From: a candidate division WOR-3 bacterium
GTDB taxonomy: Bacteria > Hydrothermota > UBA3072
Direction: 5' to 3'
DNA: 64,000 nucleotides
Assembly (NCBI GenBank): GCA_039804165.1
Contig: JBDRZZ010000003.1
Location: forward strand, 62,001 to 126,000
In this document: positions 1 through 64,000 of the stretch, piece by piece
How the letters are laid out: each line of letters starts with the position of its first letter
Numbering within the stretch: the first letter of the stretch is position 1
The notes under the pieces: generated by a model
Told to the model about the DNA's origin: nothing
Database searches by the model: none
What the model saw: the letters and a program-made list of their open reading frames with translations, nothing else
Made by a program: the position numbers and the translations under genes

Positions 1-953
1 GAACAGGGAAAATTATAAAGAGAAAGGGGCCAAAAGATTATTCAGAAGTTTTTGGAGAAGCAATAGTTGAGGAAGCCGAAAAGAATAAAGATATAATCGC
101 AATAACAGCAGCTATGGCTGAGGGAACAGGTCTTTCACTTTTTAAAGAGAAATTCCCGGAAAGATTTTTTGATGTTGGTATTGCCGAACAACACGCAGTC
201 ACTTTTGCTGCAGGTCTTGCTTGTGAAGGTTTGAGGCCTGTTTGTGCAATATATTCTACTTTTCTTCAAAGAGCCTTTGATCAGATTCTTCATGATGTTG
301 CATTACAACGATTGCCAGTAATTTTTTGTATAGATAGAGGTGGTTTTTCTCCTGGAGATGGGGCTACACACCATGGAGTTTTTGATCTTTCCTATCTTAG
401 GATGATACCAAACATTGTGATAATGGCTCCAAGAGATGAGGTTGAGTTAAAGAGGATGTTAAAAACAGCTCTTCTTAACAAAGAGTGTCCTACAGCAATT
501 CGTTACCCCAAAGGAAAGTCTATAGGGGTAAAGGAACCTTATGAGCTTCTCCCTATTTCAATTCCAGAAGCAGAAATTCTTCGTAAAGGAAAGGATGTTC
601 TTATTTTAACAATAGGTCCAATTATATATTCAATTCTTAAGGTAACTGAGAAAATCTCTAACATTAATCCAACTGTAGTGGATGCTAGATTTGTGAAGCC
701 TTTGGATGAGGAAAAGATTTTAGAACTTGCGGAAAAGAGTAAGAAAATTATAACAGTGGAAGAGAATTCTGTTGTAGGAGGTTTTGGGAGTGCTATCTTA
801 GAACTTCTTAATAGGGAATCAATGAAAAAAGAAGTTTTAAGAATAGGTATTCCTGACTATTTTGTAGAACATGGAGAAGAAGAAAAACTTTTAGAATCAA
901 TTGGGATGGATAAAAATAGCTTAATAGAAAGAATTAAGAGTTTTGTGAAATGA
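1..953 (+). CDS. dxs: 1-deoxy-D-xylulose-5-phosphate synthase, 5'-truncated by window edge
   Basis: C-terminal half of DXS, the thiamine-diphosphate enzyme that condenses pyruvate and glyceraldehyde-3-phosphate in the first step of the MEP isoprenoid pathway. The frame is open from base 3 with no start, so the N-terminal TPP-binding half lies outside the window. Visible family blocks are EQHAVTFAAGLA with STFLQRAFDQ and HDVALQRLPV (pyrimidine-binding domain), then DGATHHG, and a C-terminal transketolase domain with VDARFVKPLD and EENSVVGGFG. The stop overlaps the lpxC start as ATGA, so the two are probably translationally coupled. An ATG at 114 is internal to the conserved domain and is not the true start. 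Identification is secure; only the start is missing. Confidence 0.95.
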   Translation, partial: TGKIIKRKGPKDYSEVFGEAIVEEAEKNKDIIAITAAMAEGTGLSLFKEKFPERFFDVGIAEQHAVTFAAGLACEGLRPVCAIYSTFLQRAFDQILHDVALQRLPVIFCIDRGGFSPGDGATHHGVFDLSYLRMIPNIVIMAPRDEVELKRMLKTALLNKECPTAIRYPKGKSIGVKEPYELLPISIPEAEILRKGKDVLILTIGPIIYSILKVTEKISNINPTVVDARFVKPLDEEKILELAEKSKKIITVEENSVVGGFGSAILELLNRESMKKEVLRIGIPDYFVEHGEEEKLLESIGMDKNSLIERIKSFVK

Positions 954-1762
954 AGGAAAGAACAATAAAAGAGAAGATTATCCTTTCTGGAAGGGGCATT
1001 CATTCAGGGAATAAGGCAAAAATAACCCTTTATCCTAAAGAGGAAGGAGGAATTATTTTTGTTAAAGACCAGGAAGAAATTCCTGCAATTTTTTCCTTAG
1101 TAAAATCTCAAGAAAGAGAAATTGTTCTTTCAAAAAATGGTGTAAGTGTAAGAGGTGTAGAACATCTTATGAGTGCTCTTTATGCTTGTGGGGTTGATCA
1201 TGTTAGAGTAGAAATAGAAGGGGAAGAAATACCTGCTTTTGATGGAAGCGCTTATCCTTTTATTTCTGCGATTGAGAAAGTTGGGTTAAAGGAGCTAAAG
1301 AAAGAAAAGAGGAAAAGATTTATTAATAAAAAAATTTTTGTAGAAAATAAAGGTTCCTTTGCTTTTTGTCTTCCTGCAAAGAAACTTAAAGTCCATTATA
1401 TTATTTCTTATAATCATCCTTTGCTTTTTTATCAAGAATATATTTTTGATGGGAAAACTGATTTTAAAAAGAATATAGGAAGATCCAGAACCTATGGATT
1501 TCTTTCTTGGAAAGAAGAATTAAATAAGAGAGGATTTGCATTAGGAGCTTCAGAGAAAAATACCCTTATTTATACAGAAAGTGGTTTATTAAATAAACCT
1601 CGTTTTAAAGATGAAGCAGTTAGGCATAAGATTCTTGATTTAATGGGTGAACTTTATCTACTTAACCCTATCCCTATTGGTTATTATTTTGTTTTTAGAG
1701 GAGGTCATTTATTACATTTTCAATTACTTAAAGAAATAGAAAGGAGCAAAAATGGTCTTTAG
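950..1762 (+). CDS. lpxC: UDP-3-O-acyl-N-acetylglucosamine deacetylase
   Basis: Zinc deacetylase that catalyses the committed step of lipid A synthesis in the cytoplasm. The 270-residue length is slightly short for the family. Zinc ligands are recognisable as H72 in EHLMSAL and H226/D230 in RHKILD, with the catalytic-base region H253 in GGHLLH. The blocks AFDGSAYPF and SRTYGF are also typical. It overlaps dxs by 4 bases and fabZ by 11 bases. In many Bacteroidetes LpxC and FabZ are one fused polypeptide; here they are separate but overlapping frames. Presence of this gene and lpxA implies an LPS-type outer membrane. Confidence 0.95.
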   Translation: MKERTIKEKIILSGRGIHSGNKAKITLYPKEEGGIIFVKDQEEIPAIFSLVKSQEREIVLSKNGVSVRGVEHLMSALYACGVDHVRVEIEGEEIPAFDGSAYPFISAIEKVGLKELKKEKRKRFINKKIFVENKGSFAFCLPAKKLKVHYIISYNHPLLFYQEYIFDGKTDFKKNIGRSRTYGFLSWKEELNKRGFALGASEKNTLIYTESGLLNKPRFKDEAVRHKILDLMGELYLLNPIPIGYYFVFRGGHLLHFQLLKEIERSKNGL

Positions 1763-2195
1763 TATTGAAAAAATACTTGAAATTATGCCTCATCGATATC
1801 CTTTTCTCTTGATTGATAAAGTAGAAATTGTGGGAGAAAATGAGGTCATTGGAATAAAAAATGTTACTTACAATGAACCCTTTTTTAGAGGACATTTCCC
1901 TATGGACCCGATAATGCCAGCAGTCCTCATTGTTGAGTCTATGGTTCAAGCAGGTGGATTTTTGCTTTTAAATAAGCTTTCGGATCCTAAAAAAGCAAAT
2001 GTATATTTTGCATCTATTGAAAAAGCGAAATTCAGAAAACCTGTTCGTCCTGGGGATGTTTTAGAACATAGAGTTAAACTCACAGCTTTTAGAACTAATT
2101 TTTGCAAGTTAGAAGGAGAATCTTTTGTTGGAAAAGAAAAAGTCGCAGAAGGCTCTTTCTCTGCAGCTATTGTAGAAAGGAAGGAAGAACAATGA
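1752..2195 (+). CDS. fabZ: 3-hydroxyacyl-[ACP] dehydratase
   Basis: Hot-dog-fold dehydratase of fatty acid elongation, using the 3-hydroxyacyl-ACP pool that LpxA also draws on. At 147 residues it is family-sized. MPHRYPFLLIDKV carries the catalytic His near residue 14, and GHFPMDPIMPAVLIVE carries the catalytic Glu on the central helix, followed by SMVQAGG. The ATG at 1752 follows GGAG and lies inside the end of lpxC; the stop overlaps the lpxA ATG as ATGA. This packing supports one co-translated lpxC-fabZ-lpxA unit. Confidence 0.95.
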   Translation: MVFSIEKILEIMPHRYPFLLIDKVEIVGENEVIGIKNVTYNEPFFRGHFPMDPIMPAVLIVESMVQAGGFLLLNKLSDPKKANVYFASIEKAKFRKPVRPGDVLEHRVKLTAFRTNFCKLEGESFVGKEKVAEGSFSAAIVERKEEQ

Positions 2196-2950
2196 AGGCG
2201 GATATTCACCCAGAGGCAAATATTGAAGAGGGTGTTAAAATTGAGCCTGGGTGTTTAATAGAGAAAGATGTTACAATAGGTAAAGGAACAAAAATCGGGA
2301 GGGGAGTTATTATAAAAAGTGGTGTTAAAATTGGAGATGGTAATGAAATACATCCTTATGCTGTTATAGGTGATACTCCTCAGGATAAAAGTCATCCAGA
2401 GAAATTAGGAAAAGTGATTATTGGAAATTTCAACATAATAAGGGAATTTGTGACGATTCATTTACCAGTTGGAGAAGGGACAGAAACGAGGGTTGGAGAT
2501 AATAACTATATTATGGCTTATTCTCATATAGCTCACAATTGTAAGGTTGGGAATAATGTTCTACTTGTAAATGGGGCTACTCTTGGAGGTTATGTAGAAG
2601 TTGAAGATTTCGCTTATATTTCAGCTTTTGTGCCGGTTCATCAATGGGTGAGAATCGGAGCTTATTCTTTGATAGGAGGAGGTTTAAGAATCACACAAGA
2701 CCTTGTTCCTTTTGCTCTTGCTGCCGGATATCCTTTGAGGGTCATTTCTCCTAATTTCACTGGCTTAAGAAGAAACGGATTTAGTGCTGAACGAATAGCC
2801 CCTATAAAAGAAGCTTTTAGAATTTTATTCCGTTCAGGGCTTAATACAAAACATGCTATAGAGAAAATTAGGGAAGAATTTGAAGGAAATAAAGACATAG
2901 AGCATATTATAAAATTTATTAATGAATCTAAAAGGGGAATAGTTAAATAA
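2192..2950 (+). CDS. lpxA: acyl-ACP--UDP-N-acetylglucosamine O-acyltransferase
   Basis: First enzyme of lipid A biosynthesis, a cytoplasmic left-handed beta-helix trimer that transfers a 3-hydroxyacyl chain to UDP-GlcNAc. I chose the ATG at 2192 (252 residues), coupled ATGA to fabZ and preceded by GGAAGAA. The frame is open further upstream, but that extension reads through fabZ and has no family similarity. Hexapeptide repeats run from about residue 2 to 190, with the AYSHIAHNC block holding the catalytic His. A C-terminal helical part includes the GLRRNGFS motif typical of LpxA. Confidence 0.94.
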   Translation: MKADIHPEANIEEGVKIEPGCLIEKDVTIGKGTKIGRGVIIKSGVKIGDGNEIHPYAVIGDTPQDKSHPEKLGKVIIGNFNIIREFVTIHLPVGEGTETRVGDNNYIMAYSHIAHNCKVGNNVLLVNGATLGGYVEVEDFAYISAFVPVHQWVRIGAYSLIGGGLRITQDLVPFALAAGYPLRVISPNFTGLRRNGFSAERIAPIKEAFRILFRSGLNTKHAIEKIREEFEGNKDIEHIIKFINESKRGIVK

Positions 2951-2959
2951 TGAAAAATT

Positions 2960-3625
2960 ATGTTTTTAAATCCTAAGTCTAATATCTTAACTCCTAAATT
3001 GATTGATCACACAAACCTAAAAGTTGATGCTCAGGAAATAGATATTGAGAAGTTGTGTAAAGAGTCGATAGAATACAATTTCAGAGGTGTTTGTGTAAAT
3101 CCTGTATGGGTTCCATTTGTTTCAAAAATTTTAAAAAATACACCAGTTAAAGTAATCTCGGTTGGGGATTTCCCTTTAGGGTCTTCTTTAAGCGAGGCAA
3201 GGAAAAAAGAAGCTGAGGTGATTATGAAAAGCGGAGGAGATGAAGTAGATTTTGTCCTGCAAATACCTCTTTTTAAAAGCAAAAAATATAAGGAAGTTGA
3301 AAGGGACTTAAGAGAAATTGCGGAGATTATTCATCCTGATGGTAAACTTAAAGTTATAATTGAAGCTCCTATTTTAACAGAAGATGAAATTAAGGATGTT
3401 GTTAAAATTGTAGAGGCCTCAGGAGCAGACTTTATTAAAACAGGAACAGGGACAAAAGGGCCTGTTACGATTTTTCAAGTTAAAAAGATAAAGGAAAATA
3501 CAACACTTCCAATAAAGGCTAGTGGGGGAATAAGAGATATAAAAACCGCGATTGAATTAATAAAAGAAGGTGCTTCAATTTTAGGTAGTTCAAATGGGGT
3601 AAAAATAGTTAGAGATTTACTTTAG
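2960..3625 (+). CDS. deoC: deoxyribose-phosphate aldolase
   Basis: Class I aldolase that splits 2-deoxyribose-5-phosphate into acetaldehyde and glyceraldehyde-3-phosphate in nucleoside salvage. The 221 residues match the short bacterial/archaeal DeoC form. LIDHTNLK near the N terminus, the DEVDFV aspartate, K160 in FIKTGTG (Schiff-base lysine) and K186 in IKASGGIRD are all present. It follows lpxA by 9 bases, and a decayed membrane gene begins at its stop codon (TAGATG). No strong ribosome binding site precedes the ATG, so coupling to lpxA is likely. The product glyceraldehyde-3-phosphate is a DXS substrate, but a functional link is only a suggestion. Confidence 0.93.
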   Translation: MFLNPKSNILTPKLIDHTNLKVDAQEIDIEKLCKESIEYNFRGVCVNPVWVPFVSKILKNTPVKVISVGDFPLGSSLSEARKKEAEVIMKSGGDEVDFVLQIPLFKSKKYKEVERDLREIAEIIHPDGKLKVIIEAPILTEDEIKDVVKIVEASGADFIKTGTGTKGPVTIFQVKKIKENTTLPIKASGGIRDIKTAIELIKEGASILGSSNGVKIVRDLL

Positions 3626-4460
3626 ATGAAAAAAAGAGTGGGTTTAATCTTAAGTTTTTTTGATTCCAATTATTTTTTTATTTCTTGCTTTAAAAAATAG
3701 ATATAAAAGAAAACAGGCAAACATTGTTAAATGCGAAGTTATCGTACTTCTTTTTAACTGTTTTACTTACTTTGTTTGCGTTTTTCTTACGAGCAATAAG
3801 ATGGAAAATCCTTTTCAACCCGATAAAAAAACTATCATTAATTCTGAGATTCCATGCTACAATGATAGGTTTTATGTTAAACTATATCTTCCCTGCAAGA
3901 ATTGGATAAGTAATTCGTGTATATCTAATTGGTTCACGGGAGAAATTCAGCAGGATTTCTGCTTTTATGATAGTTATTGTTGAAAGGGTTATGGATGTTT
4001 TTATTCTCTCTTTTTTTCATCGCAATTGTTGTAACTATTTCTCCTGTCCCACATTGGTTTAAAGAATAGAATTTGCAATCTCTATTATAAATCTCTATTA
4101 TAAATTTAGGACTTTTCTTTCTCTTTTTAGGTATACAAAAAGGAGATTTTTTTAAAATTGTAGAAAAAACAAAAGGAAGAATAAAAGCATTTTTTCCACT
4201 TTCATTGAGGCTTTAAATATATTCCCAATTCGCTTACCTTTGCATATGTGTTTTGTGGATATGATAATTCTGGCTTTTGGACTTATAGTTTCTTCAACCA
4301 GTGGCTTTTATTGGGCATTCCCGTTTTTCGTAATGGAAGGATTAGTTATTTTCCAGATTAAGCAAACTTTTGTATTCAGCTATTCTTCTTTCCCCATCCC
4401 GGTTCATTCCAACTTTAGGGGTAGGGCTTCTATCTTTCTAGATTTGAGGTATTAACTTTA
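3626..4460 (+). pseudogene. decayed LPG-synthase-TM/UPF0104-like membrane protein
   Basis: Remnant of a flippase-like integral membrane protein of the UPF0104/LPG_synthase_TM type. It starts at an ATG touching the deoC stop. Pieces in all three frames line up in family order: MKKRVGLILSFF, then a LRAIRW block with NYIFPARIG, then REKFSR and VERVMDVF, then KGDFFKIVEKTKGRIKAFF, and last AFGLIVSST with FVMEGLVIF. Lesions I can see are an in-frame TAA at 3907-3909 where the family has GE, a shift at the seven-T run 4011-4017, a TAG shortly after, and a 13-base tandem duplication at 4078-4103. No long intact frame survives. The neighbouring deoC is intact, which argues against general sequencing error. 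Confidence 0.8.
4078..4103. repeat. 13-base tandem duplication inside a pseudogene
   Basis: ATCTCTATTATAA occurs twice head to tail with no spacer. Because 13 is not a multiple of three, the duplication shifts the frame of the UPF0104-like remnant around it, as expected of replication slippage. Confidence 0.85.
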
Positions 4461-4476
4461 TTAAGAACCTAAATAA

Positions 4477-6690
4477 TTAATGCTTCTTATAATGGATTAG
4501 AGAAAGGATAAAAACAACGGTAGTAAAAATTAAAGAAAGAAAAGCAAGAGCAACTCCCAGATAGAAACTTCTCGGTTTGAAAAGAAAACTTACTCTATGT
4601 TTACCTTTAGGGACAGAAACTGCACGAAAGAGATAGTTGGCGCAAATTATATCGCTTCTTTCTTCATTAATGTAGGCTTCCCAACCAGGGTAATAGTGTT
4701 CTGAAAGTACAAGATAACCGTCCGAGACAAGTTCAACCTCCAGTTTTATCTTATCTGCTTCATACTCGATTATCTTGACGTTCTCTTTTTCTTTATCTTT
4801 CAACTCTTTATTAAAACCAACGATTTTTGTTTCTTCAGGAACTACCATCTCTTCTAATGGCTTAAAGGCATTGGATTTCATATAGGGAATGATTAAAGAG
4901 TCCGCCAGTTTCTTTACCTGGTGAACTATCCAAGCCCGGGGAAGATAAGAATCGCGTTTCGAGAGGGAAATTAACCTATTCCTGCCTATTGTGGTATCTC
5001 TTACTTCATATTTTACATTGTATAAGTCGAGATATTTTTCTTTTTGGTCTTTGAACGCCTGCTCAAATTTACTAAAACGGGCCAACTTATTTGGCACATG
5101 GCCATCAAGTGCTTCCAATTGAAACAATAAAGACCTTGAATTTGAATAGAAGTAACCAAATCTTGGAGAGTCTATTCTGAATTTTTCAAACTTACTTTCA
5201 TGTTGCAGAAACCGAATAAGGTGATTAGAAGAATAATAATCCTCAGGAGACATTTTCTGCCCAGCGAAGTAACTGCCCATGAGAAAAAGGTCAAAGAAGA
5301 GGATAATAGAAGCACAAATTTTAAACCATTGAGAAGATATTTTTTCTCTACTCCTTATATAAAGAAGAGAGAATGAAAAAAGCAAAAATACCCCGAAGAG
5401 AAGTAAACTTTGAAATATGACTTTGTGTTTGTAAAATCCTAAACCTGTTGACGGATAAATGCTGGTAGAATGCCATACCGCTACTCCAGCAATAATGACA
5501 GCAGTTCCTATTAATCCAAAAGTTCCGACTTTTTTAAAGTTCTTTTCTTTTAGATTATCTGCCAGAGAATCAAGAGAGAAAGATGTAATTATTGTAGACG
5601 CCAAAACAAAGAATGGCATAAATCTTATATGGAATCTCAAACCAGGTAAAAAGATAGCAATTAATTTCTGGAAAGGATTGTATTTTCCATACATAAATAT
5701 AAGAGCAAAACCCAATAAATAAAAGAAAAACCGTATATTTTTCTTATTGAAAATCCTGTACGAGAAAGCAAGTAAAAGCAAGCCAATAACACCAATATAA
5801 GAACTATATTCAACAAACATCCAGAATGACTCGTACCCACCCCAGTAATCGTAACCATCTGTTCCCTTCCCAAATATATGAGGGGTAAAAAGCGCTAGGA
5901 TCATTTTAAAGGGAGTATAACCCGCTACGAATTCCCGAGTTCTTGAACTCAACCTTACATACTCTAATTCAGGTATTATTCTTGGAGCAGCAAAAAATAA
6001 GCTCACTAGAATAAGAACTATAGCAAGAATTAATACTTTTTTTCTTTCTTTTGAGGTAATTGTGTTATATAAAAGGAAAGAACTAACCACTCCTAAGAGG
6101 TAAAAATATACTTGGATATGTGACCCCAAAATAGACATTCCTATAACTAAACCAGAAATCGAAGCCCAGAACAAATTTCTTTCTTTAGAAGTTTTTAATA
6201 GGGAATAAAAAATAATTGGGAGCCATATCAACCCTGTCAGTTCTCCTGTATGTTGTGTTCGAACAATTGTTGGCAGACTAAAAGAAAATAATACTACTCC
6301 GAATAACGAGGAAAGTTTAGAGATGCCTAATTCTTTCAATAAGAAATAGGTCGTAATACCACCAAACCATATCTGGAAAAGTAAAGATAATTCAACAATA
6401 TATGCGGAAATGTGGTTGTTTTTGAGAAACAATGACAAAAAAAGTAAAAAGGGACACAGGGAAAAAGTGGGCTGTGAACCAATAAAAGGATAACCCCCAT
6501 AGATATATGGTAGCCATAATGGGATCTTTCCCGAAAGAAGCATTTCAGCCATATAGGCTCTTCTGGGATATTCTACAAGGATAAAATCAAACCAGAAAAA
6601 TGATTCTTTTGTAATAATTTTCCAAAAAAATATGAAAAGCAACACAGTAAACGAAAAAATTATGAGAATATCATACCTTTTATTCTTCAA
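4477..6690 (-). CDS. YfhO-family polytopic membrane protein
   Basis: Large hydrophobic protein resembling YfhO (PF09586-type), which in Firmicutes is needed for glycosylating surface polymers. It has about a dozen membrane segments followed by a soluble C-terminal domain ending in YYPGWEAYINE, VPKGKHRVSF and a last membrane helix, the YfhO signature arrangement. The PYIYGGYPFIGSQPTFS segment in the first loop is also typical. The frame is open to a TTG at 6762, which would overlap the upstream glycosyltransferase by 20 bases. I prefer the TTG at 6690 because GAGGAGAG sits at proper spacing before it, giving 737 residues. It is the last gene of a GtrB-YfhO pair; the pair probably modifies a lipid-linked glycan. 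Confidence 0.8.
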   Translation of the reverse strand: MKNKRYDILIIFSFTVLLFIFFWKIITKESFFWFDFILVEYPRRAYMAEMLLSGKIPLWLPYIYGGYPFIGSQPTFSLCPFLLFLSLFLKNNHISAYIVELSLLFQIWFGGITTYFLLKELGISKLSSLFGVVLFSFSLPTIVRTQHTGELTGLIWLPIIFYSLLKTSKERNLFWASISGLVIGMSILGSHIQVYFYLLGVVSSFLLYNTITSKERKKVLILAIVLILVSLFFAAPRIIPELEYVRLSSRTREFVAGYTPFKMILALFTPHIFGKGTDGYDYWGGYESFWMFVEYSSYIGVIGLLLLAFSYRIFNKKNIRFFFYLLGFALIFMYGKYNPFQKLIAIFLPGLRFHIRFMPFFVLASTIITSFSLDSLADNLKEKNFKKVGTFGLIGTAVIIAGVAVWHSTSIYPSTGLGFYKHKVIFQSLLLFGVFLLFSFSLLYIRSREKISSQWFKICASIILFFDLFLMGSYFAGQKMSPEDYYSSNHLIRFLQHESKFEKFRIDSPRFGYFYSNSRSLLFQLEALDGHVPNKLARFSKFEQAFKDQKEKYLDLYNVKYEVRDTTIGRNRLISLSKRDSYLPRAWIVHQVKKLADSLIIPYMKSNAFKPLEEMVVPEETKIVGFNKELKDKEKENVKIIEYEADKIKLEVELVSDGYLVLSEHYYPGWEAYINEERSDIICANYLFRAVSVPKGKHRVSFLFKPRSFYLGVALAFLSLIFTTVVFILSLIHYKKH

Positions 6691-6742
6691 TACATTTCTC
6701 TCCTCTTTTTTCTGAATTATCTTCCATATCCAGATTGTAATT

Positions 6743-7675
6743 TTATTCGTATTTTTCTTCAATAATATACAGAGGTCTATCTTTTACCTCTCCATAAATT
6801 CTTCCGATATACTCGCCTATTATACCCAGAGTTATGAGTTGAATACCACCGAGAAATAGTATGATTGCTATTGCGGAAGCCCAACCTGGGACTATTTCCT
6901 TGAGGGCAAATCTATAAATAATTGCCCAAACCGCATATAAGAAAGAAAATATAGAGACTATAAATCCTACAAAACTGGCAACTTGAAGAGGTTTGATAGA
7001 AAATGAAATTATTCCATCTAATGCAAGCTTTATAAGTTTCCAGAATGAATATTTGACTTCTCCTTTATATCTTGGTTCTCTAATAAATTCTACACCTGTC
7101 TGTTTAAACCCCAACCAGCTGGTAAGCCCTCTGATAAAACGATATTGTTCTTTTAAATTCTTTAATCTTTCTGCTATGTTTTTATCCATAAGTCTATAAT
7201 CGCCAGCGTCCATTGGAATTTCTACCTCGGAAAGAAGTTTTAGAATACGATAGAAAAACCAGGCGACTCCTTTCTTAAAAAAACTTTCCCCTTTTCGTGC
7301 TTTTCTAACCGCATAAACTACCTGGTATCCCTCTTTCCATTTCTCTATCAAGCTGGGTATAAGTTCCGGAGGGTCCTGAAGGTCTCCATCCATTGTTATA
7401 ACAGCATCGCCGTGAGCAAAATCTATTCCTGCCGAGATTGCTGTTTGATGCCCAAAGTTCCGGGAGAATTTTAGAATTTTTACAGAGGAATTTTTTCTGT
7501 GCAACTCTTTTAACAGACTCCAGGAAGAATCAGAACTTCCATCGTCAACGAATACAATTTCATAATTTCCCTCTATTTTTTCAAAAACCTGAACCAATTT
7601 TTCATAGAGGATAGGAATATTATCCTCTTCATTATAAATTGGAATAACCACACTGTATAAAATTTCCTTATTCAT
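6743..7675 (-). CDS. GtrB/DPM1-like family 2 glycosyltransferase
   Basis: Membrane-anchored GT2 enzyme that should transfer a sugar from a nucleotide donor to undecaprenyl phosphate at the inner face of the membrane. The 310 residues comprise a GT-A domain (YSVVIPIYNEEDNI, FVDDGSSDSS, MDGDLQDPPE, AGDYRLMD) and two C-terminal membrane helices from about residue 230. This is the GtrB/ArnC layout. Its likely partner is the YfhO-like protein directly downstream, which could use the lipid-linked sugar. The sugar cannot be told from sequence. A TTGACA promoter lies just upstream, so the pair is probably transcribed independently of the decayed methyltransferase before it. Confidence 0.88.
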   Translation of the reverse strand: MNKEILYSVVIPIYNEEDNIPILYEKLVQVFEKIEGNYEIVFVDDGSSDSSWSLLKELHRKNSSVKILKFSRNFGHQTAISAGIDFAHGDAVITMDGDLQDPPELIPSLIEKWKEGYQVVYAVRKARKGESFFKKGVAWFFYRILKLLSEVEIPMDAGDYRLMDKNIAERLKNLKEQYRFIRGLTSWLGFKQTGVEFIREPRYKGEVKYSFWKLIKLALDGIISFSIKPLQVASFVGFIVSIFSFLYAVWAIIYRFALKEIVPGWASAIAIILFLGGIQLITLGIIGEYIGRIYGEVKDRPLYIIEEKYE

Positions 7676-7699
7676 TCTTATTATAAATTTTTATAATTA

Positions 7700-7727
7700 A
7701 TATTATAAAATAGCATTGGCTTGTCAA
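7700..7727 (-). promoter_or_regulatory. candidate promoter for gtrB-like/yfhO-like pair
   Basis: On the minus strand TTGACA (7727-7722), a 16-base spacer and TAATAT (7705-7700) precede the ATG at 7675. A stronger-looking TATAAT lies two bases earlier but at a 14-base spacing. Confidence 0.45.
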
Positions 7728-7734
7728 GTATGAG

Positions 7735-8494
7735 GGACATTGCTCGTGTCTAACTTTTTCCATAACTGCAAAAGCAATTAAACCGTAGGGATATATTAAT
7801 GCTTTCTCAAGCAATAAGTTTTCTAATTTTAGTGGATATTTTAAGGCTTTATTTATCTTAGGGGTAACTGAAACAATTGGTCGCCATTTACCTTTTGCAT
7901 TTTTTGGCATAAAATTTTATACGGTCCTGAAGAAACTTACAGAAATAAATAGACTGAAATTAGAATAAGAGGTTTTTTAAAAACTTTGAAATTATGTTCC
8001 TTCAATTCCTTTGCCAGTTTACTTCGTGAATATTTTCTATAATGATGATTGACTTCGTCGTGTTTTACTCCGTAAAAAATTGAAGGTAGGACCGAATACA
8101 ATAAAAATTCCATTCTATTTTAATATTATATTCCATTCCCCTAGTGACTTACTATCTTTTTCTACATGTTCCAATATCCTCGAAGTGATCAGAAAATCAA
8201 ATTTCTCGTCTTTAAAGTTAGTATTACCGCAATCTATTACAAAGGTATCTTTTATTCTATTTTTTCTGCACTTTACAATTCCTTCCTTGCTACTATCTAT
8301 AACCCACTATATTCTCAAAGTTTTTCTCTTAAAAAGCTATTAAATGTCCACCAGTACAACCAATATAAAGAACTTTAGACCCAGAACTAACCTTCAATTG
8401 TATTAGTAGTCTAAATATTATATCCCGTCGAGCTTCTACCCCACCGGTGATATTTTTCTGATTCGGAATGTTTCAATTCGTATTGTTTATCCAT
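7735..8494 (-). pseudogene. decayed SAM-dependent methyltransferase
   Basis: Class I methyltransferase broken into pieces. The start ATG at 8494 overlaps the stop of the NapH-like gene. Reading successive frames gives MDKQYELKHSESEKYH, then RARRDIIFRLLIQL, then GSKVLYIGCTGGHLIAF (motif I, normally hDIGCGTG), then FKDEKFDFLITSRILEHVEK (motif II/III), then GIFIVFGPTFNF. A final YPYGLIAFAVMEKV matches the usual tail of such glycan-locus enzymes. At least four frameshifts and several stops separate these blocks. Order and spacing match a roughly 240-residue enzyme, so this is one gene in decay. It fills the otherwise gene-free stretch 7676-8486. Confidence 0.75.
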
Positions 8495-9326
8495 TGTTAA
8501 CTCTTACTTCCTTTTCTTTAAAGGTAGTAAATCCATACGAAAATGATAACGCTCCTGTGGGACACTTTTTTATACACAAACCACATCTAATGCAATCTAT
8601 AGAATCCGGAACATTAAAGATTTCAATGTCCATAGGGCAGATATTATGACAGGCAAGGCATTCGGTACACCTTTTTTCATCAACCATAATCTTAAAAAAG
8701 GTAAATTTATTGAAGAGCCCGTAGATGGCTCCGAGAGGACAACAAAACCGGCAGAAGGGTCTTTTTATTAAAACCGAATAAGAGATAAAAACGAGAACAA
8801 TAGAAATCTTGACATAGAAAAACCAACCTACTCTGAGCCTTATAAAAGAATTTAACAAAACCAGAGGTATTCCAGCCTCAATTCCTCCTTGAGGGCATAA
8901 TTTACAGAACCAAGGTTGGAAGGTGAAAAGAGGCAATAAAATAACGAGAAAGAAAAGAACAAAAAACTTTGAATAATTATATTTTTCGGGTATTTGAATC
9001 TTAAAGGTTTTTATTTTATAAAGAAATTCTTGAAGAAAACCAAAGGGGCAGATCCATCCACAAGCAACTCTCCCTAAAGTTATTCCTAAAAATGCTAAAA
9101 ATCCTATTGCATAAAAAGGAAAGTTCCTTATAACAATAAAACTTTGAATTGTTCCAATAGGGCAGGAAAACCTCGCAAGAGGGCAGGAGTAACAATTAAG
9201 CCCAGGGAAAAGGAATCTTTTACCTACACCTTGATAAATATCAGTAGAAAAATGGTTATTAACTGTAAAAAAGGCACTTACCCCAACAGTTATCCGAATA
9301 TATTTATTGTACATCTTTTTTAACAT
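8487..9326 (-). CDS. NapH/NosR-like membrane 4Fe-4S ferredoxin
   Basis: Polytopic membrane protein with cytoplasmic iron-sulfur clusters that passes electrons between a quinone or ferredoxin pool and a partner. Several membrane helices carry Cys pairs (NCYSCPLARFSCP, GWICPFG, CKLCPQGG, CRFCCPLGA), followed by two ferredoxin motifs (CTECLACHNICP and CIRCGLCIKKCP). The frame is open to 9353, but the ATG at 9326 forms TAATG with the stop of the small gene upstream, so I take 9326 (279 residues). It ends the redox operon whose earlier genes encode TrxB-, glutaredoxin- and TlpA-like proteins, which suggests delivery of electrons to a disulfide relay. That role is inference. Confidence 0.85.
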   Translation of the reverse strand: MLKKMYNKYIRITVGVSAFFTVNNHFSTDIYQGVGKRFLFPGLNCYSCPLARFSCPIGTIQSFIVIRNFPFYAIGFLAFLGITLGRVACGWICPFGFLQEFLYKIKTFKIQIPEKYNYSKFFVLFFLVILLPLFTFQPWFCKLCPQGGIEAGIPLVLLNSFIRLRVGWFFYVKISIVLVFISYSVLIKRPFCRFCCPLGAIYGLFNKFTFFKIMVDEKRCTECLACHNICPMDIEIFNVPDSIDCIRCGLCIKKCPTGALSFSYGFTTFKEKEVRVNNG

Positions 9327-9469
9327 TAGTAAATTCCGATACAAGAAAGGCAAAGAACTGAACCAATAAATCCTGTTTCAAGAAATTGATTTATTAGGAC
9401 GCCATAAAATAACATTCCTATTCCTAAAATTAAACCAAGAAGTAAGGCAAATAAATGTTTATTTTTCAC
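9326..9469 (-). CDS. 47-residue membrane peptide with CLSC motif
   Basis: Small open frame with a GTG start overlapping the end of the TlpA-like gene and a stop overlapping the next ATG as TAATG. The peptide begins VKNKHLFALLLGLILG, has one hydrophobic helix and ends SVLCLSCIGIY. Both junctions overlap, the usual mark of a translated operon member, and two cysteines spaced CxxC suit a redox operon. I know no named family for it. It could be a small subunit or anchor of the NapH-like protein. Chance coding cannot be excluded at this length, but the double coupling argues against it. Confidence 0.65.
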   Translation of the reverse strand: MKNKHLFALLLGLILGIGMLFYGVLINQFLETGFIGSVLCLSCIGIY

Positions 9470-10019
9470 TTTCTTTTTCCTCCTCTTCTTTTAATAATTC
9501 CTTTACAATGATTTTTATTTTTTCTCCAAAACTTTCACTGAATCCCATTCTTGTATTTATTATTTCACCTTTTTTGTTTATTATAATAGTAACCGGAACT
9601 GCCTGAACCCTATATTTTCTTGCAGTTTCAATATCGCAGATTAAAATTGGATAGTTTATTTTAATAAAATCACTGAAAAATTTAAGGTTGCTCTTTTTCC
9701 CAATCCCAATCCCTAATATTACCAAATTTTCATTTTTTTCTTCTATATATTCTTTATACAAATTTTTAAGAAATAGAATTTCTTTTCTGCAGGCAGGGCA
9801 GTGAATTGCCCAAAAGTTTATAATGACTACCTTACCTTTGTATTTAGAAAGAGTGTGTTTATTCCCTTCTAAGTCTTCAAGCGTGAAGTCTGGAGCTAAA
9901 GTTTCTTTGCCTTTTTCTGGATTTGTTTTTATTTCTTTTTTTGTAGAAGAATTACTCGAGTTGCAAGAAACGGTAGGGAAAGAGCAAAGAATGATTATTA
10001 ATATTAAAAATTTATTCAA
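9459..10019 (-). CDS. TlpA/ResA-like thiol-disulfide lipoprotein
   Basis: Thioredoxin-fold protein exported across the inner membrane, where it would reduce or isomerise disulfides. The N terminus is a signal peptide ending TVSC with Cys19 as a probable lipid attachment site. A low-complexity linker follows, then an AhpC/TSA-Redoxin domain beginning LAPDFTLEDLEG. The active site is C74-P-A-C77 in NFWAIHCPAC, and the cis-Pro region is VQAVPVT. It is preceded by the glutaredoxin-like gene with an 8-base overlap. It could receive electrons through the membrane from the NapH-like protein, but no CcdA/DsbD-type gene is visible here. Confidence 0.88.
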   Translation of the reverse strand: MNKFLILIIILCSFPTVSCNSSNSSTKKEIKTNPEKGKETLAPDFTLEDLEGNKHTLSKYKGKVVIINFWAIHCPACRKEILFLKNLYKEYIEEKNENLVILGIGIGKKSNLKFFSDFIKINYPILICDIETARKYRVQAVPVTIIINKKGEIINTRMGFSESFGEKIKIIVKELLKEEEEKESEK

Positions 10020-10260
10020 ATTTCCTCCTTTTTATATTTAAAACTTTTCTAAGATGTTCTTCATTAAAACCCACAATCTTTTGATTCCCAAAAAGAAGAA
10101 CAGGAACTCCTACTTGCCCTGTTATATTTTTAAGTTCTTTTACAGCCTCAGGGTATATAGAGATATTTATCTCTTTAAATTTAATCCCATTTTCTTTTAA
10201 AAAATTCTTTAATTTAATACAATAAGGACAGTTAGAGGCAGTATAGACCTTAATATTCAT
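10012..10260 (-). CDS. glutaredoxin-like (thioredoxin-substitute) protein
   Basis: Short cytoplasmic thioredoxin-fold protein of 82 residues from the ATG at 10260. The frame extends to 10281, but the 10260 start gives the normal family N terminus (MNIKVYTASNCPYC). The CPYC active site, GVPVLLFGNQKIVGF cis-Pro/substrate region and the helix EEHLRKVL are all present. It starts inside the end of the thioredoxin reductase-like gene, an 11-base overlap, and so is probably its direct substrate, like the Grx-like/TrxR pairs of clostridia and other anaerobes. Confidence 0.88.
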   Translation of the reverse strand: MNIKVYTASNCPYCIKLKNFLKENGIKFKEINISIYPEAVKELKNITGQVGVPVLLFGNQKIVGFNEEHLRKVLNIKRRKFE

Positions 10261-11200
10261 TTTTTGCTTCGAGTGTTTCAAGAAATTTGTAAACTTCTTT
10301 AGCTCCTATAGCACCATCTCCTATAGCAGTTGCTATTTGTCGTAAGGGAGTAGTTCGGACATTTCCAATAGCAAAAACTCCAGGAAAGGATGTTCTCATA
10401 TATTGGTCTGTCAAAATAAAACCGTTCTCGTCTAATTCTAAGAGGCCTTTTACAAGTTCGCTGTTGGGGACTTCTCCTACATAAATGAAAGCACCCTTTG
10501 CTTCAAGGAATTTTATCTTTCCTTTCTTTAAATCTTTGACTTCAACGCCGCTTAACATTTCATCTCCTATAAATCTAATAACTGAATGCGATAATAGTAA
10601 TTCTATTTTTTTATTATATTTAACCCGATCTATAAGGATTTTTTCGCCAGTTGGATATTCAAGTTTTTCAATTATTGTGATATGTTTTGCAAATCTTGAG
10701 ATGTATAAAGATTCTTGAAGACCAGAGTTTCCCGCACCTATTACAACAACATTTTCCCCTTCAAAAAGAGGAGCATCACAAGTAGCACAAAAAGAGATTC
10801 CTTTATGGATAAACTCTTCTTCTCCGGGGACACCTAATTTTTTAAAAGAAGTTCCCATCGATAATATCAAAGTTAGAGAGGTGTAAGAGGAAATGGAAGT
10901 TTCTATTATAAAGGGTTTTTCTTCCAAAATTATTTTCTTAACTTCCTCATTTTTAATTATAGCTCCAAATTTTTGCGCGTGTTGATGATATAATTTCCCC
11001 AAATCTATTCCGGAGATTCCTTCTGGAAAACCCGGATAATTTTCTATATTATGAATATTAACTACATAACCTCCTGGCAGGAATTTTTCAAATACTATTG
11101 TGTCTACTTTGGATCTACCAAGATAAATTGCTGCAGTAAGTCCTGCTGGACCACTACCTATAATTGCCGTAGAGAAATGATTTTTCTTGTTAAAACTCAT
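10250..11200 (-). CDS. thioredoxin reductase-like flavoprotein with altered nucleotide site
   Basis: FAD-dependent disulfide reductase of TrxB architecture, 316 residues. The FAD motif is GSGPAGLTAAIYLGR (residues 15-29), the redox pair is C138-A-T-C141, and a second Rossmann motif GAGNSG lies near 155-160. Where classical TrxB has HRRDGFRA for the NADPH 2'-phosphate, this protein has EKLEYPTG (residues 178-185). The C-terminal FAD motif reads FAIGNVRTTPLRQ instead of the usual GDV. The fold and disulfide function are well supported, but NADPH use is doubtful. Ferredoxin-, F420- or NADH-linked variants are known in this family. Confidence 0.88.
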   Translation of the reverse strand: MSFNKKNHFSTAIIGSGPAGLTAAIYLGRSKVDTIVFEKFLPGGYVVNIHNIENYPGFPEGISGIDLGKLYHQHAQKFGAIIKNEEVKKIILEEKPFIIETSISSYTSLTLILSMGTSFKKLGVPGEEEFIHKGISFCATCDAPLFEGENVVVIGAGNSGLQESLYISRFAKHITIIEKLEYPTGEKILIDRVKYNKKIELLLSHSVIRFIGDEMLSGVEVKDLKKGKIKFLEAKGAFIYVGEVPNSELVKGLLELDENGFILTDQYMRTSFPGVFAIGNVRTTPLRQIATAIGDGAIGAKEVYKFLETLEAKNEY

Positions 11201-11205
11201 TTATT

Positions 11206-11394
11206 TCAAAAGTTTCTTTTATCTTCTCTAAGAAAAGTTCCATACATTACTCTTTCACTTACAAAAGAAAACTTATAGGAATTTCTGACATCTTCTTTTA
11301 AATCCTCGTAGGATTTTGAGATTAGAGATAAATTATCATTTAAAGAGACAACTTCTTTTAAATATTCTTTATCGCCTCTGCTTATTATACCCAA
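11206..11394 (-). CDS. hypothetical small protein before the redox operon
   Basis: A 62-residue frame from a TTG at 11394 (preceded by GAGGG) ending six bases before the TrxB-like ATG. The charged peptide contains KEYLKEVVSLNDNLSLI, SYEDLKEDVRNSYKF and FVSERVMYGTFLRE and looks mostly helical. I do not recognise it. It might be a genuine first gene of the redox operon or the tail of a larger degraded frame. A TTGACA element upstream (11441-11436) supports a transcription start here. Confidence 0.4.
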   Translation of the reverse strand: MGIISRGDKEYLKEVVSLNDNLSLISKSYEDLKEDVRNSYKFSFVSERVMYGTFLREDKRNF

Positions 11395-11413
11395 ACTACC
11401 CTCTTTTTCCTAT

Positions 11414-11441
11414 AAGGTATGAATCTTTTAAAGAATGTCAA
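11414..11441 (-). promoter_or_regulatory. candidate promoter of the redox operon
   Basis: Minus-strand TTGACA (11441-11436), 16-base spacer, TACCTT (11419-11414). It matches the spacing of other promoters in this window, although the -10 box is poor. It overlaps the stop of the decayed polymerase's last fragment. Confidence 0.35.
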
Positions 11442-12974
11442 GAGTTTATTTTAAAGATCCTTTGTATAAAATTTTCAATTTCTTTAGCTTTTTCTTCCAT
11501 CCCTCTATTTTTGTATTCTTTTATAAGAATTTCATATAATTTTTTACTCTTCGGATTAAGTTCTATCGCTTTAATAAGAATTTTTTCAGGATTTTTGAAG
11601 AAAATGACCTTTTCGTGTCTTTTTAAAAATTCATAAATTTTGAAAGGTGTTTCCCAATCAATGGGATCGCTTCTCATTGCTTTTAAGTATGAGTTATAAG
11701 CAAAGAAAAGAAAACTAACCAAATTTGTTTTATAGTATAATTGTTCGCTTACTAAACCAAGAGGTATTGAATTTTGTGGTAAGCCTCAAAGGGATTCTGC
11801 CCAAGAAAAACATTTATAAGACTTCTCATAATTTTTGTTTTTAAAATAGGCTCTTCCTTTTTCTCCAAGAAAGTGAGAAGATAAAGGTAAAAGATAAATA
11901 AGGCTTAGAAAAGATATGCTTGATTTAACCAAATTGGATAGATTAAGAGGATATTCTTTTTCTTCTTCTATTGTAAAAAGAATTGCTATAAAAATAAGAA
12001 AAATTACAGGAAGATATAGAATATTATCGAATAAAGAGTGAATGAGGATGGCAACTATGGGAATGCGTTCTGTATTTTTAAGTTTTTTATAATTAAAGAA
12101 GAAAGTTATAAATAGAAAAACATAACAGAAGAAAAAGAAATCCTCCTTCCGCAAAATAATTGAGAAATTCATTATGGGCCATTTCTGGTATTTTTTATAT
12201 TCTCCATTAACAGGAAAGTTGTATTTAAAAAGAAATTTTTTTTTTATAGTTTCTTAGTTCCCAGCCTGTGATAGGTCTATCCAAGCCAATTTTAATTGCT
12301 TATTTCCAAATGTTTGGATGTTGAAGAGAATCTGAATGAACTTTTTAATTACTCTTTTACTTACTGGGTTAGGTAGAATGAGAATTGTTCCAATCAAAAT
12401 AGGGCTAATCAAAGCGAAAATTTTTCTTTTAAAGATTAAGAAGGGGAAAACGAGAATAAAAATGAGCACAATTCTTGACCCGGTAAGGATAGAGAAGAAA
12501 AAAAGAGAAAGAAGAGGGGATATTTAATCAATTTGTTTTTTATATGGAGGCTATATAGAAATCCTAAGGTAAGTGGGAAGACAAAGAAGTTGGCATATCT
12601 ATAAGTTCCACTTACTCAATTTGGGGGAAACATAAGAGAAGAAAAATATGCTTAAAAGTAATAAATTTTTATCTGGTTTTATTAAAAGGAGTGAAATAAA
12701 AAATAGGCCAAGTATTCTAAGAAAGCTTCCATTAAATAGAGAAGTGAGGGAGAAAAATAAACTTGCAAGAAAAGAAGCGATTATAAATAAATTAAGGGGT
12801 AAAAGAAAAGAACTTTTTGGCTGTTTTTTCTTATATAAGTAGATAAGACTAAAGTCCCAAAAGATAAATAGCCCATGGGCTCTCTTCTCCCTTATAAAAA
12901 CCTGTGGCAAATATTGGTAAAGAACAGATAAAAATTTTACTAATTTCTTTAGATTTGTTCGATTCTTTCTTCAT
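11438..12974 (-). pseudogene. decayed O-antigen ligase/polymerase (Wzy_C type) with TPR tail
   Basis: Ruined polytopic membrane protein. Its ATG at 12974 overlaps the end of the wbpD-like gene. Fragments in changing frames read ICSLPIFATGFYKGEESPWA, a long membrane stretch at 12850-12600, LTGSRIVLIFILVFPF near 12490, and the diagnostic AHNEFLNYFAEGGFL just upstream of 12130. Next comes IPIVAILIHSLFDN, and last a helical repeat segment at 11722-11438 (NPEKILIKAIELNPKSKKLYE). Order, topology and the HNE loop match Wzy/WaaL-type proteins with C-terminal TPRs. At least five frame changes or stops interrupt it, so no functional product is expected. It accounts for the gene-poor stretch 11400-12950. 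Confidence 0.78.
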
Positions 12975-13521
12975 TAATTTTTCTGTATTTTTTTTTGCAT
13001 TTAGAACAAGAGGTTTCTTTTTGGTTGAAAATGATTTTGTTGCCACACTCGCAAATCCAGCCTTTTAATTTTGCCGGATTTCCATAAACTATAGCATAAT
13101 CTGGAACATCTTTTGTAACCACAGAACCTGCTCCAACAAAAGAGTATTCCCCTAAAGTGATACCACAGATTATGGTGGCATTAGCTCCTATAGTAGCTCC
13201 CCTTTTTACTATGGTTTTTAGATATTCTTTTCTTTCTTTTGGATAAGCTGCTCTTGGGTTTTTAACATTGGTAAAAACCATTGAAGGGCCGCAGAACACA
13301 TCGTCTTCTAAAGTTACTCCTTCATACACAGAAACATTATTTTGAATCTTCACATTATTCCCAATTTTAACATTTGGTCCAATACAAACATTCTGCCCGA
13401 TTGTACAATTTTCACCAATAGTGACATTAGAAAGAATATGAGAAAAATGCCAGATCTTTGTCCCATTCCCAATTTTAACATTATCGTCTATATAAGATGA
13501 TTGATGGACAAAATACCCCAT
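12949..13521 (-). CDS. WbpD/WlbB-like UDP-amino-sugar N-acetyltransferase
   Basis: Left-handed beta-helix acetyltransferase that should acetylate the 3-amino group of UDP-2-acetamido-3-amino-2,3-dideoxy-glucuronate. Hexapeptide repeats fill most of the 190 residues ([32 protein letters not shown]), with [12 protein letters not shown] and the AcCoA-site turns [10 protein letters not shown] and [12 protein letters not shown] typical of WbpD. The C-terminal CECG and CSKC pairs form a small zinc-ribbon-like tail. It sits directly downstream of a WbpB-like dehydrogenase, and a WbpE-like aminotransferase lies in the same locus, so the three-step set is complete. WbpA is not in the window. Confidence 0.88.
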
Positions 13522-14499
13522 TTATCTTTTTTCCTCCAAAGATTTTTGAGCTTCTTTTAGGATTTTTAAAACCCGTAGGCCACTCTCCCCATCGCTTTTT
13601 GGTTTCTTTTTATTTTTTATACAATCAATAAAATCTTCGCAAACTGCGTTAAGAGGCTCATATAAAGGAATACTGGGTATATAAATATCTCCATACCTAA
13701 CACCCACGCCCCCTTTTTCTGTCCATTCAATACCTTTATCAAAAATTGTCAATTTATTCCTTAGTTCCATGTCGTCAAAGACAACCATTTTTTTACTACC
13801 CACAATTGTTAGCTTTCTTGTTTTGTTGGGATTAAGCCAGCTGAGATGAGAATGGGCATTAGCTCCAGAAGGAAATTTTAAATGAAGAAAAACAGTATCT
13901 TCAATTTTTTGTTTTTCTTGAAGATATATGCTTCCAAAGGCCTCTATTTTAGATGGAAAATCTTCTAAGAGATATAGGAAGATAGAAATATCATGGGGGC
14001 CAAGGCTCCAGAGAACATTTTCTTTAGACCGAATTACTCCTAAATTGAGGCGCTCACTATATAAATAGTAAATTTTCCCAAGCTCTCCATTTTTTATTAT
14101 TTCTTTTATTCTTGAAATGGCAGGATGATAAATAAGGAGGTGATCAACCATTAAAATTAAACCTTTTTTCTTTGCAATCTCTATTAGTTCCTCGGCTTCT
14201 TCTAGCTGAAGGGCTATTGGTTTTTCTACCAAGACATTTTTACCTTTAAGAAGAGCTTCTTTTGCAATTTTGTAGTGGGTTTCAGTAGGAGTTGCTATTG
14301 CTATTGAGTCAATTTCTTCTTTAGAAATGATTTCTTTGGCAAGCAAAAAGCTTTTAATTCCTATAAATTCTGATGTTATTTTTGAGAGTTTGTTTCTATC
14401 TGAATCACAGATTGCCACATTTTCTATTCCCAAGATCCTGACAAAGTTTCTAACTAAATTACTACCCCAATTTCCCACTCCAATTATTCCGATTTTCAT
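13522..14499 (-). CDS. Gfo/Idh/MocA oxidoreductase (WbpB-like)
   Basis: NAD(P)-dependent sugar dehydrogenase of 325 residues, probably oxidising C3 of UDP-N-acetylglucosaminuronate before transamination. The Rossmann motif GIIGVGNWGSN is at the N terminus. EKPIALQLEEAEELI is the conserved block with the active-site Lys, and GPHDISIFLYLL marks the C-terminal substrate domain. It abuts the wbpD-like gene without a gap. The start ATG follows GGAGG. Assignment to the WbpB branch depends on the neighbouring WbpD- and WbpE-like genes; the fold alone fits many substrates. Confidence 0.85.
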   Translation of the reverse strand: MKIGIIGVGNWGSNLVRNFVRILGIENVAICDSDRNKLSKITSEFIGIKSFLLAKEIISKEEIDSIAIATPTETHYKIAKEALLKGKNVLVEKPIALQLEEAEELIEIAKKKGLILMVDHLLIYHPAISRIKEIIKNGELGKIYYLYSERLNLGVIRSKENVLWSLGPHDISIFLYLLEDFPSKIEAFGSIYLQEKQKIEDTVFLHLKFPSGANAHSHLSWLNPNKTRKLTIVGSKKMVVFDDMELRNKLTIFDKGIEWTEKGGVGVRYGDIYIPSIPLYEPLNAVCEDFIDCIKNKKKPKSDGESGLRVLKILKEAQKSLEEKR

Positions 14500-14522
14500 T
14501 AAACCTCCAAAAAGTATTATAA

Positions 14523-14550
14523 AATATGTAAACTTTCATTTCTCTGTCAA
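14523..14550 (-). promoter_or_regulatory. candidate internal promoter before wbpB-like gene
   Basis: TTGACA on the minus strand (14550-14545) with CATATT 16 bases away, 24 bases before the wbpB-like ATG. The same 14-base -35 context (plus-strand form ATTTCTCTGTCAAG) occurs at 59265-59278. The -10 box is weak. Confidence 0.3.
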
Positions 14551-14561
14551 GTTTTGAAATT

Positions 14562-16013
14562 TCAAGAATCCTTTTTTAGCATAGATTTTAAGAAATATAA
14601 CTCTTTTCTTCCGATAACTCTAAATAAGATTAATAAAATAGAGTAAACTACTCCACCGAGAGATGCAACACTTACAATTTCAAGAACTCCTTTTGGAGAA
14701 AACCACCTTAATGTTAGGAGCATTATTAAAGAAGAACCTATTATCTTCCCAGTAAACTTTATCCCAATTGTAACCTTGAATAATTTATAAGAGAATGTCA
14801 AAATTATAATTGCCAAAAAAAAGTAAGATATAAATGTTGCAACAGCTGCTCCAATAATATCTATCTTTGGAACAAGTAGAAAATTAAGCCCAAGATTTAA
14901 AAGAGCGGCAAATAAAAAAGAAAAAGGCAAATATTTTGTTTTTTCTTTTAAGAGGATTATGGAAACATAAATTTGGTAAATTCCCGCAAAGAGATATCCT
15001 CCCAAAATGAATAGGATTAAGGTTCTTTTTGTTACAAATACTTCTGTTGCTAATAGTCTTAAAAGATAAGGGGCAAAATAAAAAATTAAAAAACAGGAAG
15101 GAATTGCTAATATTAAATAATATTTTAGAGAATCTTGAAGATATTCCTTGACCTCTTTTTCTTCTTTTTCTTCCCAGAGTTTTGAAATAGTAGGGAAAAG
15201 AACGAATGATATGGGGGTGAGGAAAATATTAACAAATTTTCCAAGAGAATAAGAGGCCGAGTAAACACCCACCTTGGAAATATCTAAGAAGTGAATAATT
15301 ACATAACGATCACTGTATTCAACAATCCAAAATAAAATGCTGATTGGAATTAATGGGAGGCTGTAATAAAGATAAGGGAGAATCTCTTTAAAAGATAACT
15401 TTAAAGGGAAACCCTTTGAATTTATAATATCAAAAATTATTAAGAAAGAGCCAAATCCTTCTACGATGATAAAAGAAAGGATAACTTTTTCTAACTTTCC
15501 ACCCCAAAAAACAAAAATTATCCCTAGTAGGAGAGAAAAGAAGGTAGCTAAAATTTCAATTATGGAATATTTGCATATTTGGTTGAGAATTCTGTAATAG
15601 TTGTGGAGAAAGGTGTATAAAACACGTATAAAAAGCAAAGACAAAAACAGATTAACATATAATATTTGTTTTTCGTCTCCAAACAAGAAAATCGCAATTT
15701 TTTCTTTTAAAAAGAACATAAGGAGGATAATAATTATTAGAGAAAATAAGATTAAAAATAACATAGAAAAAAAGTGCTGAGAAAAGACTTCTTCTCTTTT
15801 AGAAGGGAGATACCGGATGGAAGCAGTATCTAATCTGAGCATTAAGATAGGCACCAATAGTCCTAAACTCACAACAACTTGTGTCCATATTCCATATTCC
15901 TTAGGGCCAAGATTTTTGGCAATCAAGGGAAGTAAAATAAAGGATTTTAAATCTAATAAGATTCCTGTTGCAAGCCTAATAAGAACGTTGAAAGCAAAGT
16001 TCTCTTTTTTCAT
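14562..16013 (-). CDS. Wzx-like lipid-linked oligosaccharide flippase
   Basis: MOP/MATE-superfamily polysaccharide exporter, 483 residues with about 12-14 membrane helices. The N-terminal block NVLIRLATGILLDLKSFILLP and the AKNLGPKEYGIWTQ loop are typical of RfbX/Wzx proteins, as is the later DISKVGVYSASYSLGKF. It would move undecaprenyl-linked repeat units to the periplasm. Its ATG lies 38 bases inside the preceding GT4 gene, so translation may be coupled. Its usual partner, the Wzy polymerase, is the decayed gene at 11438-12974, so this flippase may work with another polymerase or be losing its role. Confidence 0.88.
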   Translation of the reverse strand: MKKENFAFNVLIRLATGILLDLKSFILLPLIAKNLGPKEYGIWTQVVVSLGLLVPILMLRLDTASIRYLPSKREEVFSQHFFSMLFLILFSLIIIILLMFFLKEKIAIFLFGDEKQILYVNLFLSLLFIRVLYTFLHNYYRILNQICKYSIIEILATFFSLLLGIIFVFWGGKLEKVILSFIIVEGFGSFLIIFDIINSKGFPLKLSFKEILPYLYYSLPLIPISILFWIVEYSDRYVIIHFLDISKVGVYSASYSLGKFVNIFLTPISFVLFPTISKLWEEKEEKEVKEYLQDSLKYYLILAIPSCFLIFYFAPYLLRLLATEVFVTKRTLILFILGGYLFAGIYQIYVSIILLKEKTKYLPFSFLFAALLNLGLNFLLVPKIDIIGAAVATFISYFFLAIIILTFSYKLFKVTIGIKFTGKIIGSSLIMLLTLRWFSPKGVLEIVSVASLGGVVYSILLILFRVIGRKELYFLKSMLKKDS

Positions 16014-17211
16014 AAGAATTTTTAGATGGAGTATTGCTATTTATGTTTAAAATTTGTCTTGCCACATATTCCCAAGAGAAAATTTCTTCTGCTAATTTTC
16101 TTCCCCTTTTACCCATCTCTTTTCTTAATCTTGAAGAATTGACAAGTTTTTTTATTGCTTTGAATAAAGCTTCTGCATCATTTGGAGGAACTAAAATACC
16201 TATTTTTTTCTCTTTTACTATCTCTAAGCCTCTGATTTTTGTTGTTATAATTGGAACCCCACAGGCAGCATAATCTCTGATTTTTAAGGGAGAAAGTCCT
16301 ATATTTTCATTTCTTTCTTTTATAAAAGGTGCGATTCCAATGTCAAAAGCGTTAATATATAGATTGGCTTTTTGATAAGGGACATTTCCTGTTAAAGCAA
16401 CTTGTTCTTCTTTAAACCTCGAAACCTCTTTACGAATTTTAGGCATTAAGATTCCATCTCCAACAAGAATAAATCTAACATTCTTATTTGTTTCCAAAAT
16501 CTTTGGGATTGTCTGGAGGAGATATTCTAATCCTTGCCAGATTACAAAATTACCAATAAATCCTACATATAAAAAATGAGGATCAAGACCAAGAGTTTTT
16601 TTTGCTTCTTTTTTGTTAATTGGCTTAAAGTGATTTATATCTGTGCCATTTCCAATTAGGGCTATTTTTCTCTCGTTAATTCTGTATTTAATAAGTTTTT
16701 CCTTAATTCCCGGGCTTACAACTCTGAGGAAGTCGGAAAGAAAAGCACTTTTTATTTGCATAAACTCTACTAGTTTAATCTTTTTTTCACTTTCTCCTAA
16801 AACTTTTCTTTCTTCAGAGATCCAAGAATTTAATTCAAGAATTATTTTAAATTTATTATAAAAGATTTTTAATAATCTTAAAAATAATAAATAGAAGAAA
16901 CTGGGAGGGGAAAATCTAAGGTATATTATGGAAGGTGAGAACTTAAAAGACTGCCATAAAGAGATTAAGGTAAAGTTAAAATATTTAATAAATCTAAGAA
17001 AATGGCTTCCTTTTAAGGGGTTAGGTAAAGAAAGGATTTTAAAATTTATTTTTGAATCACTAAGATTCTTGTCTATTGGCCCATAAACAATAGAAAGAAC
17101 ATTTGCTCCAAGATTGGAGAATTCTTTAGCCAAATTATAAAAATGAACCTTTGGGGCATTATCTATGGAAAAATCCACAGGTCCGATCATTAAAATTCGT
17201 TTTATAGCCAT
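15976..17211 (-). CDS. family 4 glycosyltransferase
   Basis: GT-B fold retaining glycosyltransferase of 411 residues. The N-terminal domain has IKRILMIGPVDFSIDNAPKV. The C-terminal domain has VGFIGNFVIWQGLEYL, GDGILMPKIRKEV and the donor-site region PLKIRDYAACGVPIITT with the family Glu replaced by Asp. GRKLAEEIFSW is the usual tail helix. It probably adds one sugar to the surface glycan repeat; donor and acceptor cannot be told. The last residues overlap the flippase start. Confidence 0.87.
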   Translation of the reverse strand: MAIKRILMIGPVDFSIDNAPKVHFYNLAKEFSNLGANVLSIVYGPIDKNLSDSKINFKILSLPNPLKGSHFLRFIKYFNFTLISLWQSFKFSPSIIYLRFSPPSFFYLLFLRLLKIFYNKFKIILELNSWISEERKVLGESEKKIKLVEFMQIKSAFLSDFLRVVSPGIKEKLIKYRINERKIALIGNGTDINHFKPINKKEAKKTLGLDPHFLYVGFIGNFVIWQGLEYLLQTIPKILETNKNVRFILVGDGILMPKIRKEVSRFKEEQVALTGNVPYQKANLYINAFDIGIAPFIKERNENIGLSPLKIRDYAACGVPIITTKIRGLEIVKEKKIGILVPPNDAEALFKAIKKLVNSSRLRKEMGKRGRKLAEEIFSWEYVARQILNINSNTPSKNSYEKRELCFQRSY

Positions 17212-17259
17212 ATTAAAAATATTATTTTAAATATGCCTTTCTCTTCTAGGAGGTCCAAT

Positions 17260-18411
17260 TTATCTGGTGAAGAAGGATTTTATAGTTTTACACACATATT
17301 CAATTTCTTCTTTTCTTAGTTCTGGGAAAATAGGTAAAGAGAGAACTTCCTCGGCGGCTTTCTCAGAAATAGGCAAGTCTCCTTTTCTATAACCAAGATA
17401 AGAAAAACAATCCTGTAGGTGAAGAGGGAGTGGGTAATATATCTTCCATCCAATATTTTTTTTCTCTAAAAACCTTGCAAGATCATTTCTTTTTCCATTT
17501 TTTACTCTGATTGTATACTGATGGAATGTATGCTTTTTGTCTTTTGTAAAATTTGGAAGTTCTATCTCTTCAATATCTTTTAAAAGCTTAGCATAAAATT
17601 TTGCATTTTCAAGTCTTTTTTCATTCCATTTATTAAGATAGGGGAATTCTGCTAAAAGAATCGCTGCTTGGATAGTGTCTAATCTGCTGTTGTATCCTAC
17701 ATGAGGATGATGATAATCTAAGGAAGATCCATGAACTCTTAAGCTTCTTAACCCTTTTGCGATTTTTTCTTCATTGGTGGTTATCATCCCACCATCTCCA
17801 TAAGCCCCTAAGTTTTTTGTAGGGAAGAAAGAAAAACAACCTAATTTGCCAATAGAGCCTGCTTTTTGCCCAAGGTGCTCTGCTCCAACAGCTTGGCAGG
17901 CATCTTCTATTATTTCAAGATTAAAATCTTTTGCAATTTTAACAATTGAGTTCATATCAGCCATAAGCCCATATAAATGGACAGGAATTATTGCTTTTAT
18001 TTTGGGAATTTTTATTGATAACCGTTGTGTGTGGAAGGAAGCACCGTCTAAAAGTTCCTTTATTTTATCTGGGTCAATGTTGTATGTAGTAGGTTCTATG
18101 TCTACGAAGATAGGTGTTGCTCCTGCATTATAGATTGCTCCCGCTGTGGCGAAGAAAGTAAAGGGTGTGGTTATTACATAATCTCCCTTTCCAATCCCTA
18201 GAATTTTCAAGCTAAGTAAAAGAGCATCAGTTCCTGAAGCTACTCCTATTGCATATTTTGTGTTACAATATCTTGCAAATTTCTCTTCCAGCTGTTTTAC
18301 CTCTTCTCCAAGGATAAAATGTTGAGTTTGTAAAACCCTCTCAATCGCTTTATCAATTTTTTCTTTTATTGAGATATACCGCCGTTTTAGGTCGAGTAAG
18401 GGAACTTTCAT
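17260..18411 (-). CDS. DegT/DnrJ/EryC1/StrS aminotransferase (WbpE-like)
   Basis: PLP-dependent sugar aminotransferase, 383 residues, expected to aminate C3 of the keto-sugar made by the WbpB-like enzyme. The start VPLLDLKRRYISIKEKI, the ASGTDALLLSLK phosphate-binding block, HLYGLMADM, IIEDACQAVGAE (PLP-ring Asp) and FFPTKNLGAYGDGG with the Schiff-base Lys are all standard. It is the first intact gene of the glycan operon, downstream of a decayed sulfotransferase. Together with the WbpB- and WbpD-like genes it points to UDP-2,3-diacetamido-2,3-dideoxy-glucuronate. Confidence 0.9.
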   Translation of the reverse strand: MKVPLLDLKRRYISIKEKIDKAIERVLQTQHFILGEEVKQLEEKFARYCNTKYAIGVASGTDALLLSLKILGIGKGDYVITTPFTFFATAGAIYNAGATPIFVDIEPTTYNIDPDKIKELLDGASFHTQRLSIKIPKIKAIIPVHLYGLMADMNSIVKIAKDFNLEIIEDACQAVGAEHLGQKAGSIGKLGCFSFFPTKNLGAYGDGGMITTNEEKIAKGLRSLRVHGSSLDYHHPHVGYNSRLDTIQAAILLAEFPYLNKWNEKRLENAKFYAKLLKDIEEIELPNFTKDKKHTFHQYTIRVKNGKRNDLARFLEKKNIGWKIYYPLPLHLQDCFSYLGYRKGDLPISEKAAEEVLSLPIFPELRKEEIEYVCKTIKSFFTR

Positions 18412-18417
18412 GGAAGC

Positions 18418-18865
18418 TCACTCCTTTCTAAGGTAAGACATTTCTCCTATATCCCCCAGAGTGTAATTAATGTTCTTACATAGGAGATTGGTAAGCTGTT
18501 TTATGCTTTCTCTAAAATAATCTTTTAGATATGTATAGGTTTTTATTGGAAGCAATTCGAAATTTCTTTTTCTACCCCAAAAAAACAATTTATTAATACC
18601 ACATATCTTTACAAAGTTAACCATCCAACTTGAAACGCAGCGATAGTGATTGAAGTAAGATAGATACCATCTTTCTCCTTTATAGGGATACAATAGCTAA
18701 TTTCTTTCCGATGATTCCCCATAAGAATTTTTGGATGCTTTTTAATTGCTCATATATCCAGTTACTCCCAGTTCTTTGAGCACCAATGACTAAAAAATTA
18801 AGCAACTTTATTGCTTTTCCTTTTTTAAGATTGAATTTCACGAAAAACTCTCTTTTATTTCTCAT
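18418..18865 (-). pseudogene. decayed and internally deleted sulfotransferase
   Basis: Remnant of a PAPS-dependent sulfotransferase. From the ATG at 18865 one frame gives LNFLVIGAQRTGSNWIYEQL, the 5'-phosphosulfate loop region. A second frame continues KHPKILMGNHRKEISY, and a third YPYKGERWYLSYF. After that the sequence jumps to a C-terminal part, LPIKTYTYLKDYFRESIKQL. The whole spans about 150 codons where the family needs about 270, so the central part with the 3'-phosphate site seems deleted, and two frameshifts precede it. It would have sulfated the glycan or a lipid. Confidence 0.72.
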
Positions 18866-19035
18866 AAAGTTTATAAAATGGGATTACTCTGTCAAGGGTT
18901 CTATTCAAAGTTTTTGAATCTAAGAAAGCTATTTATTATAGGCTATAGGCCTTCTTAAATTTAAAGAGATTCTCCTAAAATGAGATTTTAGGCAATTCTT
19001 AAGGAAGACATTGCCCACTTCCCAAAGAAAAGGGG
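18866..19035. other. divergent intergenic region
   Basis: About 170 bases between the minus-strand glycan operon and the plus-strand barrel operon. It holds a minus-strand TTGACA and, at 18974-18992, a perfect 8-base inverted repeat with a GAG loop (CCTAAAAT/ATTTTAGG). No coding frame is apparent. Confidence 0.5.
18868..18895 (-). promoter_or_regulatory. candidate promoter of the glycan operon
   Basis: Minus-strand TTGACA (18895-18890), 16-base spacer, TAAACT (18873-18868). The -10 box nearly touches the remnant sulfotransferase ATG at 18865, so a transcript would start at or after that codon, consistent with that gene no longer being used. Confidence 0.35.
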
Positions 19036-19063
19036 TTGACTTTTTTGAAAATGGTGTTATAAT
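19036..19063 (+). promoter_or_regulatory. promoter of the barrel operon
   Basis: TTGACT (19036-19041), 16-base spacer and a perfect TATAAT (19058-19063). It lies 43 bases before the chosen ATG at 19107, leaving room for a leader with AAAGGAGG. Confidence 0.7.
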
Positions 19064-19106
19064 TTAAAAAATCGTGCTACGAAATGTAGGTGTGAAAGGA
19101 GGCTTT

Positions 19107-19766
19107 ATGTTTAATGAAAAGTTAAAATTCTTTTTACTAGTTTTTGTTTCTGTGGCCGGATTTGGAGCTCGACCTCTTTCTGTAGATGACGCGAAAGTTG
19201 TAGAAAAGGGTATCTATGAAGTAGAATTGGGGTATGATTTTTCAAATACTGGTAATGATATTGGAAACCGAAGTATAGGATTGTCGATTAAACACGGTAT
19301 AACGGAAAGATTCGATTTTGGTATAGGTATCCCATATAATATAGAACCAGATGACGGTTTAAGTGATGTCGAGTTCGCAATGAAATTAGCGCTTTTCAAC
19401 CGGAAGATTTTGGCCGGTTCTTTTGTTGTAGGTTATGTGCCGGGCGAATCGGGATATACGGCGGTTGGCATCCTGAGTGTCCAGGCGGGTCCGGTCGTAA
19501 CGCACATAAATCTCGGATATACGGCATTACCTGAATTAAGAGAAGATGTTGCGGTGTATGGTGTGGCTGTGGAATACCCTCTTAGTGATAAAATCACATT
19601 GGTTTCAGAGTTGACCGGTGAACTGAAAAAAGGTCCTATTGAAGCCTTAATTGGGGGGAGTTTCTTGGCTTTTAATGTCTTGGCGATTGATTTAGGTATC
19701 GGTTGTGGTCTTACCGAAGAGAGTTCTGAGATTAAATTTACTTTAGGATTGACATATGGTTTTTAG
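19107..19766 (+). CDS. outer-membrane beta-barrel-like protein
   Basis: A 219-residue exported protein. I use the ATG at 19107 because AAAGGAGG precedes it and it yields a clean signal peptide (MFNEKLKFFLLVFVSVAGFGA). The mature part opens RPLSVDDAKVVEKGIYEVELGYDFS and then alternates polar and hydrophobic residues in strand-like runs, ending in Phe (LGLTYGF), as outer-membrane barrels do. It resembles small transporter-type barrels (PF13557-like), though I cannot fix a family. Base composition is much richer in G+C than its surroundings: 38 of the 60 bases at 19441-19500 are G or C. Two small membrane proteins follow. Confidence 0.7.
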   Translation: MFNEKLKFFLLVFVSVAGFGARPLSVDDAKVVEKGIYEVELGYDFSNTGNDIGNRSIGLSIKHGITERFDFGIGIPYNIEPDDGLSDVEFAMKLALFNRKILAGSFVVGYVPGESGYTAVGILSVQAGPVVTHINLGYTALPELREDVAVYGVAVEYPLSDKITLVSELTGELKKGPIEALIGGSFLAFNVLAIDLGIGCGLTEESSEIKFTLGLTYGF

Positions 19767-19836
19767 GACAAGCATAAATAAATGGAAAGTTTTTTGAGTA
19801 AAAACGAAAAGTTTACCTTAAAAAGGAGGTAAAAAT

Positions 19837-20229
19837 ATGGCCTGTTTTGTTGTTCCTGTTGGAGAAGCGGTTATAACTACGGTTATCCAGAAAGTCGTGG
19901 AAAAAAAGGAGAAAAAAAACAGCAGAGGGAAAACAAAAGAAAGAGTGTTGAGTTGGAGCCAGCGGTTGAGATTCCTTAATGGACTTTTGTGGGGAGGGAG
20001 TTTGCTACTTGCGTTTGAACATATATGGCATGGTGAAGTAGTCCCCTGGCCACCTTTTTTGACTGCAATGAGGGATCCGGCAGATGTGGGCCCAATGTTT
20101 CACGAAATAGCTACGATTGGTGTCGGCATGGCTATATTTGTAACTTTTATCTGGGCGGTTGCAATGTTGACTGTCGAACTGAAGGCATCTATATCGGGAT
20201 TAAATGTTGAATACAAAAGGGGAGGTTGA
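19837..20229 (+). CDS. hypothetical two-helix membrane protein
   Basis: A 130-residue protein starting after a perfect AAAGGAGG. The N terminus MACFVVPVGEAVITTV is hydrophobic and followed by a very basic stretch (KVVEKKEKKNSRGKTKERV). Two membrane helices follow, around residues 45-60 (FLNGLLWGGSLLLAF) and 90-112. A loop with several His/Asp residues (EHIWHGEVVPWPP, FHEIA) separates them. Its stop overlaps the start region of the next small membrane gene, so the two probably act together. I recall similar short proteins in anaerobes, but no function. Composition suggests recent acquisition with its neighbours. Confidence 0.65.
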   Translation: MACFVVPVGEAVITTVIQKVVEKKEKKNSRGKTKERVLSWSQRLRFLNGLLWGGSLLLAFEHIWHGEVVPWPPFLTAMRDPADVGPMFHEIATIGVGMAIFVTFIWAVAMLTVELKASISGLNVEYKRGG

Positions 20230-20234
20230 GAATT

Positions 20235-20522
20235 ATGTGGCTAATAATTACTGCTTTTGCAGCGATAGTAAGCACATTAACATGGTATTTGAAAGATCCG
20301 AAGAACGAATACAAGCTAGGATCTTTGTCTATCATTTTCTGGGGGGCTACGCTAATGTGGTTTGTTGACCTTGTGATGACGTACATATCTGAAGGAGGAG
20401 AGTTTCTTGAAGTTAATTTGGATGCGACGCTCCTTGGGATTTCTGTAGTTGTTATTACCCTTTTGGGTTGGGAAGTTTCAGTATTAATAAGTGATCCTAA
20501 GGGAATTATAAGAAAAAGATAA
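20235..20522 (+). CDS. hypothetical three-helix membrane protein
   Basis: A 95-residue, almost wholly membrane-embedded protein. The ATG at 20235 has GGGGAGG upstream; a TTG at 20226 in the same frame is less likely. Helices are MWLIITAFAAIVSTLTWYL, a second around SIIFWGATLMWFVDLVMTY, and a third around LLGISVVVITLLGWEVSVLI. An acidic loop, YISEGGEFLEVNLDA, lies between helices two and three. It pairs with the 130-residue protein upstream. No family recognised. Confidence 0.65.
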   Translation: MWLIITAFAAIVSTLTWYLKDPKNEYKLGSLSIIFWGATLMWFVDLVMTYISEGGEFLEVNLDATLLGISVVVITLLGWEVSVLISDPKGIIRKR

Positions 20523-20582
20523 TTAAATAAAAAGGAAATTATAAGAAGAAAAAAGGAATAAAATTTTATTAATGGTGGAATC

Positions 20583-20610
20583 TTGACTTTTTTTAATTAG
20601 ATAATACTTT
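20583..20610 (+). promoter_or_regulatory. weak candidate promoter for the EamA gene
   Basis: TTGACT (20583-20588), 16-base spacer, TACTTT (20605-20610), nine bases before the ATG. If used, the mRNA would be practically leaderless. Confidence 0.3.
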
Positions 20611-20619
20611 CCATTCCTT

Positions 20620-21522
20620 ATGTTTTATTTAAAAAAATTCAGGGTAATTTCGCTTGCTATCCTTGCCAATCTTTTATGGTCTACAGCTTTTGTGGGAGTA
20701 AAGATTGGACTTATATATTCGTCCCCCTTACTTTTTGCTGGGATGAGGTTTATCCTTGCAGGTTTATTTTTATTACCTTTTTGTGGAGGAGTTAGGAATT
20801 ATTTTACTTCAATTTGTTATAATATAAAAACAATAATAATTTTAAGTTTTTTCCAGACTTTTTTGTTATATTCTTTATTTTTCTTTGGAATGACTTTGGT
20901 CAGGGGCTCAACAGGTGCAATTGTTAATGGATCTGCCCCTCTCTTAGCAGCGGTTGCGGCTCATATCTTTTTAAAGAATGATAAACTTTCTATAAATAAG
21001 ACTATTTATATTTTAGGGGGTATTTTTGGAATTGTTTTATTGTCAATTGATAGACAGTTTATTGCCAAAGGGTCTATTAAAGAATTGATAGGTATATTGA
21101 TTCTTTTAGTAGCTACTTTTGCAAGTTCTATTGGTAATGTAATTGTAGCTATAGATAATAGTGAAATTGAGCCAATCCCCTTAAATTCTGCTCAAATGGG
21201 GCTTGGAGGAATTATGTTGCTCTTTCTTTCTCTTTTAGTTGAGGGTTCTCCAAAAGTGGTATTTGATAAACAGTTTATTTTTGCCTTGATTTGGCTTTCT
21301 TTTATTTCTGCAGCAGGATTTTCTATCTGGTTTTATTTATTAAAAAAAGAAAAAGTTAAGGTTTCCGAATTGAATATGTGGAAGTTTATAGTCCCAGGTA
21401 GTGGTGCCCTAATTAGTTGGATGTTTTTAAAAGATGATTCCCCAACCCCATTATCTATTATGGGTATGGTAATAGTTGCAACCTCAGTATTGTTATTTAA
21501 TTTAAGAAAAATAACCCCATAA
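20620..21522 (+). CDS. EamA/DMT-family transporter
   Basis: Ten-helix drug/metabolite-transporter superfamily permease, 300 residues with two EamA repeats. The first repeat starts ISLAILANLLWSTAFVGVKIG; the second begins near ELIGILILLVATFASSIGNV. GSTGAIVNGSAPLLAA at the first repeat's end and VPGSGALISWMFLKDD near the C terminus are typical. Such proteins usually export amino acids or other small metabolites. The substrate cannot be inferred, and no neighbour indicates it. Base composition returns to AT-rich here, marking the end of the G+C-rich island. Confidence 0.88.
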   Translation: MFYLKKFRVISLAILANLLWSTAFVGVKIGLIYSSPLLFAGMRFILAGLFLLPFCGGVRNYFTSICYNIKTIIILSFFQTFLLYSLFFFGMTLVRGSTGAIVNGSAPLLAAVAAHIFLKNDKLSINKTIYILGGIFGIVLLSIDRQFIAKGSIKELIGILILLVATFASSIGNVIVAIDNSEIEPIPLNSAQMGLGGIMLLFLSLLVEGSPKVVFDKQFIFALIWLSFISAAGFSIWFYLLKKEKVKVSELNMWKFIVPGSGALISWMFLKDDSPTPLSIMGMVIVATSVLLFNLRKITP

Positions 21523-21688
21523 TATTATAAAAATTCTGGGGAGTTACTCTAATTTCTTTTTTATTTATGTGAGAAATAAAATTCCTTTTAGGGGCTTGAC
21601 AAAAAAGTGGATTTTTATTAATTTTTTATACTTTATTGATTTATAAATTAAACAGAAAACGTCTATGCGGTAAGACGAAGGAGGTAAG

Positions 21689-21994
21689 GTGGCTGTTAAA
21701 ATAAGATTAAGAGTAATGGGCAAAAAGAAGCAGCGATTTTATAGGATTGTTGCAATTGAATCCAAAAATCCGAGAGATGGAGAGTACTTGGACCAAATAG
21801 GCTGGTATAATCCTCATACCAAGGAACTTAAGATAGATGAAGAAAAGATTAAAAAATGGCAAGAGAATGGTGCGATTTTAACTAATTCTGTAAAAGTTTT
21901 ATTAAAGAGATGGAAATCAACAAAAACTGAGGAGGTGAGCGATGTTGAAAGATCTGATAACTTACATAGCGAAGTCTCTGGTGGATCAGCCTGA
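21689..21994 (+). CDS. rpsP: 30S ribosomal protein S16
   Basis: Small-subunit protein S16, GTG start with GGAGG at 21680-21684. The core AVKIRLRVMGKKKQRFYRIVAIESKNPRDG and IGWYNPH are standard. Residues beyond about 75 form a family-untypical tail (VSDVERSDNLHSEVSGGSA) that overlaps the next gene by 53 bases in another frame. It opens a ribosome/translation operon. Confidence 0.96.
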   Translation: MAVKIRLRVMGKKKQRFYRIVAIESKNPRDGEYLDQIGWYNPHTKELKIDEEKIKKWQENGAILTNSVKVLLKRWKSTKTEEVSDVERSDNLHSEVSGGSA

Positions 21995-22187
21995 AAGTGT
22001 AGAGGTAGAGGAAATCGCTGGAGAAAGGACAGTGATGTATGAGCTTAAAGTGAGCAAGAAGGACATCGGAAAGATAATTGGAAAAGGAGGAAAGACTGCC
22101 AAAGCTATTAGGACTATTGTTACTGCAGCTTCGATGAAAAGTGGTAAAAGAGCGGTTCTTGAGATTTTAGAACCCTCTCCGGAATAA
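21942..22187 (+). CDS. khpA: KH-domain RNA-binding protein KhpA
   Basis: An 81-residue single-KH-domain protein (YlqC/KhpA) that binds RNA and helps control cell-wall growth and division in other bacteria. The GxxG loop is GKGG in DIGKIIGKGGKTAKAIRTIV. The start ATG has AGGAGGTGAGCG before it, a strong ribosome site that lies within the S16 tail. It sits in its usual place between rpsP and trmD, but without the rimM gene that often follows. Confidence 0.92.
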   Translation: MLKDLITYIAKSLVDQPESVEVEEIAGERTVMYELKVSKKDIGKIIGKGGKTAKAIRTIVTAASMKSGKRAVLEILEPSPE

Positions 22188-22214
22188 GAATTTTTCATCT
22201 TGCACTTGCATTAG

Positions 22215-22913
22215 ATGAATATTAACATTTTTAGCATCTTCCCTTCTCTATTCCATCCTTTTTTAGAAGTTGGAATAGTTAGAAGGGCAAAGGAAAAAGG
22301 AATTGTTTCTTTTAATATAATAAACATAAGGGACTTTGCTTCTGATTCATATGGAACTGTGGATGATTATCCTTATGGAGGTGGACCAGGAATGATTATG
22401 AAGGTAGAGCCTATCGTTAGGGCATTGGAAAGTGTGGAAGAAAAGAAAAGAGGAATAGTTTATCTTCTTTCTCCGCGGGGAGAAAAATTCAACCAGCAAA
22501 TGGCAAGGAATTTAGCGGAGAAGGAAGCATTAAGTTTAGTTTGTGGTCGGTATAAAGGTGTGGATGAAAGAGTTAGAGATTTTGTTGATGGAGAAATCTC
22601 AATAGGAGATTATATTTTAAGTGGTGGAGAAGTAGCAGCCATGGTAATTGTTGAAGCTATTGTTAGACTTCTCCCTGGTGTTGTGGGAAATATTGAATCT
22701 GTTAATACAGACTCTTTTGAAAAAAATATTTTGGATGCACCTTATTATACCAGACCCCAAGATTTCAGAGGCAAGAAAGTTCCAGATGTTTTGCTTTCTG
22801 GGGATCACAAGAGAATTGCTAAGTGGAGGGAAGAAGAAGCAATAAGATTGACAAAGAAATATAGAATGGATATTATGAGTAAAACGAGCTTGAAAGGAGA
22901 TAAAAGTGGATGA
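22215..22913 (+). CDS. trmD: tRNA (guanine-N1-)-methyltransferase
   Basis: SPOUT-class methyltransferase that makes m1G37 in tRNAs, preventing frameshifts. The 232 residues contain the knot motifs [23 protein letters not shown] and [12 protein letters not shown], plus the substrate loop [11 protein letters not shown]. The C-terminal helical domain with [22 protein letters not shown] is complete. The last eight bases overlap the GTG start of rplS. Confidence 0.96.
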
Positions 22914-23247
22914 GTTAAAGATAATAGAGCAAAAAAATTCTCTAGAGAAGGGCGTTAATTTTGGGCCAGGGGATCTTGTAAGAGTTAACATTTTGGTCAA
23001 AAGAGGAGAAAAAGAAAGAGTTCAGCATTTTGAGGGAACTGTTATTAAAATAAGAGGCTCAGGGAATGGAAAAACTTTTACTGTGAGGAAGGTAAGTCAA
23101 GGAATAGGAGTGGAGAAAATATTCCCCTTGAATTCCCCTATTATAAAATCAATAGAAGTTCTTAAAAAAGGTAGGGTAAGAAGAGCCAAACTTTATTATC
23201 TTAGAGAGAGAGAAGGGAAAAAAGCAAAAATAAAAGAAAAGAAATGA
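22906..23247 (+). CDS. rplS: 50S ribosomal protein L19
   Basis: Large-subunit protein L19 at the 30S/50S interface, 113 residues. [23 protein letters not shown] and [21 protein letters not shown] are diagnostic, and a Lys-rich tail follows [10 protein letters not shown]. The GTG start at 22906 has GGAGAT upstream and lies inside the end of trmD. The stop overlaps the rnhB ATG. Confidence 0.96.
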
Positions 23248-23855
23248 TTTTTAGTGATGAGAGTTTAATTCCTCCTGATGCTACTCTTATTTGTGGAGTA
23301 GATGAGGTAGGAAGAGGCTCTCTCGCTGGACCTGTTGTTTCGGCTGCTGTTGTTTTTGAAAGAGGTTTTTATATTTCTGGAATTAACGATTCAAAGAAAC
23401 TTTCTCCTCAAAAAAGGCTTGAGCTTTTCCCGAAGATTTTAAAGCATTCTGTATCTGTAGGAGTAGGTTATGTAGATTCTTTCTTAATTGATACCTGGGG
23501 TATAGATTATGCTGTTATTCTTTCGATGTACAGGGCAATAGCTTCTCTTTCCGTTATGCCAGATTGGGTGCTTGTGGATGGATTCCCAATACCAGAATTA
23601 CCCATCCCTCAGGTGGCGGTAAAAGGTGGAGATGCTTCTACCCATGCAATAGGCGCGGCATCCATTTTGGCGAAGGTTCTGAGAGATAGAGTGATGGAAT
23701 TTTTTGACATTATTTTCCCTTTCTATGAATTTAGTAAGAATAAAGGTTATGGGACTTCTTCTCATATAAAAAAAATAATAGACTATGGACCTTCAGAAAT
23801 ACATCGGAGAAGTTTCTCCCCAATAAAAGATTTAGTTAATGAATTACAGAGATAA
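23244..23855 (+). CDS. rnhB: ribonuclease HII
   Basis: Removes ribonucleotides and RNA primers from RNA-DNA hybrids. D20 and E21 in [16 protein letters not shown], the central Asp in WVLVDGFP and the [22 protein letters not shown] block form the catalytic and substrate-binding set. GYGTSSH and HRRSF near the C terminus complete the family pattern. It overlaps rplS by 4 and yraN by 17 bases. Confidence 0.96.
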
Positions 23856-24195
23856 GGGAGAAGAGATAGCAGCAAGATATCTTAAAAATAAGGGTTATAA
23901 GATTCTTGCAAGCAATTTTATTGGGAAAGGATTTGAAATAGACCTTGTTGTTAAGAAAAAGAATACAATAGCTTTTGTAGAGGTGAAGAGAAGAAAATCT
24001 TCTTGCTTTATGCATCCTTTAGAAGCAATTGGGAGGAAGAAAAAAGAGCATTTAATAAAAGGCGCTAAGTTTTTCCTTTCTCTTAATGACCTTTATGATA
24101 AATGTGATACAAGATTTGATCTTCTTGTGATAATTGAAGATAAAAAGGATATTGAATATTATGAGGATGCTTTCAGGATTAATTCTGATTTTTGA
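23839..24195 (+). CDS. yraN: UPF0102 protein (YraN family)
   Basis: Small protein with an endonuclease-like fold whose function is not firmly established; it commonly follows rnhB. The nuclease-type residues are conserved: GEEIAARYLKNKGY, then GFEIDLVVKKKNTIAFVEVKRR holding the D-(ExK)-like pattern. Length is 118 residues. The last 35 bases contain the start of the following lipoprotein in another frame. Confidence 0.92.
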   Translation: MNYRDKGEEIAARYLKNKGYKILASNFIGKGFEIDLVVKKKNTIAFVEVKRRKSSCFMHPLEAIGRKKKEHLIKGAKFFLSLNDLYDKCDTRFDLLVIIEDKKDIEYYEDAFRINSDF

Positions 24196-25399
24196 GATTT
24201 TGTTTTTAAGTCTTGGATGCGCGAAGATAGCTCCTCCTATTCCCTTAAAAATGGGGGAAGAGGTAGTTTTGGAGAGGACTTATATCCCTCTTCCTTTTGG
24301 GGTAATTACAAAAAATCAAGATTCTGTTGGAGTTTATAAATACGATGAAGCGAGTTGGCTTAAATTAAAATTTAAAGAAGAAATTGATACTATAAACACA
24401 ACAGGAATTAAGATTCTTGATTTTAATGGTGAGGAGGTTCCTTTTTCTCAAGAGTGGGTAATGTTTGAAGACAGCAGTTATTTAATTCTAAAGCCTAAAG
24501 AAAGACTTAGTTATAACGCTATTTATGTGCTTAAAATAATAGGAAGTGAGGTTTTTAATATTAAAGGAGAATATATTGATGTAGACAAAGATGGAATAAA
24601 AGGAGAACCTCTTGATGATAATTTCGCTTTTCCTTTTCTTACAGTTAAAAAAGATAATTCTAAAGGAGAATGGCCTTCTTTGGAAGACAAAATTTCTCCT
24701 TCTATCTCTTCAAGATTATTCTTTTTTGCAGAAGGAGCACCCTCTTCTATTGGATGGAAAGATGTTGAATTGGCTCTTTATATTTACGATTACACATGGT
24801 TGAAAGAAAGGACTCTGATATTAAGTGTGGTGGACTCTAATACCATAAAAAAAGATAAGTTTAAAATTGTTGAAGAGAATGGAGAGGAAATCCCTTTAAA
24901 GGAAATCTATTATATAGTAGACCCTTTTTCTCCTTTCTTTGGAGCAGTTTTTATTAAACCATATTTTCTCAAAGCTGGGAAAACCTATGAAGTTATGGTT
25001 TTTGGAGATATTTCGGATCTATCGGGGAATAAAATTGGAGAAAAGGGGTCTGTTGTTTTTAAGAAGAAATTCAAGGCATCAAATTGTAACTATAAAAAGA
25101 CGGAATGTGAGAAAGACACAATCCCTCCTATAGTCCTAAGTTGGAAAGATCTGGGGTACGGTTTTGAAGTGGTGTTTTCCGAAATTATTGATTCTTTGAG
25201 TATAACTAAGAATTCTATTTATCTTGAAGATGATGAAGGTAATTTATTTTTTAGAAATGAATGCGGCAATACATTTGTTAGATTTCTAAGCTTAAAGAGG
25301 AAAGATATTTCTGGTAAAATCGGGTTTGTTACAGAAGAGATTAAGGATTTAAGTGGTAATAAGTTAAAAGAGAGGTTAAGCCATTACTTTGGAAGATAA
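24161..25399 (+). CDS. lipoprotein with SbsA/Big_5-type Ig-like domains
   Basis: Exported lipoprotein of about 412 residues. I take the ATG at 24161 (MRMLSGLILIFEILFLSLGC), which ends a signal peptide at the lipobox LSLGC. The body contains Ig-like units of the bacterial Ig/SbsA N-terminal type: SWLKLKFKEEIDTINTTGIKI with LILKPKERLSYNAIYVLKI, a middle unit ending KAGKTYEVMVFGDISDLSGNKIG, and a C-terminal one with VVFSEIIDSLSITKNSIYL and IKDLSGNKL. The CNYKKTEC pair between units may form a disulfide. Role unknown, perhaps envelope structure. It overlaps yraN and cdd. Confidence 0.78.
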   Translation: MRMLSGLILIFEILFLSLGCAKIAPPIPLKMGEEVVLERTYIPLPFGVITKNQDSVGVYKYDEASWLKLKFKEEIDTINTTGIKILDFNGEEVPFSQEWVMFEDSSYLILKPKERLSYNAIYVLKIIGSEVFNIKGEYIDVDKDGIKGEPLDDNFAFPFLTVKKDNSKGEWPSLEDKISPSISSRLFFFAEGAPSSIGWKDVELALYIYDYTWLKERTLILSVVDSNTIKKDKFKIVEENGEEIPLKEIYYIVDPFSPFFGAVFIKPYFLKAGKTYEVMVFGDISDLSGNKIGEKGSVVFKKKFKASNCNYKKTECEKDTIPPIVLSWKDLGYGFEVVFSEIIDSLSITKNSIYLEDDEGNLFFRNECGNTFVRFLSLKRKDISGKIGFVTEEIKDLSGNKLKERLSHYFGR

Positions 25400-25763
25400 A
25401 TTAGTCAAATTAGCAATAGAAGCGAAGGAGAAAGCATATGCTCCTTATTCAAAGTTTAAAGTTGGAGCAGCTATTTTGGCTTCCGGGAGGTTTTTTATAG
25501 GATTTAATATAGAGAATGCTTCATACTCTCTTACTGTTTGTGCAGAAAGAGTGGCGGGGATAAATGGTATTATAAATGGAGTAAGGAAATTTGAGAAGAT
25601 AGCTATTGCTTCTAGTGGATTAAATTTCTCTTATCCCTGTGGAGCTTGTTTACAATTCCTTGGGGAATTTGCTGAAGATATGGAGGTTTTTTTAATAAAT
25701 GGAGAAGCAAAGATAAAGAAGTTTACCCTTTCTCAGCTTTTCCCTTATAGATTCTCTTTGTAG
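25389..25763 (+). CDS. cdd: cytidine deaminase
   Basis: Zinc enzyme deaminating cytidine and deoxycytidine for pyrimidine salvage. The 124 residues are the usual homotetrameric form. FNIENASY binds the nucleoside; C51, C84 and C87 (TVCAER and PCGAC) bind zinc; E53 is the proton shuttle. The TTG start lies within the end of the lipoprotein gene. The 3' end overlaps the convergent zinc-ribbon gene by 19 bases. Confidence 0.95.
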   Translation: MEDKLVKLAIEAKEKAYAPYSKFKVGAAILASGRFFIGFNIENASYSLTVCAERVAGINGIINGVRKFEKIAIASSGLNFSYPCGACLQFLGEFAEDMEVFLINGEAKIKKFTLSQLFPYRFSL

Positions 25764-26455
25764 TCTTTTATTTTGTCCCATTTTGTTAAAGAGTCTTTAA
25801 ATATTTTACAGCCTTTAATCCCATCTATAAGCATTCCTCCTTCTTCGTAAAATGGAACTCCCACGATATTTCCATCTATGAACTCAAAATTCACATCTTC
25901 TTCTTTAAAGAAAGATTTTGTCTGCATTTGGATAGAAAAGAACATAACTTTTGCCAATTCTTTTGCATCTTCTAATGAATATTCGGCTCCCACCATATCT
26001 TTTGGAGAATCGGGGATTATCTCTGGTTGGGTAATAGTAAAATGAAGTTCGGGTTGATCAGAAAGAAGGTATTTGTTTGTAACACCATAGGCTGGAACAA
26101 AGAAGGTAATTTTTTTTTGAGCTTTTTCCTTGTTGAATAAATCTATAAGAGATTTGGCAAATTTTTCGTTTGATAGGATTTCAGATGGTAGCTGGTTTAT
26201 TTTTATATTAAATTTCTTCTCTATATAAATATTTGTTGGAATCCGCCACATTGGAAGATAATATATTTTTTTATTCCTAACCTCCCTTTCTGGTTTTGCA
26301 AAAAGCACATCTATTTTTCTAATTTTATTATAAACAACTTCAAATCCATTTCCGCAAAAAGAACAGAAGTGAACAAGATCCTCTTCTCCACTTTCAATAT
26401 TCTCCCCGCATTCTGGACACTTAAGTGGGATAAGTTCTAACTCACTTTCTCCCAT
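25745..26455 (-). CDS. zinc-ribbon protein, third of a paralogous set
   Basis: A 236-residue protein with an N-terminal zinc ribbon (CPECGENIESGEEDLVHFCSFCG) followed by a mixed alpha/beta region that shares layout with the two upstream proteins, such as YYLPMWRIPTNIYIEKKF. The segment KKITFFVPAYGVTNKYL is a distinct feature. I see no membrane helix, unlike its two neighbours. It is the last gene of an operon with an SPFH protein and overlaps the upstream gene by 14 bases. TFIIB-type zinc-ribbon proteins of the YdjG kind are the nearest comparison; the role is unknown. Confidence 0.7.
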   Translation of the reverse strand: MGESELELIPLKCPECGENIESGEEDLVHFCSFCGNGFEVVYNKIRKIDVLFAKPEREVRNKKIYYLPMWRIPTNIYIEKKFNIKINQLPSEILSNEKFAKSLIDLFNKEKAQKKITFFVPAYGVTNKYLLSDQPELHFTITQPEIIPDSPKDMVGAEYSLEDAKELAKVMFFSIQMQTKSFFKEEDVNFEFIDGNIVGVPFYEEGGMLIDGIKGCKIFKDSLTKWDKIKDYKENL

Positions 26456-27401
26456 ACTGAAGTCTCCATATAAAGAAAATCAAAAATAAGCCAGCTATAA
26501 TTCCTAACCCTTTTCCAAAGAAATAAGAAAGGAAGGAAATTGTTAAACCTCCAATAGCTATAAATGCATATAATTTATTTATTCCTATATAGACTTTATC
26601 ACTTACTATTTTCATTTTTCTTTCCTGTTCCTTAAGAAGGGGAGCGCCATTAGTAGCGTCTAAAGAAAAAGTATAAAATTCTTCTCCCACTTTAATTCTT
26701 GAAAAGAAGATTGGATTATAATATGTGAGGGCTTTTTTCTTTATAATTTTTAAGTAATACTCCAATTCATCAAAATCTTTGTAATCTCTTATTATTGTCT
26801 CAATGAAAATTTTTGTAGCTTTTTCTATGTATTCCTCTATAGAAAGGGGTAAATCAAATACACTCCCATATTGACGAATTATCCTGTCTTCATAAATTTG
26901 AAACTTTTTCCCCTCCAAATTTATCCTTTGTATTCCATATCGATAAAACCCCAAAGGATCTAAGTTAACCTCCAAGAATCGTCTTATTCTTTTCTCAACA
27001 CTTTCTTCCCCTAATATCTTTGAAGTAGAGATATTTTCGAGATTGTTAAATTTTGTTTCTAATGGATTATAATGTTGTTGGGCAACTTTTCTCTTTTTGA
27101 ACCCTTTAATCCAGCCAATTACCTCCCCATTAACTCTTATGAGTGGAAGGAAGATTAGATCCAAATCTATAATTTCTATATTTTCTTTAAATGAATCTCT
27201 TATAATTTTCTCAGGATTTTTTATGATTGGTTTTGCGAAGAACCTTGGGAAACCGATTTTCTTTGTTAGCAAAAAACGAGTTTTACAGAAAGAGCATTTT
27301 GTATTAGTAACTCCTTCTTGCACATCAAGTTCAGCCCCACAATTTGGGCAGGTAAAAGCAATTAAGATCTTGATTTTTCTATGAGTTTTCTCTTCTATCA
27401 T
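26442..27401 (-). CDS. zinc-ribbon membrane protein
   Basis: A 319-residue protein: zinc ribbon at about residues 18-40 (CPNCGAELDVQEGVTNTKCSFCK), a long soluble part with LIFLPLIRVNGEVIGWIKGFK, and a C-terminal pair of membrane helices (IAIGGLTISFLSYFFGKGLG, LFLIFFIWRL). It matches a membrane-anchored cytoplasmic zinc-ribbon design. Overlaps both neighbours (23 and 14 bases), so co-translation is likely. Possible YdjG-like partner of the SPFH protein; no enzymatic motif is visible. Confidence 0.72.
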   Translation of the reverse strand: MIEEKTHRKIKILIAFTCPNCGAELDVQEGVTNTKCSFCKTRFLLTKKIGFPRFFAKPIIKNPEKIIRDSFKENIEIIDLDLIFLPLIRVNGEVIGWIKGFKKRKVAQQHYNPLETKFNNLENISTSKILGEESVEKRIRRFLEVNLDPLGFYRYGIQRINLEGKKFQIYEDRIIRQYGSVFDLPLSIEEYIEKATKIFIETIIRDYKDFDELEYYLKIIKKKALTYYNPIFFSRIKVGEEFYTFSLDATNGAPLLKEQERKMKIVSDKVYIGINKLYAFIAIGGLTISFLSYFFGKGLGIIAGLFLIFFIWRLQYGRK

Positions 27402-28035
27402 AATACCAAAGGATAAGAGTTAGAAGAAGCCCAAAGATTATTTTTAAAATTAAAGAGGGCAAGAAAAGAGAAATAAATACAACTATGATCGAACTTCCAA
27501 TGGCAAAAGGATATTGATTTCTGGGTTTTTCTTCTATCTCTTCAAAGAAGTTAGTAAAGATCTCTCCTTTTACAGCATCAATATAATAAATATTAAGAGC
27601 TTCTTCTGCTTTAAAAAAAGGATAATATATAATCTCTATAGACTCAATCTCCTTTATTTCTTTTTCTTTTAATATTGCTTCAGAAGGTTTTTGAGGAGGA
27701 GGAAGATCAAAATCAAGAGGTATTATATCTCCTCTGGGGACAAAATGTTCTAATCCTATTAATTTTATATCTTCTCCAGGTAAGAATTTTACTCCCTCTT
27801 TAGTAAGAATCCTATAAAAAGGAAGATAAGTTAATTTAAGATTTAAGTCTTTTTTTATTTTATTCTTTAGTAAAATTTTTGCCGGTGTTGGATCCAAGAT
27901 AGGTTTTATTAACTTTCTTAGAATTATTTTTTCTCTTTCGTAGTATAAATAAGTTCCACAATAAGGACAACTTACGAGCCCTGCGTGTTTTTCTAATTTT
28001 AAAACTCCATCACATTGAGGGCATTTAAATTCCAT
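27379..28035 (-). CDS. zinc-ribbon membrane protein
   Basis: A 218-residue protein starting MEFKCPQCDGVLKL with a second pair, CPYCG, forming an N-terminal zinc ribbon. The middle has LTYLPFYRILTKEGVKFLPG and IIYYPFFKAEEALNIYYIDAVKG, similar in plan to the next gene's product. Two C-terminal membrane helices end in a charged tail (WYYDRRENS). It starts seven bases after the SPFH gene and overlaps the next by 23 bases. The three proteins look like diverged duplicates. Confidence 0.72.
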   Translation of the reverse strand: MEFKCPQCDGVLKLEKHAGLVSCPYCGTYLYYEREKIILRKLIKPILDPTPAKILLKNKIKKDLNLKLTYLPFYRILTKEGVKFLPGEDIKLIGLEHFVPRGDIIPLDFDLPPPQKPSEAILKEKEIKEIESIEIIYYPFFKAEEALNIYYIDAVKGEIFTNFFEEIEEKPRNQYPFAIGSSIIVVFISLFLPSLILKIIFGLLLTLILWYYDRRENS

Positions 28036-28042
28036 TTATTAA

Positions 28043-29059
28043 TTATTGTTTCGCTCCACATTGAGGACAGAATTTTGCATTTTTTGGAATTTCTTTTTTG
28101 CATTTTGAGCATAAAATTTTTCCTACCTTTTCTCCGCAATTTGGACAAAATTTTGCTCCTTGAGGTAAAGAGTAACCACATCTTTCACAGTTTGCGAGAG
28201 AGCCTTTCTTTTCTTCAATAGTTTTTTGCATTATTTCTGGGATCATAGCTCCCATTCCGATCCCAGCTCCTACACCTACACCTGCGCCTGCTGTGCCCCC
28301 CTCTGCGGAAGCTGCATCTCGAAGGGCTTTTGCTGTTTGGAATTGAGTAAACTTATCGATGTCTCCAACAACTCCCATGCCTGTTCGTTCATCAATCATT
28401 TTTTGAACCTCAGGAGGAGGCGTAATGGATCTTATGTAGAAGTCGACTAACTCCATCCCATATTTTTCAAAGTCTTCAGATATTCTATCTTTTGCACCAT
28501 AAGAGAGCTCATCGTAGTCTTTTGGAAGATCGAATATTGTAGAATAACTTTCTCCAAGGAAATCGGTTAATCTTGAAACAATTACATTTTTGAAAAAATC
28601 TTCTATTTCGCTTCTCTCCTTTATATTTTCCGTTCCAACAATTTTATTTACAAAAAGTCGTGGATTAGAAACTCTATATGAATAAACTCCATTTGCTCTT
28701 ATTCTTATTACATCAAGTTCTCTATCTCTAAAGGGAATTGGTTCATGAGTTCCCCATTTTGCGTTAGTAAAAACTTTGTTGTTTACAAAATATACCTCTG
28801 TCCTAAAAGGGCTTTTCCCATCAAAAGCTGCACCAATCACTTCTTTTAAGAGAGGAATGTTAGCTGTTGTTAAAGTATATCTTCCAGGACCAAAAGTATC
28901 AAGAGCTTTTCCATCTCTAAAGAAAACGGCTGATTGACTCTCTCTTACAATTAATTGGCTACCGATAGAGGTCTCAGCGGAACCTTCTTGGGGAACACGA
29001 TGGACAATTTCATTCCCTTCGTTGTCTAAAAATTCAATAACCTCAAAAAATAAAGCCAT
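28043..29059 (-). CDS. SPFH-domain protein with C-terminal double zinc ribbon (YdjI-like)
   Basis: A 338-residue protein. The SPFH/band-7-like part covers about residues 20-235 (QLIVRESQSAVFFRDGKALDTFGPGRYTL is the family opening; FYIRSITPPPEVQKMIDERTGMG the end). A Gly/Ala-rich linker follows (GTAGAGVGVGAGIGMGAM). Two zinc ribbons close it: CERCGYSLPQGAKFCPNCG and CSKCKKEIPKNAKFCPQCG. This is the YdjI/virion-core-like architecture; in Bacillus YdjI works with PspA and YdjGH in membrane stress. No pspA is seen in this window. It heads a four-gene zinc-ribbon operon after a GGAGG site. Confidence 0.85.
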   Translation of the reverse strand: MALFFEVIEFLDNEGNEIVHRVPQEGSAETSIGSQLIVRESQSAVFFRDGKALDTFGPGRYTLTTANIPLLKEVIGAAFDGKSPFRTEVYFVNNKVFTNAKWGTHEPIPFRDRELDVIRIRANGVYSYRVSNPRLFVNKIVGTENIKERSEIEDFFKNVIVSRLTDFLGESYSTIFDLPKDYDELSYGAKDRISEDFEKYGMELVDFYIRSITPPPEVQKMIDERTGMGVVGDIDKFTQFQTAKALRDAASAEGGTAGAGVGVGAGIGMGAMIPEIMQKTIEEKKGSLANCERCGYSLPQGAKFCPNCGEKVGKILCSKCKKEIPKNAKFCPQCGAKQ

Positions 29060-29113
29060 TTTATCCCTCCTTTAGGATTTCTACTTAAAAATTACATAGA
29101 AAAACAGGAAACT

Positions 29114-29464
29114 TTAAATTTTAAACTTTTGAGAGAGCTCAAAAATTCCAAAGGGGGCTTTCCAATAATGCCCTTTTAGAGATTGAATTATTCCTATAAT
29201 GGCTATTACAAACAATATCAAATCTCCTATATATCCAATTACATTTATAAAAGGAATAAAAGATAGGATTACAAGTCCAATCCATAATAGAAGGATTACT
29301 AGTCCTTGTTTCGCATGATGCTTGCAGAAGGTGTTTTCAGGATAAGCCAATAGAGGGATTAGAAGAAAAATCCCCAAGTAAGATAACCAAGCTAAATTCT
29401 TTCCTTCTTCTATATCTTTCTTTCTGGCTTTTGCTTTTGGTTCTTCTTTCTTTTTTTTGGTCAT
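29114..29464 (-). CDS. DUF4870-like membrane protein
   Basis: A 116-residue protein with a highly basic N terminus (MTKKKKEEPKAKARKKD), then three hydrophobic helices. The motif NTFCKHHAKQGLVILLLW after the first helix resembles the DUF4870 pattern with a His in the loop. The protein ends with a short soluble segment. Function unknown. It lies between the DUF4388 and SPFH genes on the same strand. Confidence 0.72.
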   Translation of the reverse strand: MTKKKKEEPKAKARKKDIEEGKNLAWLSYLGIFLLIPLLAYPENTFCKHHAKQGLVILLLWIGLVILSFIPFINVIGYIGDLILFVIAIIGIIQSLKGHYWKAPFGIFELSQKFKI

Positions 29465-29476
29465 TTTTCCTCCTTT

Positions 29477-30424
29477 TTAGTTTTTTTCTCCCTCAGCTAT
29501 AGGGAGTATGGTTTCTGTTTTATAAGTTGACTCTTTTAAAAACTCTAACAGATTTTCTATATTGTTTTTAATTTCATTTAATCTAAACTTGAAGAGGAAA
29601 AAAACGTTAATAAAAATAAATATATAAAGGATAACGCCTTTTAAAGTTTTAACAATTTCAATGGGTTTCTTTTTAATAGAGATTTTCTCTTTCTTCTTTA
29701 TGGGTTCCCCAACAGATTCAACCTTCTCTATTATTCCAATTTCAGAAAGCCTGTAAGCTGAATTATAAGTTCTAAACTTTCCTACACCTGATATTTCTAC
29801 CAGCTCCTTTAAAGAAATCCCTTCTTCAGGAATTTTTGATAGAACGGTTTTTTCATCTTCTTTGAGTTCAATGTCAATCTCTGGTTTATCGAGTTTTCTA
29901 AGGATTACGTTTTCATCAGGTAAGGCTTTTATAATTAGAGGCCATTCATCTATCCTTCGCATTCCCTCCATAACCAGGTTATTAGGTTCTATTTCTATAG
30001 AGAAAGGAGAATTTTCGTATAATTTTTTACCTGCCTCAAAAGTATATTTTCCAGTATTCCAAGTTAAAACTTCACAAGTTGTTTCTTGAATTTTAAAAGC
30101 TATTATATTTTCAATGTCTTTCTTGGATAGATCTCCAGATTTTTCAATTACTTCTAAGATAGAAATTCCTAACTCTGTAGCCCTTTCAGAATACTCTTTG
30201 AATGTATTTGGAGGAATTAACCCTGTTCTTTTAATATATTCGCTTATAGAATGAAAAAGTTGCTCCCCTTTATGAATAGCATCTGTAATTTTTCCTTTCT
30301 TAAATCCAAAGTGAACTTCTTCTTTACCAGATTTGAGTTTTAAAACTCCGTCAGCTTCATGTAAGGATAAAAATTGTAAGATCTCTGGGACAGAAAATTC
30401 CTGAATACTACCTTCCATTTCCAT
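29477..30424 (-). CDS. DUF4388 (PATAN-like) protein with membrane anchor
   Basis: A 315-residue protein opening with GSIQEFSVPEILQFLSLHEADGVLKLKSGKEEVHFGFKKGKITDA split over the first 50 residues, the DUF4388 pattern seen in bacterial signalling proteins. A helical region follows. A winged-helix-like part with LKELVEISGVGKFRTYNSAYRLSEIGIIE is near residue 200-230. One membrane helix near 265 (GVILYIFIFINVFFLF) and a short periplasmic tail close it. The start overlaps the TPR gene by 17 bases. Probably scaffolding or regulatory; no catalytic motif. Confidence 0.75.
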   Translation of the reverse strand: MEMEGSIQEFSVPEILQFLSLHEADGVLKLKSGKEEVHFGFKKGKITDAIHKGEQLFHSISEYIKRTGLIPPNTFKEYSERATELGISILEVIEKSGDLSKKDIENIIAFKIQETTCEVLTWNTGKYTFEAGKKLYENSPFSIEIEPNNLVMEGMRRIDEWPLIIKALPDENVILRKLDKPEIDIELKEDEKTVLSKIPEEGISLKELVEISGVGKFRTYNSAYRLSEIGIIEKVESVGEPIKKKEKISIKKKPIEIVKTLKGVILYIFIFINVFFLFKFRLNEIKNNIENLLEFLKESTYKTETILPIAEGEKN

Positions 30425-32120
30425 AAGGCCTTAACCTCCAACTTGATAATATTACCAAAGAATAGGTCAAAAATAGGGAAATTTTTAGAATATTGTTTCC
30501 TATTGAAGTTTTGTATTGAAGAGCTTCCTCCGGCTGGTAGAGAATTGAGTAGATATATATAGAAAAAAACAAACCCATAATTGCTCCAATTATTATTCCT
30601 TCAATATTTTTATTTTTGTAAAAATGTGCACTTCCGGGAATAACCAAATTCATCAGGATGTTGGTTGCTTTGTCAATATTTGTTGCTCTCTTCGATATTC
30701 TTGTTTTTACTCTTTCCCTTATACTTTTAGAACTCGTTGTGGAGAGTTTTTTTGCACATAAAACACAAACATTATCCTTGCTATCCTTCATAATAAAACT
30801 TTTGCAAATTGAGCAATAATTTTCTTTATATTTCTTAAAAACTCCTACAAGGAAAAGAGCCACTCCTATAATTGTTATAAAATATAATTTGTTATCAATT
30901 AATTTTATAATTATTCCTCGAGGTAAAAACACGTATTCATAAAGCCATCTATCTGGGGGATATTTAAATGGGGGCTTATTATTTCTTAAAGAGGTTCCCG
31001 AAATCTTTATTCCACTTTTATTTATATATTCTGTGGCTTTGTCAAGTTCAAGTTTGTCAAGAAGAATCTTGATTATTACAATATTTGCTATTTCACTTTT
31101 AGGATGATGGGTTAGAATGCTTTCGCACAACTTAATGGCAGAGGAAGTGTCTCCTATTGTATAATGAACGGAGCAGAGATTTTCTAAGTAACTTATGTCT
31201 TTTTTTAATTTATAACCTTCCTCTAATAGAGAAATAGCTTTTGAGAAATCCCCTTTTTTCGCAGATTCTATCCCTTTCACCAAATACCCATAAGGAGTCA
31301 CAGGGTCTTGTAGGAATGAGCTATTAGGGATATATCTGGCTTTAAGTTCTCTATAAACAGGTCCTGTAGGTTTATAATTATTACTGATTAAATAAGAATA
31401 GGAAAAAAGGAAGGAAAGACAGATTAAGATTAAACCTGCTTTAATTAGATTAGATTTACTCATTTTAAAAAGAGAAAATACTACTAAAATAAGAAGAATA
31501 TATCGCAAAGGAAGCCATACAAATAAAGCCAAGAATATAGCTATAGTCCATAATCCACTTATGTTAAATTTTATTTGAAACCACTTCATAATATAACTAA
31601 GAGAGTAAACAAAACTTGCCACAAAAATTGCTATTAAAAGCCATAAAAACCAAACAACAAAGAAAAATATTAAGCTTTTGATTAAGAAGATCTTATTATG
31701 AAGGAATTTGAAGGTTAAAAAATATTTTTGTAGGAAATCCAGCATCTTACCTATTTTTGGATAATGCAATTTTGCAAGTGCTAAAGGAATCTTCCTGTTT
31801 GAGGGGTCCAATTCTGAAGCGAAAATTAGTTCTCTTTCGCCTTTTTCTATTTCTCCTTTTTTTAAGTCTGTAATACCTAATTTAAAATATTTTTTTGCAA
31901 GAGAAGGGTTCAAGTAGTCACTGTTATCTTTTATAATATTTATAAGTTTTTCTTCTACAGATTTGCTTTTTTCAAATAGCCCTCTTGAGAGTAAAATAGA
32001 ATCAATTTTGTAAAGTTGATTAGTAGAAGAAATTGTTGAAAGAGAATCTTCATAAGAAGAAAAGGGTTCTTTTAAAATGTTAATGGTATCTTGAACTCCT
32101 AAAAGAATAAAAAGGATCAT
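30408..32120 (-). CDS. TPR membrane protein with zinc-ribbon insert
   Basis: A 570-residue protein. The N-terminal part holds TPR-like helices (GITDLKKGEIEKGERELIFASELDPSN), then a block of membrane helices at about 145-250, and a second TPR region near 280-370 (ESAKKGDFSKAISLLEEGY, TIGDTSSAIKLCESILTHHPK). Next come a single helix, a CSICKSFIMKDSKDNVCVLC zinc ribbon at about 428-447, and further helices to the end. I recognise no named family. The ATG overlaps the preceding lipoprotein stop as ATGA. The zinc ribbon echoes those of the operon downstream. Confidence 0.7.
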   Translation of the reverse strand: MILFILLGVQDTINILKEPFSSYEDSLSTISSTNQLYKIDSILLSRGLFEKSKSVEEKLINIIKDNSDYLNPSLAKKYFKLGITDLKKGEIEKGERELIFASELDPSNRKIPLALAKLHYPKIGKMLDFLQKYFLTFKFLHNKIFLIKSLIFFFVVWFLWLLIAIFVASFVYSLSYIMKWFQIKFNISGLWTIAIFLALFVWLPLRYILLILVVFSLFKMSKSNLIKAGLILICLSFLFSYSYLISNNYKPTGPVYRELKARYIPNSSFLQDPVTPYGYLVKGIESAKKGDFSKAISLLEEGYKLKKDISYLENLCSVHYTIGDTSSAIKLCESILTHHPKSEIANIVIIKILLDKLELDKATEYINKSGIKISGTSLRNNKPPFKYPPDRWLYEYVFLPRGIIIKLIDNKLYFITIIGVALFLVGVFKKYKENYCSICKSFIMKDSKDNVCVLCAKKLSTTSSKSIRERVKTRISKRATNIDKATNILMNLVIPGSAHFYKNKNIEGIIIGAIMGLFFSIYIYSILYQPEEALQYKTSIGNNILKISLFLTYSLVILSSWRLRPYGNGR

Positions 32121-32752
32121 TCTATTTGAATCTTTCTAAACTCTATTAAAAGGTTTTTATTTTCTGTTTTTGCCTCTACCTTTCCTGGAGAAAGAATTCC
32201 TTTTTCTGTAAGAAAATCCGAATAATTGATTGAAATTTTACCATTTTTATTTAACACAACTTTTATTGGTTTTAAATCTTGCGAAACGAAAACTTCTAAG
32301 TCGCCTTCCGCTAAAATCCATCCCTTTTCTAAAGGGATTACCTCAGGGTTTGAAGAAATCGGAATATCCCACATTAAAAATCTCGGTAAGGAAAGCTCAG
32401 GGTTTTCTTCTAAAAGAGAAAAGATTTCTTCTTTTACCTCACGGTTCTCTTTGTCTTTCATAGAGATAGAATCAGAAGAGAAATAGAAAGAGCCAATGAC
32501 CATTCCGAATGATCCTAACAATTCTCCTTTTAAAGTTTTGCTTTCTACATCATATTCAAAAGAAAAATAGGAGGAGAAACGATTGTTTGACTCCGAAACA
32601 ATCATTTCTCCTGTTCCCATTTTCCTTTTTACTTTGTCTTGCCATTTATATATGTTTTCTAAAAGGGATTCCCCCTCCTTTTGGTTTTTAACAACTTGTC
32701 TTGCACAATTTAAAAATGATATTATTATAAGAAAAAAGATAAAATTTTTCAT
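32117..32752 (-). CDS. LolA/LolB-like or DUF4292-like lipoprotein
   Basis: A 211-residue lipoprotein, signal peptide MKNFIFFLIIISFLNC with lipobox Cys16. The mature part has alternating strands (FSSYFSFEYDVESKTLKGELLG, GWILAEGDLEVFVSQDLKP, GKISINYSDF) suggesting the half-barrel fold of LolA/LolB and DUF4292 proteins. It would sit in the periplasm and bind lipid or lipoprotein, but I have no motif proof. It is transcribed divergently from smpB, 40 bases away, and overlaps the TPR gene. Confidence 0.62.
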   Translation of the reverse strand: MKNFIFFLIIISFLNCARQVVKNQKEGESLLENIYKWQDKVKRKMGTGEMIVSESNNRFSSYFSFEYDVESKTLKGELLGSFGMVIGSFYFSSDSISMKDKENREVKEEIFSLLEENPELSLPRFLMWDIPISSNPEVIPLEKGWILAEGDLEVFVSQDLKPIKVVLNKNGKISINYSDFLTEKGILSPGKVEAKTENKNLLIEFRKIQIE

Positions 32753-32792
32753 TTTCTAAAGAAATTATATTGAAGAAGGAGAATAAGTCAAT

Positions 32793-33227
32793 ATGGTAAA
32801 AACAATTGTGAAAAATAGAAGAGCAAATTTTGATTACCACGTTATAGAAACGTATGAGGCGGGTATTGTATTGAAGGGCTCTGAGGTGAAATCTATTAGA
32901 GAAGGAAAGGTTAGTTTAACTGATTCTTTTGCCCAAATTGTTCAAGGTGAACTTTTTCTTTTCAATATGCATATTTCTCCTTATGAGAAATCTCGTGTTG
33001 AATTAGATCCTAAGAGAGACAGAAAACTTCTATTGCATAAAAGTGAAATAAGAAGGATTGAAAGTAAATTGAAAACAAAAGGTCTTACTTTGGTGCCTCT
33101 TGAGTTATATTTCAAAAATGGATTGGTAAAAGTCAATTTAGCGCTTGCTAAAGGAAAGAAAAAATATGAAAAAAGGGACAAATTGATTGAAAGAGAACAG
33201 AAAAGAGAGATTAGAAGATACTTATGA
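32793..33227 (+). CDS. smpB: SsrA-binding protein
   Basis: Escorts tmRNA to stalled ribosomes for trans-translation. The 144 residues carry NRRANFDYHVIETYEAGIVLKGSEVKSIREG, FNMHISPYEKS and LVPLELYFKNGLVKV, and the basic tail KYEKRDKLIEREQKREIRR that folds in the decoding site. No tmRNA gene is apparent nearby. The stop overlaps the amidase ATG. Confidence 0.96.
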   Translation: MVKTIVKNRRANFDYHVIETYEAGIVLKGSEVKSIREGKVSLTDSFAQIVQGELFLFNMHISPYEKSRVELDPKRDRKLLLHKSEIRRIESKLKTKGLTLVPLELYFKNGLVKVNLALAKGKKKYEKRDKLIEREQKREIRRYL

Positions 33228-34558
33228 TTTTTCTTATTCTTTCTTTAAGTATTAATCTTTCTGGGGATGTATATACTTTTAAGGAATACATAATTAGGGG
33301 AAATAAATATGTTAAAAGTTCCTCTTTGCTTGAGGAACTTAAGTTTTCTTATTTCGAGGATCCCAATACACAGATTTTATCTATTCAGAGAGAAAAAGTC
33401 GTTTATATTATGCCGGATAATCCTTTTGTGAAAGTAAATGAAGAGATTTATCAATTAGAAGCCCCCCCTATAAGGGAAGGAAAGGAGTTGTTCATTCCTA
33501 TTTCTTCTCTTTCTTTTATTTTGGGAAGTTTAACAGATATGGAAGTGAAGTTCACGGGTGAGGTGCTTGAGGTTGGAAGTAAGGCCAACATTTACAAAAC
33601 TAAATGGGATGTTTCTTCTTCGGAGACTGTCTATACTATTGAGTGTTCCTCTAATTTAAAAACTTTATTTAATAGAGTTGGAGAGGAATGGGTTTTAGTA
33701 ATTTTTGACCCTATTTATAATAAAAACGTCTTTGATCTTACTCCTAATGGGCTAATAAAAGAGATAAAACTTGAAGAAGGCAGCGGTTTTGTAAAGATTC
33801 GCCTTAAAACAGAAAGGAATGTTACGATAGATTCTATTAGAGAAGGTTCTTTATTGAAATTGAGAGCAAAAACTTTTGTAGAGAGAAGAATAAGAACTAT
33901 TGTGATAGACCCTGGACATGGGGGAGAGGATCCAGGAGCTACTTATAAAGATATAAAAGAAAAGGATATTGTTTTAAAAGTGGGGAAAGAACTTTACGAA
34001 AAACTAAAGAATAAGGGGTTTAATGTAATAATGACAAGAACGGAGGATGTTTTTCTTCCCTTGAAGACGAGAACAAGATTTGCCGATTCGGTTAGGGCGG
34101 ATCTTTTTGTATCAATCCATTGCAACGCAGCTCCTTATAAGAGAGAAATGGAGGGAGCAGAAACTTACTTTCTTTCAGCTGCAAGGAGCGATTGGGCAAG
34201 AACTGTAGAAGCGACTGAAAACTCAGCAATTAGATTTGAGGTGAAAGAAGGTGGAGGGATCTCGGAACTTGATTATATTTTAAACGATCTTGCTCAAACT
34301 CAATTTTTAGAAGAATCGCAGCAGGCTGCTATTTGTATTCAGGAAAGTATGGTTCATAAGACAGGGCTTTATAATAGGGGAGTGAAACAAGCGAATTTTT
34401 ATGTCCTTCGCTTGAATTTTATGCCTGCGGTTTTAGTAGAAATTGCTTTTATCACGAATTCTTCTGATAGAGGAAGGTTATTAAATGAAAATTTTATTAA
34501 AGGAATTTCCGAAGCAATTGCAGAAGGAATAGAAGCTTATGCAAAATCTCGAACATAA
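33224..34558 (+). CDS. N-acetylmuramoyl-L-alanine amidase (AmiC/CwlM type)
   Basis: Periplasmic zinc amidase that cuts the stem peptide from peptidoglycan, 444 residues. A short signal peptide is followed by an N-terminal beta-rich region (about 25-215) with a copper-amine-oxidase-N/AMIN-like look, probably for wall or envelope targeting. The Amidase_3 domain starts at TIVIDPGHGGEDPG, with zinc ligand His at about 232. SIHCNAAPYKREMEGAETYFL supplies another His and VLVEIAFITNSSD the catalytic Glu. The catalytic domain contains an extended loop after the SIHCN block, the usual place for a regulatory helix. It overlaps murI by 20 bases, fitting a wall-metabolism unit. Confidence 0.92.
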   Translation: MIFLILSLSINLSGDVYTFKEYIIRGNKYVKSSSLLEELKFSYFEDPNTQILSIQREKVVYIMPDNPFVKVNEEIYQLEAPPIREGKELFIPISSLSFILGSLTDMEVKFTGEVLEVGSKANIYKTKWDVSSSETVYTIECSSNLKTLFNRVGEEWVLVIFDPIYNKNVFDLTPNGLIKEIKLEEGSGFVKIRLKTERNVTIDSIREGSLLKLRAKTFVERRIRTIVIDPGHGGEDPGATYKDIKEKDIVLKVGKELYEKLKNKGFNVIMTRTEDVFLPLKTRTRFADSVRADLFVSIHCNAAPYKREMEGAETYFLSAARSDWARTVEATENSAIRFEVKEGGGISELDYILNDLAQTQFLEESQQAAICIQESMVHKTGLYNRGVKQANFYVLRLNFMPAVLVEIAFITNSSDRGRLLNENFIKGISEAIAEGIEAYAKSRT

Positions 34559-35348
34559 AGAAAGACCTATTGGAGTTTTTGATTCTGGGATTGGAGGGCT
34601 TACTGTCGTAAAAGAAATCAGGAAAGTTCTCCCCAAAGAAGCGATTATTTATTTTGGAGATAGTGCAAGAGTTCCATATGGGACAAAGTCTAAAGAAACA
34701 ATTTTACGATTTGCAAGAGAAGATGTTAAGTTCCTCCAAAGGTTTAATGTGAAAGTAATTGTTGCAGCGTGTTTTTCTGTTTCTTCAAATGCCTTAGAGG
34801 AACTAAGAAAAGAGACTTCAATTCCAATCATAGGAATGATTGGTCCTGGAATAAATAATATTTTAGAAAAATCATACAAGAAAATCGGAATAATTGGAAC
34901 CCAGGCTACAATCACAAGTAAAACATTTGAAAGAGTGTTAAAGAATAAATTAAAAGGGATAAAAATATACTCTAAAGCTTGTCCCCTTTTTGTTCCTCTT
35001 GTAGAAGAGGGTTGGTTTTCTGGGAAAGTTCCAGAGCTTGTTGCTGAGGAGTATCTTGCTCCTCTTTTAGATAACAATATAGAGGCTTTAATCCTCGCTT
35101 GTACTCATTATCCTTTGCTTTATCCTACTATAAAAAAAATTATCGGCGAGAAAGTTGATATAATTGAACCTGGGAAAGAAGTGGCTATCTTTTTAAAGAA
35201 ATTTTTAGAGAATAATAATTTAATCGGATTTGGAAGAAACTCGCTTTCCTTATATTTTTCTGATATTCCAAGAGACTTTAGAAAGATAATAAAGAATTTC
35301 TTAGGAACTTATCCAAGGAAGATTCATCTTGTAAATGTAGAGAATTAG
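34539..35348 (+). CDS. murI: glutamate racemase
   Basis: Makes D-glutamate for peptidoglycan, 269 residues. The two catalytic cysteines are in VAACFSVSSNA (normally ACNTxS) and LACTHYPLL. GVFDSGIGGLTV and YFGDSARVPYG are the standard N-terminal blocks. The first cysteine motif reads ACFS instead of ACNT, a notable change although the Cys itself is kept. It is coupled to the amidase gene upstream. Confidence 0.93.
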   Translation: MQNLEHKERPIGVFDSGIGGLTVVKEIRKVLPKEAIIYFGDSARVPYGTKSKETILRFAREDVKFLQRFNVKVIVAACFSVSSNALEELRKETSIPIIGMIGPGINNILEKSYKKIGIIGTQATITSKTFERVLKNKLKGIKIYSKACPLFVPLVEEGWFSGKVPELVAEEYLAPLLDNNIEALILACTHYPLLYPTIKKIIGEKVDIIEPGKEVAIFLKKFLENNNLIGFGRNSLSLYFSDIPRDFRKIIKNFLGTYPRKIHLVNVEN

Positions 35349-35399
35349 GTATTATCTTCTCCTCTTTACATTTTTGTAAAAATAAATATTTTTTAATAA

Positions 35400-36419
35400 A
35401 TGAATATTTTAATTGTGGATGATTCAAGGGATGAGTTATTGCTGCTTAAAAGAATCCTAAGCGGTGAGGAGCAAGTCAGTATATATCTAGCAGAAACTGC
35501 AGAAGAAGCTTTTGATATTCTTGGAATAAAAGAAAAGAAGAAAAGAAAAAAAATAGATCTTATTCTAATGGATATAAGAATGCCCAAAGTAGATGGGCTT
35601 GAAGCCTGTAGAATTATAAAGGCAGATGAAGAACTGGGAGAAATACCAATAATAATGGTTACAGGGCAAAAGGATGATGCTCATCTTCAGGCATCTTTTG
35701 AGGTGGGGGCAAATGATTACATAACAAAACCGATAAATAAAATAGAACTTATTTCTCGAGTTCGGTTAGCTTTGAAACTTAAGGAAGAGATAGAAAAAAG
35801 AAAAAAGAGAGAACAGGAACTACTCGAAATCACAAAAAAGTTAGATGAAGCGAATAAGAAGTTAAAACAAATGTCTTACCTTGATGGACTAACCTCTATT
35901 CCAAATCGTCGGTATTTTGAGGAATTCTTTCGTAGGGAATGGAGGCACGCTATTAGGGCTAAAACTCCAATATCACTTATTATGTTTGACATTGATTACT
36001 TTAAAGCTTATAATGATACATATGGGCATTTAAATGGGGATGAGTGCCTTAAAAAGCTCGCTTTTCATATGAGTAGTTTATTGAAAAGACCGAGGGATTT
36101 TCTATGTAGATATGGAGGAGAAGAATTCATCGCAGTTCTTCCTGAGACGGATGAAAGAGGAGCTTTTGAAGTAGCAAGTAGATTTTTAAGGGAAACGGAA
36201 AAATTAAAGATTGCTCATAAAGCTTCAAAAATAAATAAAAATGTTACAATAAGCATAGGAATTGCAACAACAATTCCTACAAGAAAAGGAAAACCAAATA
36301 GATTTGTTGAAGAGGTTGATAAAGCTCTTTATCAAGCAAAACGATCTGGTCGGAATTGTATAAAAATAGCGAAGAGTAAAAAGGAGGTTAAAAGAAGTGG
36401 AGGAAGAGAAAAGAAGTAA
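35400..36419 (+). CDS. PleD-like response regulator-diguanylate cyclase
   Basis: Two-domain protein of 339 residues producing c-di-GMP. REC domain about 1-122: acidic pair VDD near residue 7, phospho-acceptor D58 in LILMDIRMPK, and the Lys of YITKPIN. A coiled-coil linker (about 125-160) leads to a GGDEF domain with active site GGEEF at about residue 239. An RxxD inhibitory site (RPRD) stands five residues before it, so product inhibition is expected. The ATG has no clear ribosome site. The Hpt gene overlaps its end. Confidence 0.93.
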   Translation: MNILIVDDSRDELLLLKRILSGEEQVSIYLAETAEEAFDILGIKEKKKRKKIDLILMDIRMPKVDGLEACRIIKADEELGEIPIIMVTGQKDDAHLQASFEVGANDYITKPINKIELISRVRLALKLKEEIEKRKKREQELLEITKKLDEANKKLKQMSYLDGLTSIPNRRYFEEFFRREWRHAIRAKTPISLIMFDIDYFKAYNDTYGHLNGDECLKKLAFHMSSLLKRPRDFLCRYGGEEFIAVLPETDERGAFEVASRFLRETEKLKIAHKASKINKNVTISIGIATTIPTRKGKPNRFVEEVDKALYQAKRSGRNCIKIAKSKKEVKRSGGREKK

Positions 36420-36723
36420 GAAAATTAAAGTTTATGTTCCAGAATATGCGATGAAACTAATCCCCAACTTTATTGAAAATAGAGAAAGGGATATAAAAAC
36501 AATAGAAAGCTCCTTAGAGAAGGAAGATTTTAAGACAATAGAAAGGATTGGGCATAGCATAAAAGGTTCAGGAGCTACATATGGATTTGAAAAACTATCC
36601 GAAGTTGGAGGGGTTATTGAAGAGTCTGCAAGAAATAAAGATATTGTAAAAATTAAGAACAGTTTAGAAGAAATGAAAAATTATTTAGATAATGTTGAAT
36701 TTGTAAGCGATCAACAAAGTTGA
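36397..36723 (+). CDS. histidine phosphotransfer (Hpt) domain protein
   Basis: A 108-residue four-helix-bundle phosphotransfer protein. The phosphorylatable His is H53 in IGHSIKGSGATYGFEKLSEVGG, the classical Hpt motif. The GTG start at 36397 has AAGGAGG nine bases upstream and overlaps the cyclase by 23 bases. It probably relays phosphate to or from the REC domain of the cyclase; the histidine kinase is not in the window. Confidence 0.88.
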   Translation: MEEEKRSKKIKVYVPEYAMKLIPNFIENRERDIKTIESSLEKEDFKTIERIGHSIKGSGATYGFEKLSEVGGVIEESARNKDIVKIKNSLEEMKNYLDNVEFVSDQQS

Positions 36724-36751
36724 AAAATTTGAGTTTTTTATTTTTAGCCCC

Positions 36752-36779
36752 TTGACTTTATATATAGAATTTCTATAAT
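36752..36779 (+). promoter_or_regulatory. promoter of the PAS-PAS-HD-GYP gene
   Basis: TTGACT (36752-36757), 16-base spacer, TATAAT (36774-36779), 44 bases before the ATG. The leader ends in AAAGGGGGA. Confidence 0.65.
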
Positions 36780-36823
36780 ATAATATTAGAGAAATCCTAT
36801 ATATTTAAGAAAGGGGGATTCTT

Positions 36824-38293
36824 ATGGAAAGAAAGAGGGGGAAAAACCCTCGAAAAAGTAGAAAATTATCAAAAGAAGGTTCTCGCCCCTATGAATCCCA
36901 AGAAGATGTAAAAATAGATAAGTATAACAAAATAATAGCGGATAATGCTCCTTTATTAATTTTTGTCCACAGAAAGAAATTTATTTATGTTAACAAAACA
37001 GCCGAAGATTTTTCTGGTTATTCTTGTAGGGAATTACTTAAAATGAACTTCTGGGATTTTGTTCATCCTGAATTTCAAGATCTTTTTAAGGCAAGAGGTT
37101 TAAAACATCTTAAAGGAGAAAAAGTTCCTTCTTATTATGAGGTTAAAATTATAAGGAAAGATGGGGGAGAAAGGTGGATTGCTTGTGGGAGTAAACATTT
37201 AGAAGATTTTAGGGGAGGCCCTGCTGTTCTTACTTCAGCTATTGATGTGACAGACAAAAAGAAGGCGGAAGAAGAATTAAAAATTCAGAAAAATTATTTT
37301 AAATCTTTGTTTGATAATTCTCCAGTTGCAATAGCTTTACTTGATGTAGATGATAGAGTTTTACAGATTAATAAAAGTTTCCATGAATTATTTAAGTATT
37401 CCTTTGAAGAAGTCAAGGGAAAATACATTCAAGATTTAATATTTCCTAAGAATCTTAGAGAAGAAATGCAGGCTTTTTCGCAAAAGTTGTTAAGAGGAGA
37501 AATAAAAAAACCAGATACTGTAATGAAAGGGAAGAACGGTGAGTTAATAGATGTTCATATTAGCGGAGGTCCTATAAGTGAAGAAGGGAAAATTATCGGG
37601 GTTTTTGCCATATATAATGATATAAGAGAAAGGAAAAGAGCAGAGATTGAGCTTAAAAACAGTGTATGCAAACTAACAGAAATCTTATCCGGAACGGTTG
37701 CAGCCCTTTCGGAAACTGTAGAGAAAAGAGACCATTTTACAGCAGGGCACCAAAGAAGAGTTACTCAACTTGCGATTGCTATAGGGAAAGAAAAAAATCT
37801 TACCAATGACCAATTAAATATTCTTAAAATTGCTAGTGCTCTTCACGATATTGGAAAGATCCATGTCCCAGCAGAAATTTTAAATAAGCCTGTTAATCTT
37901 AGCGAATATGAAATGGCTCTTGTAAGAAATCACGCTCAGGCAGGTTATGAGATATTAAAATCTGTAAATTTTCCAGGTCCTGTAGCAAAAATAGTGTCGC
38001 AACATCATGAGAGGATGGATGGATCTGGATACCCTTATGGGCTTAAAGGAAAAGATATTATGATTGAGGCGAGAATTATAGGGGTTGCTGATGTTGTAGA
38101 AGCAATGAGTTCAAGAAGGCCTTATAGAAGTCCTTATAATATTGAAATTGTTCTAAATGAGATTGAGAAAAACAAAGGAGAGCTTTACGATCCTGAAATA
38201 GTAGAGATTTGTATAAAACTTTTTGAAAATGGATTTAAGTTTAAGGAGATAAGCGTATTTGATAAAGATTTAATTGAAAAATGTAGCTTTTGA
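36824..38293 (+). CDS. PAS-PAS-HD-GYP c-di-GMP phosphodiesterase
   Basis: A 489-residue signalling enzyme expected to hydrolyse c-di-GMP. Residues 1-30 are a Lys/Arg-rich extension. PAS1 (about 38-145) has PLLIFVHRKKFIYVNKTAEDFSGY; PAS2 (about 155-275) has DNSPVAIALLDVDDRVLQINKSF. The HD-GYP domain follows: HFTAGHQRRV, ALHDIGKIHVP with the HD pair, RNHAQAGYEIL, and HHERMDGSGYPYGLKG. No membrane segment, so it is cytoplasmic. It balances the cyclase encoded just upstream, though it has its own promoter. Confidence 0.93.
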   Translation: MERKRGKNPRKSRKLSKEGSRPYESQEDVKIDKYNKIIADNAPLLIFVHRKKFIYVNKTAEDFSGYSCRELLKMNFWDFVHPEFQDLFKARGLKHLKGEKVPSYYEVKIIRKDGGERWIACGSKHLEDFRGGPAVLTSAIDVTDKKKAEEELKIQKNYFKSLFDNSPVAIALLDVDDRVLQINKSFHELFKYSFEEVKGKYIQDLIFPKNLREEMQAFSQKLLRGEIKKPDTVMKGKNGELIDVHISGGPISEEGKIIGVFAIYNDIRERKRAEIELKNSVCKLTEILSGTVAALSETVEKRDHFTAGHQRRVTQLAIAIGKEKNLTNDQLNILKIASALHDIGKIHVPAEILNKPVNLSEYEMALVRNHAQAGYEILKSVNFPGPVAKIVSQHHERMDGSGYPYGLKGKDIMIEARIIGVADVVEAMSSRRPYRSPYNIEIVLNEIEKNKGELYDPEIVEICIKLFENGFKFKEISVFDKDLIEKCSF

Positions 38294-38346
38294 GGTAGAT
38301 AAGGAACTTTTCTTTAGCTCGTTCGTCTTTTATTTTAAGTTACCTC

Positions 38347-38374
38347 TTGACTTATGTAAAATATAACATATGTT
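38347..38374 (+). promoter_or_regulatory. promoter with palindrome before the parvulin operon
   Basis: TTGACT (38347-38352), 16-base spacer, TATGTT (38369-38374). The -10 region lies inside a perfect 14-base palindrome, ATAACATATGTTAT, at 38363-38376, which could be an operator. The ATG at 38402 follows AGGAGGG. Confidence 0.5.
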
Positions 38375-38401
38375 ATCATAAAAAAATCCAGGAGGGATTT
38401 T

Positions 38402-39952
38402 ATGGTGTTTATTTTAATTTTACTAGGACTTTTTTCTTCTAAGCCAAAGGAAAAGCCAGTGGCAATAGTGGGAAGCCAGGAAGTTTTTATGAAGGATATT
38501 CCGGAAGGGAAAACTATTGAGAAATATGTAAGGGATCTTGTTCTCTTTTTTCTTGCAAAAGAAAAAGGTTATGATGATTCTGTGCGGGCAAATGTAGAGG
38601 AGAGATTTAATAGAGAAGTTATTAGAAAGACTTTTAGAGAAAGAATTACAAGACGTGCAGAACCAACACCTTATGAATGTGTAGTCCATTATATAAATTC
38701 TGGTAAGGAGTTGAAGATTCAACTTATCCAAACAGATAAGTTCTCTAACGCTCTTAAGGCTTATTTAGAAATTATGGTGGGAAAGGATTTTGGGAGTGTA
38801 GCTGAGAAATATTCTTCTATTCCGGAATTGAAGGAAGCTAAAGGTGAAATAAAAGAACCTCTAAAATATTCTCCATTTTTACCTGTTACTATTAGAAAGA
38901 TTTTTAATTTAAAGAAAGGAGAGGTTTCATTTCCCATAAAATATGCGAGTTTCTGGAATATAATAAAGGTAATTGATGTTCAACAACATAATGTTTTTGA
39001 TAGAGGTAAAATTAGAGGAGAAATTTCAGGACCGAAAATAAAAGGAGAAGTCTCAAGAGAGAAAGCATCCATTTTTTCTTCCAGGTTAAGAAGACTAATT
39101 GAATGGCTTGTGAATACAAAAATTAATTCTAAAGGGCTTTCTTTTCTTTGGGAGAAAGTAGAATCTCTTGGTAGAGAAGTTTTATTTAGGAAAACAGCTT
39201 GGGGAGAGGAAGAATTAAAAGTTGTTTTAGCGAGAAGTGCTCTTGGAGAATACACAATAAATGATCTAATAGAGGATATAAATGCTGGGAAGATAGATAT
39301 TGCTTTGATAAATAGTGAAAAAGTGGTTGCAGATTTTATAGCGGATTGTATTCGAAATGAGTTTCTTGTTGTTTTCTCTAAGAGGCTTGGGGCTCATAGA
39401 GATCCTTACCTTATTGAAAATTATAATAGAAGTCTTATGAATTCTACGGTAGATTTTTTTAGAAGAAAGGAGATTTTGAGTGTAATTACAGAAAATGACG
39501 ATGAATTAAAGACTTTTTATGAAGCGAATAAAGAAAAATATAGAGTTGAGGAGAAAAGGAAGGTATATTTAATTGAGGTTCAAGAGGAAAAAGAAGCCCA
39601 AGAAATAAGAAGAAAGCTTTTAAGAGGCGCGAAGTTTGAAGTTCTCGCCAAAGAAAGGTCTATTGGTATTGGGAAGAAGAGAGGAGGGGAGGTAGGTTAT
39701 ATTGGAAGGAAGTATAAAGATCTTGGAGAAGTGGCCTTTCTTCTTAAAAAAGGAGAGATTTCTAAACCTTTTAAGACGGAGAAAGGTTGGGCAATTATAA
39801 AAGTTACAGATATAAAAGAAAGTTATATTCAAGAATATTCAAAAGTAAAAGGAACTGTAGCATATGACTACAGAAAACAAAAAGCAGAAGAAATAGAGAA
39901 TGAGTTTTTTGAACGAAATAAAGAACGTATAGGTGTTAAGATCTTTCTCTAA
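38402..39952 (+). CDS. parvulin-type peptidyl-prolyl isomerase, SurA/PrsA-like
   Basis: Exported foldase of 516 residues. A short signal peptide (MVFILILLGLFSS) is followed by a long alpha-helical chaperone region. A complete parvulin domain lies near the C terminus, about residues 385-490: KVYLIEVQEEKEAQEIRRKLLRG with FEVLAKERSIG and GGEVGYIG. An earlier, degenerate parvulin-like segment occurs at about 90-185 (IQLIQTDKFSNALKAYLEI, FGSVAEKYSSIPE). It is the first of three tandem related genes and probably assists outer-membrane protein folding, for example of the giant barrel encoded downstream. Confidence 0.85.
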   Translation: MVFILILLGLFSSKPKEKPVAIVGSQEVFMKDIPEGKTIEKYVRDLVLFFLAKEKGYDDSVRANVEERFNREVIRKTFRERITRRAEPTPYECVVHYINSGKELKIQLIQTDKFSNALKAYLEIMVGKDFGSVAEKYSSIPELKEAKGEIKEPLKYSPFLPVTIRKIFNLKKGEVSFPIKYASFWNIIKVIDVQQHNVFDRGKIRGEISGPKIKGEVSREKASIFSSRLRRLIEWLVNTKINSKGLSFLWEKVESLGREVLFRKTAWGEEELKVVLARSALGEYTINDLIEDINAGKIDIALINSEKVVADFIADCIRNEFLVVFSKRLGAHRDPYLIENYNRSLMNSTVDFFRRKEILSVITENDDELKTFYEANKEKYRVEEKRKVYLIEVQEEKEAQEIRRKLLRGAKFEVLAKERSIGIGKKRGGEVGYIGRKYKDLGEVAFLLKKGEISKPFKTEKGWAIIKVTDIKESYIQEYSKVKGTVAYDYRKQKAEEIENEFFERNKERIGVKIFL

Positions 39953-39968
39953 ATGAAGGGAGGAAATT

Positions 39969-40856
39969 ATGTTAAGAAAGATTGGATTAGTTGTAATAAT
40001 TGTTGGGTGTCTTTTTTCTATCGAGAGTTGCAAAAAGGATAAAGGGCAAAGAGAAAAAATTGTTGCTAAAGTGGGGAAAACTTATCTAACAGTGGATGAC
40101 TTTATAGAAATATACCCTCCTCAACTTCTTATACAAGCTCCTAAGAATTATAGAAAAGCATTAATTGAAAATTGGGTTAATAATGAGATTATATATAGAG
40201 AAGCTTTGAAAAAAGGAGTGCATAAGAGACCAGAAATCCAGAAAAGGATAGATAGGATTAAGAAACAATTGGTTACGACGAGTTACTTACAAGATTTGTT
40301 AGAGAAAGAACAATTTGTTTCTGAGCTTGAGGCAAGAGCTTATTTTGAGAAGCATAAAGAAGAATTTAGCACTGTGATAGAGATATCTCATATATCTTCC
40401 AATTCAAGAGAAAAAGCAGAAAAGATTCTTTCAGAACTTAAATCTGGAAAGAATTTTGCAGAGCTTGCAAAGAAATATTCTACCGATGGAGAGTCTTCTT
40501 CAAATGGAGGATATCTTGGAACTTTTAGAATGGGAGAACTTTCTAATTATCCTCTTTTTGAAAGAGCAGCTTTCTCTCTTAAGAAACCAGGGGAAATATC
40601 CCCTGTTTTAGAGACAGAGTTTAATTATGATATAATAAAATTGCATTCAAGGAAAGAAATTCCTGTAGAATATGAGAAAGTTGCCAATACTATAATCTCT
40701 AAGTTAAGAATTGAAAAAATTCAAACGAGAATAGAGAAATTATCAGATTCTTTAAGGAAGATCTATCCTTATGAGGTATTTCCTGAAGTTTTAGAGGAAG
40801 AGCTGGGCGTTCCATCAGTTTTACCAAAAGAGGAAAAAAGTGAATCTTTGAAGTAA
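39969..40856 (+). CDS. parvulin-type isomerase lipoprotein
   Basis: A 295-residue PrsA-like lipoprotein. The signal peptide ends FSIESC (Cys21), followed by a helical chaperone part with FIEIYPPQLLIQAPKNYRKALI and WVNNEIIYREALKKGV. The rotamase domain lies at about 135-225: ISHISSNSREKAEKILSELKSG, FAELAKKYSTDGESSSNGGYLG and FSLKKPGEISPVLETEFNYDIIK are typical. It is 16 bases after the first parvulin gene with GGGAGG before the ATG. Confidence 0.88.
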   Translation: MLRKIGLVVIIVGCLFSIESCKKDKGQREKIVAKVGKTYLTVDDFIEIYPPQLLIQAPKNYRKALIENWVNNEIIYREALKKGVHKRPEIQKRIDRIKKQLVTTSYLQDLLEKEQFVSELEARAYFEKHKEEFSTVIEISHISSNSREKAEKILSELKSGKNFAELAKKYSTDGESSSNGGYLGTFRMGELSNYPLFERAAFSLKKPGEISPVLETEFNYDIIKLHSRKEIPVEYEKVANTIISKLRIEKIQTRIEKLSDSLRKIYPYEVFPEVLEEELGVPSVLPKEEKSESLK

Positions 40857-40863
40857 ATATGTA

Positions 40864-41973
40864 ATGATTTTATTTTTGTTTTTTGCCTTTGATGGAATAG
40901 CTTGTGTTGTTGATAGAGAGGTAATAACTCGAGAGGAACTGAGATATATTTCTGTCTTTTATCCGGGGATTAGTTCTCAGGTTTTGCTTGAAAAACTTAT
41001 AAATGATAAAATTATTCTTCGGATAGCAGAGGCTGATACTTTAAAAGTAAGTGATGAAGAAATTGCAAAAATGAAGGATGAAATGTTGCTGAATAATCCA
41101 TCCCTTAGTTTTATTCTTAGAGATGAATATCTTGATAAGGTTTATACTGAACAACTAAAAGCCCAGGCTTATTCTAATAAACTGGTCTCTTCAAAGTTTA
41201 GAGAAAAGTTGAAAATCTCTCCCGGAGAGGTGCACAATTTTTACAACACTTATAAAGATTCTTTAAGGATGCCGGAAACTGTTGTTTTTCAAAGATTACA
41301 AATTCCTGTTTTATCTCCCGAGAATGACATTTTTCTTAAAAAGGCGAAACGAATCTTAGATGAGTACATAAAAGGAATGGATTTCTCTTTACTTGTAAAG
41401 AAATATTCTGATGATTTTGCTACAGTTCCTTATGGGGGAAGAATAGGAAGTTTTACTCCTCAAGATATTCCAATCTATTTTGCTCAGGTTCTTAAACTTG
41501 AGGAAGGAGAAGCGGAAATATTTGAGTCTCCTCGGGGCTATCATATTATAAGATTAGAAGGAAAAGATGGAATAAATTTAATTCTCTCGCAGATATTAGT
41601 GGAGGTTAAACTAAAAGAAGAAGAAATCAGAAGAAGAGAAAGAGAAGCTCTTAAGATAAAAGAAAAATGGGAAAAAGGAGATACTACCTTTCCTTATGAA
41701 ATAGAAAGTATGGGGCCTATCCCCCTCAAAGCTCTTACTCCGGAGCTTTTTTCAATAATTGATGCTCTTAAACCTGGAGAAGTGAGTAAACCAATATTGG
41801 AAGGAAGTAAGTTTTATCTTTTTAAGATTGTCAAAAAAGAAGAAAGTAAAGTCCCAGAATTTTCAGAGATAAAGGATAAACTAACTAGTTTGCTTATCCA
41901 GAAAAAAATGTTAAAACTTTTAAGTAAGATTATTGAGGAAGAAAAAAAACACGTTTTTGTAAAGAAATTATAA
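40864..41973 (+). CDS. SurA-like periplasmic chaperone/isomerase
   Basis: A 369-residue exported protein. After a signal peptide (MILFLFFAFDGIACVVD) comes the SurA N-terminal helical segment (ITREELRYISVFYPG, LLEKLINDKIILRIAE). A first parvulin domain spans about 138-235 (FQRLQIPVLSPEND, LLVKKYSDDFATVPYGGRIGSF, FESPRGYHIIRLEG). A second, weaker unit covers about 237-330 (LSQILVEVKLKEEEI, PELFSIIDALKPGEVSKPI). Layout matches SurA with two PPIase repeats. It directly precedes pdxA, and surA-pdxA adjacency is also known in Proteobacteria. Confidence 0.86.
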   Translation: MILFLFFAFDGIACVVDREVITREELRYISVFYPGISSQVLLEKLINDKIILRIAEADTLKVSDEEIAKMKDEMLLNNPSLSFILRDEYLDKVYTEQLKAQAYSNKLVSSKFREKLKISPGEVHNFYNTYKDSLRMPETVVFQRLQIPVLSPENDIFLKKAKRILDEYIKGMDFSLLVKKYSDDFATVPYGGRIGSFTPQDIPIYFAQVLKLEEGEAEIFESPRGYHIIRLEGKDGINLILSQILVEVKLKEEEIRRREREALKIKEKWEKGDTTFPYEIESMGPIPLKALTPELFSIIDALKPGEVSKPILEGSKFYLFKIVKKEESKVPEFSEIKDKLTSLLIQKKMLKLLSKIIEEEKKHVFVKKL

Positions 41974-42001
41974 ATTGAATATATATATTTTGTTCTGAGC
42001 A

Positions 42002-42910
42002 ATGATTGGAATAACCTTAGGGGATCCAGGAGGAATTGGTATTGAGGTTACTCTCAAAGCTCTTTCTAATTTTAAAGAAGGGCGCTTTATCCTTTTTGGG
42101 AATGAGAGAGCCTTGGAATATTATTCAAAAAAGTTAAGCCTAAAGATTCCTAAGAACGCTGAAATATGGAATATTAAGGGTGATTTTTTTATAGGGGAGA
42201 TTAATCCAAATAATGGAGAAGTTGCTTATAACTCCATAATGGAAGCAATAAAAGCTGTAAAAAATGGAATGTGTAATGCAATTGTAACAGCTCCTATAAA
42301 TAAGAAAGCTCTTCAACTTGCAGGCTTTGATTATCCTGGACATACAGAAATTCTTGCAAGAAATTTTTCTTGCGAAGATTTTGCGATGATGATGGTTTCT
42401 GAGGAGATGAAGATAGTATTTGTCACCACCCATATCCCTTTATCTTCTGTTTCTCTAACTCTTTCGAAAGAAAAAATTATAAAAAAGACAAAATTGGCTT
42501 ATAAATATCTTAAACTTTATTGGGGTTTAGAGAATCCATCTTTTGGAGTTCTTGCCTTAAATCCACATAAAGGGGATGAAGGTCTTTTTGGGAGGGAAGA
42601 GGAGGAGGTGATAAAACCTGCGATAGAAGAATTGAGGATGGAAGGAGTTAATATAGAAGGTCCTTTTCCCTCCGATACGTATTGGATTTCTCAGAGAAAG
42701 GACTGCACAGTTGCTCTTTATCATGATCAAGGGATGATTCCATTTAAATTAAAGAGTTATGGTAAAGGGGTAAATATTACCTTAGGGCTTCCGATTCCTC
42801 GAACCTCTCCTGATCATGGAACAGCTTTTGATATAGCTGGGAAAGGAGTGGCTAATCCCGGGAGTATGAAAGAAGCTATAAAATTAGCTTTGAAGATAGC
42901 AGATGTTTGA
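42002..42910 (+). CDS. pdxA: 4-hydroxythreonine-4-phosphate dehydrogenase
   Basis: Oxidises 4-phosphohydroxy-L-threonine in the DXP-dependent vitamin B6 pathway, the same precursor pool as DXS. The 302 residues begin IGITLGDPGGIGIEV. Metal-ligand histidines are in FDYPGHTEI, near the LNPHKGDEG block, and in ALYHDQGMIPFK. PRTSPDHGTAFDIAG closes the active site. It is somewhat shorter than the E. coli enzyme. The end overlaps the SprA-like start by eight bases. Confidence 0.95.
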   Translation: MIGITLGDPGGIGIEVTLKALSNFKEGRFILFGNERALEYYSKKLSLKIPKNAEIWNIKGDFFIGEINPNNGEVAYNSIMEAIKAVKNGMCNAIVTAPINKKALQLAGFDYPGHTEILARNFSCEDFAMMMVSEEMKIVFVTTHIPLSSVSLTLSKEKIIKKTKLAYKYLKLYWGLENPSFGVLALNPHKGDEGLFGREEEEVIKPAIEELRMEGVNIEGPFPSDTYWISQRKDCTVALYHDQGMIPFKLKSYGKGVNITLGLPIPRTSPDHGTAFDIAGKGVANPGSMKEAIKLALKIADV

Positions 42911-45900
42911 GCTTCTTTTCTTAACCTCCTACGTTAATATTTCTAAATTTTCGGATGAGCTATATTATAGATATTATAGAAATGAAGTCTCTGAGGCTCC
43001 TATTTTGATTAGAGATGTTATTCTTGCTAATTATTATTATAACGGTTATTATTTATATTCGGAAGGAGGGGAAAGTTTTAGTTTATGGGGGGAAAAACTC
43101 TTAGAAGAGAAATTTGGTATCCTACTTTATGGAGAAATAAAAAAAAGTCTCCGAAAGAGTTCTAAAGTTAAAAGAGAAGAGGGGTTAATTCCGGACATTG
43201 AACTTGAGTTGAAGATGCCGAGAGGGCTTTCTTATATATTGGGAGAGGGAGGGGAGATAAAAGTTAAGGGTTCTCAATCAATAGATTTAAGATTAGAGCA
43301 AACGAAAAATACTTACTCTTTTCAGGAAGCACTTCCTTCATACTCATATCCTCAGATTATCCTTGAGCAGAGACTTAAGGCAAATGTAGATGGAACAATA
43401 GGAACTAAATTAAATGTGGAGATCGATCACGATTCTGAACGGTCTGAGCAGGAGAATGACCTAAAAATATGGTATGGAGGAAGAAGCGGAATGGATACAG
43501 AGATTGAGGATGAGATAATTCAAGAACTACATTTAGGTGATGTTGGAAGTATGGGTGGAGATAAATTATTTGGCATTTCAACAAGAGGTCAGTTTGGTTC
43601 AACAACTTTTGACTTAAATATTGGAAAACTTGAAACTGACGAGGTTTCTGGGAGCGATTACGTAAGCGTAAGTTCTCAGACAATCATTCGTAATGAGAGA
43701 GATTACGTAGATGGATTTTATTATACTGGGCTCAAAATTATTCCAGATTCCATAATAGAATATGGTCTTTTTGCTAGTGTGGGAGGTGATTTTAGTGGAA
43801 TACCCACATCTTTGTTTGAATTTAATGGAGAATATATTGGAGAGGCTCGTTTTTTAGAGCTTGAGAAAGGTAAAGATTACGAACTTAGAGAATTATTAAT
43901 TTCTGGAAAGAGAAGAAGATTACCTTATTTTCGTATAATAAACTTAGGCAAAATAATAGATGGAAGGACAAGATTGGGAGTATATATCATTTATGCAGAT
44001 TCAACAGGTAAAATAGACACGCTTGGGGGAATTAAAAGAGATCCTACGGATCCTAAAAGAATTGAATCTCTTACACTTTATCAGCTAAGATCTCCAAATC
44101 CAACACCTTCCGATCCATCGTGGTGGCTTAGAATGCGGAATGTGTATAGTTTTGGGAAAGGGGAAGAAGGGCCTTTCAATCTTAGGGTTGATATTTACAA
44201 AATTATTTCTGGTGGGAATGATGAGGAGACTAATGATAAAGGGATACCATATGCCCAAATTCTTGGAATTAATAAATCAAAGGGATTGATAGATCCAAAT
44301 CAGGTTCTTTGGGAGGATGGTTGTATTATCTTTCCAGAGCCTTATCCTTTCTTAAATCCTGAGTTGGGGAGTGATACTGTTCCAGAAATTTATAGAAAAT
44401 CAATTGATTTATTCCCAGAGATAGGTAAAAAATATAAAATAGTAATTACAACAACTTCTTCTATAAGGTCCTTTACTTTGAAAGGAATGAAACCTATAGT
44501 TGAAGGCTCAGAAGTATTGACTGTGGAAGGAGGTAGAACTTTACAAAAAGGGATAGATTATACAATAAATTATTATACAGGTGAAGTAGAACTTAAAGAA
44601 GGATTAGTGTTACCGCCGGATGCTAAGATTCGGTATTCTTTTAAAAGTCAACCTTTACTCTCGTTTAAGTCCCAATATAGGAGTAAGCTAAATCTTCAAT
44701 CTAATTTTATCAAAGATGGGAAGTTGAATTTTGATCTTCAGTTTCTTTCTAGATCAGATAAAGGTGTTTTCCGTCCCGTGGTAGGTAAGGAGCCTTCAAA
44801 CATTGCTTCAGGGAAACTTGATTTTTCTCTTAGAAAAGAGCCTGAGTTCTTAAGTGATTTCTTTAGTAAAATGCCTTTTGTGGATGATAAGAGCAAATCT
44901 GGATTTGCAATAAATGGAAACTATGGTTTTTCCTTACCTAATCCTGCCTCCAATGGAAAAAGTTATCTGGATGATATGGAATCAATTAATCTTTCTTTGA
45001 ATATTGGGCTGGAGGATTTTAGATGGTCTTATAGTAGCGTCCCTAATGGAAATAATATAAATAATATTTGCAAGATAGACTGGTTTACCGATAGATATTA
45101 TTATTATAGTAGGATATTTCCTGCTTATTCTGAAGCTTCTTTTAGTGAAAATCGGACTAGTGTTTTGGTTCTTTATTTCCAACCTAAAAACGTTGAAAGC
45201 TGGGGTGGAATTATGCAGGCTTTTACCCGAGCGCAGAATTTCTCCAAAAAGGATTTTCTTGAGATATGGATTAAAGGAGATGGAGGAGAGTTCATATTTG
45301 AAATGGGATCAAGAATGGCAGAGGATGCCCCAAGATGGGGTAAAAGTTCTAGTGGTTTGGATTCTTTAATCCAACCAAATGGAATTTTAGATAAAGAAGA
45401 CAAAAATGGAGATGGGCTTTTGCAGGCAGAAGAAGATTGTGGGCTTGATGGTGTTAGGATGAATGATGAAAATTGGTTTTATAGACCAGATACTTTATAT
45501 GATGAAGGGGTAGATGATTATTATGGTAAAGGAGGAAGTTTTAAAGATTCTTTAAAAAGCCATAATAAGGAAGGGAATGGTCGATTGGACTCAGAAGATC
45601 TTAATGGAGATTTTATCCTTGAAAAAAATAATGATTACTTTAGATATAAGATAGATCTTTCCTCTCAAAAATACTTGTCAAAAGAAGGCCTCAATGGGTG
45701 GAAGGTTTTTATAATACCCCTAAGGGATTCCTCTTGTTACGAAAAAATAGGGAATCCTTCTTTTGATAACATTGTTTATACAAGAATATGGCTTAGAGGA
45801 TTTAGGGAAAATACAAGAATTACAATAGCCAAAATAGAGGCAGTTGGTAACGAATGGTTAAATAAAGGGGTTCATTTTGCTCTTAGCGATTCATTAAACC

Positions 45901-48380
45901 CTGAGGGTGGAAGTTTTATAGTTGGGTATAGAAATACAAGAGAGGACCCAGGATATGTCTCTCCTGTCGAGATGGAGCCAATTTATGGGATGAATACTTA
46001 TGAGAGAGAGCAATCTTTATCTTTTAAGATAGATTTTTTAAAACCAAACAATTATTGTCTTATTGAGAAATATCTTGAGTTAGATGTTCAAAGTTATGGA
46101 GAAGGATATGATTTCCGTTTATACAAAAATTTAAACTTTTATACAAAATTTATTGGGGATTCTCCTGATTCTATTTTGGTTTTTATTAGGCTTGCTACAG
46201 ATTCTGCTAATTATTATCAATACACTACAAACATTTCTCAAAAAGGCGATTGGGATACTCTTTGGGTTAATTTTGATAAATTTACAGAGTTAAAGGCTAA
46301 TAATGAAACTAGAAGAGGAGAATATTCTCTTAAAGGGAATCCTTCTCTTAAAAATATTTCTTACCTTCAGTTGGGTGTATTAAATAAGGGGTCTACAGAT
46401 GTAAAAGGAGAAGTTTTAATAGATGATATAATTTTAACCGGAGCAGATAAAAGAAGGGGTGATTTAATAAATCTTTCTTTATCTGGCAATTGCGGGGATC
46501 TTCTCCCTAATGTATCATACCAAATAAGTAAGCAGTCTTCAAATTATAAGAGTAATCTGTCTGAATTAAGAAGTTTAGGAGATAGAGAAGATTTTTCTCA
46601 AGGGTTTGGGTTAACAGCTAATATAGGGAATTTTTTGGGGGATATAGTTAATTGTCCTATTACAGTAAATTTAAGAGAAGCAAAGAGAATTCCTGTTTAT
46701 AGAGTAAACTCTGATGTTTTGCTTAATGAAGAGGAAAGAAATTCACTTGCAGAGAAATCCGAAGGAAGGGATATTACCTTTAGTATCTCAAAGAAGACCA
46801 AATCAAAGAACTGGTTTCTAAGAAATACAATTGATAACCTAAAATTGAGTGGTTCTAATAGAAGAAGTGAAAATTTCTCTCCCTTTAAGAGAGCTGATAC
46901 AACTGTAAGTTCAGCTTTTTCGGCTAATTATAGTTTAGATTTACCAAGGTTATCCTTCCCTATTTTTGGGGACAAGAATTCTTCTTTGCTTCCTAAAAAA
47001 TTAGATTTTGGGACTAATTACGAGTGGAAAGAAACTGCGGAATATTCTTATAAAGATAAGGATTCTTTATATGAAAGAAAAGTTCTCCCAATAACAAAAC
47101 AAATTAGAAGTTCTGCCAGTGTTTTTTATAATCCTATAAGATGGATAGAAGCAAATTATTCAATCTCTTTTAAAAATGATCTAAGAGAGAAAGAGGCTTT
47201 CTCACAAAAATTCTCTTTAAAAGATTTAGGTCAGGATGCTCTCTTAACCGAAAATCTTAATTTGTCCCATCGTTCAAGTCAATTTGGAGTTAATAATTTA
47301 AATCTTACTTATAAGGTAGACTTTAATCAAAATCATGAGATTGAATATTCAAAATCCTTAGGAGATTCTTTGGATGTTAGAAGTTGTTCTCGGCAAAAGA
47401 CTGTTAGATTCGATGACGACCTAAAGCTGGGTAATTTCCTTGAAAAAATTCCAGGTCTTTCAAAAATTTCTCGTAACATTTCTCCATTAAAATTTTCTTA
47501 TAATTTCAGTAAAAGTGGTAGTTTTGCTTATCTCAGTGCCAAGCCCAATTTCAAATTTAGATATGGGATTGAAGATAATCCGGAAGAAAATTTATTTGTA
47601 GATTTTAGTAATAGAGATGGCGGTAAAATTAATAAGAGTTATTCTATATCCTCTGGTTTTTCTTTATGGAGAATAAAAGTAGATATAAAAGGAAGACTCA
47701 CAGAAAATGAACCTGATGATTTCCAGTTGAAGAGAAATCCTCAAGAAGCAAGAAAAAACTCAAAATTGACTTTCCCCGAGATATCCTTAGATATTTCAGA
47801 TATTCAAAAATATATCCCCTATTTTAGTAATTATTTAAAAAGAGCTTCTTTCTCTCTTTATGTTACAAAAGATTCTTCTTATGAAAGGAGTATTGTAGAT
47901 CAAACATATTCCTCAGGAAAGTCTTCTTTATCAATCACACCAGGACTAAATTTTAGTCTTAAAAATGATCTTGGAATTGGAATCTCTCCTAATTATACTT
48001 CAAGAAGAGATTTTCCACCTTCAAACTTAAATGGTTATACTACATCAAAGGGAGTAAAAGTATCTTTTTCGTATCAGATAAGGCCTTCTAAGACAGGATC
48101 TTCTTTTCCTCTTTTGGGGAGAATAAAGTGGGAAACTCCAATAAGTCTCAATGCCTCTTTTAATTTTAGTGATAATGAAAGTTATTACATCAATAGCCTT
48201 GGAAATAAATCCGTAAATACAGATAATAAGACAGTTGATTTTAATATTAATGGGAGTTACTCTTTTTCAGAAATGGTAACAGGAGGGTTATTATTTAACT
48301 ATAGAAATTATTTTGATGAAAGATTGAAAATCTCTTCTTCTACATTTGGAGGAGGTATTAACGTAATTATAAATTTTTAA
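42903..48380 (+). CDS. giant SprA-like outer-membrane protein
   Basis: A 1825-residue surface protein resembling SprA (Sov), the translocon barrel of the Bacteroidetes type IX secretion system. Family hallmarks near the N terminus are a KVKGSQSIDLRLE strand, LKANVDGTIGTKLNVEIDHDSE and ELHLGDVGS. FGISTRGQFGSTTFDLNIGKLE follows. Two Asp/Asn-rich, EF-hand-like segments at about residues 825-850 and 895-925 (DKNGDGLLQAEED, GNGRLDSEDLNGDFILE) also occur in SprA. The C-terminal third alternates strand-like segments and ends GGINVIINF. The N terminus (MFELLFLTSYV) is a poor signal peptide. Usual Bacteroidetes SprA exceeds 2300 residues, so this is a short form. No other type IX gene is in the window. 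Confidence 0.82.
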   Translation: MFELLFLTSYVNISKFSDELYYRYYRNEVSEAPILIRDVILANYYYNGYYLYSEGGESFSLWGEKLLEEKFGILLYGEIKKSLRKSSKVKREEGLIPDIELELKMPRGLSYILGEGGEIKVKGSQSIDLRLEQTKNTYSFQEALPSYSYPQIILEQRLKANVDGTIGTKLNVEIDHDSERSEQENDLKIWYGGRSGMDTEIEDEIIQELHLGDVGSMGGDKLFGISTRGQFGSTTFDLNIGKLETDEVSGSDYVSVSSQTIIRNERDYVDGFYYTGLKIIPDSIIEYGLFASVGGDFSGIPTSLFEFNGEYIGEARFLELEKGKDYELRELLISGKRRRLPYFRIINLGKIIDGRTRLGVYIIYADSTGKIDTLGGIKRDPTDPKRIESLTLYQLRSPNPTPSDPSWWLRMRNVYSFGKGEEGPFNLRVDIYKIISGGNDEETNDKGIPYAQILGINKSKGLIDPNQVLWEDGCIIFPEPYPFLNPELGSDTVPEIYRKSIDLFPEIGKKYKIVITTTSSIRSFTLKGMKPIVEGSEVLTVEGGRTLQKGIDYTINYYTGEVELKEGLVLPPDAKIRYSFKSQPLLSFKSQYRSKLNLQSNFIKDGKLNFDLQFLSRSDKGVFRPVVGKEPSNIASGKLDFSLRKEPEFLSDFFSKMPFVDDKSKSGFAINGNYGFSLPNPASNGKSYLDDMESINLSLNIGLEDFRWSYSSVPNGNNINNICKIDWFTDRYYYYSRIFPAYSEASFSENRTSVLVLYFQPKNVESWGGIMQAFTRAQNFSKKDFLEIWIKGDGGEFIFEMGSRMAEDAPRWGKSSSGLDSLIQPNGILDKEDKNGDGLLQAEEDCGLDGVRMNDENWFYRPDTLYDEGVDDYYGKGGSFKDSLKSHNKEGNGRLDSEDLNGDFILEKNNDYFRYKIDLSSQKYLSKEGLNGWKVFIIPLRDSSCYEKIGNPSFDNIVYTRIWLRGFRENTRITIAKIEAVGNEWLNKGVHFALSDSLNPEGGSFIVGYRNTREDPGYVSPVEMEPIYGMNTYEREQSLSFKIDFLKPNNYCLIEKYLELDVQSYGEGYDFRLYKNLNFYTKFIGDSPDSILVFIRLATDSANYYQYTTNISQKGDWDTLWVNFDKFTELKANNETRRGEYSLKGNPSLKNISYLQLGVLNKGSTDVKGEVLIDDIILTGADKRRGDLINLSLSGNCGDLLPNVSYQISKQSSNYKSNLSELRSLGDREDFSQGFGLTANIGNFLGDIVNCPITVNLREAKRIPVYRVNSDVLLNEEERNSLAEKSEGRDITFSISKKTKSKNWFLRNTIDNLKLSGSNRRSENFSPFKRADTTVSSAFSANYSLDLPRLSFPIFGDKNSSLLPKKLDFGTNYEWKETAEYSYKDKDSLYERKVLPITKQIRSSASVFYNPIRWIEANYSISFKNDLREKEAFSQKFSLKDLGQDALLTENLNLSHRSSQFGVNNLNLTYKVDFNQNHEIEYSKSLGDSLDVRSCSRQKTVRFDDDLKLGNFLEKIPGLSKISRNISPLKFSYNFSKSGSFAYLSAKPNFKFRYGIEDNPEENLFVDFSNRDGGKINKSYSISSGFSLWRIKVDIKGRLTENEPDDFQLKRNPQEARKNSKLTFPEISLDISDIQKYIPYFSNYLKRASFSLYVTKDSSYERSIVDQTYSSGKSSLSITPGLNFSLKNDLGIGISPNYTSRRDFPPSNLNGYTTSKGVKVSFSYQIRPSKTGSSFPLLGRIKWETPISLNASFNFSDNESYYINSLGNKSVNTDNKTVDFNINGSYSFSEMVTGGLLFNYRNYFDERLKISSSTFGGGINVIINF

Positions 48381-48386
48381 AAATTT

Positions 48387-50012
48387 CTATATATTTTTTC
48401 CTACTTCGGGTTCTACAATATGAGGGGTGATAAATATTAGGACCTCTCTTTTCCTTTCTTCTTTTTGATTGTGCCCAAAAGCCGCACCTATAATAGGAAT
48501 GTTCTTTAATATAGGGACTCCGCTCTTTCTTTCCGTTATAGTTTTTGTATAGAATCCTCCAATTACGATTGTCTGGCCATCTTTTACAAGAGTTTGTGTT
48601 TCTGAGCGAGTTTCTGTTACTACTGTGTTATTTGTTCCAGGAACAACATCGCTTAACTCAACACTGAGATCCATTGTAATATCTCCTGCAGCGTTTATAT
48701 GAGGAGTAACCTTTAGTTCAATACCAGCTGTATACCATCTTGTTATGGGTTGCCCATTAATATCAAGAGCGGTTATCGCAAATCTTTTTCCTCCGAAGAT
48801 TCTGGCTTCTTTATTATTAACTGTTGTGACCCTTGGGTTGGAGTGAATTTCAAGCTTTTGGGCTTGCTCTAAAGCAATAAGTTTTGATGCAAGAGCCCCC
48901 CAATCTTGAACTGTCGCTACATTAATAAAGGCACCAGCGGTTGGCTCTGGAGGTAGAACGTGTTCTGCCTCCACTTTCAAATTAAAAGGTGTTGCTTTTA
49001 AATTGGTTACCTCCCAAGCTAAACCTAATTCTCTGGCTGCTGTTTGATCTATATCTACTATTTTAGATGTAATTGCAACTTGAGGTGTTTTCTTGTCAAG
49101 AGCTTTAATTAAACTTTCTACAGCTTCTAGCTTTGAGGGGATATCATTTACAATAATTGAATTTGTCCTTGTATCTATTTCTACTGTCCCTCTTTTTGAA
49201 AGTAGGGATTTTACCGCTCCTTCAACTTCCTTTGGTGTTGTAAATTCAAGGACATAAATTCCTCTTTTAAGGGGTTGTGACAATTCAATGTCTTCTCTTT
49301 CTTTTGCAAATGTTGCAGGGGAACCAACCCTTATCACATTATTTTCTATAATATAAGTATATCCTTTTGTTTTTAAGATTAAATCCATTGCTTTTTCCCA
49401 TTCTACGTCATTCAATTCAACGGAAATGGTTCCCTTTACTTCATCTCCTATTATTATGTTCATTCCGCTAACCTGAGCTATTGAACGAAGAGTTGTCGCA
49501 AGATCGGCATTTTCTAATCTCATTGAAACTGTTTCTTGGGAGGGTTCGGTCTTGATAGGAGGAACTTCTTCCTCTTTTTTAGGTTCTTCCCAAACTACTT
49601 CTTCTTTAGCGCTCCAAGGGGTAAAATCGTTAGTATTTGTATTTAACTTAATAGAAATTGTATTTACTGTTGGATTAGAAATTTCGTAGGTGTAGTTATC
49701 AGAGCGTTGAATAACTACCCTTGTTAGAGAAGCAGCTGAGATGTAAGACAAAGCAATATTTTCAACCCCCCCTCTATTTACTTCCCAAAAATTACCACTA
49801 AGAGCGCTAGTAGTCTCAAGAAGGTCTAAAACTAACTTATGATCCATTGTAAACTCAGAAAATGTTGCATAATCGGTTAAAGTAAAGAGAATTTCTGTGT
49901 AACCATTAGTTTTTCTGACTTCAATATTTGTGAGTTCTGGATCCTTTGGATTTGCAAAAGTTAAACATGGTAATAATAAACACAAAAGAAAGATTTTTTT
50001 ATACATATTCAC
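48387..50012 (-). CDS. pilQ: type IV pilus secretin
   Basis: Outer-membrane pore through which the type IV pilus emerges, 541 residues. A signal peptide ends near LTFA. One AMIN domain lies at about 27-115, an acidic linker at about 135-160 (EEVVWEEPKKEEEVPP), then STN/N0 (MRLENADLATTLRSIAQVSGMNI) and N1 domains (YVLEFTTPKEVEGAVKSLL). The secretin core contains NPRVTTVNNKEARI and GVPILKNIPIIGAAFGH. Only one AMIN and one N1 domain appear, so it is shorter than proteobacterial PilQ. It ends the pilMNOPQ operon six bases from the convergent SprA-like gene. Confidence 0.93.
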   Translation of the reverse strand: MNMYKKIFLLCLLLPCLTFANPKDPELTNIEVRKTNGYTEILFTLTDYATFSEFTMDHKLVLDLLETTSALSGNFWEVNRGGVENIALSYISAASLTRVVIQRSDNYTYEISNPTVNTISIKLNTNTNDFTPWSAKEEVVWEEPKKEEEVPPIKTEPSQETVSMRLENADLATTLRSIAQVSGMNIIIGDEVKGTISVELNDVEWEKAMDLILKTKGYTYIIENNVIRVGSPATFAKEREDIELSQPLKRGIYVLEFTTPKEVEGAVKSLLSKRGTVEIDTRTNSIIVNDIPSKLEAVESLIKALDKKTPQVAITSKIVDIDQTAARELGLAWEVTNLKATPFNLKVEAEHVLPPEPTAGAFINVATVQDWGALASKLIALEQAQKLEIHSNPRVTTVNNKEARIFGGKRFAITALDINGQPITRWYTAGIELKVTPHINAAGDITMDLSVELSDVVPGTNNTVVTETRSETQTLVKDGQTIVIGGFYTKTITERKSGVPILKNIPIIGAAFGHNQKEERKREVLIFITPHIVEPEVGKNI

Positions 50013-50572
50013 CTCTCTCCTTTCAAAGATAAAGTAACTTTAACTTCTTCTCCAAACTTTCTAAGCAAAAAACTCACAGAAGATTCTGTAATTTTACTTA
50101 CTCTCCCATCAATTACAGGGTCTCCCTCTTTCAAAACATAACCCCTATTTCCTTCTTTTAAGATGGCAAAATATTTGTTTTTAACCCAAACAATTCCAGT
50201 GAGAATTGCTAATTCAACATTTAGGAGTTTCTCTTCTCCTTCACCTCCTATAATTAGAGGAAGAAAAGGATCGGGATTACCTCTGTCTGAGTAATACACT
50301 TTAACCCAGTTTAAAGCTTCGTCAAATTCTTTTAAGGTATCAACCAAAGTGCTATCCACTTCTTTAGGTTGTTCTTTTTTCTCTTCTTTTGCTGAAGTTA
50401 TAACATTGAAAATTTCTGCATTTTTTGTTCTTAATTCGTTTTTAGGGGGGGAAAAAAATCTTACTGTCTTTCCTAACACTTCATTAAAAATACTACCTTT
50501 TTCTCTATCACAGCTTAATAAAACTAAAAAGAAAAAAATAACCATAATTTTAAAAAGGTTCTTACCCTTCAA
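50009..50572 (-). CDS. pilP: PilP-like pilus lipoprotein
   Basis: Inner-membrane lipoprotein expected to bridge the PilNO complex and the secretin. The signal peptide ends LVLLSC (Cys21). The C-terminal HR domain runs from about 115 to the end with VELAILTGIVWVKNKYFAILKEGNRGYVLKEGDPV and a closing strand VKVTLSLKGE. The middle is unordered and charged. Sequence similarity to PilP is modest; its position between pilO and pilQ decides the name. Confidence 0.8.
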   Translation of the reverse strand: MKGKNLFKIMVIFFFLVLLSCDREKGSIFNEVLGKTVRFFSPPKNELRTKNAEIFNVITSAKEEKKEQPKEVDSTLVDTLKEFDEALNWVKVYYSDRGNPDPFLPLIIGGEGEEKLLNVELAILTGIVWVKNKYFAILKEGNRGYVLKEGDPVIDGRVSKITESSVSFLLRKFGEEVKVTLSLKGER

Positions 50573-51122
50573 CTTTTCCTCCTTTTGTTATATAGGTAAG
50601 GAGTTCAAAAGTTGCAGAAACTGCAAATTTTTCTTCCTTCTCTTCCTTAATAGTAATAGGAGAAAGTTTCAGATTTCTAACATTAACAATCCTTTGCATA
50701 TTATTTAGTTCAGCCATAAATCCTGCTATATTATGGTAACCTCCTTCAACTTCCATTTGTATTACAATTTCACTATATTTTTCTTTTTGGGTCCTACTCA
50801 CCGGTTTGAAATGTTTTATTTTTACTTCGTTTTTTGTAGCTCTTTCTGTAAGAGTTTTAACCAAATCTGAAATTTTCTCTTCTTTTGGTAACATTTTTTG
50901 TGCTTGATTCCACCTTGCTGCAATAATTTTGTGTTTTCTAATTGCTTCTTGCTTCCTCTGAACGATTGCCATTGTTTTGCTGAGTTTTAACTCTAAATCT
51001 TTATACTCTTTTTGTTTTATAGCTATTTTCTGGTTTTTTTCTTTTAACACAGTGAAATACATTCCAACCCCAATTAAAATTGCAATAAAAAGAACAATTA
51101 CAGAACCTCTTATCTTTTTCAT
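50562..51122 (-). CDS. pilO: type IV pilus assembly protein PilO
   Basis: Bitopic inner-membrane protein, 186 residues: one helix near the N terminus (GSVIVLFIAILIGVGMYFTV), a coiled coil (about 30-85) and a ferredoxin-like domain with IVIQMEVEGGYHNIAGFMAELNNMQRIVNVRNL split over residues 118-152, the PilO signature. It heterodimerises with PilN in the alignment complex. Start and stop overlap both neighbours. Confidence 0.9.
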   Translation of the reverse strand: MKKIRGSVIVLFIAILIGVGMYFTVLKEKNQKIAIKQKEYKDLELKLSKTMAIVQRKQEAIRKHKIIAARWNQAQKMLPKEEKISDLVKTLTERATKNEVKIKHFKPVSRTQKEKYSEIVIQMEVEGGYHNIAGFMAELNNMQRIVNVRNLKLSPITIKEEKEEKFAVSATFELLTYITKGGKVEG

Positions 51123-51700
51123 TTCTCGCCTCCAAGGTTAATTAGTCCGGAGAGTTGAAAGCTAATAACAGAATATTCTTTCTCTTCGGTTTCTTTAAAT
51201 TCATCTAATTTCACTTCATCAAAGTAAGAAGAGGATTGCAATCTATCCATAAGATTTGATATCATAAAATTAGAAAAAGTTTTACCTTGGAGTTTGAATC
51301 TCTGAGCGTTTTCCTCAAATAAAGTGAACCATATATATTCTGGCTTTAGGCTATTTAATTCGTCCATTACATGGAAGTATAGGGAGCGACCTTTATTTAA
51401 AGTTTGGACAATAGTTATCCACTCATTTAGTTCCTTTTGTTGTTGTTCTATTTCTTCTACAATTTTCTTTTCTTTCTCAAGTTCTCTTAATTGTTGTTCT
51501 GCTCTAACAATATCTTCTTCCAATTTTTTAAGTTTTTTGTCTTTTTGGTAGTTTAAAAAAAATACTATCCCTATTGTGAGAATTAAAATTAATACAGAGA
51601 GAAACATATCGGCTTTAGGAAGCTTTAAAGTAGGCTTTTTAAACTTGACCTCTCTTACTTTTTTAAGTTGTTCCTCAGGGATCAGGTTTATTTTTATCAT
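51119..51700 (-). CDS. pilN: type IV pilus assembly protein PilN
   Basis: Bitopic partner of PilO, 193 residues. The cytoplasmic start MIKINLIPEEQ is the PilM-binding peptide. A membrane helix (MFLSVLILILTIGIVFFLN) follows, then a coiled coil (about 55-90) and a ferredoxin-like domain with DELNSLKPEYIWFTLFEEN. It lies immediately after pilM with no gap. Confidence 0.92.
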   Translation of the reverse strand: MIKINLIPEEQLKKVREVKFKKPTLKLPKADMFLSVLILILTIGIVFFLNYQKDKKLKKLEEDIVRAEQQLRELEKEKKIVEEIEQQQKELNEWITIVQTLNKGRSLYFHVMDELNSLKPEYIWFTLFEENAQRFKLQGKTFSNFMISNLMDRLQSSSYFDEVKLDEFKETEEKEYSVISFQLSGLINLGGEK

Positions 51701-52744
51701 TTATAACCCCCTTAGAGCTAAACCCAAAGCAATTGCAAGCACAGGCGCTTCTTTCTCTAAATTAACTTTAATAAAGGATGATTCTTTGTCATATTCAAAA
51801 TTAATAAATGGATTTATCACCTCTGTGTGGCACCCAAATCGTTCTTCTAAGAACTTTGGTAGTCCAGGTATCAGACTTCCTCCTCCACTTATTATAATTT
51901 CGCTAAAGCTTTCAAATCCTTCAGGTAAATAAGGTAACACCCTTTCTATAGCAACTCCTAGATCGTCCTGAAAACTTTCCATAGCGTTTTGATATGCGTA
52001 TTGATCAATTTCTTCTTTTTTGCCGGATCGTATTATATCAGTGGCTCTTTCTCCATCTATTCCTGCTTCTCTCTGAAGGGCTTGAATTAAGTTGTTTACA
52101 GCTGTAGAGATTGAACGGGTAAAATGATTTATGGAACCTGTGACAAAGCTCATTGTAGTAGATTGAGCTCCAATATCTAATAGTCCTACTAATTTATTGG
52201 GTTTTGTTGTATAGTTAAATTCAAAAATGTTCTGAAGGGAGAAAGCAGGAATATCTAAGACAATCGGTTCAAGACCAACTTCTCTAAAGAGATTTATCCT
52301 TGCTTCAACGGAGCTCTTTTTTGCTCCCACAAGGATAACCTCCATAGAATCCTCTCCCGCATTAGGATTTACTATTTCAAAGTCCATGGATATGTCTTCA
52401 ATGTCATAAGGAATGTATTGCTCAGCTTCCCACTTTATTTGCTCTCTCGCTTCTACTTCATTCATTTTTGGCATTTTTATCTTTTTTACAATTATATCTC
52501 TTCCTGAAATGCAACTAATAACTTGTTTGTTATCTATTTCAAGCTTTCCAAGTTCTTGCCTTATTGCGTCAATTACTGTCTCTCTGTCCATTAATTCCCC
52601 ATCTACAATGGCATGAGAAGGTAATGGGGTAATACTACACTTTGTTAATACAGGTTTTTTGATACTTCCTTCTACTACTACTGTTTTAAGAGAATGGCTA
52701 CCTATATCCATAGATAGCACTGAACTCTTTTTGAACATAAACAC
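51701..52744 (-). CDS. pilM: type IV pilus assembly protein PilM
   Basis: Actin-like cytoplasmic ATPase fold protein, 347 residues, that docks on the PilN N-terminal tail. Nucleotide-site blocks SMDIGSHSLKTVVVEG, GLLDIGAQSTTMSFV and IISGGGSLIPGLPKFL are conserved. The MPKMNEVEAREQIKWEAEQYIPYDI stretch (residues about 93-117) is the usual PilM feature. It is the first gene of pilMNOPQ and has a good promoter upstream. Confidence 0.94.
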   Translation of the reverse strand: MFMFKKSSVLSMDIGSHSLKTVVVEGSIKKPVLTKCSITPLPSHAIVDGELMDRETVIDAIRQELGKLEIDNKQVISCISGRDIIVKKIKMPKMNEVEAREQIKWEAEQYIPYDIEDISMDFEIVNPNAGEDSMEVILVGAKKSSVEARINLFREVGLEPIVLDIPAFSLQNIFEFNYTTKPNKLVGLLDIGAQSTTMSFVTGSINHFTRSISTAVNNLIQALQREAGIDGERATDIIRSGKKEEIDQYAYQNAMESFQDDLGVAIERVLPYLPEGFESFSEIIISGGGSLIPGLPKFLEERFGCHTEVINPFINFEYDKESSFIKVNLEKEAPVLAIALGLALRGL

Positions 52745-52760
52745 CTCTCTTCTTTTTTTA

Positions 52761-52789
52761 ATTATAATTTATATTTCTATATTTGTCAA
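52761..52789 (-). promoter_or_regulatory. promoter of pilMNOPQ
   Basis: Minus-strand TTGACA (52789-52784), 17-base spacer and TATAAT (52766-52761), 16 bases before the pilM ATG, with GAGAGGTG as ribosome site. Both boxes are exact consensus. Confidence 0.65.
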
Positions 52790-52859
52790 GTCTTTTAGCT
52801 AATTTTTGTGTTAAATTCAACACTTTATTTTTTGATTTACTTCAACTTTAAAAAAACTC

Positions 52860-52886
52860 TTGACTATTTCTTATTTTTTTTATAAA
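52860..52886 (+). promoter_or_regulatory. promoter of smc, probably leaderless
   Basis: TTGACT (52860-52865), 15-base spacer, TATAAA (52881-52886). The ATG lies ten bases after the -10 box and no Shine-Dalgarno sequence precedes it, so the transcript would start at or close to the start codon. Confidence 0.5.
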
Positions 52887-52896
52887 TTAAAGCCAA

Positions 52897-55800
52897 ATGA
52901 GACTAAAAGAAATAAGATTATCAGGATTTAAATCTTTCCCAAGTAAAACTTGTTTGAGTTTAAAAGAAGGGGTTACCTCCTTTGTGGGACCAAATGGTTG
53001 TGGGAAAAGTAATATCATTGATGCAATAAGGTGGTCTTTGGGAGAAACAAGCACAAAGGCTCTACGCGCAGAGGGAATGGAAGATTTAATCTTCTCGGGA
53101 ACAGAGAAACGGCCTCCTGTAGGTATGGCAGAAGTTACATTAATATTTGAAAATAATGGAGGAATTCCGACGGAGTTTGATGAAGTAGAGATAAAAAGAA
53201 GATTCTTTCGTTCTGGTGAGAGTGAGTTTTTAATTAATGGAACACCTTGTCAGCTTAGAGATATTCGGAATCTTTTCGCTAATACGGGTCTAAAGTCTGC
53301 CATTTTGAGTCAAGGATCTGTAGAAGATTTTCTTATAGCTGATTCAGAAATAAGAAGGGAAATCTTTGAGTCGATTTCAGGTATAAAGAAATATAGGAAT
53401 GATAAAAAAGAAGCAGAGAATAAACTTATTGGGGTTTCAGCTGCCCTTGAGAAATTGGAAATAATTCTTAACGAAAGAAGGAGTTCTGTTAATTCGTTAA
53501 AAATAGAAGCAAATAGAGCAAGAAGATTTCATAAATATAAAGAAAAATTAAAGGAGAAAACAATTATTTTAGCAAAGAAACAGCTTTTTGAAATGGAAAG
53601 GATTCTTGAAGAAAGAGAAAAAGTAAAGAAAGAACAAGAGGAAAGGATAGATCTAATTCAATCTATAATTAATAAATTGATGAGTGAAATAAAAATAGAA
53701 GAGGAGGTTCTAAAAGAAAAAAGGGAAGAATACAGATTAAAAGGGGATTTAATTCAAAGAGTTCAAGAAGAAATCTCTATTTTGAGAGAGAAAAAAGCAG
53801 CTAATTCTGGAGAATTGCGTCATATAGAAAATTATACTAAAGATTTTCCAAATAATATTTCAGATGTTATATTAGACTTACAAAATGAGTTAGAAGAGGT
53901 TAAGCAGAAAGAGAATAAATTAGATTATCAAATTTTAAATTATAAGCAAATAATAGAACATTTAGAAAAAAAGTATAAAGAACTAAATTCTTTAATAGAA
54001 GGGCTTAAAGAAAGAGAGCTTTCCCTTAAGATAAGAAGAGAAGAACAGATATCAAGAATGAATTTGCTTAATAGAGTAGTAGAAGAATGCAAAGGAGAGA
54101 TTGAAAGAGAAATCTCTAAAATGAGAGAACTTAAAACCTCTATAGAAAGTAAAAGAGAAAGACTAAAAGAAAGCTCAGAAAAAATAAATAAGCTGAACGA
54201 AATGTTCAACAAATTGGAAAACGAAAAGACAATTCTTCTTAGAAGAATACAGGAAGAAAGGGCTGAAATAGAAAGAATAAAAAGGGAAATAGAATTTTAT
54301 AAGAAAATCGATATTGAAGTCTCAGATGAGATAAAAAAAATTTCTAAGGAATTTAATTTACCTTTTCTTTCTGATGATTTAGAAGTAGAGAAGGGTTACG
54401 AATCAGCTATAGAAGCCATTTTAGGGGAAAAAGTTAAAGGTTTGGTTGTAAAGGTCGAAGAAATAAAGGAAATTTTGAATTTTATTAGAGATAGAGATTT
54501 GAGAGGGGGAGTTTTTGTAACAGAAGAAGGAAAAGAAGAAAAAGGTGGAATGGCAGAAGTTATTTTTGGGAGATTTGCTAATCTTTTGAAAAAAGAGCTT
54601 TCTAAATATAAATTTACAGAGACTCTTGGTGAAGCAATAGAAAAGGCAAAGAAAGAAGGAGGATATTGGGTAACGAGAAGAGGGGAGCTTGTGATTGACA
54701 ACTTTATTATTCTTCCAAAAGACAAAGAAGGAGTCTTAGAGAGAAGAGCAAAAGAGAAGTTTTTATTTAAGAAGAAGGAAGAAAAGGAAGCCCGTCTTAA
54801 GATTCTGGAAGAGGAAAGAACAGAGATTTTAGATAAATTGAATCAAATAGAGAAAGAAATGGAGAAAGAAAAAAACAAAAGAGAAGAACTTGTAAATAGT
54901 GTTTCTAAAATAGAATTTGAAATTAGCCGTCTTGAGGTTAGATTGGAATCCATTACAGCTAATTTAGCTAATACTCAAAAAGATTTAGATAATATAAAAA
55001 AGACTCTTAAAGAAGAAGAGGAAGAAAAAAAGAATATTGAAGGAAAATTATCTTTGAATTTTGACGAACAAGAAAAAATAAAAAAAGAAATAGAAATAAA
55101 AGAAGGAGAACTTAAGAAGTTAGAAGAAGAAAGAAGAGAGATCGAAGAAAAAGAAAGAAGATTAAGAGAAGAAATGGGAAGGCTGAAAGAAGGTTTAAGG
55201 CTTCTTCAGAAAAAAGAGGAATTAAAGAAAGAAATTCAGGAGCTTGACGTTATTATTGAGAAAAAAACAAAAGAATTTGAGGATCAGAAAAAAGGAAATG
55301 TATCCTTAAATAGTGAAATCCAAAAAAGGGAAGAAGTTTTAATTGAGAAGAGAAAAGAGTTATTAAAAGAAGAGGAAGAGAAAAGTAAATTGGAAAGCCA
55401 GTTAAATGAGTTAAAAATGAAAATTGCCGAAGAAAGATATAAAAAAGAGGGTCTACAAAATCAGATATTCAAGGAGTTTGGAGTGGAAGTTACGCCAGAG
55501 AAAGTGGAAGTGAATGAAGAAGAGTTCTCTAAAGAAATAGAGATTTTAAAGAAGAGAATAGAAGCTCTTTATCCTGTGAATCCATTAGCTATGATTCAGT
55601 ATGAAGAGAAGTTAAGAGAGTTAGAAAAACTTGAAAGGGAAAGAGCAGATCTTGTTGCTTCTAAAAAAGATATTGAAGAAACTATCTTAGAGATAGATGC
55701 AAAAGCGAAGAAAGAATTTGAAGAAACAATTAATAAGATTAAAGAGGATTTTAAATCTATATATAGTAAACTTTCTCCAGGAGGCGAAGCTGATATAAGA

Positions 55801-56163
55801 TTGAAAGATGGAAATGTGTTTGAATCAGATATCGAAATTTTGGTGAGACCAAAAGGGAAAAAACTAAAAAATATGGAGCTTTTCTCAACAGGAGAAAAAA
55901 CCATAGCTGCTATTGCTCTTCTTCTTTCTGTGATGCGTAAGTTGAGGTCTCCTATTTATATAATGGACGAAATCGATGCATCTTTAGATGAAAGTAATAT
56001 TGAGAGATTTAACGATGTTCTCCGGGAGTTTGCAGAGGATTCTCAAATATTAATAGTTACTCATAATAGAGCCACAATGGAACGGTCAGATTACATATAT
56101 GGGATAACCATGGAAGAAGAAGGTGTATCAAAGGTCCTTTCTATAAGTGTGAATGAAATTTAA
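52897..56163 (+). CDS. smc: chromosome segregation ATPase SMC
   Basis: Condensin ATPase organising the chromosome, 1088 residues, somewhat short for the family. Walker A GPNGCGKSN at 31-39, then IIDAIRWSLGE. Long coiled coils flank a hinge at about 485-620 (DDLEVEKGYESAIEAILGEKVKGLVV). A very Lys/Glu-rich coiled coil follows. The ABC signature reads FSTGEK at 996-1001 instead of LSGGEK. Walker B IYIMDEIDASLDE has D1024/E1025. It ends VTHNRATMERSDYIYGITMEE, as SMC does. No ribosome site precedes the ATG. The end overlaps the DUF192 gene. Confidence 0.95.
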   Translation: MRLKEIRLSGFKSFPSKTCLSLKEGVTSFVGPNGCGKSNIIDAIRWSLGETSTKALRAEGMEDLIFSGTEKRPPVGMAEVTLIFENNGGIPTEFDEVEIKRRFFRSGESEFLINGTPCQLRDIRNLFANTGLKSAILSQGSVEDFLIADSEIRREIFESISGIKKYRNDKKEAENKLIGVSAALEKLEIILNERRSSVNSLKIEANRARRFHKYKEKLKEKTIILAKKQLFEMERILEEREKVKKEQEERIDLIQSIINKLMSEIKIEEEVLKEKREEYRLKGDLIQRVQEEISILREKKAANSGELRHIENYTKDFPNNISDVILDLQNELEEVKQKENKLDYQILNYKQIIEHLEKKYKELNSLIEGLKERELSLKIRREEQISRMNLLNRVVEECKGEIEREISKMRELKTSIESKRERLKESSEKINKLNEMFNKLENEKTILLRRIQEERAEIERIKREIEFYKKIDIEVSDEIKKISKEFNLPFLSDDLEVEKGYESAIEAILGEKVKGLVVKVEEIKEILNFIRDRDLRGGVFVTEEGKEEKGGMAEVIFGRFANLLKKELSKYKFTETLGEAIEKAKKEGGYWVTRRGELVIDNFIILPKDKEGVLERRAKEKFLFKKKEEKEARLKILEEERTEILDKLNQIEKEMEKEKNKREELVNSVSKIEFEISRLEVRLESITANLANTQKDLDNIKKTLKEEEEEKKNIEGKLSLNFDEQEKIKKEIEIKEGELKKLEEERREIEEKERRLREEMGRLKEGLRLLQKKEELKKEIQELDVIIEKKTKEFEDQKKGNVSLNSEIQKREEVLIEKRKELLKEEEEKSKLESQLNELKMKIAEERYKKEGLQNQIFKEFGVEVTPEKVEVNEEEFSKEIEILKKRIEALYPVNPLAMIQYEEKLRELEKLERERADLVASKKDIEETILEIDAKAKKEFEETINKIKEDFKSIYSKLSPGGEADIRLKDGNVFESDIEILVRPKGKKLKNMELFSTGEKTIAAIALLLSVMRKLRSPIYIMDEIDASLDESNIERFNDVLREFAEDSQILIVTHNRATMERSDYIYGITMEEEGVSKVLSISVNEI

Positions 56164-56626
56164 AATTGTAATTAAATTTTATTTCTTATTTGCTTTAATA
56201 TTTCTCGTAGGATGTAAGGAGATAAGATCTCGGGAATTTAAGATTATCCAGATTGGGGAAGAAAAAATAGAGGTTGAAATCGCTGATACTCCAGAGGAGT
56301 GGGAAATTGGCCTTGCATATAGGGATACACTTCCTGAGGATAAAGGAATGTTGTTTGTTTTCCCTACGTTGGAAAGAAGGGTTTTCTGGATGAGGGGGTG
56401 TAAATTTGATATAGATCTTGCCTATATAGAACCAAATGGGGTAATTTCGGAAATCATAACAATGAAAAAAGAGTCTCCTTTTACCCCTTTAGATTCTTTA
56501 AAGAGATATCCTTCCAAGTCATCAAAAATAAAGTTTGCTATTGAGATGATTGGAGGTTGGTTCAAGAGGCATGATATAAAACCTGGAGATAAAATTAATT
56601 TTAAGGATTATAAACCGAACTTCTGA
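56153..56626 (+). CDS. DUF192 lipoprotein
   Basis: A 157-residue exported protein. The signal peptide ends FLVGC (Cys21). The DUF192 domain follows, with VEIADTPEEWEIGLAYRDTLPEDKGMLFVF and the hallmark FWMRGCKFDIDLAYIEPNG. The function of DUF192 is unsettled. It overlaps the smc end by 11 bases and is convergent with the TIGR03545-like gene. Confidence 0.88.
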   Translation: MKFKIVIKFYFLFALIFLVGCKEIRSREFKIIQIGEEKIEVEIADTPEEWEIGLAYRDTLPEDKGMLFVFPTLERRVFWMRGCKFDIDLAYIEPNGVISEIITMKKESPFTPLDSLKRYPSKSSKIKFAIEMIGGWFKRHDIKPGDKINFKDYKPNF

Positions 56627-56630
56627 AAAA

Positions 56631-56656
56631 CTTTTTATTTATAATAAATTAAAAAG
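56631..56656. terminator. weak AT-rich hairpin between convergent genes
   Basis: CTTTTTA (56631-56637) pairs with TAAAAAG (56650-56656), with further A/T pairing inside. It lies between the convergent DUF192 and TIGR03545-like genes and could serve both directions, but the stem has one G-C pair only. Confidence 0.3.
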
Positions 56657-58700
56657 GAATTTTTATTTTTTCTTTAATTTTTTCTTCGATTTTCTCTTTT
56701 GCCATCTTTTTTGCTTCGTTTTTTCTCTCTTCTATCTTGGTTTGTAATTCCTGTTTTTTCTTTTCTAAAAATTGGACATATGTATTTAATTCTAAAAGAT
56801 TTCCTTTGAGATCTTCTTCTATAGAAATAAAACCCTTTAAAGAATCTTCATATTCTTGGAATTTTTCTTTAAGTAAGTTGTTTAGTTCTGAGTTGAGTTT
56901 ACCTTTAGTTTCTTCTAACCAGTCAACCATTAATTTCTCTATGACTTCGGAAACAAGTTCATCTAAGTTACTGCTTATCTTAAAGTCATAATTTCCTAAT
57001 TCTGAGACTAAATAGCTTACTTCAATATCTACAGGATTTTTTGATAGGATATACTTGAGGAGAGCCCCAATTTTATCTTCTTCTTTTAAATCTATATCAA
57101 CACTAAAGAGATGAAGAGATAAACTTCCTTCTGCTTTATTTGAAGGATTAAAAGCAAGTTTACCCTCAAGATTGTAATTTCCTTTTATCTTTCTAATTCT
57201 AAAAGCTTTTATCTCTTCTTCTAAAAAAAACGGAATATTTTTTGCATTAAAATTGAAAGCCGCTATTTTTTCTCTTTTGTCTCTTTTGTCTATTAAACCA
57301 GCTAACTCAATTTCTTCTATATTTTTAATTCTTTTGATAGAAAATGTGGTAGGACTATTTATTAAATTCTGATCACTCGTTATATGTTTAACCTTTATCC
57401 CATAAAGATTCCTTTCCGCAACACTCCCTAAAGAAACATCTATATTCTTAATCCAGAATTTCGGGAGAATTGTGGTTGGGAAAGTAACGTCTCTTCCATA
57501 AGCTCGTAATACGAGTTCTTTTCCTTCTCTTCTTTTTATCATCGGCTTTAATTTTTCGAAATAATAAATCCAGATTTTAAATCTATTATGAATTTCTTTT
57601 GTATATCTTTCTATAATAGGTCTAAGGATTGAAGTTACTATTTCTTTTCTTTTTTCTGGGGATTTAATAAAAGAACTTAGGTATGAGTAATCTGATTTAA
57701 TAGTATTCTCAATTTTCTTTTTATCTTCGTTGACAATTCCGAGGGCCTCTTTTAGTTCTTTATAAGTATTAGAAAATTTGCTTTCTAAGAGTTTTATTTC
57801 TTTATATGCGTCTTCTACTTTGTTGTAAGAATTTATTGCTTCTTCAACTGTTTTTATCTCTTCTACTTTTATTGTTTTTATAGGTTCTATTATTTTAGGT
57901 AGCCCTTCTATCCCCTTTTTTTGCTTTGCTGAGTTTTCTTTCCATTTATCTTCTAAGCTCTTATATTTCTCTACGAGCTCTTCTAAAAGTTTTGGAGATT
58001 TAATATTTTTCTTCTCCCTTTCTATAATTTCCATAACAACTTTTTTCGAATCCTCTAAGAAAAACTCTCCAAAGCTTTTTGGTATTTCTATAGCTGGGCT
58101 TGTTTTTTTCTTTCTACGGGTAAGAGCTCCAGAGGTTTTCCTCTCTGTATCCCATCTAATTTCCTGAAATTTAACATTGTTGATTATAACTTTACCTCTT
58201 ATTAGTTTTTGAAGGTCAAGATGAATTTCGGTTTCTCCAAGTTCGAACAAATTCCGAAAAGGTTTTCTACAATTTGCCACTTCAAGAGATTTAAAATTAA
58301 TTCGTCCCTCAAAGATGTTAAAATTAAGGTCTCTAATATCTGCTTTTGCTTCAAAGATGTTTTCAAGGCTTCTTTCTAAACCCCTTTCAATTAGCCTGTC
58401 TTTAAAGAAAGCGTTAAAGAGAACCACAGTTCCGAGGAAGAATCCCAAAAGGGTAAGCCTACCTTTTAGAATAAAACCTTCGTTACTTTTTATACTCTTT
58501 GCTATTTTCTTTAACCTTTTTATATCTTTAGTTTCAAGATTTTCTTTTACCTTATAAACACCTTCTTCATTCTTATAAAACACCTCCTGAATAAAGTTTT
58601 TGTATTCATGGATATAAAGTTTATTTAAGATCTTTCTTTTGAAATCTTCTTCGGTGAATGAGCCTCTAAATAGTTTGGGAATTTTCTTTAAATTCTCCAT
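56649..58700 (-). CDS. TIGR03545-like, AsmA-related membrane-anchored protein
   Basis: A 683-residue protein with one membrane helix near residue 95-115 (GRLTLLGFFLGTVVLFNAFF) and a large periplasmic part. After the helix comes an AsmA/DUF-type strand region (ADIRDLNFNIFEGRINFKSLEVA, TEIHLDLQKLIRGKVIINNVKFQEI). Helical segments follow, then a second strand-rich region and a Lys/Glu coiled coil at the C terminus. The adjacent 179-residue gene matches the TIGR03546 type, and these two families usually occur together. AsmA-like proteins can act in lipid transport between membranes, which is a possible role here. Confidence 0.75.
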   Translation of the reverse strand: MENLKKIPKLFRGSFTEEDFKRKILNKLYIHEYKNFIQEVFYKNEEGVYKVKENLETKDIKRLKKIAKSIKSNEGFILKGRLTLLGFFLGTVVLFNAFFKDRLIERGLERSLENIFEAKADIRDLNFNIFEGRINFKSLEVANCRKPFRNLFELGETEIHLDLQKLIRGKVIINNVKFQEIRWDTERKTSGALTRRKKKTSPAIEIPKSFGEFFLEDSKKVVMEIIEREKKNIKSPKLLEELVEKYKSLEDKWKENSAKQKKGIEGLPKIIEPIKTIKVEEIKTVEEAINSYNKVEDAYKEIKLLESKFSNTYKELKEALGIVNEDKKKIENTIKSDYSYLSSFIKSPEKRKEIVTSILRPIIERYTKEIHNRFKIWIYYFEKLKPMIKRREGKELVLRAYGRDVTFPTTILPKFWIKNIDVSLGSVAERNLYGIKVKHITSDQNLINSPTTFSIKRIKNIEEIELAGLIDKRDKREKIAAFNFNAKNIPFFLEEEIKAFRIRKIKGNYNLEGKLAFNPSNKAEGSLSLHLFSVDIDLKEEDKIGALLKYILSKNPVDIEVSYLVSELGNYDFKISSNLDELVSEVIEKLMVDWLEETKGKLNSELNNLLKEKFQEYEDSLKGFISIEEDLKGNLLELNTYVQFLEKKKQELQTKIEERKNEAKKMAKEKIEEKIKEKIKIPF

Positions 58701-58701
58701 A

Positions 58702-59241
58702 TTATCTGATATTTTCGTAAAATCTTACGGCTGTGCTGAAGGTGTTTTTAAGGTTTGTAATAAGGGGTTGTTGAAGGAGAGCTTGAATAAATTTATTATT
58801 TGCAACCCTTTCTCTCAATTTATCTCTATAAACATCAATTAGGAATTTTGATAAAAAATAAATGGGTAAAAATAGGAGGACTCCCAAAACAAATCCTCCC
58901 ATAACTATAGAATTATAATATTTGGTTAAATAGAGGAATGGATTATTAAAAAGTTTTGTAAAGAAGTTAGATAAGGAAGGAATGGTTAAAATCGCAAAAC
59001 CAATTTTGTCTAAAAGTGGGTCTAAAAATTTAATAGGGAGGCTAAATATGGCAATAAATATGAGTTCTATTGCTTGATTTAAATTAAGAAAGAAAGTTAA
59101 AATAAAGATAGAGAGCCAAAGAATATTTGTCTTTGGAATCATTGCCAAAACGAATGCAAAAGAAATAGATAATGCAATTCCAGAAGATTTTTTATTTGAA
59201 TTTATCGCCACGAAAATTTTCGCAATCCAATTAATAAGCAT
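58702..59241 (-). CDS. TIGR03546/DUF2062-like membrane protein
   Basis: A 179-residue integral membrane protein. The start MLINWIAKIFVAINSNKKSSGIALSISFAFVLAMIPKTN (in part) with the A-x-x-P turn resembles DUF2062/TIGR03546. Three or four helices follow, and a charged C-terminal segment ends near FYENIR. It is one base from the TIGR03545-like gene, so they form a conserved pair. The ATG lies eight bases after a promoter -10 box without a ribosome site. Confidence 0.75.
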   Translation of the reverse strand: MLINWIAKIFVAINSNKKSSGIALSISFAFVLAMIPKTNILWLSIFILTFFLNLNQAIELIFIAIFSLPIKFLDPLLDKIGFAILTIPSLSNFFTKLFNNPFLYLTKYYNSIVMGGFVLGVLLFLPIYFLSKFLIDVYRDKLRERVANNKFIQALLQQPLITNLKNTFSTAVRFYENIR

Positions 59242-59249
59242 ATAAATTA

Positions 59250-59277
59250 AGTGTATAAATTTTTATTTCTCTGTCAA
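59250..59277 (-). promoter_or_regulatory. candidate promoter of the TIGR03546/03545-like pair
   Basis: Minus-strand TTGACA (59277-59272), 16-base spacer, TACACT (59255-59250), eight bases from the ATG. The -35 context matches that at 14538-14551 over 14 bases. Confidence 0.4.
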
Positions 59278-59319
59278 GATACACTTAAAGCTCTTATTAT
59301 TGAATAAGATAAATAGGGC

Positions 59320-59347
59320 TTGACATCTTAGTTGAAAAGCATATAGT
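59320..59347 (+). promoter_or_regulatory. promoter of the TPR lipoprotein gene
   Basis: TTGACA (59320-59325), 16-base spacer, TATAGT (59342-59347), 32 bases before the ATG; AAAGGAGG precedes the start. Confidence 0.6.
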
Positions 59348-59379
59348 AAAAGCATTAAAAATTTTAAAAAGGAGGATTT

Positions 59380-60423
59380 ATGAATAAATTGTTAAAATTT
59401 TTTACTGCAGCATTTATCTTAGGGATTAGTTGTAAAGGGCCTGAAATTACAGGTGGGAACATTCATCTTCAAGAAGGAAGACCTGATAGGGCTATTGAAC
59501 AGTATAAAAAATCAATAGAGAAAGAACCTAATAACACAACTCCAGTTGTTGGGGTATCAGTAGCTTCTTATATGAAAAAAGCTTATAAAGATGCAGTTTT
59601 ATATCTTGAAAAGGCAATCGATATGGATAAAGAGAAGACGGAGAAAGATCTTAGAGATTATGAAAAGCTTTTAAATACAAAGTATTTGAAATGGCAGATT
59701 TATTATAATGGAGCTGTTGAAAATTACAACGAGAATCCCAATAAAGGAATTGAGCTTGCAAAAAAATCTTTAGATGTTTCTGACCCCGAAAAGGTTTCTT
59801 TAAGTTACTGTCTTTTGGGAAGAATGGTTTTAAATATGGGAAAAGTGGATGAAGCAGAGAAGTATTATGAAGAAGCAATTAAAGTTTATAAAAATAATGT
59901 TGAACCCTACATATACTTAGGCAGATATTATTTAACAACAAAAGAGACAGAAAAAGCCCTTAAGTATTTTAATGAAGCCTTGAAAGTGGATTCTACAAAG
60001 GTTGAGGTTTATGAACTAATTGGGCAAGCTTATCTTCTTAAGAAAGATTATAAAGGAGCAATAAAATCGTTAGAAGGAGCGTTGAAAGTTATTGGAGAAA
60101 AACCCACAATTTTTTACAACCTTATGGTTGCACATTATGAAAGTGAGAACTACGATGAGGGAATAAAGAATGGGAAGAAGGTAATAGAGAAAGGGGGTGT
60201 GGACCCCACGGTTCTTAATAATACTTATAATCTTATTGGGCAAATGTATATAAAAAAGAATGAGTATAAGGAAGCGATAAATTTAATGAAAGAATGTATA
60301 GATAAGGGAATTAACGACTGTAATGCTTATTCTCTAATGGCACAAGCTTATTATAAATTGGGGCAGATAAAAGAATCTAGCCTCTGGTCAAAGAAGTGGG
60401 AAGAATGCGAGAAGAATAAATAA
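59380..60423 (+). CDS. TPR-repeat lipoprotein
   Basis: A 347-residue lipoprotein with signal peptide ending ILGISC (Cys19). The rest is a superhelix of about seven or eight tetratricopeptide repeats, for example GRPDRAIEQYKKSIEKEPNN, GKVDEAEKYYEEAIKVYKNN, KETEKALKYFNEALKVDSTK and KDYKGAIKSLEGALKV. Such proteins act as periplasmic scaffolds, but the partner is unknown. It is a single-gene unit with its own promoter and terminator. Confidence 0.88.
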   Translation: MNKLLKFFTAAFILGISCKGPEITGGNIHLQEGRPDRAIEQYKKSIEKEPNNTTPVVGVSVASYMKKAYKDAVLYLEKAIDMDKEKTEKDLRDYEKLLNTKYLKWQIYYNGAVENYNENPNKGIELAKKSLDVSDPEKVSLSYCLLGRMVLNMGKVDEAEKYYEEAIKVYKNNVEPYIYLGRYYLTTKETEKALKYFNEALKVDSTKVEVYELIGQAYLLKKDYKGAIKSLEGALKVIGEKPTIFYNLMVAHYESENYDEGIKNGKKVIEKGGVDPTVLNNTYNLIGQMYIKKNEYKEAINLMKECIDKGINDCNAYSLMAQAYYKLGQIKESSLWSKKWEECEKNK

Positions 60424-60447
60424 AAGGGTAATTTTAAATTCTATCTC

Positions 60448-60480
60448 AAGGGATAAGCAAATTGCTTATCCCTTATTTTT
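60448..60480 (+). terminator. rho-independent terminator
   Basis: AAGGGATAAGCAA (60448-60460) and TTGCTTATCCCTT (60462-60474) are perfect complements, forming at least a ten-pair stem with a seven-base loop, followed by ATTTTT. It ends the TPR lipoprotein transcript and overlaps the stop codon of the convergent fusion gene. Confidence 0.88.
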
Positions 60481-61513
60481 TGAACTTATTTCTAAGATAC
60501 TCCTCCAATTTTTTATTTGCCTCTTTTATTATATTAAATGTTTTTCTACATTCTTCCAAACTTTTCCCAGCAGGATCTTCTATTATATACTCTTTTTCTT
60601 CCCTTCTAAAATTTCTTAAGAAAACCACTTTATCCATACTTTCTGGGAAAACCTTCATTATATATTTTTTCTGAAAATCATCCATAATTAGAATTAAATC
60701 TGCCCATTCTGTTAAAGATTTTGTTAAAAGAGTTGAGGAAAAATTTTCGAAAATTAAATTGTTTTCCTCCAAAACCTTCTTGGCATCTTCATATAAATCC
60801 ATTCCTCCCAGTCCTAAAATTCCTGCTGAGCGAATATTAACTTTTTTAAGATCGCTTAATAAATTTCTTAAATGTATCTCTGCCATAGGACTCCTGCATT
60901 TATTAGCGGAACAGACAAAAAGAACATTAAATTCTAAATGCTCTCCAAGTTTAACTTCTTCCCCTACAATTCTTTCTATTTTCAAAATAGAGACATCACC
61001 CTTTCTTTGAATTATAATTGAGTTATCTGAAATATCTAAAACAGTCGAAGCTTTTCCGCTTCCAGGTTTTCCCTCTATTTTTTTATCAAAATAAATTTTA
61101 ACGTCTTCTATTTTTTTAGGAGTTTCTTCACCACTGATATTTGCACTTGTTGCAACAAGAGGTAGTTTATTTTTATTTATGAAATTTCTTAATTCTTTGT
61201 GATTGGGAATTCTTATCCCTATTTTCCCCTCTTTTGAAAGGACCCCAGGGGGTAAATCTTTTTTCCCTTTTAAAATAAGAGTTAACCCTCCTGGAAGAAG
61301 TTTCTTGAGCTTTTCAAGAACAGGAGGAAGTTCCTCCACCCATTTTTTTATTTCTTCTACATTCCCAAGAATAAGTTGAAAGGGTTTATCTTGAGGTCGT
61401 TTCTTTATTTTTTTTAATCTTTCTACACACGAAGTAGATAGGAAGCATCCAATCCCAGGAATGGTGTCTGTGGGGAAAAGAAATACCTCCACTTTTTTTG
61501 TTTCTTTTTTCAT
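60473..61513 (-). CDS. Sua5/YrdC threonylcarbamoyl-AMP synthase fused to low-MW protein-tyrosine phosphatase
   Basis: A 346-residue two-domain protein. Residues 1-185 are a Sua5/YrdC domain, which makes threonylcarbamoyl-AMP for t6A in tRNA: FPTDTIPGIGC, KKRPQDKPFQLIL and ATSANISGEETP are the substrate-site blocks. Residues 195-346 are a low-molecular-weight phosphatase with P-loop C201-SANKC-R207 in VLFVCSANKCRSPMAE and general acid D313 in IIEDPAGKS. Both active sites look intact. The frame is continuous through the junction, so the fusion is real. It is coupled ATGA to the M50 protease gene. Confidence 0.9.
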   Translation of the reverse strand: MKKETKKVEVFLFPTDTIPGIGCFLSTSCVERLKKIKKRPQDKPFQLILGNVEEIKKWVEELPPVLEKLKKLLPGGLTLILKGKKDLPPGVLSKEGKIGIRIPNHKELRNFINKNKLPLVATSANISGEETPKKIEDVKIYFDKKIEGKPGSGKASTVLDISDNSIIIQRKGDVSILKIERIVGEEVKLGEHLEFNVLFVCSANKCRSPMAEIHLRNLLSDLKKVNIRSAGILGLGGMDLYEDAKKVLEENNLIFENFSSTLLTKSLTEWADLILIMDDFQKKYIMKVFPESMDKVVFLRNFRREEKEYIIEDPAGKSLEECRKTFNIIKEANKKLEEYLRNKFKK

Positions 61514-62565
61514 TTCACCAAAAATGGTGTTGGGACAAAAGTCAAGATTAATATTAAAAAAGAAATTAAAGCAATAATCTTATGTTTCTTAGAAAGAGGA
61601 GATATTGTGTCAAGTGGAGAGGGATGTTTAAAACCAATAACGAGGAAAAGGATAGCCCAAACTATCCATCCAATCCAGAAAAAACTTAATAATATTGCTA
61701 TACCAAAAACAATCCAACCTACTATCTTGCTTTTCTCGTTAATTAAGGCGTATAATATGTGTCCTCCATCAAGCTGCCCAACGGGAAGTAAATTTAAGGC
61801 TGTTATGAAATATCCAATCCAACCTGCAAAGGCTATTGGATGTAAAGAGATGTCTTTTCCTTCTGGCAATGTATGAAAATATATCCTTGTGAACAGCTTA
61901 ATCAGAATGGAATCTCCAAGTGTTAATCCTCCCTTATAATCTGAAATACTCACGGGTTCTGAAAGATGAAGACCTATTAATAGCACAATAGTAGAGACAA
62001 TAAAGCCAATTATTGGGCCTCCTGCTCCTATCTCTATTAGAGAGTTTCTATCTTTTATTGGTGATCTCATTTTAATTATTGCCCCAAAAGTTCCAATTAA
62101 GTGTGGAGCTGGAATGAAATAAGGTAAAGAGGCATCCACATTGTTTTTTCTTGCCAAAAGATAATGCCCGAGCTCGTGACTTCCAATGATTAACATAATT
62201 GATAAGGAAAAAGGAATCCCTTTAATAATATTAAAGATTGGGGAAAAGGGATTCACTTCCAACTGAAGAGCTCCAGCAATTAACGTTGTTATGAACGTCA
62301 TTATTAAAAGTAAAAAATTTATCCAATCTTTTCTTTCTTTTTTCTCAGGTAGTGGAATAAAAGTTAATGAGATTCCTTCTCCTTTCCTTCTAAAACTTAC
62401 GAAAAAATCCAAAAGTTTTACTTTTTCTTTTATATATTTTAATGCTTCTTCTTCTGGGATCTTTAACTTTCCTTCCAAGACAAAAGAAAAATGCTCTGTT
62501 TTTGAAGCTTCTATTTCTAAAACTTCTTGTAATAACTCTTCAATCTTTTTGTGAAGACTTTCCAT
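61510..62565 (-). CDS. M50-family site-2 membrane protease
   Basis: Intramembrane zinc metalloprotease, 351 residues. After a cytoplasmic N-terminal domain of about 80 residues and one helix (FLLLIMTFITTLIAGAL), the zinc motif is H130-E-L-G-H134 in IGSHELGHYLLARK. The third ligand is the Asp in NLLPVGQLDGGHILYAL. Seven or so helices in all; no PDZ domain is seen. It resembles plant EGY and other small S2P-like proteins. The ATG forms TAATG with the argS stop. Confidence 0.9.
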   Translation of the reverse strand: MESLHKKIEELLQEVLEIEASKTEHFSFVLEGKLKIPEEEALKYIKEKVKLLDFFVSFRRKGEGISLTFIPLPEKKERKDWINFLLLIMTFITTLIAGALQLEVNPFSPIFNIIKGIPFSLSIMLIIGSHELGHYLLARKNNVDASLPYFIPAPHLIGTFGAIIKMRSPIKDRNSLIEIGAGGPIIGFIVSTIVLLIGLHLSEPVSISDYKGGLTLGDSILIKLFTRIYFHTLPEGKDISLHPIAFAGWIGYFITALNLLPVGQLDGGHILYALINEKSKIVGWIVFGIAILLSFFWIGWIVWAILFLVIGFKHPSPLDTISPLSKKHKIIALISFLILILTFVPTPFLVK

Positions 62566-64000
62566 TACATTCTTAAAGGAGCTGAAACTCCTAAAAGTTC
62601 TAATCCTTTTTTTATTACATTTCTTGTTGCATTTGAGAGAAAGAGTCTGGGTTCTATTAATTCTTTATCACCATCTAAAATCCTTATATTTTGGTAGAGA
62701 TTATGATAAAGTTTAGAGAGACTAAGGAGATAATGAGTGATGAGGTGGGCTTCTCTTATTTTTGCGGCGTCTTCCAAAATTTCTGTAAATATTGGGATTT
62801 TCTTTATTAAATTCCATTCCTCTTTTTGCTTAAGTTTTGAAAGTGCTTCTTTTGAATCTATAGGATAACCTCTATCCATTGCAAGCTCAAGAAGAGAAGA
62901 GATTCTAGCGTGACCATACTGGACATAATAAACAGGATTCCTCTCAGATTCCTCTTTTGCAAGTTCAAGATCAAAGTCCATGGGGATGGAAGATTTCTTT
63001 AAAAGATAAAAGAATTTCACAGCATCAATTCCAACCTCGTCTATTAGTTCGTCCAGAGTGATAAAAGTTCCTGCTCTTTTTGACATTTTCAGGGTTTCGT
63101 TTCCTTTTTTAAGAGTTACCCATTGCACAATTTTTACTTCAAGATTGTTGGCTGGATATCCTAATAGTTTTAAACTCTCCTTAAGCTCTGGGATATGGTC
63201 CTGATGATCTGGACCAAGTAAATCAATCAAAAGATCAAAATTTCTATCAAATTTGAATCTATGGTACGCAATATCAGGAACGATATAAGTCCATGTGCCA
63301 TCATTTCTTCTAAAAACTCTTTCTCTCTTCCCAGCTACAAACCATAGTGCACCTTCTTTTTCTACAAGAGGATTGGGAGTTATTTTTTTAAGGTCTGAGA
63401 TAACTGCTTCTACTTTCCCATCTTCAATTATTTTAGATTCTCTTATCCACTCGTCAAAATGAATGTGCAATCTTTGAAGAGTCTTTTTTATCTCCTCCAG
63501 CATATAATCTGCCCCGAACTTTCCATAATCTTTAATTCCTTTATTAATTGCTTCTTTAGCAATTTTTTCTATATAATCACCTTTATAAGCATTTTCAGGA
63601 TATTGAACCTCTTTACCTTTTATTTCTTCTATCTTGAGCTTAATTGACTCGCCAAGATTTTTGATTTGATTCCCTGTATCATTTACATAATATTCCCTTT
63701 TCACATCAAATCCCTGAGATTGAAGTATCCTGGCTAAAGCATCCCCGTAAACAGCCCCACGACCATGAGCTACAGTTAAAGGCCCTGTGGGATTAGCAGA
63801 AACAAATTCAATTAGAACTTTCTTCCCTTTTCCTGAGTTTGTTTCCCCGTAATTAGGATTTATTGCCTCGGCTAACTCTTTAAGCCAAGCTTCTTTTTTT
63901 ATTTTAAAATTTAAGAATCCTTTTATCTGAAAAACAGACTCTGTTATATCCAAGTCCAATTTTCCAAGGATTTCTCTTGCGATTTTCTCAGGATTGCTTT
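62565..64000 (-). CDS. argS: arginyl-tRNA synthetase, 5'-truncated by window edge
   Basis: Class I synthetase charging tRNA-Arg. The frame is open to the window's right edge, so the first part of the N-terminal Add-1 domain is missing; a TTG at 63959 is internal. The HIGH-type motif is in SANPTGPLTVAHGRGAVYGD, LLGPDHQDHIPEL belongs to the catalytic domain, and KMSKRAGTFITLDEL is the KMSKS-type loop. The anticodon-binding helical domain ends normally with TRNVIKKGLELLGVSAPLRM. Confidence 0.95.
   Translation of the reverse strand, partial: SNPEKIAREILGKLDLDITESVFQIKGFLNFKIKKEAWLKELAEAINPNYGETNSGKGKKVLIEFVSANPTGPLTVAHGRGAVYGDALARILQSQGFDVKREYYVNDTGNQIKNLGESIKLKIEEIKGKEVQYPENAYKGDYIEKIAKEAINKGIKDYGKFGADYMLEEIKKTLQRLHIHFDEWIRESKIIEDGKVEAVISDLKKITPNPLVEKEGALWFVAGKRERVFRRNDGTWTYIVPDIAYHRFKFDRNFDLLIDLLGPDHQDHIPELKESLKLLGYPANNLEVKIVQWVTLKKGNETLKMSKRAGTFITLDELIDEVGIDAVKFFYLLKKSSIPMDFDLELAKEESERNPVYYVQYGHARISSLLELAMDRGYPIDSKEALSKLKQKEEWNLIKKIPIFTEILEDAAKIREAHLITHYLLSLSKLYHNLYQNIRILDGDKELIEPRLFLSNATRNVIKKGLELLGVSAPLRM

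Follow-up and report, generated by a model that had tools for sequence, protein, structure and literature searches.

A TlpA-like protein, a 47-residue membrane peptide and a NapH-like ferredoxin form a conserved gene set that may reduce exported thiols

Genes for a TlpA-like thioredoxin-fold protein, a 47-residue membrane peptide (p47) and a NapH-like ferredoxin form a conserved core that is smaller than the operon described here but widespread across several phyla, and we lean towards reading this triad as a transmembrane thiol-reducing system in place of DsbD/CcdA. The operon lies in a 64,000-nucleotide stretch (the window) of a candidate division WOR-3 genome, a 1.96 Mb MAG (G000), which was compared with five other genomes of its family (G001–G005), with further members of its phylum and with loci from other phyla.

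The operon and its genes

All genes named in a preliminary description of this locus were found where it had placed them, on the minus strand, and inspection of the ORFs gave the transcription order p62, TrxB, glutaredoxin (Grx), TlpA-like, p47 and NapH-like (Table 1). The overlapping series that it reported holds for the five genes from TrxB to NapH-like, with 32 nt shared by TrxB and Grx, 8 nt by Grx and TlpA-like, 11 nt by TlpA-like and p47, and a single base common to the p47 stop and the NapH-like ATG (TAATG, 9328–9324); p62, a decayed gene, falls outside it. The NapH-like ORF is open as far as a TTG at 9353 (i.e. 8487–9353), its start probably being the ATG at 9326, while the p47 gene starts with GTG and its peptide ends in CLSCIGIY. 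Named families were backed by Pfam/NCBIfam for every gene of the operon except p47 and p62, neither of which gave a Pfam or NCBIfam match at E 0.01. The TlpA-like protein has an AhpC-TSA/redoxin fold (PF00578) in which WxxxCxxC is present as WAIHCPAC and, judged by eye, an N-terminal export signal with a possible lipobox; its scores lay below the equivalog cut-offs of both the ResA model (90.2 vs. 170 bits) and the TlpA model (45.3 vs. 230 bits).

Table 1. Genes of the operon, with coordinates in the window.
Feature	Position	Strand	Evidence
NapH-like polyferredoxin membrane protein	8487..9326	-	PF12801 and Fer4 over cut-off; invariant cysteines in alignments
p47, bitopic membrane peptide	9326..9469	-	Homologues beside NapH-like gene; charge bias predicting N-in/C-out
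TlpA/ResA-like thioredoxin-fold protein, CPAC	9459..10019	-	PF00578, 76.7 bits, over cut-off
YruB/NrdH-type glutaredoxin, CPYC, cytoplasmic	10012..10281	-	PF00462, 62.8 bits; TIGR02196, 71.4 bits (below cut-off of 88.55)
TrxB, thioredoxin reductase-like flavoprotein, CATC	10250..11200	-	PF07992, 151 bits; TIGR01292, 324.3 bits (slightly below cut-off of 343.45)
p62, PDO gene relic, 62 aa	11206..11394	-	Collinear pieces of relatives' 214-aa PDO

The five relatives (loci L033–L037 of G001–G005) carry an intact gene for a 214-aa protein 1–3 nt before TrxB, and the L033 copy scores 206.8 bits against TIGR02187 (cut-off 185). Short pieces of p62 match residues 1–14, 43–68 and about 149–163 of this protein in collinear order (best E 1.5e-5). 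Because both the order of the matches and the genomic position agree with the relatives' gene, p62 is, judged from these alignments, the relic of a two-domain glutaredoxin-like protein disulfide oxidoreductase (PDO). A genome search found no other PDO match in G000, although TrxB is kept. A functional role for p62 as a small-protein component of the relay, as proposed in the preliminary description, is ruled out by this decay, and the ancestral set was probably PDO-TrxB-Grx-TlpA-p47-NapH.

Alignments of the NapH-like protein revealed CX3CP membrane motifs, extra conserved cysteines and two C-terminal 4Fe-4S motifs. The CX3CP membrane module is common to NapH, NosR and RdhC (PceC), and the C-terminal 2x4Fe-4S motifs are likewise found in NapH and NosR; the NapH-like protein differs from these in its extra conserved cysteines, its thioredoxin-fold partners and a locus without nap genes. 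Neither napA nor napG was found by a Pfam scan of the ORFs around 6000–14500, where the NapH-like gene lies among thiol-redox genes and others that are unrelated, and the protein's scores against the curated NapH models lay below their cut-offs (TIGR02163, 70.7 vs. 213.05 bits; NF007013, 64.4 vs. 234). Disulfide formation by the CX3CP pairs of NapH-type proteins has been considered possible (PMC5928378). No viral relatives of the NapH-like protein were confirmed. In one family (f15; L071 and L202–L204), the NapH-like proteins encoded beside a Sec-type p47 are ~430–460 aa long, and their membrane domain carries a large insertion.

Conservation of the gene set

A NapH-like homologue was present in 48 of 60 relatives. 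The order TrxB-Grx-TlpA-p47-NapH is kept in all five other family genomes, with NapH-like proteins 55–61% identical. Other families of the same phylum keep p47-NapH without TrxB or Grx, several of their loci having a TlpA-like gene ~2.1 kb upstream (at L061 with the gene of a DUF6029 protein in between). Across 120 loci, comprising 40 from the window's own phylum and 80 named ones (Clostridia, Spirochaetes, Actinobacteria, Desulfobacterota, Poribacteria and others), a p47-like ORF was found near the NapH-like gene in 112, an automatic count that is approximate because some of the ORFs counted are cut at UGA. The two genes are distant from each other in L041 (7 kb) and L138 (1.5 kb), and in L102 their order is reversed (NapH-p47). 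A TlpA-like gene on the same strand within 1.6 kb accompanied 57 of the 80 named loci vs. 5 of the 40 own-phylum loci, and the neighbour count showed no other gene recurring as strongly around p47-NapH. The order kept within the family, together with p47 homologues beside NapH-like genes across phyla, indicates that the gene set is more than chance. Rather than being scattered in all relatives, which was the outcome named beforehand as speaking against the operon, TlpA-p47-NapH is conserved far beyond the lineage; linkage of TrxB and Grx to this core was seen only in the window's family, and a place for these two genes in a general system is therefore not supported.

These loci were collected via NapH, and the converse, that p47 always occurs with NapH, does not follow. 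Copies of p47 (with Sec or Cys) without NapH were encountered in one family (L187, L189, L193, L199, L200, L201 and L205), in clusters with varying combinations of a methyltransferase, BcrAD, HGD-D, an Omp28-domain WCxxC protein and an AIR-synthase-type protein, the last of which looks like SelD. In such clusters the link with exported thiol proteins is kept, yet NapH is not an invariable partner of p47.

The p47 peptide

The peptide has the form of the CD1871A family (NF040920), i.e. a short peptide with a single TM segment that ends in CxxC-[IVLM]-G, and shares with it size, the single TM segment and the C-terminal CxxCIG motif. The NF040920 model was matched by 13 of 20 own-phylum p47 homologues (best 1e-10); the p47 of the window scored 7.6 bits, under the cut-off of 32, with L079 (Cys replacing Sec) at 32.8 bits and the clostridial triad member L095 at 63.6 bits. 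On these scores the window's p47 is a distant relative of CD1871A, linked via intermediate homologues. Literature searches found no published function for CD1871A (NF040920).

A survey of 110 peptides gave net charges of +3.2 on the N-terminal side of the TM segment and –1.2 on the C-terminal side, the former being the more positive in 99%; the CxxC should therefore face outwards, according to this predicted N-in/C-out topology. A single MAG (L149) encodes the NapH-like protein with p47 joined to its C-terminus, the TlpA gene lying directly upstream, and no further fusion of this kind was seen among 53 matching genomes. An AlphaFold model of the fusion (mean pLDDT 85.7, about 58–75 in the fused p47 part) renders the fused part as a TM helix followed by a second helix with the CxxC. 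Compared with PDB folds, this model gave no match at E <= 0.001, the weak ones being mostly ferredoxin domains, and a PDB sequence search covered the ferredoxin domain only.

Selenocysteine in p47 and TlpA-like proteins

Some p47 ORFs terminate precisely at the motif, where a UGA read as Sec yields UxxC (L041, L071, L079, L088 and L138) or CxxU (L073). Of 120 genomes of the phylum that were scanned, 93 had p47, in several cases with one TGA, and we collected 21 UGA-type genes with the UGA exactly at a motif Cys. These were searched for a hairpin that fits the bSECIS geometry in the literature, with 113 Cys-type genes at the same position and shuffled sequences as controls. At –5 kcal/mol or lower the hairpin was present in 21 of 21 UGA genes vs. 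4% of Cys-type genes and 15% of shuffles, and at –7.5 kcal/mol in 18 of 21 vs. 2% and 5%, respectively; shuffle z-scores of the 55-nt windows were weak, and the comparison with Cys-type genes was used instead. One family contributed 15 distinct sequences; in these, 99% of the stem cells pair, and one pair varies in step between G-C, C-G and U-A. SelB was over cut-off in all six UGA-type genomes tested; in G000, whose p47 has two Cys, it was not. With a UGA at a conserved Cys, a bSECIS hairpin and SelB, the UGA-type homologues (as distinct from the window gene) have the attributes of bacterial selenoproteins and are predicted to be such. Two clostridial MAGs also encode a TlpA-like partner with UxxC (in-frame UGA; L084:1650-2700 and L095:5100-6100), beside a Cys-type p47 and a NapH-like gene.

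NF040920/CD1871A is not among the 119 selenoprotein families of a 2026 inventory (PMC13188914), and p47 may be a selenoprotein family not yet in inventories, a priority that, judged from this inventory alone, is not certain. In a membrane selenoprotein as small as this the UGA resembles a stop, and the peptide would be shortened or missed in annotation.

Replacement of Cys by Sec is usual for redox-active thiols, and in p47 it affects either Cys in several lineages. This argues against the view that p47, rather than acting as a thiol relay, is a small subunit that stabilises the NapH-like protein or provides its CxxC as ligand to a cluster of that protein, as does the occurrence of p47 beside exported thiol proteins without NapH. 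Such a role, with which the tight p47-NapH linkage, the one fusion and the extra conserved cysteines of the NapH-like protein agree, is in our judgement decidedly unlikely.

Other redox systems in the same genomes

The DsbD_TM domain (PF02683) had no match in the whole genome of G000, nor in G001, G002 and G005, and exceeded its cut-off in only one of the six family genomes (G003). It was absent from six of eight triad genomes tested outside the phylum. Within the phylum it was over cut-off in 21 of 27 p47-negative vs. 40 of 93 p47-positive genomes (Fisher p 0.002, phylogeny ignored; counts tallied from tables, with a few p47-negative genomes deduced from unlisted rows), and at the level of families the anticorrelation gave p 0.04. 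Cytochrom_C_asm was present in G000 and G001, with no match in G002–G005. In G000 the frame around the match to this family (L209; G000:C8:60701-61303) is open for 807 aa and may encode a fused cytochrome c assembly protein of system II. No VKOR was found in the six family genomes.

Studied members of the TlpA/ResA family act reductively, and the occurrence of p47 is negatively correlated with that of DsbD/CcdA, which are reductive too. Both observations weigh against a flow of electrons in the reverse direction, in which p47 would oxidise TlpA or other exported thiols and the NapH-like protein would pass the electrons inwards to ferredoxin or quinone, a role like that of DsbB/VKOR. We regard this as unlikely, even though VKOR is lacking from the family genomes and electron exchange with quinones is known for relatives of NapH (PMC5928378). 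Cytochrome c maturation, with apocytochromes reduced via a ResA-like TlpA and CcdA replaced, would be a special case of the TlpA-p47-NapH relay and one that we hold very improbable; it fits the resemblance of TlpA to ResA and the coexistence in G000 and G001 of a Cytochrom_C_asm protein with no DsbD/CcdA match, but the operon is kept in G002–G005, where Cytochrom_C_asm had no match. Taken together, the DsbD_TM pattern, the restriction of Cytochrom_C_asm to G000 and G001 and the lack of VKOR favour a reductive relay with TlpA as the receiver.

A proposed reductive relay

In the reductive TlpA-p47-NapH relay, a cytoplasmic donor (ferredoxin-like or, in the window's family, perhaps TrxB/Grx) would reduce the NapH-like protein at its C-terminal 4Fe-4S clusters, and the Cys-rich core of this protein would carry electrons across the membrane. 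They would then reduce the outward CxxC or UxxC of the bitopic peptide, which, as a dithiol or selenol-thiol, would hand them on to the exported TlpA-like protein for the reduction of substrates outside. We infer the physical contacts (in the window's organism), the direction of the electrons, the donor and the substrates. The relay is suggested by the gene set, SECIS/Sec at p47 and TlpA, the fusion, the charge bias and the scarcity of DsbD. Counting against it are the confinement of the fusion to one MAG, the lack of an adjacent TlpA in most own-phylum loci outside the window's family, and the p47 copies with no NapH neighbour. The preliminary description had proposed an undescribed route of electrons to periplasmic thiols, and this proposal gains from the core triad, Sec at the CxxC, the predicted outward topology and the fusion, shorn of p62 and of TrxB/Grx as general parts. 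Literature searches found no earlier account of a NapH/TlpA/CD1871A electron route, the peptide family itself being already named (CD1871A, NF040920).

The proposed task is that of DsbD/CcdA/ScsB with TlpA/ResA/CcmG, namely the transfer of cytoplasmic electrons to exported thioredoxin-fold proteins, but the DsbD_TM domain is replaced by an Fe-S membrane protein and a separate 45-residue Cys/Sec peptide. The proposed chemistry, from an Fe-S cluster to a redox-active disulfide, is like that of ferredoxin:thioredoxin reductase, an enzyme that is soluble and cytoplasmic, unlike the proposed membrane relay.

We see an about even chance for the proposal in its full extent, i.e. a thiol reduction unrelated to DsbD/CcdA, spread over several phyla, in which an Fe-S protein charges a 45-residue peptide, of a selenoprotein family new to inventories, that serves exported thioredoxins. 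In many of the anaerobes examined, exported TlpA-like proteins occur with no detectable DsbD/CcdA, and the triad is a widespread candidate for their reductant; if this is true, unrelated parts take the place of DsbD/CcdA in this task.
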